34,103 bases of DNA from the IMG/VR virus record IMGVR_UViG_3300049489_000433, positions 1 through 34,103 of that record; one strand, given 5' to 3'. Each line of letters begins with the position of its first letter. The first letter of the stretch is position 1. Below the pieces are notes generated by a model, which made no database searches, was not told the DNA's origin, and saw only the letters and a list, made by a program, of their open reading frames with translations. This document shows, one piece after another, positions 1 through 34,103 of this stretch. This stretch comes from a virus. Made by a program: the position numbers and the translations under genes.

Positions 1-356
1 CCTTGTGAAACCTTACCGTCCTTACTGATTGTGATTGCTGGTGTCGTTGCCTCATGCTCAAGTACCCTATCTCCTGTCACATGGTCCGCGATCACCTTAG
101 CGTAGCCTGGAAGGTGCACGTTAAGATCAGTCGTCATACTCCCGCCTGTTACAGTCCAGCCACTGCTAGTAATAGGTGCGTAATTCACCTTATCCGCCAG
201 CTTCTCCAGGATCATCCTCAGGTCCTTCGCCTGCTTCAGTTCCTTCTCAAGATCGTATGCCCTGTTGCGTTCCTTACGTAATTCAACTCTCAGTGTTGAC
301 TCAATCTCCTCCATGCCCTTAACGATCAGATCATGACGCTTTTTAGATATATACAT
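1..356 (-). CDS. Hypothetical coiled-coil protein, C-terminus cut by window edge
   Basis: An open frame begins with ATG at 356 and runs off the left edge without a stop; 118 codons are visible. The first part (about residues 5-60) is charged and rich in E, K, R and L with heptad-like spacing, so it probably forms a coiled coil. The later part looks globular and beta-rich. It starts 9 bases after the stop of the upstream gene (366-554), so it belongs to the same leftward operon. No Shine-Dalgarno is visible; the leader is A/T-rich. I do not recognise a family. A minor structural or regulatory role is possible but unsupported. Confidence 0.7.
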   Translation of the reverse strand, partial: MYISKKRHDLIVKGMEEIESTLRVELRKERNRAYDLEKELKQAKDLRMILEKLADKVNYAPITSSGWTVTGGSMTTDLNVHLPGYAKVIADHVTGDRVLEHEATTPAITISKDGKVSQ

Positions 357-365
357 AGTGATATG

Positions 366-554
366 TTAGTACTCTCTGTTAAGACTCCTCAACTCCTCTG
401 TTAATACCTGAAACCGAGTCCGTAAATCGTTACGTCTCTTTTCCCACACAAGGTAGTACGGACAACCACTCGTCCCGCACCAGATCTTACCGGTATGTGA
501 TGTCTGAGGGCAGCGTGCAGTGCCACCACAGTAATTACACTTCTTGTTACTCAT
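366..554 (-). CDS. Small cysteine-rich, probably zinc-binding protein (62 aa)
   Basis: The N-terminal half contains C6-x2-C9, C15, C26 and C31, a spacing suited to one zinc knuckle or ribbon. The C-terminal half is a charged helix rich in R, L and E. The start at 554 is well supported: a GGAG lies 5 bases upstream, and the start overlaps the stop of the preceding gene by 8 bases, implying translational coupling. Phage zinc proteins of this size often bind nucleic acid or act as small regulators, but no specific function can be read from the sequence. Confidence 0.75.
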   Translation of the reverse strand: MSNKKCNYCGGTARCPQTSHTGKIWCGTSGCPYYLVWEKRRNDLRTRFQVLTEELRSLNREY

Positions 555-864
555 GGTCTCCTCGTAAGATGCTCTTAAGCTTCTCCGTCACCTCATCGTC
601 GGTCATATACACCATGCGTGAGCTGAGGCGGTGCGCCTCCTCCAGGTTAGACGGACTCATCCTAACTGGCTTTAACCAGTATGCAGCCCTCTTCCACCAG
701 GGTGTCATCTGCTCATGCTTCCTGCTATAGAGAGGTTCAATGTCGATCGTCGGCAACCACTCTGACTCATCCTCGAACACAACTGCAGCACCTGCTCGTA
801 TGTCCTCTGTGGCGAACCCGTGCGGTCCGTGATCGCCTACCTGTAGTGCTCGTACCTTCTTCAT
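547..864 (-). CDS. Hypothetical protein (105 aa)
   Basis: A compact protein with a beta-type N-terminus (about residues 1-35), a Trp-rich middle (around residues 60-67) and a C-terminal acidic/basic helix. No signal peptide or membrane segment is visible. The start ATG at 864 overlaps the stop of the upstream gene as ATGA, with AGGA just upstream, so it is almost certainly translated by coupling. The family is not recognised. It is a member of the recombinase-containing leftward operon. Confidence 0.75.
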   Translation of the reverse strand: MKKVRALQVGDHGPHGFATEDIRAGAAVVFEDESEWLPTIDIEPLYSRKHEQMTPWWKRAAYWLKPVRMSPSNLEEAHRLSSRMVYMTDDEVTEKLKSILRGDHE

Positions 865-1175
865 AGTCCTAGTGTTTTTATGTGATAAACATCATTCCCT
901 CCATCGATCATTCGCTCCTTGAGCGCAATCTTTGCCTCGTCGGACAACATACTGACTACGGATCTCTGGTTGTTCATGTCAAACATTGCCAGCATGTACA
1001 TGAAGTTGTCCCCCACGTTCTGAATATCCCGGATCCTACCTACCTTCTCTTCCATATATCCTCCAGGATTGCCGGCATACTGTCCCCACACGATCATGCA
1101 CGCGTTCCTCATGCTCTCAAACGCCTCGTCTGATGGTGGTGTGTAATACAAACGCGCCTCGTCTCTGTTGTTCAT
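861..1175 (-). CDS. Hypothetical protein (104 aa)
   Basis: Soluble and mixed alpha/beta in appearance, with many Met and Asn residues. It is directly coupled to the recombinase gene: its start overlaps the recombinase stop as ATGA (1172-1175), and its own stop overlaps the next start as ATGA. This places it in the recombinase transcript, where an accessory role such as a directionality factor is conceivable, but neither a helix-turn-helix nor any other DNA-binding motif is obvious. No family is recognised. Confidence 0.75.
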   Translation of the reverse strand: MNNRDEARLYYTPPSDEAFESMRNACMIVWGQYAGNPGGYMEEKVGRIRDIQNVGDNFMYMLAMFDMNNQRSVVSMLSDEAKIALKERMIDGGNDVYHIKTLGL

Positions 1176-1738
1176 ATCATGAATTTTTTATGTGCTTCCA
1201 ATAAGTCCTTATTAGTCACGCCTGCGTATATCTGTGTCGTAGCGATACTGCTATGCCCTAGCAACTCCTGCACGATACGCATGTTCGCGCCCTGTCTGAG
1301 CACGTGAGTCGCCATGCTGTGCCTGATCTTGTGTGGAGTGATCCACTGCTCAAGACCGACCGCCTTCGCTCGCTCCTTGATCATGATCTGTGCCCACCTC
1401 GACGTTATGTTGAACACCTTGTTAGGGTCCTTCTCATCCTTTCCGGTCCTCTTCTCCAAGTACGTACACACTATGCGTACACACTCCGGCGAGAAAAACA
1501 CAACACGCTGCTTGCCACCCTTACCCATAACGGACACCTCCAGGGTTTCGTCCTCCCTCGGGTCAAGAAACGGCTCTACCGGCAGATCAAGTGCTTCGCT
1601 GATGCGTAGCCCTGTTGAGAATAAGACGTGTATGAGCGCGTAGTCGCGCCATCCGTGGCTGTCCTTACGCTCGATAGCGTCCGCCATCTTCATGATCACG
1701 TCCTTCTCCAGAAACTTGATCCTCCGTGCCTGCTTCAT
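1172..1738 (-). CDS. Short tyrosine recombinase, catalytic domain only
   Basis: All catalytic residues of the tyrosine recombinase/Xer family are present: R45 (GLRISEAL), K73 (GKGGKQR), H136-x2-R139 (HKIRH), H162 (LGHSS) and the nucleophile Y171. At 188 residues it is much shorter than XerC/XerD or phage integrases (about 300-400), because the N-terminal SAM-like core-binding and arm-binding domains are absent. The size is close to FimB/FimE-type invertases (about 200 residues). Both ends are coupled to neighbours by ATGA overlaps (1735-1738 and 1172-1175). Likely roles are site-specific integration, dimer resolution or DNA inversion. The closest candidate sites are the inverted repeats at 2194-2268 and 5451-5564. 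Family assignment is firm; the biological role is inferred. Confidence 0.95.
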   Translation of the reverse strand: MKQARRIKFLEKDVIMKMADAIERKDSHGWRDYALIHVLFSTGLRISEALDLPVEPFLDPREDETLEVSVMGKGGKQRVVFFSPECVRIVCTYLEKRTGKDEKDPNKVFNITSRWAQIMIKERAKAVGLEQWITPHKIRHSMATHVLRQGANMRIVQELLGHSSIATTQIYAGVTNKDLLEAHKKFMI

Positions 1739-1908
1739 TCTGTAAATACTTTATCCTGGCAACGCTGACACATCCCACTGATCGCAAACTCCCGTTCCGA
1801 CAGATTGTCCTTGAATAGGCCAACCTCCTCACCACATGTAGGGCAGTTGCCCTTGTTAATTTCCTCCAGCATGTCCGGGAATATCTTCCCGATGATGTCT
1901 CTGTTCAT
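1735..1908 (-). CDS. Small zinc-ribbon-like protein (57 aa)
   Basis: Two CxxC knuckles are visible (CPTC and CQRC), about 26 residues apart, the usual arrangement of a zinc ribbon. The reading frame is open further upstream, but the ATG at 1908 is preferred because it follows the upstream gene's stop by 13 bases; a longer start would overlap that gene. Its stop overlaps the recombinase start (ATGA), so the two are probably translated together. It might be a DNA-binding partner of the catalytic-only recombinase, but that is inference. Confidence 0.7.
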   Translation of the reverse strand: MNRDIIGKIFPDMLEEINKGNCPTCGEEVGLFKDNLSEREFAISGMCQRCQDKVFTE

Positions 1909-1921
1909 ATAGTAGTAAATA

Positions 1922-2101
1922 TTACCGGTAATACGATTGCTGGCCGTAGTCGCCGTAATCCTCATGGCTCATGTCGGCAACTACATCCTCCTTGATAAAT
2001 AGCAACCACACCCACCAGAGAATATACGCAACAACGATGATCTTACCGATCACTTTGTACGTACTCTCACTCATACCCTTGCGTTCTGTTTCGTGTTGCA
2101 T
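1922..2101 (-). CDS. Small single-pass membrane protein
   Basis: A strongly hydrophobic stretch (IGKIIVVAYILWWVWLLFI) forms one transmembrane helix, followed by an acidic tail rich in D, Y and Q. The first ATG is at 2101; a second ATG at 2074 has AAGGG only one base upstream, so the exact start is uncertain. The gene begins just after the hairpin at 2116-2136. Membrane proteins this small in phage early operons can be holin-like, superinfection-exclusion or host-modulating proteins; nothing here decides among these. Confidence 0.6.
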   Translation of the reverse strand: MQHETERKGMSESTYKVIGKIIVVAYILWWVWLLFIKEDVVADMSHEDYGDYGQQSYYR

Positions 2102-2115
2102 ACTTTGTATATTAC

Positions 2116-2136
2116 CACGCAACGTTTTGTTGCGTG
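2116..2136. repeat. Perfect 8-bp hairpin
   Basis: Arms CACGCAAC and GTTGCGTG flank a 5-base loop. It sits immediately upstream of the membrane-protein gene on the minus strand, where it could act as an operator or a 5' leader hairpin. There is no T-run typical of an intrinsic terminator. Confidence 0.6.
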
Positions 2137-2193
2137 AATACTGTTAATCCACAGATGCCCTTGCGTTCTCTCAAAATGAGATGCCGACAGCAC

Positions 2194-2268
2194 CTCGGTA
2201 CCGTACCAGTATGTGATCACGCCCTCCCGACGATCATACATTCTCTGTTTTACCGGTACGGTACCGAG
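2194..2268. repeat. 14-bp perfect inverted repeat built from GGTAC-N-GTACC dyads
   Basis: CTCGGTACCGTACC (2194-2207) is repeated in inverted orientation at 2255-2268. Each arm contains its own 5-bp dyad around a single central base, so the element is nested. Between the arms a partial second pairing (GTAT/GATC elements around 2210 and 2233) could extend the structure. This architecture fits a protein-binding site, recombination site or cruciform. Confidence 0.65.
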
Positions 2269-2423
2269 TGGCCGTATCCTTGACGTCCTCGCGCCTCATC
2301 TCGCCGCCCCTTACGTTGCTAACACTCACCTATTGAGTGAGGAGTCGGGGTGGTAGCTCCTCAATAGGGGGCACGTCCTTGGTGGAAAGGGAAGGACATG
2401 CACCCGATGAAGGGCTGAAGGTT

Positions 2424-2927
2424 CTATTGCTTTATAATCGGCATGAGTAGGGCACGTGCTGTGCCGTTGTTGTTGGTGAATACGATTGGCTTCTTTGTAT
2501 CAAACAAGTGCATAGTCACACCATCTAACTTGCCCTTGTTTTGCTTCGCAAGTTCCTGGAACGCCCGTGCTATGTCCTGTAGGTATTCGGGATTGACTGA
2601 AACCGATATGGTCGCGTCCTCAATGTTAGGTATAACGCTTTCATATTTTGGGAAACGATCACCAGCAAGGGTGAAACTCGCGGGATATAGTGCACCTTTT
2701 GATTTGATCGTAGCGTCATTGCCTGCCATTTCTATATGTTCTATTGTTTTTGCACCCTTAGGGAGTCCAACAATGACGGGGGCTGATAAGTCCTTTCCGG
2801 CATCGCTCTGTACCTCTATGAGTCGGTATGAGTCTGTAGCCACTAGCTTGTCCTTAGTAACAAGCACTCCTGCCAGCTCTTGCTTGATATCGGTCTTCGC
2901 TGTAAATGCTGATAGATTTTTTATCAT
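2424..2927 (-). CDS. Abbreviated DNA sliding-clamp-like protein (167 aa)
   Basis: Several hallmarks of the DNA polymerase III beta subunit (DnaN) appear in the right order: LVATDSYRL (28-36), matching the domain II VATDGHRL signature; FPKYESVIP (92-100), matching FPDYxxVxP at the end of domain II; VNPEYLQDIARAF (111-123); and a C-terminus RALLMPI (158-164), matching the terminal VMPM segment. DnaN is about 366 residues with three domains. Here domain I, the start of domain II and the first half of domain III are missing. It may be a processivity factor for a phage or host polymerase, or a decoy that binds clamp partners. The start lies 2 bases after the upstream stop. Family similarity is fairly clear; function is inferred. 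Confidence 0.75.
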   Translation of the reverse strand: MIKNLSAFTAKTDIKQELAGVLVTKDKLVATDSYRLIEVQSDAGKDLSAPVIVGLPKGAKTIEHIEMAGNDATIKSKGALYPASFTLAGDRFPKYESVIPNIEDATISVSVNPEYLQDIARAFQELAKQNKGKLDGVTMHLFDTKKPIVFTNNNGTARALLMPIIKQ

Positions 2928-2929
2928 GG

Positions 2930-3196
2930 TTATATATATAGTGTTGCGTCCAATAGCTCGCGCTTGTCCAGCGATACGACTACTCCAAAGTGCTCATTGA
3001 GTCCTTGCACGCTGTAGAGCTTGTGTGTGTCCATGTCTAGCCATGTTGGAAAGCCTCCTATATATGACTGGCCGTTATAGCGCATGCTGTTAGTCTTTGA
3101 CTGCTTTTTGACCTCTTGCACCGCGTCCGCGAGCGTGTCGCACACTTTTAGCGTGCGCGTGCCTGTCTTGTTGTGTTTGATAGCTTGATACCTCAT
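2930..3196 (-). CDS. Hypothetical protein (88 aa)
   Basis: A soluble protein whose C-terminal half (about residues 55-85) alternates hydrophobic and polar residues like beta strands. The frame is open to 3280, but the ATG at 3196 is preferred because AAGGA lies directly upstream (3198-3202), one of the few good ribosome sites in the window. It ends 2 bases before the clamp gene, so the two are co-transcribed. No family is recognised. Confidence 0.65.
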   Translation of the reverse strand: MRYQAIKHNKTGTRTLKVCDTLADAVQEVKKQSKTNSMRYNGQSYIGGFPTWLDMDTHKLYSVQGLNEHFGVVVSLDKRELLDATLYI

Positions 3197-3305
3197 ATCC
3201 TTGTGTAATGGTTGCGAATAAATAATGGGGCATGGTAAATATCCGCACCCCGTCACTGCACTGAATAGGTATATATTCAATACAGTGCGGAAGGCCGATT
3301 GTGTG

Positions 3306-3512
3306 TTACTGGTTCAAATACTGTGCGCGTGCATACGCTCCATCGTGGTTGATCTCATCGCTTGCCACGATCTGTACCGCATACGATCCTTGCGGGTACA
3401 CGTTCACGCTGTTGTACTTCTCGTATAGTCGATTGCGTAGTGCTGTAGCTTCTTGTATTTCTTGTGCCGTTTGATATTGCATTGTGTAGACAATTTCTTT
3501 TTTGGGTTGCAT
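3306..3512 (-). CDS. Hypothetical protein (68 aa)
   Basis: A short soluble protein with an amphipathic helix around residues 14-33 and a short beta segment (YAVQIVASDE). It starts with ATG at 3512; an internal ATG at 3482 is possible. The overlapping frame 3355-3561 is rejected as a shadow because it lacks protein-like composition. The 109-base gap downstream (3197-3305) contains an imperfect hairpin (arms around GCACTG/CAGTGC). No family is recognised. Confidence 0.55.
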   Translation of the reverse strand: MQPKKEIVYTMQYQTAQEIQEATALRNRLYEKYNSVNVYPQGSYAVQIVASDEINHDGAYARAQYLNQ

Positions 3513-3527
3513 GGTGTTGTGTTGTGA

Positions 3528-3842
3528 TTATTTGGCTTCGTATGTGTAAACCGTCACCCATCTAGGCGCTTCCCATCGTCCGCGCTTGCCTTGCTTCTGA
3601 TATTGCTCGCGCGTTGCGCTCACGTAACCGCCTTTCAATTTCTCAACGGTAACTTGATTGTCATAGGGCATACCGTCCTCTTTGGTCATGCGTGAGAGCC
3701 ATATACGCGTGCCTGTAGTGATCTCCTTTGTTTTCTTGTCGATGTCATACGCTTCCACTTTCAGGTCATCAGTGTGGCCCTGTGAGATTGTCGGGAGTGC
3801 TTCAAGTTCCGCGAGCGTGTAGTTGCGTTCTTTTAGTTTCAT
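3528..3842 (-). CDS. Hypothetical protein (104 aa)
   Basis: A charged, soluble protein with a beta-rich middle and a basic, aromatic C-terminus (KRGRWEAPRWVTVYTYEAK, residues 86-104). Start ATG is at 3842, 4 bases after the antirestriction gene, so the two are probably co-translated. The composition suggests a small nucleic-acid-associated or regulatory protein, but no known domain can be named. Confidence 0.65.
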   Translation of the reverse strand: MKLKERNYTLAELEALPTISQGHTDDLKVEAYDIDKKTKEITTGTRIWLSRMTKEDGMPYDNQVTVEKLKGGYVSATREQYQKQGKRGRWEAPRWVTVYTYEAK

Positions 3843-3846
3843 ATAG

Positions 3847-4389
3847 TTATATGTGGCGGAAGTAATGGCCGTCTTGCTCTGAATAATCCATCATCAATTC
3901 ACGCGCTGCATATTCCCAATCTATGCAATAGTGAGGCCATGACTGGCTTATGTTTGCTTCGATGTTTTCCGCATGGTCGCGTGCAAACTCTATGTCACTT
4001 TCAAACTTCCCCACATACGACTCCTCAAAATCATTGAGTGCATGATTGCTCTCAATTCTTAGCGCATGGTATGCGTCGACGGCTTCTTGCCCGTGATCCG
4101 CAATAAGATCAAGCTCGGTCTGTATGTGGTCTGGTGTCTCCTCATTCTCTCTTAACTCCTGCTCGCTCTTTTCGATCTCTACTAGAAACTGCTTGACGGT
4201 CATGTCTGCTCCCCTTCCATACCAATCATCACACCGGAAAAAAGATGCATACACTGGCTCGCCGTCCTTGTTGTGCGTTGTCGGCTCGCCTACTAGAAAA
4301 CCGCTCACGCCCTGCGCGCCTGTTTTCATTATTTCAGGTGGTAATACGCTCAGCATGTCGTCATATATGCGGGCTAGTGTTGTGTTCAT
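3847..4389 (-). CDS. ArdA-like antirestriction protein with unusual N-terminus
   Basis: The C-terminal half (about residues 95-180) matches the ArdA pattern: an LIADHG-type helix, FEESYVGKFES (121-131), FA near 135-136, the YCIDWEYAAREL segment (154-165) and a final GHYF. ArdA proteins are acidic DNA mimics that block type I restriction enzymes; this protein is also strongly acidic. The 180-residue length is close to the family's 165-170, but residues 1-80 (including LVGEPTTHNKDGEPVYASFF) do not look like the usual ArdA N-terminus. The ATG at 4389 is chosen because a longer TTG start (4485) would overlap the small upstream gene. It would act early, shortly after DNA entry. Confidence 0.8.
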   Translation of the reverse strand: MNTTLARIYDDMLSVLPPEIMKTGAQGVSGFLVGEPTTHNKDGEPVYASFFRCDDWYGRGADMTVKQFLVEIEKSEQELRENEETPDHIQTELDLIADHGQEAVDAYHALRIESNHALNDFEESYVGKFESDIEFARDHAENIEANISQSWPHYCIDWEYAARELMMDYSEQDGHYFRHI

Positions 4390-4414
4390 GTTTTTGTTAA
4401 TGAGTGAGTGACTG

Positions 4415-4528
4415 TTAAATATAGAGATCAAGTGTGTGCATGATCCATTCGTGCACGGTTGCCATGAGTGCGAGAGATAGAGCAAAGCAAAAGAACAATA
4501 AAAACATATTTATAGTGTCCTTGTTCAT
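4415..4528 (-). CDS. Tiny membrane protein (37 aa), first gene of leftward operon
   Basis: An ATG-started frame of 37 codons is almost entirely one hydrophobic helix (FLLFFCFALSLALMATV) followed by HEWIMH and a short tail. It lies directly downstream of the strong leftward promoter (4592-4620) and 25 bases before the ArdA-like gene, so it would be the first gene transcribed. The HExxMH-like histidines resemble metal-binding membrane motifs but a 37-residue protein cannot form such an enzyme. It could be a host-membrane modulator. No Shine-Dalgarno is visible. Confidence 0.5.
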   Translation of the reverse strand: MNKDTINMFLLFFCFALSLALMATVHEWIMHTLDLYI

Positions 4529-4591
4529 GTCTAGTAGATAAGTAGATAATAATGTGTTGCAATGTGCATTTTTCATCATTACAACATTTTT

Positions 4592-4620
4592 ATCCTAGCA
4601 CGTCAACGTTTTATTGTCAA
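4592..4620 (-). promoter_or_regulatory. Strong sigma70-like promoter for leftward operon
   Basis: On the minus strand a perfect TTGACA (-35, 4615-4620) is followed after exactly 17 bases by TAGGAT (-10, 4592-4597). Transcription would start near 4585 and enter the 37-residue membrane gene and the ArdA-like gene. Confidence 0.7.
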
Positions 4621-4699
4621 GCGAAAAAGCATTGACTATTCGCTATTTGTTGTGGATAACTTCGCAATTTGTATAAAATGCGAATACATAAAATGTATT
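4621..4699. promoter_or_regulatory. Operator-like cluster and DnaA box upstream of leftward promoter
   Basis: GCGAA occurs four times in alternating orientation (4621-4625, 4639-4643 inverted, 4661-4665 inverted, 4680-4684). The last two copies form a TTCGCA/TGCGAA dyad. A perfect DnaA box on the reverse strand (TGTGGATAA, 4651-4659) lies between them, followed by a 7-bp hairpin (4683-4689/4693-4699). A weak plus-strand promoter-like pair (TTGACT 4632-4637, GATAAC 4655-4660) overlaps. The rest of 4529-4907 holds T-tracts and the terminator at 4842-4872, with no supported gene. Confidence 0.5.
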
Positions 4700-4841
4700 A
4701 TATCGCTCTATTGAGCCGTGCGCGTGTGTCATGCCCTGCCTTGTGTTGTTTTTTGCCCTTATTTTTTACCCTGCCATATTTTTTGCGGTTGTCAACCCGA
4801 CCCGAGAAACCGAGAGTGTCTTTAACTTTATACTAAAGAAA

Positions 4842-4872
4842 GGGTCCCCCGAGCATGCGCGTGAGGGGACCC
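4842..4872 (-). terminator. Intrinsic terminator of the ribbon-helix-helix-like gene
   Basis: A perfect 8-bp stem (GGGTCCCC 4842-4849 / GGGGACCC 4865-4872) is followed on the minus strand by TTTCTTT. It lies 35 bases past the stop of the gene at 4908-5306, and would keep that transcript from entering the main leftward operon. Confidence 0.65.
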
Positions 4873-4907
4873 ATTTCCTAAAAGGGTGTCATACCGTCCA
4901 AGGGACC

Positions 4908-5306
4908 CTACTCCGGTTCCATGAACTCTGAAAATGTGATGGTCTGTTGCGCTGCCTTAGACCTCCACAAATTGATCTCAGCCAGCATTTTAGTTCCGCT
5001 ATCAAGGAAAGGCTGGAACATCTTCACCGCCCCGATCTGAATCAAAGCCCCATCTTTTTCCGGTTCCATCTTCCCACCGTATTTCCTCACGTATGCCTCT
5101 GCCACTTCCTCTGCGGTGTACTCCTTAGAAGCAGGATCACTCTCTTTCCCAGTACCACCACCTTTGTGTTTCGTATACCAAACCTTCAAATAGTACCCCG
5201 CGATGATAGCAAGAAGCGCTGAACTGAAGGTTTTATGTCCCTCTTCCTTCTGGATGTATTCGATAATCTCCAAAGCCCTAGGTGTAAAATCTACTGTTTT
5301 TCTCAT
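4908..5306 (-). CDS. Putative ribbon-helix-helix regulator (132 aa)
   Basis: The first 40 residues read as a short strand (RKTVDFT) followed by two helices (RALEIIEYIQKEE and FSSALLAIIAGYYLKVW), the layout of Arc/CopG-type DNA-binding domains. The remaining 90 residues are a charged linker and a helical region that could mediate oligomerisation. ATG at 5306 is preferred over 5330 because the domain begins there. It is a single-gene unit with its own promoter (5375-5404) and terminator, placed between the leftward and rightward operons, which suits a lysis-lysogeny or early-late regulator. The fold is a pattern call, not certain. Confidence 0.6.
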   Translation of the reverse strand: MRKTVDFTPRALEIIEYIQKEEGHKTFSSALLAIIAGYYLKVWYTKHKGGGTGKESDPASKEYTAEEVAEAYVRKYGGKMEPEKDGALIQIGAVKMFQPFLDSGTKMLAEINLWRSKAAQQTITFSEFMEPE

Positions 5307-5374
5307 ATTAGTCACATAAATTACATACATTAGTAGTGTTTTTACTGTAATCTTTCATACAGAATTAGTCAAAT

Positions 5375-5404
5375 TTTATCAATTATTATACAATACTTTG
5401 TCAA
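5375..5404 (-). promoter_or_regulatory. Promoter for the ribbon-helix-helix-like gene
   Basis: On the minus strand TTGACA (5399-5404) is followed after 18 bases by GATAAA (5375-5380). A perfect TATAAT (5385-5390) also lies between them but has no good -35 partner. Either would start transcription about 40-60 bases before the gene. Confidence 0.55.
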
Positions 5405-5450
5405 TGGTTTCTATATTCTAAGCCATATTTTACGGCTCAACAATAGGGTT

Positions 5451-5564
5451 TACCCCCTGGATACCTATCCGAAGAAAGTTTTCTTCTTATTCTCTCATTC
5501 TTCCAAGTCTTATCCCTTATAATTAAATTCGTAAGGTGTTGTTATATAGGTATCCAGGGGGGTA
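5451..5564. repeat. 16-bp perfect inverted repeat enclosing 77 bases
   Basis: CCCCCTGGATACCTAT (5453-5468) recurs in inverted orientation at 5546-5561. Beyond it the arms continue with a 5-C versus 6-C difference and a matching TA. The interior has a hairpin (GAAGAAA/TTTCTTC, 5471-5486) and a perfect TATAAT (5518-5523, plus strand). It could be a cruciform origin element, a terminator-like structure or an invertible promoter segment. Confidence 0.7.
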
Positions 5565-5755
5565 CTTGTGTTGTGGATAACTTTTTGCGTTACTGGTGTG
5601 ATGGGGTGTCCGGCGTCGTTAACTTGTTTCACAAGAAACACTCCACACGGTCTAGTTATCAACCATCTCCACAGAGATATCCACAAGAACATGAACAAGA
5701 GGATATACTGAAAGGGAATGGGTACACCCGCGAACAACCTAACCAACTCCATCAT
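5510..5755 (-). CDS. Doubtful small membrane protein (81 aa)
   Basis: This frame would encode a protein with one convincing transmembrane segment (YILLFMFLWISLWRWLI, about residues 17-33) followed by a soluble tail. Against it, its first 38 bases overlap the start of the nuclease gene on the other strand, its 3' end runs through one arm of the inverted repeat, and no ribosome site or promoter is visible. The region 5307-5717 otherwise has no gene. Kept only as a possibility. Confidence 0.3.
   Translation of the reverse strand: MMELVRLFAGVPIPFQYILLFMFLWISLWRWLITRPCGVFLVKQVNDAGHPITPVTQKVIHNTSTPLDTYITTPYEFNYKG
5518..5523 (+). promoter_or_regulatory. Candidate -10 element for rightward late operon
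   Basis: A perfect TATAAT lies inside the inverted repeat, but the base stretch 17 positions upstream (TCATTC) is a poor -35. It is the best rightward promoter candidate upstream of the nuclease and packaging genes; an activator or phage sigma factor may be needed. Confidence 0.3.
5569..5685. promoter_or_regulatory. DnaA-box cluster, possible replication origin
   Basis: A perfect DnaA box (TGTGGATAA, 5572-5580, reverse orientation) lies in a 15-mer (5569-5583) identical to 4648-4662. A one-mismatch box (ATATCCACA) is at 5677-5685 and a weaker TTATCAACC at 5656-5664. Together with the inverted repeat just upstream and the switch in gene direction, this is where an origin would be expected. 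Confidence 0.45.
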
Positions 5756-6068
5756 CGGTCACATTTACTTTCAGGGAGGCTATGCCTGGAGAGCTGAATC
5801 AACAGGGATTATGGACAAAGCGAAAGGGGTGATGAGGACCGCACCGAAGAAAGGAGTCGCAGACATTCTCGGTTGTTACAAAGGGTTTCTGGTAGCTATT
5901 GAGGTAAAGATAGGGAAGGACAGACTGTCTGATGAACAGGAAGGATTTCTAAAAAACATACAGCAGCACGGAGGGTATGCGTGTGTTGCGAAGGATATGG
6001 AGACGTTTAAGGAGTGGTGGAAGGAAATGGTGTCCACTGTTGATGGTCGTCTACATTCTGGTACGTGA
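5718..6068 (+). CDS. VRR-NUC family nuclease (116 aa)
   Basis: The protein shows the compact VRR-NUC fold of the PD-(D/E)xK superfamily: an N-terminal helix and GGYAWRAESTG (20-30), then KKGVADIL with D49, IEVK with E62 and K64, and the SDEQ segment with Q74. Stand-alone phage VRR-NUC proteins are about 90-130 residues, so it is complete. Such enzymes are structure-selective nucleases thought to act on branched DNA in recombination or before packaging, which fits its position just ahead of the terminase genes. AAAGGGA precedes the ATG very closely. It ends with TGA 13 bases before the next start. Confidence 0.9.
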   Translation: MGTPANNLTNSIIGHIYFQGGYAWRAESTGIMDKAKGVMRTAPKKGVADILGCYKGFLVAIEVKIGKDRLSDEQEGFLKNIQQHGGYACVAKDMETFKEWWKEMVSTVDGRLHSGT

Positions 6069-6081
6069 TATATTTAGGTGG

Positions 6082-6687
6082 ATGAAACAGACATCAAAAA
6101 AGGAACCATACACTTCTTCTACAAATACACCAGTCAAAACACTTTCAGAAAATCCTACGTTAGAGGAAGTGCGTGCTCTTGCTGGTCCTGATGATATTGT
6201 GGAACAAACTCCTGAAGGAGAGATCATGGTGAGAGTCGGTGCGAAGAATCCTAAGAAGTATTTAAGAAATTCAGGATTAGCTGATATCACCGCAACGGAT
6301 GTATCGTCGAGGCACATCGAGCAGATGGCCCGTGGTTTTATTATGGGTAGTACATCGATATCGAACAATCGACAGATTAGGCAGAAGCTTGAGGATAGAG
6401 TAACAAAGCGCATTGGTTCTAAAGGTAAATTTCTTGTCGACAAATTGTTTGAGTTGGCTGAGGGGGTGTACGTGGTGGATAAGGTTGGGGGGAAGGATAT
6501 TCGGTACTACAAGGTGCCGCCGCACTTTCCTGCGTTGGTATATCTTATGGATCGGGTGCTCGGGAAGCCGAAGGCGTATCTGGAGAAGAGCGAGGAGAAG
6601 AAGGGTATCTATGTGGTGGAGCATATTATTAAGGGGCTGGCGACACCGAAGAAGGTGGAGAGTGTGGACGTAACTGCAACGTCATAG
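6082..6687 (+). CDS. Probable small terminase subunit (201 aa)
   Basis: It lies 2 bases ahead of the large terminase, the usual place of the small subunit, which recognises DNA and regulates the packaging motor. The segment KFLVDKLFELAEG (116-128) followed by ALVYLMDRVLGKPK (151-164) resembles helix pairs in small-terminase-like and DUF5681-like phage proteins. No classical helix-turn-helix is obvious. The frame is open upstream to 5977, but the ATG at 6082 is chosen because AGGTGG stands just upstream and the nuclease gene ends at 6068. The call rests on position plus weak similarity. Confidence 0.65.
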   Translation: MKQTSKKEPYTSSTNTPVKTLSENPTLEEVRALAGPDDIVEQTPEGEIMVRVGAKNPKKYLRNSGLADITATDVSSRHIEQMARGFIMGSTSISNNRQIRQKLEDRVTKRIGSKGKFLVDKLFELAEGVYVVDKVGGKDIRYYKVPPHFPALVYLMDRVLGKPKAYLEKSEEKKGIYVVEHIIKGLATPKKVESVDVTATS

Positions 6688-6689
6688 GT

Positions 6690-8351
6690 ATGAGTGCGCT
6701 CGAGGATATTTTGAACGGGGTGGATGACGGAGACGAGGAGTTGGTCGACGAGCCGTTGCCGGTTGAGGCGACGAGCGAGGATAAGGACAAGGAGCAGGAG
6801 ACTTCACCGCTCGCTGCGGCGTCAACGTATGAGCTGGTGAGGAACCTGTACAAGGATGACTTTAATCGGCCGTTCTCGATGACGCCAGGACAGAACGAGA
6901 TATTTGATTTGATATTTAAGAAGGGGTGCGAAGGAGAGACACTATCACAGGATGGGATGAGTAAGGTGAAGAGATGGTTTCGTCGTATCTGGATTGCGAC
7001 GTTTACACAGTTCGGAAAGTCGGACACAGTGTCAATGGCAGTGCTGACCCGAGTCGCAACGTTCCCGGAGAAGTGGTGTATCGTCGCACCGAGCCAGGCG
7101 AAGGCTAAAATTATAATGGGATACTTGATCAAGCACATTTTTGATAATGAGTACACGATGGCGCGTTTCAAGATAGAGGAGGGAGAGAATGCGGATTCGA
7201 TCAGGCGCGAGCGATCGAAGAACCGACTGACATTTGATTTAGGTGATGGAGGAATCGGCGAGGTATTTATTCTATCGGCAGAGTCGAGGTTGAAGAACGG
7301 AGAGGATGCAGGTAACGCGATGATGGGATTCGGAGCGCCGAACGTGGTGATGGACGAGGCAGCGTTGATATCGGATGAGTCGGATGCGAAGGCGATGCGT
7401 ATGGTAGGAGGATTTACTGGAGGAGGAATGGACTTCGTGGTGAAGATCGGAAACCCGTTTGTGCGTGGACACTTCCTCAAGGCATATGAGGACCCTGCAT
7501 ATTACAAGATCAATATAGACTACACGCGCGGATTGAAGGAGGTGAACGAGTACGGAGAGACACGACTAACGTCTGAGTTCATCACTGAGATGAAGCTGAA
7601 GCCGTTCTTTCGTGTTCTGTATGAGAACCTCTTTCCTGTTGATGGAGACATTGATTCGAAGGGGTGGACGCAGATTCTCGGAGAGAGTGACATTGATCGT
7701 GCATGTATGGTGCCTGAGGGATCCGCGCGACCAGAGCACGCTGGTGAGAAGAGAATTGGAAACGACATTGCACGTGGTGGTGCGAACTACACAGTGTGGT
7801 GTCTGAGGTCCATGAACTACGCGGAGATTCTTGCGAAGAGTCATCAGAACAACCTGACGGAGATTGCATCACAGACTTCCTTCTTCTTGAGCGATACTGG
7901 GGTCAAGGACGAGAACTGTTTCATTGACGACGTGGGGGTAGGAGGTGGTGCGGTGGATCCCCTACTGGCAGAACAGCGTAAGGTTCGTGGGGTCAACGTG
8001 GGGCAAGCGGCGCTCGAGGATACTAAGTTCGCGAACATGCGAGCTGAGGCGTACTGGAGACTGCGTGAGTGGGTAACAAAGGGCGGCAAGCTATGCCCTT
8101 GCCACCGAGACGACTGGATGCAGTTGACGAAGGTGAAGTACAAGCCGGACTCTAAAGGACGCCTTCGTGTGATGAGCAAGGACGACATGAGAGCTATAGG
8201 CATTGAGTCACCTGACGTGGCAGATGCCCTGATGCTTACGTTTGTCCGTAGAGAGCATGCGGACCTGACTGCGAGGAAGAAGGCCAGGGATGCGAAGAAG
8301 AAGAAGAGGGTGACAGGTAGGGGTTATTCAGTAAGCATGGGAGGATATTAA
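6690..8351 (+). CDS. terL: Terminase large subunit (553 aa)
   Basis: This is the ATP-driven DNA-packaging motor. The ATPase half has a deviant Walker A (TQFGKSD, 106-112) and a Walker B (VVMDEA, 219-224). The nuclease half shows acidic residues at D359 (GNDIARGG), D413/D414 (CFIDDVG) and D509/D512 (SPDVADAL), the RNase H-type pattern that cuts concatemers. The N-terminal 45 residues are acidic and low in complexity; the C-terminus is very basic (KKARDAKKKKR), perhaps for portal or DNA contact. Length is normal. The next gene starts one base after its stop. Confidence 0.95.
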   Translation: MSALEDILNGVDDGDEELVDEPLPVEATSEDKDKEQETSPLAAASTYELVRNLYKDDFNRPFSMTPGQNEIFDLIFKKGCEGETLSQDGMSKVKRWFRRIWIATFTQFGKSDTVSMAVLTRVATFPEKWCIVAPSQAKAKIIMGYLIKHIFDNEYTMARFKIEEGENADSIRRERSKNRLTFDLGDGGIGEVFILSAESRLKNGEDAGNAMMGFGAPNVVMDEAALISDESDAKAMRMVGGFTGGGMDFVVKIGNPFVRGHFLKAYEDPAYYKINIDYTRGLKEVNEYGETRLTSEFITEMKLKPFFRVLYENLFPVDGDIDSKGWTQILGESDIDRACMVPEGSARPEHAGEKRIGNDIARGGANYTVWCLRSMNYAEILAKSHQNNLTEIASQTSFFLSDTGVKDENCFIDDVGVGGGAVDPLLAEQRKVRGVNVGQAALEDTKFANMRAEAYWRLREWVTKGGKLCPCHRDDWMQLTKVKYKPDSKGRLRVMSKDDMRAIGIESPDVADALMLTFVRREHADLTARKKARDAKKKKRVTGRGYSVSMGGY

Positions 8352-8352
8352 T

Positions 8353-8955
8353 ATGGCAAAACCACAGACACCGGGGATGAGTATTTTGAACGATAAATCC
8401 CTACCCTTACTGGGAGTGAAGAACAGAAAGAGTGTTTCACGGGGGATAATTAAGCCTGACGCCGCGCCGGTCCTGAACGATAAGGGGATGGAGAAGTTCG
8501 CAAGGGCACCTAAGGAGAACGAGATACTTACCCTGGACGAGGGCGTGACTAGGCAAATGAAGGTGGCCATACCCCCTATCTATTACTGGGAGGATGTTGA
8601 GGACGGCAAGTCTGTCATGATGACGATGGCTTTCAGGTGGAATGGGCAGAATTGGGGATTAGCCTACCCTATAGAAACTGAAAACTCTGTTACAATTAGT
8701 ATGCAGCGCAAGAGACTCTTTCATCACGTAAAAGAAACGCTGGACATTTTGGTTCACCATGGTACGGCAGTTCTGGATAATCGTGGGAGTATTGATCCAC
8801 GGTTAGTAAATGATCAGGAAGCACTACGATGGAGACACGATAAATTCTGGGGTCAGAAAGTTGCTGCGTTTAATAAACTGGTACGCATTGCACCTATCAC
8901 AAAAAAAAGAGCGATAGAACTTAGACTTCTTGATGACGTTTCAATAGCAACATAG
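8353..8955 (+). CDS. Hypothetical protein between terminase and portal (200 aa)
   Basis: A soluble protein with a basic N-terminal region (1-50), a beta-rich Trp-containing middle (about 75-115) and a helical C-terminus. It is one of the few rightward genes with a good ribosome site (GGAGG 8 bases upstream). Tight packing between terL and the portal gene suggests a role in packaging or portal assembly, but no known domain is recognisable. Genes in this position vary among podoviruses. Confidence 0.75.
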   Translation: MAKPQTPGMSILNDKSLPLLGVKNRKSVSRGIIKPDAAPVLNDKGMEKFARAPKENEILTLDEGVTRQMKVAIPPIYYWEDVEDGKSVMMTMAFRWNGQNWGLAYPIETENSVTISMQRKRLFHHVKETLDILVHHGTAVLDNRGSIDPRLVNDQEALRWRHDKFWGQKVAAFNKLVRIAPITKKRAIELRLLDDVSIAT

Positions 8956-8956
8956 T

Positions 8957-11065
8957 ATGCCTACTTACAGCGTAACAGTCGATGAGACAAATAAAAAAGA
9001 CTCGTTTGAGATGGGAACATCTGACGAGCGTACTGAGGAAAAGAAGGAGTGGAAAGATGTAGCAACCGACGAGCAAAAAAATCGTATTGGTTTTGTGTAC
9101 ATAGAACGTGATGCAATGCTTGACGCGAGGAAAAAAACATACACTCAATTTAATGATCGTACTCTGAAGGATTTTATAGATGACTCTGAGAAGCGCATGA
9201 ACGCATATGTTCTGCCGAAGGATTCACAAGGTAAAGAATCGTGGCAGGCTAACTTTGCGACACGTGCATATGCGAACAAGACGAAGGCTCTTCTTGCTAC
9301 CGCAGCTCGAGATATTCCTGACATGCGCGTGAAGGCTGTTCGGTCTGATGATTCATATGATCACTTTGCCGCAGAGGTTTCTAAGAACTTATTGAAGCAT
9401 TCATACAATACTGGTAATGCTCAGGAGGATCTTTTCTTCCTTGCATGGAGCAACGCTGGACACGGAACAGTCCTTTCGTATGAAGGATTCGAGAAGCAGA
9501 TTTTTGAGAAGCGCATCATCACTTCATTTGATCTTGTTACTGGAGATGTTGAGGACAAGCTTATCTCGCGAGTGTCTGAGGGCGAGCCGGTGTCATACGA
9601 GATACAGTTAAACGATCTGTTGATCAAGAACTTTTTTGTTCGTGATATTCAGATGCAACCGGCCATTATTCTCGAGAAGTATTATGCAGACTATGAACGT
9701 TTCCTTTTTGATTTCGGGAAATATCCTAACAGCAAATATGTAAAGGATCTTGTTGATATTTCTAAGTCACAAGAGACAGATACTTTTTTCCACCAGAAGT
9801 GGCAGGAGTCATGCAAGGACGGCAAGGGATACCATGTGTGTCTTTATATGAACCGCTGGAGGGGGAATGGTTTAGGTTTGTATCGCATTGTTGCGAACGG
9901 TGTTGAGCTATACAACGGACCGATGCCATGGCGATCTGCAGATCGTCGAGAGATGGGGAAGCCAGTGTACCCTATCGCGAAGACTATTTTTGAACCGTTC
10001 GCGAACACAGATTTCTTCTACGGGAACTCACTACCTAACTCAGCTATGGGTGAGGGAGATGTACTGAACACTTTGTATAACTCTGCTCTTGATAAAACAT
10101 ATCGCGCGATGGTGCCACCACTTCTTGTTGGAAGTGTGAACAAGGACCTGCTTGATCTCGAGGATGAGGTTGTTGCCGGTGATACAAAAATTTATGTTGA
10201 CGATATCTCACAGGTAAAACAGATGGAAATTCGGGGCATCACTGACTCTGATGTGAAGATGATCGACCTTATCGCCCGCGGTCTTGACCTCACCACTCTT
10301 GATCCACAGGCACAGGGACAGGCGCAGAAATACATTACTGCTCGTGCTGCACTTTCAGCAGATGAGAACGCACGACAGCTTAAAGGTATCTTTACCATGT
10401 TCATGACTTCTCTCTGGTTGCAGAAGAGTCGCTTGCGATTGCCGAACATTATTCTTGCGTATTCTCAGCCGAAGCTTGTTGAGGTGATTGGAGAAGATGA
10501 TACCCAGAAGATCATAGAGCAGTACCGTCAATTTAATGTTGAAGGCACAATGCTCTCAGATGGTTCTAAGGGAACTCTCGGAATTAAGTTTATGAGTAAG
10601 GCTGACATGGCCGACAAGAGCGCCATCAAGATTGATATCGATGCAGAGGAGAAGCAGAACTACGATGCTGGAAAACCTTTCGAGAAGGTTGTACTTCCTT
10701 TTGGTTGGTTGGATCACTTTGGATTTGATGTAGAGATTATTCCTGAAACACTCTGGCAGTCTTCTCAAGCTCTTGCTATGGCGATGACAGTTGAGAAGAT
10801 TAGTGTGGTGAGAAGCACCTTCCCTGAGTATTTCGCAAACAATAAAGAGTTGTTCTTCACAGATCTTGTGAAGGTGTATGGAGATGATCCAGCCCGGTAT
10901 GAGTTACCGGCCACGATGGACTTTGCTCAGGAGCAGGGTCTTGAGCTGGCAAAGGGTATGGCAGGCAAGAACCGCTCCGCGTCAGGTGGTGGGCCTAGTC
11001 AGGTGACTGAGGACATTACCGGGTCGGGTGACGCGGAAAGATTAGCAGGTGTAGTTGGACAATAA
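8957..11065 (+). CDS. Portal protein (702 aa)
   Basis: The portal forms the dodecameric ring at one capsid vertex through which DNA enters and leaves. Position after the terminase, length about 700 (as in P22-like portals), a charged helical N-terminus, a long mixed alpha/beta core, and the segment around 400-520 with many Q and A residues in helices (ARGLDLTTLDPQAQGQAQKY...) are typical. The last 45 residues are Gly/Ser-rich and probably disordered. There is no Shine-Dalgarno. Sequence signatures for portals are weak, so the call leans on context and size. Confidence 0.85.
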   Translation: MPTYSVTVDETNKKDSFEMGTSDERTEEKKEWKDVATDEQKNRIGFVYIERDAMLDARKKTYTQFNDRTLKDFIDDSEKRMNAYVLPKDSQGKESWQANFATRAYANKTKALLATAARDIPDMRVKAVRSDDSYDHFAAEVSKNLLKHSYNTGNAQEDLFFLAWSNAGHGTVLSYEGFEKQIFEKRIITSFDLVTGDVEDKLISRVSEGEPVSYEIQLNDLLIKNFFVRDIQMQPAIILEKYYADYERFLFDFGKYPNSKYVKDLVDISKSQETDTFFHQKWQESCKDGKGYHVCLYMNRWRGNGLGLYRIVANGVELYNGPMPWRSADRREMGKPVYPIAKTIFEPFANTDFFYGNSLPNSAMGEGDVLNTLYNSALDKTYRAMVPPLLVGSVNKDLLDLEDEVVAGDTKIYVDDISQVKQMEIRGITDSDVKMIDLIARGLDLTTLDPQAQGQAQKYITARAALSADENARQLKGIFTMFMTSLWLQKSRLRLPNIILAYSQPKLVEVIGEDDTQKIIEQYRQFNVEGTMLSDGSKGTLGIKFMSKADMADKSAIKIDIDAEEKQNYDAGKPFEKVVLPFGWLDHFGFDVEIIPETLWQSSQALAMAMTVEKISVVRSTFPEYFANNKELFFTDLVKVYGDDPARYELPATMDFAQEQGLELAKGMAGKNRSASGGGPSQVTEDITGSGDAERLAGVVGQ

Positions 11066-11075
11066 AAAACAGAAA

Positions 11076-11411
11076 ATGCAAGCTATTAGAAAGTTCCTGG
11101 CACTAGCAGTGCTTCGTATTTTGGATGCCTCGTATCGGATGAACTATAAAGAGATAGACAAAAAAGCCTTTGATCAGTGGGCTTTTCGGTCCTTTGACGA
11201 TACTGGCTGGAGGAGTTATTTCGCCTATGAGGACCTTAAAATCCTCAAGGAAATGGGGAACGGAAAGGGTCCTTGGGAGTACGCGGTACTTATAGGTAGG
11301 AGACAACAACTGCTTTTTCTCTTTGATGAGATGAAGAAGGCAGTTGAACAGAGGAAGGCAAAACAGGAAATTGAGGCTGCTAAGGCTAAGGTGGATAATC
11401 AAAAACCATGA
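11076..11411 (+). CDS. Hypothetical protein downstream of portal (111 aa)
   Basis: A mostly helical protein with a hydrophobic N-terminal segment (FLALAVLRIL, too short to span a membrane), aromatic residues in the middle and a charged coiled-coil-like tail rich in K, E and A (about 85-111). A TTG at 11055 could extend it into the end of the portal gene; ATG at 11076 is preferred. Its stop overlaps the next start as ATGA. No family is recognised; a head-assembly accessory role is plausible from context. Confidence 0.65.
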   Translation: MQAIRKFLALAVLRILDASYRMNYKEIDKKAFDQWAFRSFDDTGWRSYFAYEDLKILKEMGNGKGPWEYAVLIGRRQQLLFLFDEMKKAVEQRKAKQEIEAAKAKVDNQKP

Positions 11412-11509
11412 GTAAACAAATCACGAAGGGGCGAAGATATACACGTTCAGAGAAGATTGTGCGTGGGAAAGTAAAGCGAGGCAATGTTATGATTAAGAAG
11501 TCAAAGTAG
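11408..11509 (+). CDS. Tiny, very basic protein (33 aa)
   Basis: The frame begins with an ATG that overlaps the previous stop (ATGA, 11408-11411). Of its 33 residues 13 are K or R and there are no aspartates and only one glutamate, so it should bind nucleic acid or an acidic partner. Translational coupling supports it being real. Basic microproteins in head modules may be packaged with DNA or act as chaperones, but this is inference. Confidence 0.55.
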   Translation: MSKQITKGRRYTRSEKIVRGKVKRGNVMIKKSK

Positions 11510-11540
11510 TATTTGACAACAAATAAACAAAGAGAAAAGT

Positions 11541-11975
11541 ATGGCAGTAAAAACACTGAAAACAAAAAGAGTATTTGCATTCGCTTTCTGGAGCCAGTTG
11601 CGTAACACTGCTCCGAAAGACTTCCCTACTACTGAGGAGCTTAAGAGCACTATCAACGACATTCTCCCTGTTCTTAAAAGTCAGGCGGGTGAATATCCTG
11701 AGATAATGCGAAAAGCAAACGAAGTTGCAGACACCTTGGGGAATATAAGTCCTGAACAGCAGGATGAAAAACAGAAGTTGATTGATTCAATTAATGATGA
11801 GTTGCGTGGGTACAGCAAGGAACACGGCAACGATGTAGTTGAAATAGTCTTACCTGTTGAAGCATACGCCATCCTTAAGATGCAATTTGAAAGAGAGGGG
11901 TGGGGTAAAAAGTGGGTTGCGACAGTAGAAGAGTTTGGGGAATTACTTGCAGCCTTTGAAGAAGGAAACAAGTAG
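11541..11975 (+). CDS. Hypothetical protein (144 aa)
   Basis: An acidic, mainly helical protein. Residues 30-95 look like paired helices around a PEIMRKANEVADTL segment, and the C-terminus (EEFGELLAAFEEGNK) is also helical. The N-terminus (MAVKTLKTKRVFAFAF) is basic and hydrophobic. It stands before the structured gap and the scaffold-like gene. No domain is recognised; a head-assembly role is inferred only from location. Confidence 0.65.
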   Translation: MAVKTLKTKRVFAFAFWSQLRNTAPKDFPTTEELKSTINDILPVLKSQAGEYPEIMRKANEVADTLGNISPEQQDEKQKLIDSINDELRGYSKEHGNDVVEIVLPVEAYAILKMQFEREGWGKKWVATVEEFGELLAAFEEGNK

Positions 11976-12007
11976 CACATTGAAATTAATTATATAAGCA
12001 AAACGGA

Positions 12008-12134
12008 GCAGCTATCGTGGGTAGCTGCAATCCCTAGAGAATTGGTTTTCACTCTGTTTCCCAATTCTCTAAGGGTTGCAGCCCCCCACTTGTCAGAGGC
12101 TGTTCGTTGAGCACAGGTCGTTGAGGTATACGAC
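12008..12134. repeat. Long hairpin and alternative stem ahead of scaffold gene
   Basis: In the 179-base gap a 22-bp stem (12024-12045 with 12061-12082; one mismatch, one G-U) encloses a 15-base loop. A second stem (GCAGCTA 12008-12014 / TAGCTGC 12022-12028) uses part of the same strand, so the two exclude each other. A small stem (GTCGT 12117-12121 / ACGAC 12130-12134) lies close to the scaffold start. No T-run follows, so a processing site or translation switch fits better than a terminator. Confidence 0.65.
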
Positions 12135-12154
12135 TTTAAATAACCTTTAACAAC

Positions 12155-12967
12155 ATGCCAGACGAACTCGACAAGAAAACAACAGGAGACGGTAGTGGTA
12201 GTGGAGAAGCAGGCGCAGGTGGTGCAGGTGAAGGTAATGGATCAGGTTCCGGCTCTAACGCCGGTTCGGGCGATGGCTCGACAAATAATTCAGAAACTGG
12301 ATCAGGCTCAGGAAACGCAGGCGACGAAGTTATCACTATTAAGAAGTCCGATTGGGATAAAACTAATCGTGACTTGACGAACTATAAAGAAGCCACTGTC
12401 CGTAAAAAGGCAGATGAACGCGCTCTTGATGGTTCTTCAACTGGTGCAGGTGATGTCCAGAACGGAGGTCAGGGCGGTGGAACCGTTACGATCGACGAGA
12501 AAAAGATCACCGAGACTGCAACTGCAGCCGCAACTAAGGTTCAGCGAGAAGCTGCACAAAGAAGCGCAAAGCAGGAGTTCTTTAGAAAGCATCCTGAATA
12601 CCTTGACGATTCTGCTTGGAAATCTTTGATGGAGAACACTACCTTCCGAGGTACTGAATTAACCACAGAAGAATATCTGAACAGAATGGAGTCAGGAATG
12701 TATGAACATCTACGTGTCACTGGGAAGCTCGAGGAGCATCTCACGAAGATACGAGAGGAAGGACGCCGACAAGGACAAATTGAGTCTACCTTTGGAGGTG
12801 CACGATCGACAGGCGGTGCGGGGGACCGCACGACAGGAGACGGTAGGAACAAGGGCGCATTATCTCCAGCTGGAGTACAGATGGCCGCGAAGTTCCGCAT
12901 CGATCCTAAGAAGGCAGAGAACGTTGACCCACATACGGACAACACGATCGACATTTCGAAGGTCTAA
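12155..12967 (+). CDS. Probable scaffolding protein (270 aa)
   Basis: Scaffolding proteins guide capsid assembly from inside and then leave. This one has the usual traits: acidic, lying between the portal and major capsid genes, with a long disordered N-terminus (residues 8-57, very rich in G, S, N), a helical, Q/E/R-rich centre (about 115-215, including TATAAATKVQREAAQRSAK) and a short C-terminal segment of basic then acidic character that may bind the capsid protein. There is no Shine-Dalgarno. Assigned from context and composition, not from a motif. Confidence 0.75.
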   Translation: MPDELDKKTTGDGSGSGEAGAGGAGEGNGSGSGSNAGSGDGSTNNSETGSGSGNAGDEVITIKKSDWDKTNRDLTNYKEATVRKKADERALDGSSTGAGDVQNGGQGGGTVTIDEKKITETATAAATKVQREAAQRSAKQEFFRKHPEYLDDSAWKSLMENTTFRGTELTTEEYLNRMESGMYEHLRVTGKLEEHLTKIREEGRRQGQIESTFGGARSTGGAGDRTTGDGRNKGALSPAGVQMAAKFRIDPKKAENVDPHTDNTIDISKV

Positions 12968-13002
12968 TATTATTGGAAGTTAATTGGAATGACATTAACT
13001 TT

Positions 13003-13428
13003 ATGGCAATTCGACTCTTTACTCCTGACGCACAAACGCGCGTGGAGTGGTACAAGAAAGTAGCTTCAACCGCTTTTGCTTTCAATGACCTTGTGTACAT
13101 TGATTCAAACGGTTTTGTAGCAAAGGCCGCAGATGGTGCATTGTTTGTACCATTGGGCTTGATTCAGAAGACAGTAGCCGCAACAGATTCAGATTACGCA
13201 TCGAACACGAAAGTGCCGGTGCTTGTTCCTGGTCCTGATGCAGAGTTCTTGTGTGATGTTTCAACTGGAACAGCAGCACAGACTGACGTTGGTGAATGGA
13301 TTGATATCGACGATGAAAACTCTGTCGATGTTTCTGCATCAACTTACGATGTCTTCTATGTCACTCGTTTCGTTAGTACAACTCAGGTTGTCGCGAAGAT
13401 GGCTAAGAAGTCAGGTGCAGCAGCATAG
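13003..13428 (+). CDS. Capsid decoration-like protein (141 aa)
   Basis: A beta-rich protein starting with MAIRLFTPDAQTRVEWYKK, with repeated short strands (LVYIDSNGFVAKAADGA, FVPLGLIQKTV) resembling small head-decoration or DUF2190-like proteins encoded just before a major capsid gene. These bind the outside of the expanded capsid and stabilise it. The frame is open to a TTG at 12973; the ATG at 13003 is preferred. The basic and Ala-rich C-terminus (KMAKKSGAAA) is probably flexible. Function is inferred from position and fold pattern. Confidence 0.65.
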   Translation: MAIRLFTPDAQTRVEWYKKVASTAFAFNDLVYIDSNGFVAKAADGALFVPLGLIQKTVAATDSDYASNTKVPVLVPGPDAEFLCDVSTGTAAQTDVGEWIDIDDENSVDVSASTYDVFYVTRFVSTTQVVAKMAKKSGAAA

Positions 13429-13479
13429 TTTCCTTAAGTAAACAGAGGCTTACTGGAGACAGATTTATAGTTTATCCAT

Positions 13480-14463
13480 ATGCCTATTCTTACAACTCAA
13501 TTCAATGACTTAGTGAAGAACGCTAACGTCATGTGGCGAGAGGAATACGAGAAGGTGCCTAAGGCTGCTCGTCAGCTGTACGACATCATCGGAAATGAAA
13601 ACCTCACTTCTGAGTATTCACACATCGACAGTCCTGGATTTGCCCGCCGAAAGGATCAGGGTTCTCCTTACACTGTTGGTTCGCCTAAGCAGGGTTACAC
13701 CCTAAACCTTACAAAGTCCCGCATCGGTCTTCGTGACTCGATCACTTGGGAAATGCGTAAGTATGACAAGTACCGCGAGATCGAGAAAAAGATGCGCGGT
13801 CTTGGTGAGTCAACTGCAGAGCGTATCGAGCTTGACCTTACCCACATGTTCACCTTCGGCCTTCAGGGTGCGAGTTACACGAACATGGACGGTGAGACAG
13901 TCAACACCGTTACCGGAGATGGTCTTGCTATCTTCTCTAACTCTCACACCATTACAGGCTCGTCTACTGTTGTAGATAACCTTAACGGTACTGCAGCGTT
14001 CAACCGCTCAAACCTTGAGGCAGCAGAGCGTCTCTTCCGTAACATGGTCAACATGAACGACGTGAAGGTTACGCCGAAGCCTAACACGATCATCACTTCT
14101 GATGATCCAGCTGTAGAGAACGTTGTGAAGGAGTTCCTTCGCTCTGTTGACGCTCCTGATACTGCAGAGCGCTCAACGAACGTTTACAAGGGTAAGTACC
14201 AGCACATCTCGCTTCCGTACCTTGCTACTGATGCAAACGGCGCTCCTTCCTCAACTGGACGTTATTACTGGATGCTTGCAGATCTTTCTAAGAAAGATGC
14301 AATCTGTGAGTTCTCAGAAATGCCTACCTTCACCATGGCAACTCCTGGTGGAAACGGCGATGACTTCGATACTGATGACTGGAAGGCTAAGTCTTCCGCG
14401 TCTTACGCATACGGAGTTCTCGACTACAAGTGGATCGTTGGTGCAGCTGCTACAACTCTCTAG
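13480..14463 (+). CDS. Major capsid protein, HK97-fold type (327 aa)
   Basis: Length, location after the scaffold-like gene and the GDGLAIFSNSHT motif (146-157), which corresponds to the GDGLxLFSxxHP motif in a large group of HK97-fold capsid proteins (including Mu gpT-like ones), support this. A long helical segment near 93-125 fits the spine helix region. Codon use is very regular, as expected of a highly expressed gene. There is no Shine-Dalgarno; the leader ends TTTATCCAT. No maturation cleavage site can be read. Confidence 0.9.
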   Translation: MPILTTQFNDLVKNANVMWREEYEKVPKAARQLYDIIGNENLTSEYSHIDSPGFARRKDQGSPYTVGSPKQGYTLNLTKSRIGLRDSITWEMRKYDKYREIEKKMRGLGESTAERIELDLTHMFTFGLQGASYTNMDGETVNTVTGDGLAIFSNSHTITGSSTVVDNLNGTAAFNRSNLEAAERLFRNMVNMNDVKVTPKPNTIITSDDPAVENVVKEFLRSVDAPDTAERSTNVYKGKYQHISLPYLATDANGAPSSTGRYYWMLADLSKKDAICEFSEMPTFTMATPGGNGDDFDTDDWKAKSSASYAYGVLDYKWIVGAAATTL

Positions 14464-14523
14464 GTCATTACAAAGTTAATCTGCGGATGTGGAGTGTGGG
14501 TTCTAGCCCTTCGAGTAATGACC
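14463..14523. repeat. 9-bp inverted repeat after the capsid gene
   Basis: GGTCATTAC (14463-14471) pairs with GTAATGACC (14515-14523). GTGGAGTGTGG inside the loop can pair partly with the CCAC-containing stretch downstream of the second arm, so an interleaved, pseudoknot-like fold is possible. It overlaps the last base of the capsid stop codon. Confidence 0.5.
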
Positions 14524-14563
14524 GAGGGAACTGCTTCCACAAATTCCACTCACGACAAACACT

Positions 14564-15070
14564 ATGGGTAATTACGATTCAGGTCGCGCAACAGATCTAG
14601 GTGGAGTGAATATCGAACAGCGCCGAGCCGATTCCTTGAACGGCATCCGGTTTGACGCTACTCGTACTACGCCTTCTTCTGCTAACGACATAATGCTTTA
14701 CAGGAACGGTTCAGATCTTTACTTCTGGAACGGCTCTGTAGCGAGGTGTTTGAACCTCGCAGAGAAGGTCATTTTCTCTGGCACAGAGACGATCGCTGCT
14801 GGTGGTACATCAACAGCTTTGTCTTTGACGAAAACGGTTCACTACATTGACGCAGACGCAGGTGGCGACACCTTCACTCTCGCTGATGGAGTAAACGGTC
14901 AGATCATGACGATTCTGCTCACGTCGAGTACTGGTGTTGCTACTATCACTCCTACAAATCTTGCGGGAGGAACGAGTGTCACACTGAACGCTGACGGAGA
15001 TACTGTTGTTCTTCAATTCATGGACACTGAGTGGTTCATTCTTGGAGGTAACAGCTATGCAGTTTCTTAG
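14564..15070 (+). CDS. Beta-rich virion protein, fibre/decoration type (168 aa)
   Basis: The protein reads as short beta strands rich in T, G, A and D. The segment SSANDIMLYRNGSDLYFWNG (38-57) is like the head-binding or shaft parts of phage tail fibres, and the end (ADGDTVVLQFMDTEWFILGG) resembles a common C-terminal beta motif in phage surface proteins. It directly follows the capsid gene, so it could decorate the head. Not assigned to a defined family. Confidence 0.6.
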   Translation: MGNYDSGRATDLGGVNIEQRRADSLNGIRFDATRTTPSSANDIMLYRNGSDLYFWNGSVARCLNLAEKVIFSGTETIAAGGTSTALSLTKTVHYIDADAGGDTFTLADGVNGQIMTILLTSSTGVATITPTNLAGGTSVTLNADGDTVVLQFMDTEWFILGGNSYAVS

Positions 15071-15076
15071 TTCTTA

Positions 15077-15165
15077 TCATTGAACTTTTCCTCTCTTCCT
15101 CATCATTCGAGTGCTGCTAGGTACATCAAGCTTGATGATGGGAGAGAGAAACAAAAGTTGAATAA
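15077..15165. repeat. Long imperfect hairpin with internal palindrome
   Basis: The stretch around 15077-15107 pairs imperfectly over about 25 bases with 15134-15165 (matching ATCAT, CTCTC and AACTTTT blocks). Between and into the second arm lies a perfect 14-bp palindrome, CATCAAGCTTGATG (15124-15137). It fills most of the 106-base gap between two virion genes. Confidence 0.55.
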
Positions 15166-15176
15166 TCAATCCCCTT

Positions 15177-15740
15177 ATGTCTAATCGAACATTTAACCTT
15201 CCTTCGATCTTCACGTTTCAGTTTGCTGTTACTGCGGCAGGAACTCCTGAGCAGTTGTCTCTTAAGAGACGCAGCACAACGATTGCTTTCGTTGAGGGCG
15301 GCGCTTCTGCAGACACTATTACCGACAGCGGTAACTTGTTTCTAGTATCTGGCTTCCAGCCGGGTGATCAGATCACTGTGTCTGGCTCAGCTTCAAATGA
15401 CGGCACTTACGTCATTAAGACGGTCACTGCGGGTACAATTACCCTCATTGACGCAAATGATCTCACCGACGAGTCAGCTGGTGCCACGGTGAAAATAACG
15501 GCACCCAAAGCCATCCCGGATGGTATTGGTGTAACAATAAAAGCGAAGACAGCAAATACCGGGAATATCCATCTTGCCCACAGTTCCGCGTCTGCACTCA
15601 ACTCAGCTAACGGAGCCTTCGTGCTTGATAGCAACGAATCAGTGGGTCTGCAGGTAACTAATATCAGCGACATCTGGTTGGATGCTTCAGTAAGTGGTGA
15701 GGCTGTCGAGGTGATCTTTGAGAAGGCGATACAAGCTTAA
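15177..15740 (+). CDS. Beta-rich virion protein with Ig-like segment (187 aa)
   Basis: Residues 42-105 (DTITDSGNLFLVSGFQPGD...GSASNDGTYVIKTV...ITL) follow the pattern of a common beta-sandwich module in phage structural proteins, in which a 'sudden change, then GTYxIxxVxxxTITL' motif repeats. The C-terminus is also beta. It is likely exposed on the head or tail. The start has no Shine-Dalgarno. Exact placement in the particle is unknown. Confidence 0.65.
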   Translation: MSNRTFNLPSIFTFQFAVTAAGTPEQLSLKRRSTTIAFVEGGASADTITDSGNLFLVSGFQPGDQITVSGSASNDGTYVIKTVTAGTITLIDANDLTDESAGATVKITAPKAIPDGIGVTIKAKTANTGNIHLAHSSASALNSANGAFVLDSNESVGLQVTNISDIWLDASVSGEAVEVIFEKAIQA

Positions 15741-15750
15741 CCTCTACTAT

Positions 15751-16245
15751 ATGTCTGGATTTAACACACCGAACAAAGTTGTAAATCCTCTCCCTGACGA
15801 ACTAGAGAAGAAGATAGAAAAAATAAATTCTTATTTAGCGGAAGGTAGGGAGGAACTAGATAAACTAGAGAACCTAAAGAAGTCTCTGGGTGAGATGATC
15901 ACTTCTCTCAAAGAGCAAGTTGCTACACTTGAGAAGAAAAAGGCCGACTTGGAAAAAGTATGCGTTCAGTTCGCTGATCAAAAGATATCTGGTGAAAAGT
16001 CTCTTGCTGAGCTTAAGAACACCCTCCTACTGGAAAATACAAAGATCGACGAGGCAAGGAAGATTCTTAAGGAAGAGGAGGAGAAGGCAAGACTGATTAT
16101 TGCTGATGTTGAGAAGAGAGAAAAGGATGTTGCTGATAAGGAAGCAACTATGCGTATATACGCAAAGAGCTTGGAAGAAAAGGAAAAGAAGTTGGATGCG
16201 TATGCAGATAAACTGAAGCGATTTGTTGATCAGGTAAAGTCGTAA
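15751..16245 (+). CDS. Coiled-coil protein (164 aa)
   Basis: After a short N-terminal arm (SGFNTPNKVVNPLPDE) nearly the whole protein (about 17-160) is a charged heptad-repeat helix rich in E, K and L, probably a long coiled coil. It ends KSLEEKEKKLDAYADKLKRF, similar in style to the end of the second coiled-coil protein (20339-21124). The frame is open to 15718, but the ATG at 15751 follows the upstream stop by 10 bases. It could be a virion spacer, a trimerisation factor for fibres or an assembly chaperone. Confidence 0.7.
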   Translation: MSGFNTPNKVVNPLPDELEKKIEKINSYLAEGREELDKLENLKKSLGEMITSLKEQVATLEKKKADLEKVCVQFADQKISGEKSLAELKNTLLLENTKIDEARKILKEEEEKARLIIADVEKREKDVADKEATMRIYAKSLEEKEKKLDAYADKLKRFVDQVKS

Positions 16246-16255
16246 CAAAACTCTT

Positions 16256-16639
16256 ATGTCAGATTCAACGACACTATCATCATTGGATATTGGCACACTG
16301 ATAACTCAAACTGATTCGCTTGAGGCGTTGCTGACAAGTATTGACGACAAGATACAAAACGGTGGCACAGCCACACAGTCAAGTGTGGCTGATACTGCAA
16401 GCTCGACCACGATACTGGCATCTAACGCGAATAGGCTTGGGGCTACAGTGGCAAACGATAGCTCTGCTGTACTGTATTTGCTTCTTGGTTCAGGCACAGC
16501 CTCTGCGACAAACTACACAGCAAGGGTGGTACAATATGCTTATTATGAGACCCCATTTGGTTACACAGGTCAAATCAATGGTGTATGGGCATCTGACCCT
16601 GGAACTGGAGGTGCGAGGGTTACTGAAATAACTGCCTAG
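16256..16639 (+). CDS. Small virion protein of widespread phage beta type (127 aa)
   Basis: Residues 56-127 match a recurrent phage structural pattern: NRLGATVANDSSAVLYLLLG, then TNYTARV, YYETPFGYTGQINGVWAS and a final RVTEI. Proteins with this pattern are frequent in head-tail and tail modules and are thought to form small beta barrels or sandwiches. The first 50 residues are helical and polar. It overlaps nothing and follows the coiled-coil gene by 10 bases. Confidence 0.65.
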   Translation: MSDSTTLSSLDIGTLITQTDSLEALLTSIDDKIQNGGTATQSSVADTASSTTILASNANRLGATVANDSSAVLYLLLGSGTASATNYTARVVQYAYYETPFGYTGQINGVWASDPGTGGARVTEITA

Positions 16640-16640
16640 T

Positions 16641-16928
16641 ATGCCACTATACCCGCCACCATCAACGTCATTAGGGGGAATAGGAGACACATTTGAGACA
16701 GTCTCTAGGAACCTTGAATCGTATGACTATGATATCACCTACTCGGGTGGTGCAGTAGATACCATAACGTATGACCTTGGCGGTGGGTTGCAGGTAGTTA
16801 AAACCCTTGGGTACACCAGTGGAGATGTAACCAGCATAACTCTGTCTGGAGATACTCCTGGTGGAATAAGTTTAACGAAGACAATCACTTACACGTCAGG
16901 AGATGTGACGGGGATTGCTTACACTTAA
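16641..16928 (+). CDS. Small beta-hairpin-repeat protein (95 aa)
   Basis: A YTSGDVTxI unit occurs twice (57-65 and 84-92) and a related YSGGAVDTITYD unit at 34-45, so the protein consists of short repeated beta hairpins like those in fibre shafts. The proline-rich start (PLYPPPSTSLGGIGD) may be an attachment arm. One base separates it from the previous gene. Function is not identified. Confidence 0.55.
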   Translation: MPLYPPPSTSLGGIGDTFETVSRNLESYDYDITYSGGAVDTITYDLGGGLQVVKTLGYTSGDVTSITLSGDTPGGISLTKTITYTSGDVTGIAYT

Positions 16929-16939
16929 TAATTACAATT

Positions 16940-17380
16940 ATGTCAAAAGGAAATACATTCGAAAACGATCTGCTTCAGTTGATCTTTAACAACGTAGATA
17001 TCGCAGACATTGGAGACGCCAGTGGTTTGCAGAATAGTGCAACCGCTGGAAGTTTGTACATTGCTCTGCATACAGCAGACCCAGGTGAGGCAGGCACAGC
17101 AGCAACAAGTGAGTCTGCATATGGTTCATATGCACGTCAAGCAGTCGCACGTTCTGGTTCTGGTTGGACTGTATCTGGTAACTCAGCGACAAACTTTGCA
17201 TTGATTCAATTCCCGGAGTGTACATCTGGTTCAGAAACTATCAGTTACGTATCCATAACTACAGCATCTTCTGGAACAAGTAAGATCCTGTATTCGGGAG
17301 CATTGAGTGCTTCTCGCTCTGTATCGTCCGGTATTCAGCCACAGTTCGCCGCTACAGCATTAACAGTAACTGAAGACTAA
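16940..17380 (+). CDS. Virion protein with LYIALHTADPGEAG motif (146 aa)
   Basis: SLYIALHTADPGEAGTA (38-54) followed by YGSYARQAV (61-69) is a conserved signature seen in many phage tail or fibre-associated proteins of about 130-160 residues. The rest is beta-rich with Ser, Thr and Gly. It is therefore a genuine structural protein family, although its place in the particle is not well established. It is followed 1 base later by a small zinc-binding gene. Confidence 0.7.
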   Translation: MSKGNTFENDLLQLIFNNVDIADIGDASGLQNSATAGSLYIALHTADPGEAGTAATSESAYGSYARQAVARSGSGWTVSGNSATNFALIQFPECTSGSETISYVSITTASSGTSKILYSGALSASRSVSSGIQPQFAATALTVTED

Positions 17381-17381
17381 T

Positions 17382-17513
17382 ATGCACTGTAAAGAATGTG
17401 GTAAGGAGGCAAAGATAGTTGAAGGTAATCTTGTTAAGGAGTGCGAATGCAAGGCTCCTGTTATTGCAGAAATGAAAGCGGAGGTAATTGGTGAGGGAGG
17501 AATAAAAGCATAA
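17382..17513 (+). CDS. Tiny zinc-knuckle protein (43 aa)
   Basis: C3-x2-C6 and C21-x-C23 give four cysteines in a spacing fit for one zinc ion. The remaining tail is acidic and then Gly-rich. It starts one base after the previous stop and ends 4 bases before the next start, which is typical of a real gene in this compact operon. Its presence among fibre-type genes is unusual. No function is recognised. Confidence 0.6.
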   Translation: MHCKECGKEAKIVEGNLVKECECKAPVIAEMKAEVIGEGGIKA

Positions 17514-17517
17514 AACC

Positions 17518-18387
17518 ATGGCTGGTTTCACAGGCATAAAAGACATAGTTGATGCAGAACTCGAAGGCAGGGTTCGTAACTATCAGTGGAGAAAAACTCC
17601 GTCGCAAGTTACGACTGCAGGTATCTGGTTCGATTTGGCGAATGCGTCTGGTATGCCACCTGCTAAACAATGGTTTGATGCCGCACCCCTTACTGCGACA
17701 CAAATCAAGCAATCAACTGACAAGGGAATTTATCACGGTCCTAACGTTTCAACCTCTCAGAAGTACCTGAGAAAAACAATAAATTGGTCAAGCTCAGCGA
17801 CTCCCCTTCCGATGACAATGCAGCTTTGTGATTATTTGTTGTACTACCCTACTGTTGACGACTCAGAAACTGGACTGCAGGAGATGGATAATACAAACAC
17901 CTTGCCTCGATATACAGATGGTGTGGGAGTGCAGATGATGGCAATCACGACAGGAGCTAGAACTGGAGGTCAAACATTCAATGTTACCTACACAAATAGC
18001 GACGGTGTTGCTGGCAGGGTGTCTAAAACAATGACTCAGAATACTTCTTCAATTCTTGGTACGGTGACAACAACTGTATTAACTCCAACAAACAACACCT
18101 CCGGTGGCCCATTTATAGGTCTCCAGGATGGAGATTCTGGGGTAAGAAGTATCGAGTCTGTTCAAATGAACGGTATCGATTCTGGCTTCATGACACTGAT
18201 TCTGGTGAAGCCTCTTGCTGAAACATTCATTCGAGAGAACAGTGCTCCTGTGGAAATTGACCATCTCATTCACCATAATCAGCTCCCTCGTATTTACGAT
18301 GACGCCTTCCTTGGATACCTCTGTTTACCTAACGGTTCGCTCGCAAGCGTTGTCCTATCAGGCACGTTGAAAATTGTTTGGAATTAA
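17518..18387 (+). CDS. Virion protein, paralogue of the next gene (289 aa)
   Basis: A globular, beta-rich protein. It shares several blocks in order with the following gene: MxGFxxxxxIxDA at the start, LPRYTxGxGVQ (about residue 130), LQxGDxGxxxIxxxQ (about 200-215) and the ending LPRIYDxAxL...LSGTLKIVWN. An ancient tandem duplication is therefore clear. The proteins may be fibre or spike subunits or head-surface proteins. No enzymatic motif is seen. Confidence 0.7.
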   Translation: MAGFTGIKDIVDAELEGRVRNYQWRKTPSQVTTAGIWFDLANASGMPPAKQWFDAAPLTATQIKQSTDKGIYHGPNVSTSQKYLRKTINWSSSATPLPMTMQLCDYLLYYPTVDDSETGLQEMDNTNTLPRYTDGVGVQMMAITTGARTGGQTFNVTYTNSDGVAGRVSKTMTQNTSSILGTVTTTVLTPTNNTSGGPFIGLQDGDSGVRSIESVQMNGIDSGFMTLILVKPLAETFIRENSAPVEIDHLIHHNQLPRIYDDAFLGYLCLPNGSLASVVLSGTLKIVWN

Positions 18388-18404
18388 TAAATAATTAAAC
18401 CTAT

Positions 18405-19577
18405 ATGCCAGGCTTCGCTTCATTCGATCAAATAATAGATGCAAACTCGTCAGGACGGACTTTTAAGACCGTGTGGGGTAAAAACTTTAATCCCACCACT
18501 GCTGCTGTGGCAAACGAATATCACACTCTCTTCCGTGGAGCTGGAAACCCAGGTGCTGACGCCCTGTTCAATACCGGCACTAACCTTTTGTTCCAGGGGA
18601 TAATTGACTCAACAACAAGTGCTGGAACAATGCAGCACGGAGGAAATGTGCAGCCTACTTATTATAAATATCTTCAATCTCTTTCTGCTCAGACAGCAGC
18701 AGCTACGGTGGTCCCTGGCGTTCTTAAGCTTGTAGACGTGGTGGGCTTCTACCGCGTTACTTCAGTAACAACAACATCAGCCCAGGCTACAACGAACACT
18801 CTTGGTTTCGGAGATACATTTACCGCTGACGCAAGTACAGACGTTATTACATGGTCGTCAACGACAAACATTCCTTCCAATATCCTTCTCGGTACTCGTG
18901 TACGATTAACTACTACAACAACTCTTCCTGGCGGGCTTGCAACCGCTACAGACTATTACGTGATCCGTGTATCGGACACTACTTGCAAGCTAGCAACTTC
19001 ATACGCAAACGCAGTGGCTGGTACCGCCATAAACATTACTGATGCAGGAACTGGTACCCACACGATGTCTCGTCTTCTTCCTCGCTACACGAACGGGGCT
19101 GGTGTGCAGGCGATATTCTTTAACTCAAACTCAACAGCGCTCGGGGCAGCCACGCCGAACCTTTCTCTTGGTTACACAAACAGTGCACAAGCAACTTCAC
19201 GCGCAACTCCCACAGTGCTCCCTATCGGTAAAACAGCAGCTTCCAACAGTATTATTCTGTACACCGGAGCAACAGGTACGGGTAAGTATAACTATACCGT
19301 GCCTCTTCAGGCGGGAGACGCTGGTATCGCGGAAATAAACACAATTCAAAATTCGACATCGTATGTCTCTGGCGAGTACAGCGTTGCTCTTATTAAAGAG
19401 ATTGCCGAGGTTCCGCTTTCTATCCTTGGACAGACGACGATGGAAAACCTAGTTACAGAAATACCTTCTCTTCCTCGTATATATGATGGTGCCGCTTTGT
19501 ACTGGATATGGGGTTCTGGTGTTGCAACGCCAGCGTCAGCTGCTTTCTCTGGAACTCTAAACTTCGTATGGAATTAA
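18405..19577 (+). CDS. Virion protein, paralogue with inserted beta domain (390 aa)
   Basis: The framework matches the preceding gene, but about 100 extra residues are inserted (about 122-222). The insert carries a widespread phage domain pattern: FTADASTDVITW, TTTTLPGGLATATDYYVIRV, TTCKLATSY, INITDAGTGTHT. Such inserts decorate tail and fibre proteins and may bind the host surface. The C-terminus (FSGTLNFVWN) is nearly the same as its neighbour's. Two paralogues, one decorated, suggest either subunits of a mixed oligomer or alternative receptor binders. Confidence 0.75.
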   Translation: MPGFASFDQIIDANSSGRTFKTVWGKNFNPTTAAVANEYHTLFRGAGNPGADALFNTGTNLLFQGIIDSTTSAGTMQHGGNVQPTYYKYLQSLSAQTAAATVVPGVLKLVDVVGFYRVTSVTTTSAQATTNTLGFGDTFTADASTDVITWSSTTNIPSNILLGTRVRLTTTTTLPGGLATATDYYVIRVSDTTCKLATSYANAVAGTAINITDAGTGTHTMSRLLPRYTNGAGVQAIFFNSNSTALGAATPNLSLGYTNSAQATSRATPTVLPIGKTAASNSIILYTGATGTGKYNYTVPLQAGDAGIAEINTIQNSTSYVSGEYSVALIKEIAEVPLSILGQTTMENLVTEIPSLPRIYDGAALYWIWGSGVATPASAAFSGTLNFVWN

Positions 19578-19581
19578 CTCT

Positions 19582-20331
19582 ATGATATTGGGGAATGTAT
19601 CACAGTACAATTTTAACTCCTATCGTCAACGGGGTGCTTTCGGGGACCGAATGACGAATTATAAACCGAGCACCTGGTGCTCGGTTTATTTGCCAGACAC
19701 AACCTCTACTTCGCTGATGAAGCGGGCGTGTTTCCCTTCGGGAACGCAGCCGCCTTATTCATGGCTTCTTGCTTTCAAGGGAGGTGAATTATCCTCGACT
19801 AATAAGATAAGTGGTTCCGGGACCTTGAGCGCGAACCAGTCTAACGGGATAAACATAGAGGCTGATCTTGATGGGACCGGCACAATATCAACAGCTTCTC
19901 TTGCTCTGGTTACTTCTATGATCGCTGCATTGACCGGCTCAGGGACCTTAACTGCCTCTATGGTTGGTACGGTGCAGTTGGCAGCTGCTTTGACCGGCTC
20001 AGGGACCCTTGCGGGTGCCATGAACGTTCTTGCTGGACTTTCTGCATCCTTGACAGGAACAGGCTCTATTGTGGCTGATTTGAAGGGTAAACTGTTCATG
20101 GAAGCTGACATCTTCGTTAATGCCGGCACTGCGACTACTGTGGAAATAGCTTCTGCTGTTTGGGAGGAACTTGCCGCTGACCACAATACCTCTGGAACCA
20201 TGGGCGAAAAGCTCAATGCAGCGGGCACTGCAGGAGATCCATGGACCACGGATTTGACCTCGTACAACACGGCGAATACCGCAGGAAAGACACTGAAACA
20301 GATTAAGTCAATCGGCCAGGCAGGGTTATAA
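19582..20331 (+). CDS. Repeat fibre protein with five 20-residue repeats (249 aa)
   Basis: Residues 74-173 are five exact-length 20-residue units, each centred on G(S/T)G(T/S)(L/I) (for example ALTGSGTLTA), pointing to a trimeric beta-fibre or beta-helical shaft. After it, AVWEELAADHNTSGTMGEKL (about 189-208) is a motif very common in phage tail fibres. The first 65 residues are rich in aromatic and basic residues and might be an attachment domain. A 29-bp palindrome lies inside the 5' part of the gene. Likely a tail or head fibre. Confidence 0.75.
   Translation: MILGNVSQYNFNSYRQRGAFGDRMTNYKPSTWCSVYLPDTTSTSLMKRACFPSGTQPPYSWLLAFKGGELSSTNKISGSGTLSANQSNGINIEADLDGTGTISTASLALVTSMIAALTGSGTLTASMVGTVQLAAALTGSGTLAGAMNVLAGLSASLTGTGSIVADLKGKLFMEADIFVNAGTATTVEIASAVWEELAADHNTSGTMGEKLNAAGTAGDPWTTDLTSYNTANTAGKTLKQIKSIGQAGL
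19661..19689. repeat. 29-bp intragenic palindrome (14-bp arms, 1-base centre)
   Basis: The arms 19661-19674 and 19676-19689 are perfectly complementary (core ACCGAGCACC/GGTGCTCGGT). As RNA it would be a very stable hairpin about 80 bases after the start codon; as DNA it could be a cruciform or protein site. The amino acids encoded (about residues 27-36) show no repeat, so the palindrome is not a by-product of protein repeats. Confidence 0.8.
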
Positions 20332-20338
20332 TATATGT

Positions 20339-21124
20339 ATGTCACTCGTCTTCTCAAAAGGTAAAAAGGATGATACTCGCAAGGTCGAAAACGATAAGGC
20401 TATTGTCCGTGGGAACCTAGAGAAAGCTGCTCTTGAAAAAGAACTGGAGCAAAAAAGGAGAGAAGTGGAGAAGCTTCAGGCGTACTTTGCGAAACTACAA
20501 AATGATGGTGTCGCTGATTTTAAAAAGAGTATTCAGAAATTGGAAGAGGAAAAAGAGAGAAAGGAGGAACTTATTTCTCATCTTGATTCTGAGATCAAGA
20601 AGAAGAAGCAGGATGTAGTTGTTGTTGAGTTTAATAAGAAGAAAGCAGAGTCTGCTCTTTCAGAAGCTCTCACTAAGAGCGCTAGTGTTAACTCATCTAT
20701 AAGGCTTTTCGAGAAAACAAAAAATGATCTTGTGAAGGAAGTGGAGATGTTGCTCTCTAAAAAAGAGAATCAGGGGAAGGAAATTAAGGCAGTAAAAACA
20801 ACTCTTGATCTGTTGTTGAAGGACGTGGCTAAGGCTCGTGCAGAATTGAAGAGCGTTGAGTATACAAAGATTAATCTAACTGAGGCCGTTGAGCAGGCAA
20901 CAAAAGAGTTGGAGAGAGTGTCTGAGATTATTTCGCTTCTTGATTCTAAGTATGAACAAGGTTTGCAGGAACACTCGTTGTTCGCTGGTGAGTTAGCTGC
21001 GATAGAGAAAGAGAAAGAAACGTTGAAGCAGAAGGAGCGTGATCTTGTTATGTATGAGAAGCGATTGGAGGATGAAAGGAAGAAAGTTGGGATTAAGAGT
21101 CCTATGGTTTTTTTGAAAAAATAA
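20339..21124 (+). CDS. Long coiled-coil protein (261 aa)
   Basis: From about residue 20 to 250 the sequence is heptad-like, rich in E, K and L and almost free of Pro and Gly, which indicates a rod-like coiled coil or helical bundle. It ends KERDLVMYEKRLEDERKKVG, resembling the end of the coiled-coil protein at 15751-16245, so the two may be distant relatives. It has no membrane segment. A role as a fibre assembly factor, spacer or internal protein is possible. Confidence 0.7.
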   Translation: MSLVFSKGKKDDTRKVENDKAIVRGNLEKAALEKELEQKRREVEKLQAYFAKLQNDGVADFKKSIQKLEEEKERKEELISHLDSEIKKKKQDVVVVEFNKKKAESALSEALTKSASVNSSIRLFEKTKNDLVKEVEMLLSKKENQGKEIKAVKTTLDLLLKDVAKARAELKSVEYTKINLTEAVEQATKELERVSEIISLLDSKYEQGLQEHSLFAGELAAIEKEKETLKQKERDLVMYEKRLEDERKKVGIKSPMVFLKK

Positions 21125-21136
21125 CTCAACACTTTT

Positions 21137-22198
21137 ATGGGAATGTACGAAAAATTTACGCCGGTCATAACGAACAACGATTTCACGGGAAGTGAAATTA
21201 CGTTCATGCAGAACCTTGTTGGCCTGTCATATCAGACAGGCGACATTCTGTATTACAACGGCACAAATCTCACTGTCCTCCATCCGGGTTCTAACGGTAC
21301 ATACTTAACCCTTTCAGGTGGTATCCCGGCGTGGGCTGCTATCGGTGGTAGCGGAACTGTTACTGATGTGTCTGTTGTCACGGCAAACGGCGTGTCTGGT
21401 TCCGTCGCCACATCAACAACAACACCAGCTATCACGCTTACTCTTGGGGCAATCACTCCATCGAGCGTTGTATCAACTGGTGTTGTAAGAGCATCAGCTA
21501 ACGATGGCGCTGCCCTTGGTGCATCTGGTACTGCATGGTCTGATCTTTTCCTAGCTCTCGGTGCTGTTATCAACTTCGATGTTGGCGACGTGACTATCAC
21601 ACACTCAGCGAACACTCTTACCATTGCTGGCGGTGTCGTTGATTTTTCCTCCACTCCTACAAGAGGTGGGTCTGCTATCTACTATGTAGGAGGAACTGAC
21701 GTGGCTGTTACTGATGGTGGTACAGGCGTAAGCTCTATAACCGCAAAGACTATTTGGGCTGCGAACTCAGCAAACACACTTGTTGAGCTTGCTCCTGGTG
21801 CGTTGCAGTCAATCCGCATGAACTCAGGTAACACCGCATGGGAGGTGTACACACCTATCTCAGCTGCTGGTCTTACGTGGACTGAGGTAACAGGTACGTC
21901 ACAATCAGCGGCAGTCAATAGTGGTTACATCTGTAACAACGCCAGCCTCGTGACTGTGACTATCCCCACTACGGCAGCCGTTGGGGATATTGTACGGGTT
22001 GTAGGCAAGGGTGCGGGCGGTTGGTTGATTGCTCAGAATGCTTCTGAAGTTATCCACTTCGGTAATGTCGACACGACAACTGGTGTAGGTGGTAGTCTCG
22101 CGTCAACGCATAGAAGGGATGCTATTGAGTTGGTATGTGTTGTGGCAAACACCGAGTGGAATGTGGTGAGTGTGCAGGGAAATATAACTTACGTATAG
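21137..22198 (+). CDS. Tail-fibre-type protein (353 aa)
   Basis: Fibre motifs occur in order: GDILYYNGTNLTVLHPGSNG (34-53), the GTVTDVSVVTANGVSGSV...TTTPAITLTLG block, AVTDGGTGVSSITAKTIWAANSANTLVELAPG, and a C-terminal domain ending TEWNVVSVQGN. These modules are found in many tail fibres and collar fibres. The protein is therefore probably a fibre subunit. There is no catalytic motif and no chaperone-like C-terminal autoprotease motif. Confidence 0.75.
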   Translation: MGMYEKFTPVITNNDFTGSEITFMQNLVGLSYQTGDILYYNGTNLTVLHPGSNGTYLTLSGGIPAWAAIGGSGTVTDVSVVTANGVSGSVATSTTTPAITLTLGAITPSSVVSTGVVRASANDGAALGASGTAWSDLFLALGAVINFDVGDVTITHSANTLTIAGGVVDFSSTPTRGGSAIYYVGGTDVAVTDGGTGVSSITAKTIWAANSANTLVELAPGALQSIRMNSGNTAWEVYTPISAAGLTWTEVTGTSQSAAVNSGYICNNASLVTVTIPTTAAVGDIVRVVGKGAGGWLIAQNASEVIHFGNVDTTTGVGGSLASTHRRDAIELVCVVANTEWNVVSVQGNITYV

Positions 22199-22199
22199 T

Positions 22200-22952
22200 A
22201 TGGCTGTACTACTAGCTTTCAACGTTACTGCAGGCTTTACCGCTTCAACAACAGCAGAGGGTATCACAACAGGCACTGTTACAGACACTTCTGGAGCTTT
22301 GTTTTCTTTTGCCCCAAGCACCAACGGTTACGCATCCGATCCAGTTGGTAATGCAGGACCAACATCAGGTGCGATAAGCGCTGCGACAGCAATAACAGCA
22401 AACTCATATTTCTTCACCACCCTCACACCACTTTCAGGCAAACAAGTAAGTCTCACGAGTCTTACGATAAACATGTCGCGTGGGGGTAGCACAGTAGCAC
22501 GTGGATATGATATACGGTCAAGTGTAGACAATTATGCGGTAACTTTGGAAACTGCTGATTTGTTGACAACACGAGTACCTTCTAACGAATGGACTGCTGT
22601 TTCAATAGACCTCACGGGTGCGTCATTCCAGGGAGTAACGGACCCGATCACATTCAGAATATACGTATATGCACCCCAGGAAGGAAACTTAATAGACTGG
22701 GATGATCTAACTATAAATGGCACGGTGTCTGATGCCGGCACTGTGGATCAAGAAGGATTTAGGTTCAGGAATGATAACGGTACAGAAACTACTGCCACAT
22801 GGCTTGCAGCTCAGGACACTGACATAATACAGACAACAGGAATAAATGTTCGTCTACGTACGTTGCTTAACAGTACCTTAGATAGAGGCCCAGAAGATTA
22901 TCGATTAGAATTTAGGGATGTAGGTGGCACCACCTGGATACCAATACAATAA
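22200..22952 (+). CDS. Virion surface protein with jelly-roll-like domains (250 aa)
   Basis: The N-terminal 175 residues form a beta-sandwich-like domain (SLTINMSRGGSTVARGYDIRSS..., ITFRIYVYAP..., IDWDDLTINGTV), the pattern of carbohydrate-binding jelly rolls in which the last strand contains DDLxxxG. The C-terminal part (QEGFRFRNDNGTETTATWLAAQDTD...YRLEFRDVGGTTWIPI) is a second module often present in secreted and phage surface proteins. It stands next to a glycoside-hydrolase-like gene, which suggests glycan binding. Confidence 0.65.
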   Translation: MAVLLAFNVTAGFTASTTAEGITTGTVTDTSGALFSFAPSTNGYASDPVGNAGPTSGAISAATAITANSYFFTTLTPLSGKQVSLTSLTINMSRGGSTVARGYDIRSSVDNYAVTLETADLLTTRVPSNEWTAVSIDLTGASFQGVTDPITFRIYVYAPQEGNLIDWDDLTINGTVSDAGTVDQEGFRFRNDNGTETTATWLAAQDTDIIQTTGINVRLRTLLNSTLDRGPEDYRLEFRDVGGTTWIPIQ

Positions 22953-22953
22953 T

Positions 22954-24234
22954 ATGGCACTACTCGGACTACCAACAAACCCCATAGGTATTTACTGGGA
23001 AAGCTACTATGGGAATCAGACCCGTATCATTAATTTGTCACAAGCGTACAATATCATCTTCCTATTCCACGCGCTCCCGTCTGGGCCTACTGGTTCAGTT
23101 TCATTCCAACGCGGTGCAACGACTGCAACTTTGAACGCAGACATAGCAACGTGCCGTGCGAGGGGACAAAGATGTATCATGACTTGCGGTGGAGCAAATG
23201 CACAAATAACAATAAACAGTCAGGCAACAGCTGATAACTTTATTCAGAGCATTAAGGATGCAAACGTTGCCTTCGGTGGTTCAGGGACCACGGCGGCATT
23301 CGACGGTATAGATTGGAACAACTTTGAAGGTTCTCAGGCTGGTACTGCGTCACCTGCATGGATGACATATGCGAGCCAGCAGCTGAAAGCATATTATGGT
23401 AGTAATTTTTTAATAACAGCACCTCCTGCTCCTGAGTACACAGTTGGACCTGGGAGCGCATCAGCGCAGGTGGCATCTGACAGGCTTCTTCTTGCTACCA
23501 TGTATGCCGGAGGCGCACTAGATTGGTTTTGTCCTCAAAACTATGACAATGCAAATTCTTACGGAGAGATGGTGTTTACTCGTCAAAAATATCAAGAGGT
23601 AGAAACAGTAAATGGAAGTCCAGTTTCATTGCCAAGCAGCATCATGGGTGTTGGTTTTCGAGTAGGGGATGGTTTGGGCGGCTCTGAAGATCAATGGGAC
23701 ACCAATGCCGATGTTGCAGCAGCCTTCACTGATTTCGTAACTGATGAATACGCCCCTAGAGGAGCTTTTGTTTTCTCTGCTAACCTGAATCTAACGAACG
23801 GAAGTGGTTTTGCTACAACGGTAGCTCCAGTTATAAATAACTATACTGACCCTCCAGTAGATACTCCTGCCTTTGAGTTGGCTGCGTCAACAAATTTTGT
23901 TGACGGTGACGCCACCACCGCACAATTAACTTCCCCATCAGGGAAGTCATCTTCTGATTTTACTGCAGGAGAAATGTGTGAGACGTCTAATCCGGCTCCC
24001 TCGATTAATATTGCCACTGATAGATACACGGAAATAGAGTGGTGTATTCAAGCAACGGCAGATGCGGTTGATGCTACTCAGTATGAGTTCCGTGTGACGT
24101 ATAATGGAGTGGCGCTGGATTCATATTCTGTAACACCTAAGTGGACGATTGGGACACCCCCACAGGTTCCTCCGGCTGCGCCTCAAACTACGGCTGTAAG
24201 TTCTATAACAAACATTACTTCAATAACTATTTAA
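22954..24234 (+). CDS. GH18 glycoside-hydrolase-like virion protein (426 aa)
   Basis: Residues 10-300 show the GH18 barrel strand by strand: GIYWES (12-17), YNIIFLFHA (32-40), RCIMTCGGAN (73-82), FDGIDWNNFE (116-125), FLITAPPAPEY (152-162), DWFCPQNYDN (190-199), IMGVGF (230-235) and GAFVFSANL (270-278). Family GH18 cleaves chitin-like or N-acetylglucosamine polymers with a DGxDxDxE motif. Here it reads D117-G-I-D120-W-N122-N-F-E125, with Asp replaced by Asn and the Glu shifted by one, so activity is uncertain. Residues 305-400 form a C-terminal beta domain (YTEIEWCIQAT...YEFRVT). The ATG at 22954 follows the previous stop by one base. Likely a cell-surface glycan binder or depolymerase. Confidence 0.75.
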   Translation: MALLGLPTNPIGIYWESYYGNQTRIINLSQAYNIIFLFHALPSGPTGSVSFQRGATTATLNADIATCRARGQRCIMTCGGANAQITINSQATADNFIQSIKDANVAFGGSGTTAAFDGIDWNNFEGSQAGTASPAWMTYASQQLKAYYGSNFLITAPPAPEYTVGPGSASAQVASDRLLLATMYAGGALDWFCPQNYDNANSYGEMVFTRQKYQEVETVNGSPVSLPSSIMGVGFRVGDGLGGSEDQWDTNADVAAAFTDFVTDEYAPRGAFVFSANLNLTNGSGFATTVAPVINNYTDPPVDTPAFELAASTNFVDGDATTAQLTSPSGKSSSDFTAGEMCETSNPAPSINIATDRYTEIEWCIQATADAVDATQYEFRVTYNGVALDSYSVTPKWTIGTPPQVPPAAPQTTAVSSITNITSITI

Positions 24235-24236
24235 AT

Positions 24237-24851
24237 ATGCCAGAAAAAACTTCAATCAATCTGGATGTCACAGTCAACGCAGATGGCTTTGACATTTCAG
24301 GCGGCACTACTATCCGTAAACTTACAGTCACTGGCGGGGACGTGACAGTAAACGGTGGAGGTTCTGCGACTATCACTTTTCCATCCGCAACAGGCACTCT
24401 CGCTACTCTCACCATGGAGGAGAACATTCCATTTACCTATGACGCCGCTCTTTCCGCTGATGGTAAGTATTCAGGATTTGTTCGTGCAGGAACAGCTGGA
24501 GCAACCTTAGCTTTTGGTGATTTGGTGTACCTCGCAGCAGCAGATTCTCGGTGGGAATTGGCCGATGCAGATGCAGCCTCGACATCTGGCGATGTTCTTC
24601 TGGGTATGTGTGTACTCGCGGCAGCCGCAGACGGAAACGCAACTACCATCCTTCTGCAAGGATTCATTCGTGCTGATGCAGCTTTTCCTGCTCTTACTAT
24701 TGGCGCTCCAGCTTATGTTTCAACAACTGCCGGCGATATTCAGGTGGCTCAACCGTCAGGCACTGATGATGTGATTCGTCGTGTAGGATGGGCTTGGACA
24801 GCAGACGAGTTGTACTTCAATCCTTCTAGTGATTATACGACTCATACTTAA
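24237..24851 (+). CDS. Tail-associated beta protein (204 aa)
   Basis: After a short beta-repeat N-terminus (VTVNADGFDISGGTTIRKLTVTGG...) residues 75-200 follow a familiar phage module: GDLVYLAAADSRWELADADA, VLLGMCVLAAA, LLQGFIRADAAFP, GAPAYVSTTAGDIQV and RRVGWAWTADELYFNPSSDY. This module usually forms the distal part of tail fibres or spikes. The frame extends upstream into the previous gene; the ATG at 24237 is the first after that gene's stop. Confidence 0.7.
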   Translation: MPEKTSINLDVTVNADGFDISGGTTIRKLTVTGGDVTVNGGGSATITFPSATGTLATLTMEENIPFTYDAALSADGKYSGFVRAGTAGATLAFGDLVYLAAADSRWELADADAASTSGDVLLGMCVLAAAADGNATTILLQGFIRADAAFPALTIGAPAYVSTTAGDIQVAQPSGTDDVIRRVGWAWTADELYFNPSSDYTTHT

Positions 24852-24856
24852 ACCCT

Positions 24857-25447
24857 ATGCCTACCTTTGGACAAACAGGAGATCAAGGAAACTCAACCTC
24901 CTCAACCGCTGACGGTAAGGTGGTGAGTGCCGCGACCCCTGGATCAAGTGGTACAGCCGAGACCTTAACCTGCCGTCTCTGGCTTTCCAGTGCCGGTTCC
25001 TGTAACGTCCGTGGAGTTATCTACAGTGATGATGCAGGGGCGCTTACGTCTGCCAGTACTCTTCTGGCGGTAACAGATGATACCTCCTTCACAAACACCT
25101 CAGAGGCCGAGGTGACAATGACTTTCACCGGGGCGAATCGTATAGCCCTAACCTCTGGGCAACAGTACTGGATAGGCGTCCACCTAGAGGATCCAGGGAC
25201 CCCTAGCTGGAACTTCTCTCGAGGAGCCACAGCTGATGGCCGTAAAGTGAACGGAGACGACGTGTGGTCTGGGGGGTCTGCAGCTACCTGGGGTGCCGAC
25301 ATAACCTCGCTTTCCGGTCCTATAGACTGCTATGTGACCTACAGCTCAACGTCAAACAAGACTGTAAACGGCCTAGCCATAGCCAGTGTGAAGACTGTAA
25401 ACGGCCTAGCCATAGCTAGTGTAAAAACCATAAACGGCCTTGCTTAG
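24857..25447 (+). CDS. Beta-sandwich surface protein with repeat tail (196 aa)
   Basis: Residues 15-168 look like a jelly-roll or carbohydrate-binding sandwich (LTCRLWLSSAGSCNVRGVIYSDD, SGQQYWIGVHLED, IDCYVTYSS). The C-terminus is a tandem repeat of 11 residues (NGLAIASVKTV type), almost identical at DNA level. NGLA-type repeats occur at the ends of many phage surface proteins. It probably sits on a fibre or head surface. A change in repeat number would keep the reading frame. Confidence 0.7.
   Translation: MPTFGQTGDQGNSTSSTADGKVVSAATPGSSGTAETLTCRLWLSSAGSCNVRGVIYSDDAGALTSASTLLAVTDDTSFTNTSEAEVTMTFTGANRIALTSGQQYWIGVHLEDPGTPSWNFSRGATADGRKVNGDDVWSGGSAATWGADITSLSGPIDCYVTYSSTSNKTVNGLAIASVKTVNGLAIASVKTINGLA
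25358..25447 (+). repeat. 33-bp tandem repeat, about 2.7 copies
   Basis: Copies at 25358-25390 and 25391-25423 differ at only two positions near their 3' ends; a third partial copy (25424-25447) is more diverged. The unit length is a multiple of three, so copy changes alter protein length by 11 residues without a frameshift. Confidence 0.9.
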
Positions 25448-25449
25448 TC

Positions 25450-25458
25450 TGCTATACT
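25450..25458 (+). promoter_or_regulatory. Candidate extended -10 promoter
   Basis: TGCTATACT is an extended -10 element (TG-N-TATACT, 5 of 6 to consensus) in the 58-base gap before the zinc-finger gene. No clear -35 is present. It could give extra transcription of the adaptor and nozzle genes. Confidence 0.35.
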
Positions 25459-25505
25459 TAATAGTGTGGTGGGTGTATTAAAAACAGAGGATAACAAAAA
25501 ACAAT

Positions 25506-25805
25506 ATGGGCGCTGGAGTACCTAATTTTCAGAGACTAGCAGAGATGGGGAAGTTACCTAAAAGCCAGGAGAAGAATCTCCCTGGTCTTGCTGGTATGAA
25601 TACTGCGGTGGCAGAACTTAATCGTCTCCGTGAAGGGATGTGCGAAGACTGTCATGAAAAATTCTACCCAGGAAAGACTGCAGGTAGAGATGAAGTTACA
25701 CAACTTCGTTGCGATGTAGAAGGTTGCGGTCACATGGTAGGAGGCAAGAGTGAAAGTAAAGCAAAAGAGAATTTGGAAAAACATAAGAAAGCGAAGCATA
25801 ACTAA
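25506..25805 (+). CDS. Small zinc-finger protein (99 aa)
   Basis: CEDC (about 46-49) and CDVEGC (about 69-74) supply four cysteines, and the C-terminal helix has H91 and H97 in a KENLEKHKKAKH context. The layout is like a zinc ribbon with an appended C2H2-like helix. The charged, basic C-terminus suggests nucleic-acid binding. It is out of place among virion genes and may be a late regulator or a structural zinc protein. It is preceded by a possible promoter and by an AACAGAGG sequence that also occurs before two other genes. Confidence 0.65.
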   Translation: MGAGVPNFQRLAEMGKLPKSQEKNLPGLAGMNTAVAELNRLREGMCEDCHEKFYPGKTAGRDEVTQLRCDVEGCGHMVGGKSESKAKENLEKHKKAKHN

Positions 25806-25828
25806 CAAACAGAGGCATACACAATTTT

Positions 25829-27283
25829 ATGCCTGTTAGACGCATATACGCCGATATAAGTGAACTTTTTGTAGGAGCAGAAGAGCTGGTCCTGGACGCT
25901 GATGCAACATCAGGTTCTTCCACCATAACAGTGAAGAGTATCACTGGTGCTGCAATAAATAATGTCCTCTGTCTCAGACAACCAGGAGGTGAGTTGTCTG
26001 AGATCATTCTTACCCACGGTTCAACCGCACCGTCAGGTAACACAGTAACGCTTGCTTCTAACCTCACTGAGTCTCATCCTCGAGGAACCACAGTATATAT
26101 ACTTCCGTACAACACAGTACGCTTTTATCATGCGGCTACTGAAGTAGACGCTAACTCTGATGACTCATCTCTTACCGCGCTTGCTGCTGCACAAAGTATT
26201 GACCCAACAATGTTCCGCAATATCTACGACGATACAGCGCAATCAAGTGGGTACTACTACTATAGGTTTATCAACTCGCTCACCTCTGTAAACTCTCTTT
26301 ACAACGGTCCTATTCCTTGGGGTGCGAGTGAGGTTTCTTATGCCGATGATCAGATTGGGTACATGCTCGAGTCAGTGCGACGCAAGCTCGGCAAAGAATG
26401 GGATGAACGCTTCTCGAAGCAGGATGCAATAGATGAAGCTAACGCATGTCTACGGTTCGCACAGGGGAAGCAAAAGAAGATGTCTCGCTATCTGGTGCAG
26501 GATTATGTGATAGGTCAAACGGCGCGCGGTGTATTTGACGCGAATCTTCCTACTGATATTTATGATTCTAAAACAAATAAGTCAGTCTTGAACGTTCGAA
26601 TCAAGGGTCTTGAGCCTCTCGTCATTCTCGACGAAAAAGAATGGGATGAGCTGTTTGCTGATGTGGCACACACTGAGGTACGCACACAGCCATCAATAGG
26701 TGCTACGTCTCTCAACATAGATAACTCATACGACTTCGATGACGACGGAACGATAAGTATCTTTACGTCAAACGCTAAGGACGAGATTACATACACTGGT
26801 GTTACGCGCTCTGCAACAGCTGGTGTACTCACTGGCATTCCTGGCAGTGGTGATGGCTCCATTGCAGCAACCCACGCAGTTGATACAGACGTCTGGCAGG
26901 GTGAGTCAGAGGGTGCTCCGCGGTACGCAAACGTCAAAGACGGCAAACTACGTTACTGGCCTCTTCCAGACTCCACACAGATAAACAAGAACGTGGTGAT
27001 GGATTATTACAATGGAGTGACCCGTGTTGACTCAGAAGAAGATCACCTTGATGTTGATCGTTACGACATGGTGAAGCACTGGCTTCTCTGGCAGGGTAAG
27101 GCGCACTGGAACAATAACGGTAAGATTGACCTCAAGGATGAGGACTATCAAATGTTCACCACTATCCTTAAAGATCAGATTCGCACGTCAGTGTCCGGAC
27201 AGAAAAACAAGTGGCGTCCTAAATTAAACACCATCGATTACGCACCTACTGGTGGTGCTGATCGTGGTTTCGATGAAACATAA
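25829..27283 (+). CDS. Head-tail adaptor-like protein with two inserted beta domains (484 aa)
   Basis: Adaptor rings connect the portal with the tail nozzle. A helical core (about 171-232, YADDQIGYMLESVRRKLGKE...KMSRYLVQDYV) and a C-terminal helical part (around 400-450) fit that role, as does its place before the nozzle-like gene. Two similar beta modules are inserted: residues 25-92 (GSSTITVKS...HPRGTTVYI) and 286-357 (GATSLNIDN...THAVDTDVWQG), both with a final H-x-x-GT- or H-x-x-DT-type turn. These would project from the tail. Assignment is by position and pattern. Confidence 0.65.
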   Translation: MPVRRIYADISELFVGAEELVLDADATSGSSTITVKSITGAAINNVLCLRQPGGELSEIILTHGSTAPSGNTVTLASNLTESHPRGTTVYILPYNTVRFYHAATEVDANSDDSSLTALAAAQSIDPTMFRNIYDDTAQSSGYYYYRFINSLTSVNSLYNGPIPWGASEVSYADDQIGYMLESVRRKLGKEWDERFSKQDAIDEANACLRFAQGKQKKMSRYLVQDYVIGQTARGVFDANLPTDIYDSKTNKSVLNVRIKGLEPLVILDEKEWDELFADVAHTEVRTQPSIGATSLNIDNSYDFDDDGTISIFTSNAKDEITYTGVTRSATAGVLTGIPGSGDGSIAATHAVDTDVWQGESEGAPRYANVKDGKLRYWPLPDSTQINKNVVMDYYNGVTRVDSEEDHLDVDRYDMVKHWLLWQGKAHWNNNGKIDLKDEDYQMFTTILKDQIRTSVSGQKNKWRPKLNTIDYAPTGGADRGFDET

Positions 27284-27289
27284 CATGTT

Positions 27290-28729
27290 ATGGCGCGACT
27301 CGATAAAACAGTACGTTGGCGCGATATGTCCGGGGGACTTGTTCAGAAAGTCTCTCCGGAAATTACTATACCGAACGGTGTTCCGTTCTCGATGAACCTT
27401 GAGTATGACAAAGTACTTGGAGAAGCTGTTTCACGTAAAGGTACCTCGATCATCGGTTCGCAGATGGACGGGGGCGGTGATCCGTGTCTCGGTTTGTATC
27501 ATCACATTGATACTACTGCAGCCAATAGCAAGCTCTTCGCAGGGTTTGGAACTTCCATCTATGACGTTATTGGGACAGACGCAGAGGTGACATCTCTTAC
27601 CGCATCAGCAAAGCAACGCTACACCACGTTCATAAATGCTACGCTGATGCTGAACGGGAACCAGGCACGTTCGTACACAAATGCTGGCGGTTGGATTTCA
27701 ACAGGAGGCGTCTTCGATTTAGCTAACATACCAGCAAACGCAAAGTTTCCGATTGAGTTTAAGGATCGTGTGTACTGCGTCACCACTGACTTACTGAACT
27801 ACACAACAACACCCACAGCTGGAACAGTCTCGTGGGTGAACTCTGGCTCTGGTTCTATCTATGTCGAACGAGAAGACGGAGGAGGAACCATACAGGGTCT
27901 TAACAAGACTCCTGGCTATTTGATGATCTACAAGCAACGGTCTCTCAAACGTTGGAATTTTGACTCAGCTTTCCCTGAGGATCTTGTTAATATAGGAACC
28001 CAGTCGAACGAGTCTATCGTGCGTGCACGCGGTAAGAACTTCTTCTTCTACGGACCGAATGGTTTTTATGAGACAGATGGCCGCTTTCCGAAACTGATCT
28101 CTCGCCCAGTACAGAGAATCATAGAGGGAATGTCCTCCTCATTCTATGAGCACGTGAATGGGTGGTCCGATGATTTCCATATCTACTGGTCGATCGGAGA
28201 TGTCACCGTTGATTTTGATCGTGGCTTTACTGAGACCTACACGAACGTAGTTTTGCGATACACACTCGATACACAGCAGTGGGCTACTATGAGGTATAAC
28301 CACAAGTTCCGGTTCATGTCTCAGTACATATCAGGTACAGATACGCTTTTGATAGGCGGTGATTCTGATGGACAGGTGTTGCAGTTGAACACAGGAACAA
28401 CCGACTACGCCTCCACTCCAGTGCCTATTACTTATATTCTTGAATCTCCTGAATTTGATTTTGGTTTCAGAGAGTACAAGAAAACTATTGCAGACAGGAT
28501 TTTTGTCCACTCAGACAACACGAGAGGTGCAGAAATACAGTGCCGTATAAATTACGGAGAATGGAAGTCGTTTGGCAATCTTAAAGATATCGTAACTGAA
28601 GTGCAGATTAAGACACCAATGAACGGACACATCTTCCAGTTCCGTGTCGTTGATTCTATTTCTGGTCACATAATTAAGATACGCGGCATCGACTTCCCGA
28701 ACATTGACGTACACACAAACGTAACGTAA
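27290..28729 (+). CDS. Tail nozzle / DNA stabilisation-like protein (479 aa)
   Basis: The start (DKTVRWRDMSGGLVQKVSPEITIPNGVPFSMNLEYD...EAVSRKGTSII) is the typical opening of podovirus nozzle or P22 gp10-like proteins, which have a 'GGL...N...D..G....R.G' pattern. The middle shows propeller-like repeats (KNFFFYGPNGFYETDGRFPKLISRPVQRII, about 246-275). The C-terminus is beta-rich. The protein would close the tail channel and hold the DNA in. It follows the adaptor-like gene by 6 bases. Confidence 0.75.
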   Translation: MARLDKTVRWRDMSGGLVQKVSPEITIPNGVPFSMNLEYDKVLGEAVSRKGTSIIGSQMDGGGDPCLGLYHHIDTTAANSKLFAGFGTSIYDVIGTDAEVTSLTASAKQRYTTFINATLMLNGNQARSYTNAGGWISTGGVFDLANIPANAKFPIEFKDRVYCVTTDLLNYTTTPTAGTVSWVNSGSGSIYVEREDGGGTIQGLNKTPGYLMIYKQRSLKRWNFDSAFPEDLVNIGTQSNESIVRARGKNFFFYGPNGFYETDGRFPKLISRPVQRIIEGMSSSFYEHVNGWSDDFHIYWSIGDVTVDFDRGFTETYTNVVLRYTLDTQQWATMRYNHKFRFMSQYISGTDTLLIGGDSDGQVLQLNTGTTDYASTPVPITYILESPEFDFGFREYKKTIADRIFVHSDNTRGAEIQCRINYGEWKSFGNLKDIVTEVQIKTPMNGHIFQFRVVDSISGHIIKIRGIDFPNIDVHTNVT

Positions 28730-28734
28730 CTCTT

Positions 28735-30261
28735 ATGCCTATTTCATACGGGAGCACCATGGACAAATACACCGTACTTGATCTCGGCTATGACCGCAGT
28801 CTTGTTCGTCCTGATCAACGAATCGCCACACCAGAGCTTCAATCCATAATGGATGGAGTTAACTCTAAGTCACTCCTCTCGGGCACTCTATCGGCCACCA
28901 TGTCTCAGGAGCTTGGTGCTCTGTATGCAAACAAGACTGCGTTTGACAACACTGTGGCTGGCTACCGTCTTGGTATTGATACTGATGGCATAGCAAAGTT
29001 CTACATCGGAGATGCCACTTCGTATATCAACTGGGATGGTTCGACGCTTACTATTACAGGCGGCTTGTCAGTCAGCTCTATCGATATAGGTGGTGCAGAC
29101 GCAACCTCTTTCCACGTGGATGTCGATGGAAACATGTGGCTCGGCGCTGCCACGTTCGGATCTGCACCGGCGAAGATATCAAATGCAGGAGCTGCGACCT
29201 TCTCGAGCATCACCATTACAGGAGGTTCCATCACGGGTACTCCTATCTCAAGCATCCCGAACAACTCGAGTACCGATATATCACTTCTCGAGAAAACGTG
29301 GACGATGATCTTCTCAGTCACCGACAGCAACACTATTGCGTGGGGAGCTGGTACTGTGACACTTTCTAATGGGCGCACGTTTTCCATCTCATCCGGCAAT
29401 ACCGGGAACATGTCGGCGTTAACATATATCTATATTGATCCGGCTGTTTCTTCTACTGTATTGCAAACAACCACGACAGCAGCAACAGCGATGGGCGCGA
29501 ACAAGTGTATTATTGGCGTGGCGCAAAACAATACAGTTACCGCAAACTTTATACCGTATGGCCCGAGTCAGGCATTGATAGACGGAGCAAACATAGGTGC
29601 GTTGTCCATTGTCGCAGCTAACATCGCCGCTTCCACTATTACTGCAGCTAAGCTAAGCGTCACTACGCTCTCTGCTATAACTGCTGACCTTGGTTCCATA
29701 ACAGCAGGCACCATCGTGTTGCCTTCTGGTGGGTACATCCGATCGGGGCAGACAGCATATGATACTGGTACGGGGTTTTATCTTGGAAACGATTCGAGTA
29801 CTCCTAAGTTTTCAATAGGAAATTCTTCCGGCAACAAACTTACATGGGATGGGACTACTTTGACTGTGGGTGGGACATTGAACCATGTCGCAGGAGATTT
29901 GTTGTATCAATCAGCAAATACAACAAGAACAGAAGCTGCGGCAACATACACAAAGAAGAAGGAGATAGTAGTTAACAGAGGCGGTTCGTATCGAATCAAG
30001 TTTGATCTATCTCTCACACTTGGTAATGCGAACACTGCGTATGGACGTATATATGTGAACGGTGTTGCTGTAGGTACGGAGCGCACTAAGACAGATGGGA
30101 CATACGTCACATACACAGAAGACATCTCCGGTGTGGAGCCTGGAGATTTGATACAGTTGTATGCAAAGTTAAACAACGTGGATGGTTCAAACTTGGCGAA
30201 CGTGCGTAACTTCCAGCTGTATGTGACCGACTACGATTCCTCAACAGTGAATACTGATTAA
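28735..30261 (+). CDS. Tail fibre / host-recognition protein (508 aa)
   Basis: The N-terminal 60 residues may attach to the nozzle. Two copies of one module follow: GIAKFYIGD...INWDGSTLTITGG (85-110) and STPKFSIGN...LTWDGTTLTVGG (355-380). The segment DGANIGALSIVAANIAASTITAAKL (283-307) and ITAGTIVLPSGGYIRSGQ (322-339) are standard fibre-shaft motifs. A C-terminal jelly roll (about 385-503) probably binds the receptor. Length, order and motifs are all normal for a phage fibre. Confidence 0.85.
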   Translation: MPISYGSTMDKYTVLDLGYDRSLVRPDQRIATPELQSIMDGVNSKSLLSGTLSATMSQELGALYANKTAFDNTVAGYRLGIDTDGIAKFYIGDATSYINWDGSTLTITGGLSVSSIDIGGADATSFHVDVDGNMWLGAATFGSAPAKISNAGAATFSSITITGGSITGTPISSIPNNSSTDISLLEKTWTMIFSVTDSNTIAWGAGTVTLSNGRTFSISSGNTGNMSALTYIYIDPAVSSTVLQTTTTAATAMGANKCIIGVAQNNTVTANFIPYGPSQALIDGANIGALSIVAANIAASTITAAKLSVTTLSAITADLGSITAGTIVLPSGGYIRSGQTAYDTGTGFYLGNDSSTPKFSIGNSSGNKLTWDGTTLTVGGTLNHVAGDLLYQSANTTRTEAAATYTKKKEIVVNRGGSYRIKFDLSLTLGNANTAYGRIYVNGVAVGTERTKTDGTYVTYTEDISGVEPGDLIQLYAKLNNVDGSNLANVRNFQLYVTDYDSSTVNTD

Positions 30262-30270
30262 TTTATTTTT

Positions 30271-30477
30271 ATGGTAAAAAACATTTCTATTGACAATTAT
30301 AAAACTCGTGAGCTAGTTATAACAACAGAGGGTAATGTTGTCGTTATCTACACAGCCATGACCGGTCCTGATGAGGTATACACAAAACAGGCAAAGGGAA
30401 CTTTGTCAAATAAGCTCATGGAAGATATCGACAATGAACTCAAAATAATCATAAAACAAGCAGAGAGGGATGTATAA
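30271..30477 (+). CDS. Small hypothetical protein (68 aa)
   Basis: A short protein with an N-terminal beta-hairpin pattern (TRELVITTEGNVVVIYTAM) and a C-terminal amphipathic helix (LMEDIDNELKIIIKQAERDV). No membrane segment is seen, so it does not look like a holin. It might be a fibre chaperone, given that it follows the fibre gene directly, but this is inference. No Shine-Dalgarno. Confidence 0.6.
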   Translation: MVKNISIDNYKTRELVITTEGNVVVIYTAMTGPDEVYTKQAKGTLSNKLMEDIDNELKIIIKQAERDV

Positions 30478-30490
30478 TATATAAACTACT

Positions 30491-31804
30491 ATGCCTACTC
30501 CGATACCCTACAAATACTACAAATACGAAGTCAATGGGAAGACCTATGTTGACGTTATAGCTAGTGAGAATAAGCCTTACGGATACACTGAGATTTCTTT
30601 TGCTGAGTTCGAGCCATTAGCCAAGGCAATGCCTAACCCGAACGATGGGTGGAAAGCTCCTGGGTCATTTTGGGATTCATTGAATGACGCACAAAAGAGC
30701 GGAGGACCATCAAACATGGTCATGGGTGTCGATCCACTAACCGGTAAGACTGTCCAGATGACGAAACAGGAGTACGATGCAATTCAAAAGGAACAGGCGG
30801 ACCTTGCGTCAGGTGCCCTAGTAAAGACAGGAAAGGACGGGATATATGTACCGGCCGGTAGTGCTGCTTTGCAAAACATGCAAAATCCAGGGTCTGTACA
30901 GAACCAAACACTTCCTGGTGGAACTAGCACAGGGGGAAAAGTAGGGGCGGCTGACGGACCAGTGGTCCCCGGCGTAACTCCCGGAACCTCCGCAGGTGGA
31001 ACTACTACCAGCGGTGGAAACATTTTCAATCAACCAGTTACCGGTAAATCTTTCCAGCAATCGGAAGCGTACAAAGCATTGTCGGCTGAAGATAAAGCGT
31101 TTGTCGACCAGGCTTTTTCTCTGATCAACATGGGAACGGAGCAGGATGCTGCAATCTTTGCTAAGGCAATCGAGGCGGCGAAGAACCTTGCTGATCCGTA
31201 TTACAAGTCGAAGATCTCTCTTGCGAACGCAGCTGTCGGGGTGCAACTTGCTCGCGTCTCTAACAACTACGAAGCAGCGAAGGAAATAATAGAGCGCACA
31301 CAGCGTGAACTAATTGAGGATGTAGACTCAAGTAAGAACTTCCTCTCCATGGAACTGCAGGCAGAGATTGCTCGTGAGTCTAAGGAGCTTGGGTACGATC
31401 TTTTGAGTATTGCTGATGAGGCTGCAGAGAAAGGTATTACATTTGCAACCGGTGCACGCTCACGTGTAGAGGCAGAGAAGCGTCGCGAGGAACAGTATAG
31501 TGATGTGATCCAGTCTTCTAATCGTGAGTATAACTACAAGGTGTCTGAGCTTGAAAAGCAGGCGGCACGAGGAGATGAGGCTGCACGCAAGGAGCTTGAG
31601 GCAATGACTAAGGAGAAGGAATTAGACATCAAGGACATCGGCCGAACAGCTGAGGAGATTCTCGGCACCGGCAACCTACCTACTATTGCTGGCTACACAC
31701 CTGTCGGTGGTGTCACTGGTCAAATAGAAGAGGACAAGCAACGTACACTTATCAGTGACGTGAAGGGTGGTATTGAACTCGCTAAGGATTTAATTACATT
31801 CTAA
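30491..31804 (+). CDS. Probable internal virion protein (437 aa)
   Basis: The N-terminal 190 residues are polar with a Gly/Thr/Ser-rich linker (about 135-185). Residues 190-400 are largely helical and Ala/Glu-rich (VQLARVSNNYEAAKEIIERTQRELIEDV...). Ala-rich helical proteins encoded after the tail genes in podoviruses are commonly ejected into the host with the DNA. No lysozyme or transglycosylase motif is visible. The start MPTPIPY is like the MPTL starts of the next two genes. Confidence 0.6.
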   Translation: MPTPIPYKYYKYEVNGKTYVDVIASENKPYGYTEISFAEFEPLAKAMPNPNDGWKAPGSFWDSLNDAQKSGGPSNMVMGVDPLTGKTVQMTKQEYDAIQKEQADLASGALVKTGKDGIYVPAGSAALQNMQNPGSVQNQTLPGGTSTGGKVGAADGPVVPGVTPGTSAGGTTTSGGNIFNQPVTGKSFQQSEAYKALSAEDKAFVDQAFSLINMGTEQDAAIFAKAIEAAKNLADPYYKSKISLANAAVGVQLARVSNNYEAAKEIIERTQRELIEDVDSSKNFLSMELQAEIARESKELGYDLLSIADEAAEKGITFATGARSRVEAEKRREEQYSDVIQSSNREYNYKVSELEKQAARGDEAARKELEAMTKEKELDIKDIGRTAEEILGTGNLPTIAGYTPVGGVTGQIEEDKQRTLISDVKGGIELAKDLITF

Positions 31805-31806
31805 GT

Positions 31807-33006
31807 ATGCCAACACTCTACGAAATATATACAGCTAAGGGGAAGCCACTACCTCCACCTTCACAGCGATTCAGTGATCCAGAGTTCGCGGCAGCTGCAG
31901 CATCTGCAGGTGTTACCAAGGCACAATATGATGCGGCTGGAGCAAACAATGCTTCATTTAACGAGAAGATATCCGCAGCTATGGGGACTACTACAGCAAA
32001 CCCAACTACGCTTCAGGGTACGATGACTGCTCCCATAGTTAACGCACCATCAACACAACCTCTAGCGACAACGCAACAGACAGGCTCAACGCCTATCACT
32101 GCACAGCAACAGGCTCCATCTGATCTTGGAAACTTCCGCGCGGCTCTTCGCATGGCTGCAGAGGAAGCGGGTAAGAACCGCATGAGCACTCTCGGTGGTG
32201 TCATGGGAGGGTTAGGAATCAATACTCCGGGAACCATCGGTGCGATCTCCGACATACTACGATCAAGCACTGGTCCATCTGTGAACGCAGTGTTCTCCGA
32301 CTTTTATGAGGCATACAAAACGGCAGACGAATACAAGAAGAAGGAGTTGGATAGGATACTCGACCTTCGTCTCGAGTTCGGCTCTGCTATCCCTGATAAT
32401 GTCACCACCCTTGCTGAGGCGGTTAAGTATGTGACTCCTCTTATCGACAAAGAGCGCGCTCTTGAGAACGAGGAACGTCAGGCTGAGATGAAATCAAAAC
32501 TACAGAAAGCTATCGCTGACCAGCAAGCTGATGGAGATCTAAAAGGATATGCGACATGTATTGCTAATGGTGGATCACCTTCTGAGTGCGGAGTACCAGA
32601 GAAGCTGCGCTCGCAGGTAATGCTTGAAGCCGCTAAGATAGAGGACATGGATACACAAAATGCGATACTAGATGAAAAACAAAAAATAAAATATCGCTTA
32701 GATAAAAAATTATCTAATTACGAAAAAGAACGTGCAAGTGTGTATGAAGAGACAGACCTTACTTACTCAGAAATGAGAGAAATAATTGACTACATAGATG
32801 GCCTTGAATGGGCATCAAAGAACACAAAGAACGGAAAGCTTGTTATTCCATCCGCTTCTAACACGCCACTACCAAAAGACACTTCAAGCAAAACACAGCC
32901 TTCATCGTTAGTTAAACCAGCACAGCAATCTACATACAACCCAAGCACGGCATCGCAACCATTCGTTGATCTATTCAAAGGTTTCACAGCGCATCAGCAG
33001 AAATAA
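31807..33006 (+). CDS. Probable internal virion protein (399 aa)
   Basis: A low-complexity Thr/Gln/Pro/Ala N-terminus (about 50-105) precedes a helical core (about 108-330) and another Ser/Pro/Thr-rich tail. The N-terminal MPTLYEIYTAKGKPLPPP has a proline-rich arm. Only two cysteines are present (residues 247 and 257). It is predicted to belong to the ejectosome-type proteins for the same reasons of position and composition as its neighbour. It starts 2 bases after the previous stop. Confidence 0.6.
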   Translation: MPTLYEIYTAKGKPLPPPSQRFSDPEFAAAAASAGVTKAQYDAAGANNASFNEKISAAMGTTTANPTTLQGTMTAPIVNAPSTQPLATTQQTGSTPITAQQQAPSDLGNFRAALRMAAEEAGKNRMSTLGGVMGGLGINTPGTIGAISDILRSSTGPSVNAVFSDFYEAYKTADEYKKKELDRILDLRLEFGSAIPDNVTTLAEAVKYVTPLIDKERALENEERQAEMKSKLQKAIADQQADGDLKGYATCIANGGSPSECGVPEKLRSQVMLEAAKIEDMDTQNAILDEKQKIKYRLDKKLSNYEKERASVYEETDLTYSEMREIIDYIDGLEWASKNTKNGKLVIPSASNTPLPKDTSSKTQPSSLVKPAQQSTYNPSTASQPFVDLFKGFTAHQQK

Positions 33007-33018
33007 TCCTTAAGCGAT

Positions 33019-34103
33019 ATGCCAACGTTATCTGAATTAATCTCAAAAAGAAAGGAAAGGGGGACCGCAAAAAGCATTTCAGAGGCATTAAACTCTCGCT
33101 CCAATGGTTCACAGCGCAGCAAAAGAGGAAGGAATCTTTTTAAAAAAAAGAGTGTTTCTTCCTCTGATCTCTCCACCCTTGAGGGTCTAACCAAACTCTC
33201 ACAGGCAAAAGGTCTAGGAACAGATGCCCTTGCCGTGCAAGAGGAACCTAAACTTTCAACACTCCAGCGCCTTATTGCCGGTCTTGGTGCGTTAAGCCCC
33301 GCTGAGGCAATCATGCAAGACGTAGAAGGTACCGAGAAGTTTCTGACTGCGTACCCAACTACTGTTGTCCAGGGCCTTGCGTCCGCTCTTACTGGTAATG
33401 ACTATGGTGAGCAGACAAAGAAGCGATACTTCGCGGAGCTGGCTCAGTACATGGGGGTGGAGAACAAATACGCTCGGTTCGGTCTTGGCCTTGTCGGTGA
33501 TATCTTTCTGGACCCGAGCACGTACTTCGGGGGATCTGTAGTCAGAGGTGCAGCGAAGGGTGTCTCTTATGGAGCGAAGGCTGCAGGCTCTGCAGCCGCT
33601 CGTGTAGCACCGGCAGAGCTGGTGAAGGCAACCACAGACTTCGCAGCTTCCGGCAAGAATCTCCTTGATACTACCGGTAAGTTGTTCGTGGATGGGTATG
33701 GAGCGACGAAGGAGGCTGTTGAGGGATACTACAAACACAGAGACAAGATCACGAACATATCGCGTGGTCTTGCCATTTCTAATCTTAAGCGGTACGGAAA
33801 CGATGTACTCTCCGATGAGCAATGGGAGGAATTTATAGGGAAGATGCTCCTAGGTAAAGAGAAGGAGTTTGAGTTTTATGATGTGACTCTTGATAAACAG
33901 ATAGAGGCTCTGGCGAAGCGTTTCCCGGAGTTAAGTAAAACACTCACCGGTGGGCGTAAGGCTATCGAAGCGAAGGTTGCTAAGGAGAGTCCTGACGAGT
34001 GGGCAAAGATGAGCACCGGAGAGAGAGATAGTTACATACGTGCAACTGTGCGCTCTGAGACATTGAACAAGCTCTCGCAAGTAGGACCGACGATGCAGAA
34101 GAA
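33019..34103 (+). CDS. Large virion protein, 3' end beyond window
   Basis: An ATG at 33019 opens a frame that continues off the right edge; 361 codons are visible with no stop. A basic, Ser-rich N-terminus (1-50) is followed by LSTLQRLIAGLGALSPAEAI and, further on, YARFGLGLVGDIFLDPSTYFGG, a pattern found in very large phage internal or polyvalent proteins. The rest is helical. Probably the biggest ejected virion protein, perhaps with enzymatic domains downstream that cannot be seen. Confidence 0.7.
   Translation, partial: MPTLSELISKRKERGTAKSISEALNSRSNGSQRSKRGRNLFKKKSVSSSDLSTLEGLTKLSQAKGLGTDALAVQEEPKLSTLQRLIAGLGALSPAEAIMQDVEGTEKFLTAYPTTVVQGLASALTGNDYGEQTKKRYFAELAQYMGVENKYARFGLGLVGDIFLDPSTYFGGSVVRGAAKGVSYGAKAAGSAAARVAPAELVKATTDFAASGKNLLDTTGKLFVDGYGATKEAVEGYYKHRDKITNISRGLAISNLKRYGNDVLSDEQWEEFIGKMLLGKEKEFEFYDVTLDKQIEALAKRFPELSKTLTGGRKAIEAKVAKESPDEWAKMSTGERDSYIRATVRSETLNKLSQVGPTMQK

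Follow-up and report, generated by a model that had tools for sequence, protein, structure and literature searches.

A short sliding clamp encoded by an IMG/VR virus is a divergent member of a widespread phage family derived from DnaN

The short clamp gene and its surroundings

The window analyzed here is the whole stretch of 34,103 nucleotides held in IMG/VR virus record IMGVR_UViG_3300049489_000433, which may itself be a fragment. Near its left end, the minus strand carries an intact open reading frame that runs from an ATG at 2927 to a TAG at 2424–2426 and encodes 167 amino acids; the plus strand of the same interval contains many stops and no open frame. The gene is part of a leftward gene block. 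The gene, its parts and its neighbors are listed below.

1172–1738, leftward block: integrase-like gene (Pfam)
2424–2927 (stop codon included), minus strand: short sliding-clamp gene, 167 aa (PHROG, TIGR00663, custom profile, AF2)
2433–2612, minus strand: second half of domain III, residues 106–165 (profile alignment, AF2)
2439–2447, minus strand: LMP, residues 161–163, equivalent to E. coli V361-M362-P363 at the pocket
2628–2654, minus strand: FPKYESVIP, residues 92–100, equivalent to E. coli FPDYRRVLP 241–249, with pocket residues P242 and V247
2628–2927, minus strand: domain II part, residues 1–100 (profile alignment to E. coli DnaN and AF2 secondary structure)
2820–2843, minus strand: VATDSYRL, residues 29–36, equivalent to E. 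coli VATDGHRL 170–177, peptide-pocket wall
2930–3280, minus strand: upstream open reading frame, 116 aa, matching no family (Pfam, PHROG)
3847–4485, minus strand: ArdA-like gene (Pfam, PHROG)
4908–5330, leftward block: short HTH-like gene (Pfam)

The TAA of the upstream open reading frame lies only two bases ahead of the clamp ATG, so the two genes are probably translationally coupled. The ArdA-like product (212 aa) matches ArdA antirestriction proteins in its C-terminal part (PF07275, E 2.9e-8); its best phage relatives are found in Cellulophaga phages, and those in IMG/VR are L139–L143. Two repeats were seen by eye next to the clamp gene. An inverted repeat, CTATTGAG...CTCAATAG, lies directly 3' of the gene at 2333–2370 and is perhaps a terminator or an integration site, and the palindromic GGTACCG / CGGTACC recurs in the gap to the left of the gene, at 2185–2270. 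Further right, between 8957 and 33006, most of the large rightward open reading frames past the terminase had no PHROG match at E 0.01.

Homology to DnaN and predicted fold

The product of this gene is a short clamp derived from DnaN. Its residues 2–121 align to positions 138–269 of the DnaN profile TIGR00663 (E 2.6e-6, with a score of 26.7 bits that lies below the equivalog cut-off of 137.65). The identification as an abbreviated sliding clamp that the preliminary description had made from the letters holds in several independent tests. PHROG_3007 covers residues 6–164 (profile positions 14–184 of 190, E 1.2e-16). PHROG_947, a DNA polymerase processivity factor, and PHROG_6615 also match, with E values of 1.4e-13 and 8.4e-10, and a custom profile of 66 short phage clamps aligns to residues 2–164 with 62 bits. 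Pfam by itself does not call the clamp (PF02768, E 0.08). The DnaN signatures that had been noticed earlier, a VATDxxRL-like element, FPxYxxVIP and a C-terminal LMP, are indeed present, at residues 29–36, 92–100 and 161–163.

Predicted as a monomer with AF2 from an 82-sequence alignment (pLDDT 87, pTM 0.83), the protein adopts a beta-clamp fold, with Z scores of 13–14 against bacterial beta clamps and 153 residues superposed on E. coli beta across positions 138–366 at ~3 Å. The model also matches many phage proteins of 180–210 aa in BFVD. The model of a canonical 178-aa family member (pLDDT 94.6, pTM 0.89) likewise matches beta clamps with Z scores of 13–14, with 165 of 178 residues aligned. 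In the window protein, residues 1–100 comprise the first helix without its leading strand, the ATD element, a second half that lacks its helix, and the FPxYxxVIP linker; residues 106–165 comprise a helix (113–129) followed by three strands, with LLMPI at the end.

PHROG_3007 and many RefSeq records name these proteins RusA-like Holliday junction resolvases. That label is the one point in favor of such an activity, whereas in sequence and in fold these proteins are beta clamps: family members match PF02767 in 69 of 82 cases and the processivity-factor PHROG in 75 of 82, and the leading sequence and fold matches shown are all beta clamps, with no RusA among them. We therefore give the resolvase reading practically no credence. 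The same label stands on PHROG_12598, and the sampled members of both PHROGs are short beta-clamp proteins; it has propagated into RefSeq phage annotation, and correcting it would improve the annotation of many phages.

Retained and missing parts of the clamp

Bacterial DnaN has three domains and about 360–400 aa (366 aa in E. coli), which the window protein, with 167 aa, falls well short of. The two share domain II, the second half of domain III, the pocket motifs and the C-terminal MP(M/I), and they differ in that the window protein has neither domain I nor the first half of domain III, while its domain II lacks the helix of the second half. When E. coli DnaN was divided into pieces, the short-family profile scored 87 bits against domain II. 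Domain III gave 26 bits for its second half and 5 bits for its first, and domain I gave no match. The preliminary description had listed the start of domain II, the first half of domain III and all of domain I as lost, and that list was right. One further loss can be added to it: the AF2 models of the window protein and of the canonical member both lack the helix in domain II's second half. In the window protein, the leading strand of domain II is missing as well.

In E. coli beta, the dimer interface is formed by domain I packing against the first half of domain III (I272, L273), while three elements build the peptide pocket: the first half of domain II, the linker that joins domains II and III, and the second half of the latter. 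Judged by these known positions, the retained parts would form a single contiguous arc of the beta clamp round the peptide pocket, with the dimer interface gone on both sides, and the missing parts would correspond to the material that closes the ring. Because both partners in the known interface, domain I as well as the first half of domain III, are lost, a normal dimeric ring is not expected, as had been proposed.

A widespread family of short phage clamps

With the relative from phage C1 as the tblastn query, matches were found in 294 GenBank phage records; coverage of the query reached at least 80% in 282, and the phages include those of Escherichia, Salmonella, Vibrio, Klebsiella and Burkholderia. 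A pattern scan of IMG/VR for a start codon near D(V/I)RYYLNG gave at least 120 stretches, a few of which are truncated, frameshifted or chance matches. At more than 100 IMG/VR loci, the proteins are mostly 170–245 aa long and carry the motif near residue ~20, compared with residue 149 in E. coli DnaN. D(V/I)RYYLNG does not serve here to define the family, since the RYYLNG motif was itself the criterion by which the comparison set was chosen, and members of the window's type are left out of that set. Near residue 20, the window protein has DIKQELAG and the short clamp of a sister contig (L144) has LKPELAS instead, and further members without the motif may exist.

The size and composition that mark PHROG_3007 (170–250 aa, built solely from domain II and the second half of domain III) are essentially those of the window protein at 167 aa. 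The short clamps in this PHROG, among them Escherichia phage C1 ORF26, Bcep43 gp15, phiHSIC ORF2 and the Snoke protein, keep the same DnaN parts and share with the window protein a whole-length profile match and the predicted fold; they are 20–29% identical to it, and its N terminus is ~7 residues shorter. Several had been recognized by their annotators: the Bcep43 record reads "DNA Pol III b subunit fragment", phiHSIC ORF2 is labeled as similar to a polymerase beta subunit, and the Snoke protein was named "DNA polymerase III sliding clamp" by HHpred. A beta-clamp-like open reading frame of 151 aa has also been described in Erythrobacter phage R6L (PMC5463345). Our search of the open-access literature found no experimental paper on a short phage clamp, and no solved structure of one appeared among the PDB matches listed, which are all 366–517 aa long. 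Protein scans of viral contigs and genome contigs gave no close relative of the window protein. We therefore class the window protein as a new and divergent addition to a widespread family already present in the databases.

The sister contig L144 has a portal and a capsid protein 67% and 83% identical to those of the window, and a short clamp gene at the syntenic spot, with an integrase and an HTH gene on either side. The two clamps are 25% identical (blastp 4e-10), so the gene has either persisted and diverged at a much higher rate than the structural genes or been swapped for another member of the family. Contigs L144, L145 and L146 share terminase, portal and capsid at ~59–83% identity, with mostly the same gene order, and no close isolate phage was found for these phages among those searched.

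These relatives bear on whether the gene is what decay has left of a full-length dnaN from a phage or a host. The chain is without over half of DnaN, the window copy is divergent (about 25–29% identical to its best matches), and the Bcep43 annotators labeled theirs a fragment, all of which fit decay. Against it, the open reading frame is intact, the short form is kept at the IMG/VR loci described above, L144 has it in synteny, and 26 carriers contain no separate piece for domain I. Decay is refuted for the family as a whole and is very improbable for the window gene. The possibility left standing in the preliminary description, that full-length relatives would expose a decayed copy, thus gave way to a short form common to hundreds of phages: the phage family concerned is old and widespread, had been annotated before, and is not peculiar to the window phage.

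Pocket conservation, helix charge and an exposed face

To locate the pocket in the family, we used a list of E. coli positions that we take to line the peptide pocket. With the residues fixed by the search pattern excluded, and with related sequences counted as independent, these positions are conserved above the rest of the protein (median 2.99 versus 1.19 bits, Mann-Whitney p 1.3e-6). The most conserved include G174, P242, T172, H175, M362, P363 and R365. Since full-length DnaN conserves pocket residues too, this conservation may be partly inherited and structural. The window protein retains the equivalents of L155, T172, R176, L177, P242, V247, N320, Y323, M362 and P363, and substitutes four others (G174 to S, H175 to Y, R246 to S, R365 to I). 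Q-E replaces the family's Y153-Y154, and the RYYLNG element is lost.

In sliding clamps, helices line the DNA channel. The two helices kept in the short clamps carry a net charge of +7.6 per 100 aa, versus −2.8 in 39 DnaNs (p about 1e-9, uncorrected for the relatedness of sequences counted as independent), while the charge of the remainder of the protein moves from −2.9 per 100 aa in DnaN to −1.1 in the short clamps. The median pI is 6.9 for the short clamps and 5.3 for DnaN; that of the window protein is 8.7. Its first helix has a charge of +2 and its second of −2. Given this second helix and the substitutions above, both the DNA contact and the pocket appear altered in the window copy.

In the domain III helix, positions 325 and 328 are hydrophobic in 95% of DnaNs but in only 15% and 12% of the short clamps, respectively; the window protein has Q and A there. 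The replacement of hydrophobic by polar residues suggests, at the level of sequence, that this face of the helix is exposed where the lost half-domain once packed.

Replication genes of the carriers

None of 26 carrier records contains a clamp loader gene (PF13177), a family C or family B polymerase, or a gene for domain I (PF00712); a split clamp with domain I encoded separately was rejected on this count. A family A polymerase is present in three of 12 isolate genomes (Bcep43, WF5505 and Snoke) and in one further contig, and no DNA polymerase was detected in the other nine isolate genomes. C1, Skarpretter and phiHSIC are annotated with primase/helicase, helicase, SSB or recombination genes, and with no polymerase except C1 ORF26, which is the clamp itself. 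Klebsiella phage KlebP_265 has been described as lacking a DNA polymerase gene and was grouped with DP01 (PMC11769527), and DP01 is a carrier of the short clamp in our searches. With most of the surveyed carriers having neither a polymerase nor a loader of their own, we infer that the natural partners of the short clamps are host proteins.

A possible loader-free clamp and its rivals

We hypothesize that these proteins are phage mini-clamps, arcs of the beta clamp that touch DNA electrostatically and dock host clamp-binding proteins; we put the probability of this reading at about 0.42. No loading in the form of a closed ring would be required: the short clamp, monomeric or assembled into a small oligomer, would contact duplex DNA electrostatically through its helix-bearing basic face. 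Its pocket would tether host proteins with clamp-binding motifs, such as Pol III alpha, Pol II/IV, ligase, MutS/MutL and others, to phage DNA. Among the mechanisms raised in the preliminary description, which were a higher-order ring, a monomeric polymerase partner and a decoy, the basic DNA-facing helices, the missing loader gene and the polar helix face together make us lean towards a monomeric or low-order clamp that needs no loader. The DNA-binding step would be weakest for the window copy, in view of its lost RYYLNG element and acidic second helix.

Phage T4 encodes a clamp as well, gp45 (228 aa), which differs in being a trimer with two full domains and its own loader. An analogy comes from viruses without clamp loaders, whose non-ring, positively charged clamps, the monomeric UL42 and the dimeric UL44, bind duplex DNA directly (PMC9690074). 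For the family, the likeness, by analogy only, would extend to a clamp-like fold, the lack of a loader, basic DNA-facing helices and polymerase docking (PMC9690074), although in the window protein the second helix is acidic, and the logic of the mini-clamp would be that of herpesvirus UL42, which docks its polymerase. UL42 differs in having two complete clamp domains and in serving a dedicated viral polymerase.

The main rival is a soluble monomeric decoy that mimics the pocket of the host clamp and has no need of DNA contact. It would titrate repair polymerases, MutL, Hda, ligase and Pol III off the host clamp, and so shut down host replication or repair. The pocket is the conserved feature, the ring-closing parts are gone and most of the surveyed carriers have neither polymerase nor loader, all of which fit a decoy. 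In the isolate phages Bcep43, Snoke, C1 and WF5505, moreover, a solitary clamp gene lies within the head genes but is read from the other strand, an arrangement reminiscent of an accessory gene. This orientation is not general, however: both neighbors are opposite at five of 50 IMG/VR loci, compared with 13% of genes overall, so an accessory-gene ("moron") placement of the family as such is unsupported. The positive charge gained by the family's helices is also something that a decoy would not need, and we consider this reading somewhat unlikely.

The retained parts could alternatively build a new ring. Each chain would contribute three beta-alpha-beta half-domains, two from domain II and one from domain III, and four chains would thus supply twelve half-domains, as in every known clamp ring, with the second halves of domain III pairing across a two-fold axis. 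The single contiguous arc deduced from the E. coli positions, basic helices suited to a DNA channel, and the age and diversity of the family, as expected of a folded functional unit, are all consistent with such a ring. Domain II has, however, lost the DNA-facing helix from its second half, which would leave a gap in the channel lining; the domain III helix face at 325 and 328 looks exposed and not re-paired; and there is no loader gene in the carriers, although the host loader could serve. We regard the new ring as unlikely.

The clamps described so far are either closed rings or non-ring factors bound to a viral polymerase in viruses that lack loaders. Phage proteins reduced to the pocket and half of the fold, in a large family whose genomes mostly encode no polymerase and no loader, would be minimal clamps or else decoys against host replication, and in both cases would show how small a sufficient clamp can be. 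The gene is also carried by laboratory E. coli phages.

Likeness to patescibacterial DnaN and hints of the host

Patescibacterial DnaN contains the stretch IRPELxGVLF...ATDSYRLAEK, which is resembled by IKQELAGVLV...ATDSYRL in the window protein and by LKPELASVLF...ATDGFRL in its sister. Across 74 aligned columns, the window protein is 42% identical to one patescibacterial DnaN; the patescibacterial proteins are full length, unlike the window clamp. In a tree of 120 columns, all short clamps, including the window's, fall on one side of a well-supported branch. Constrained trees that place the window and sister clamps among the DnaNs are not worse (p-AU 0.62 and 0.68), and the sister clamp shifts into the DnaNs when the deleted region is left out. 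We consider it unlikely that the protein is a four-copy ring, or another non-classical assembly, that encircles DNA and serves the host replicase on phage DNA, or that this clade shortened a DnaN of patescibacterial type independently.

Relatives of the window's terminase (26–31% identical by blastp) occur in three of 380 genomes of one Patescibacteria phylum, one of them next to an integrase, and no clamp gene was found near these three terminases. In genome G165, which belongs to the same Patescibacteria phylum as G021, the locus L217 / L220 encodes a terminase 31% identical to that of the window with an integrase-like gene adjoining it; this locus is possibly a prophage of a distant relative, and as such a hint at the host range.
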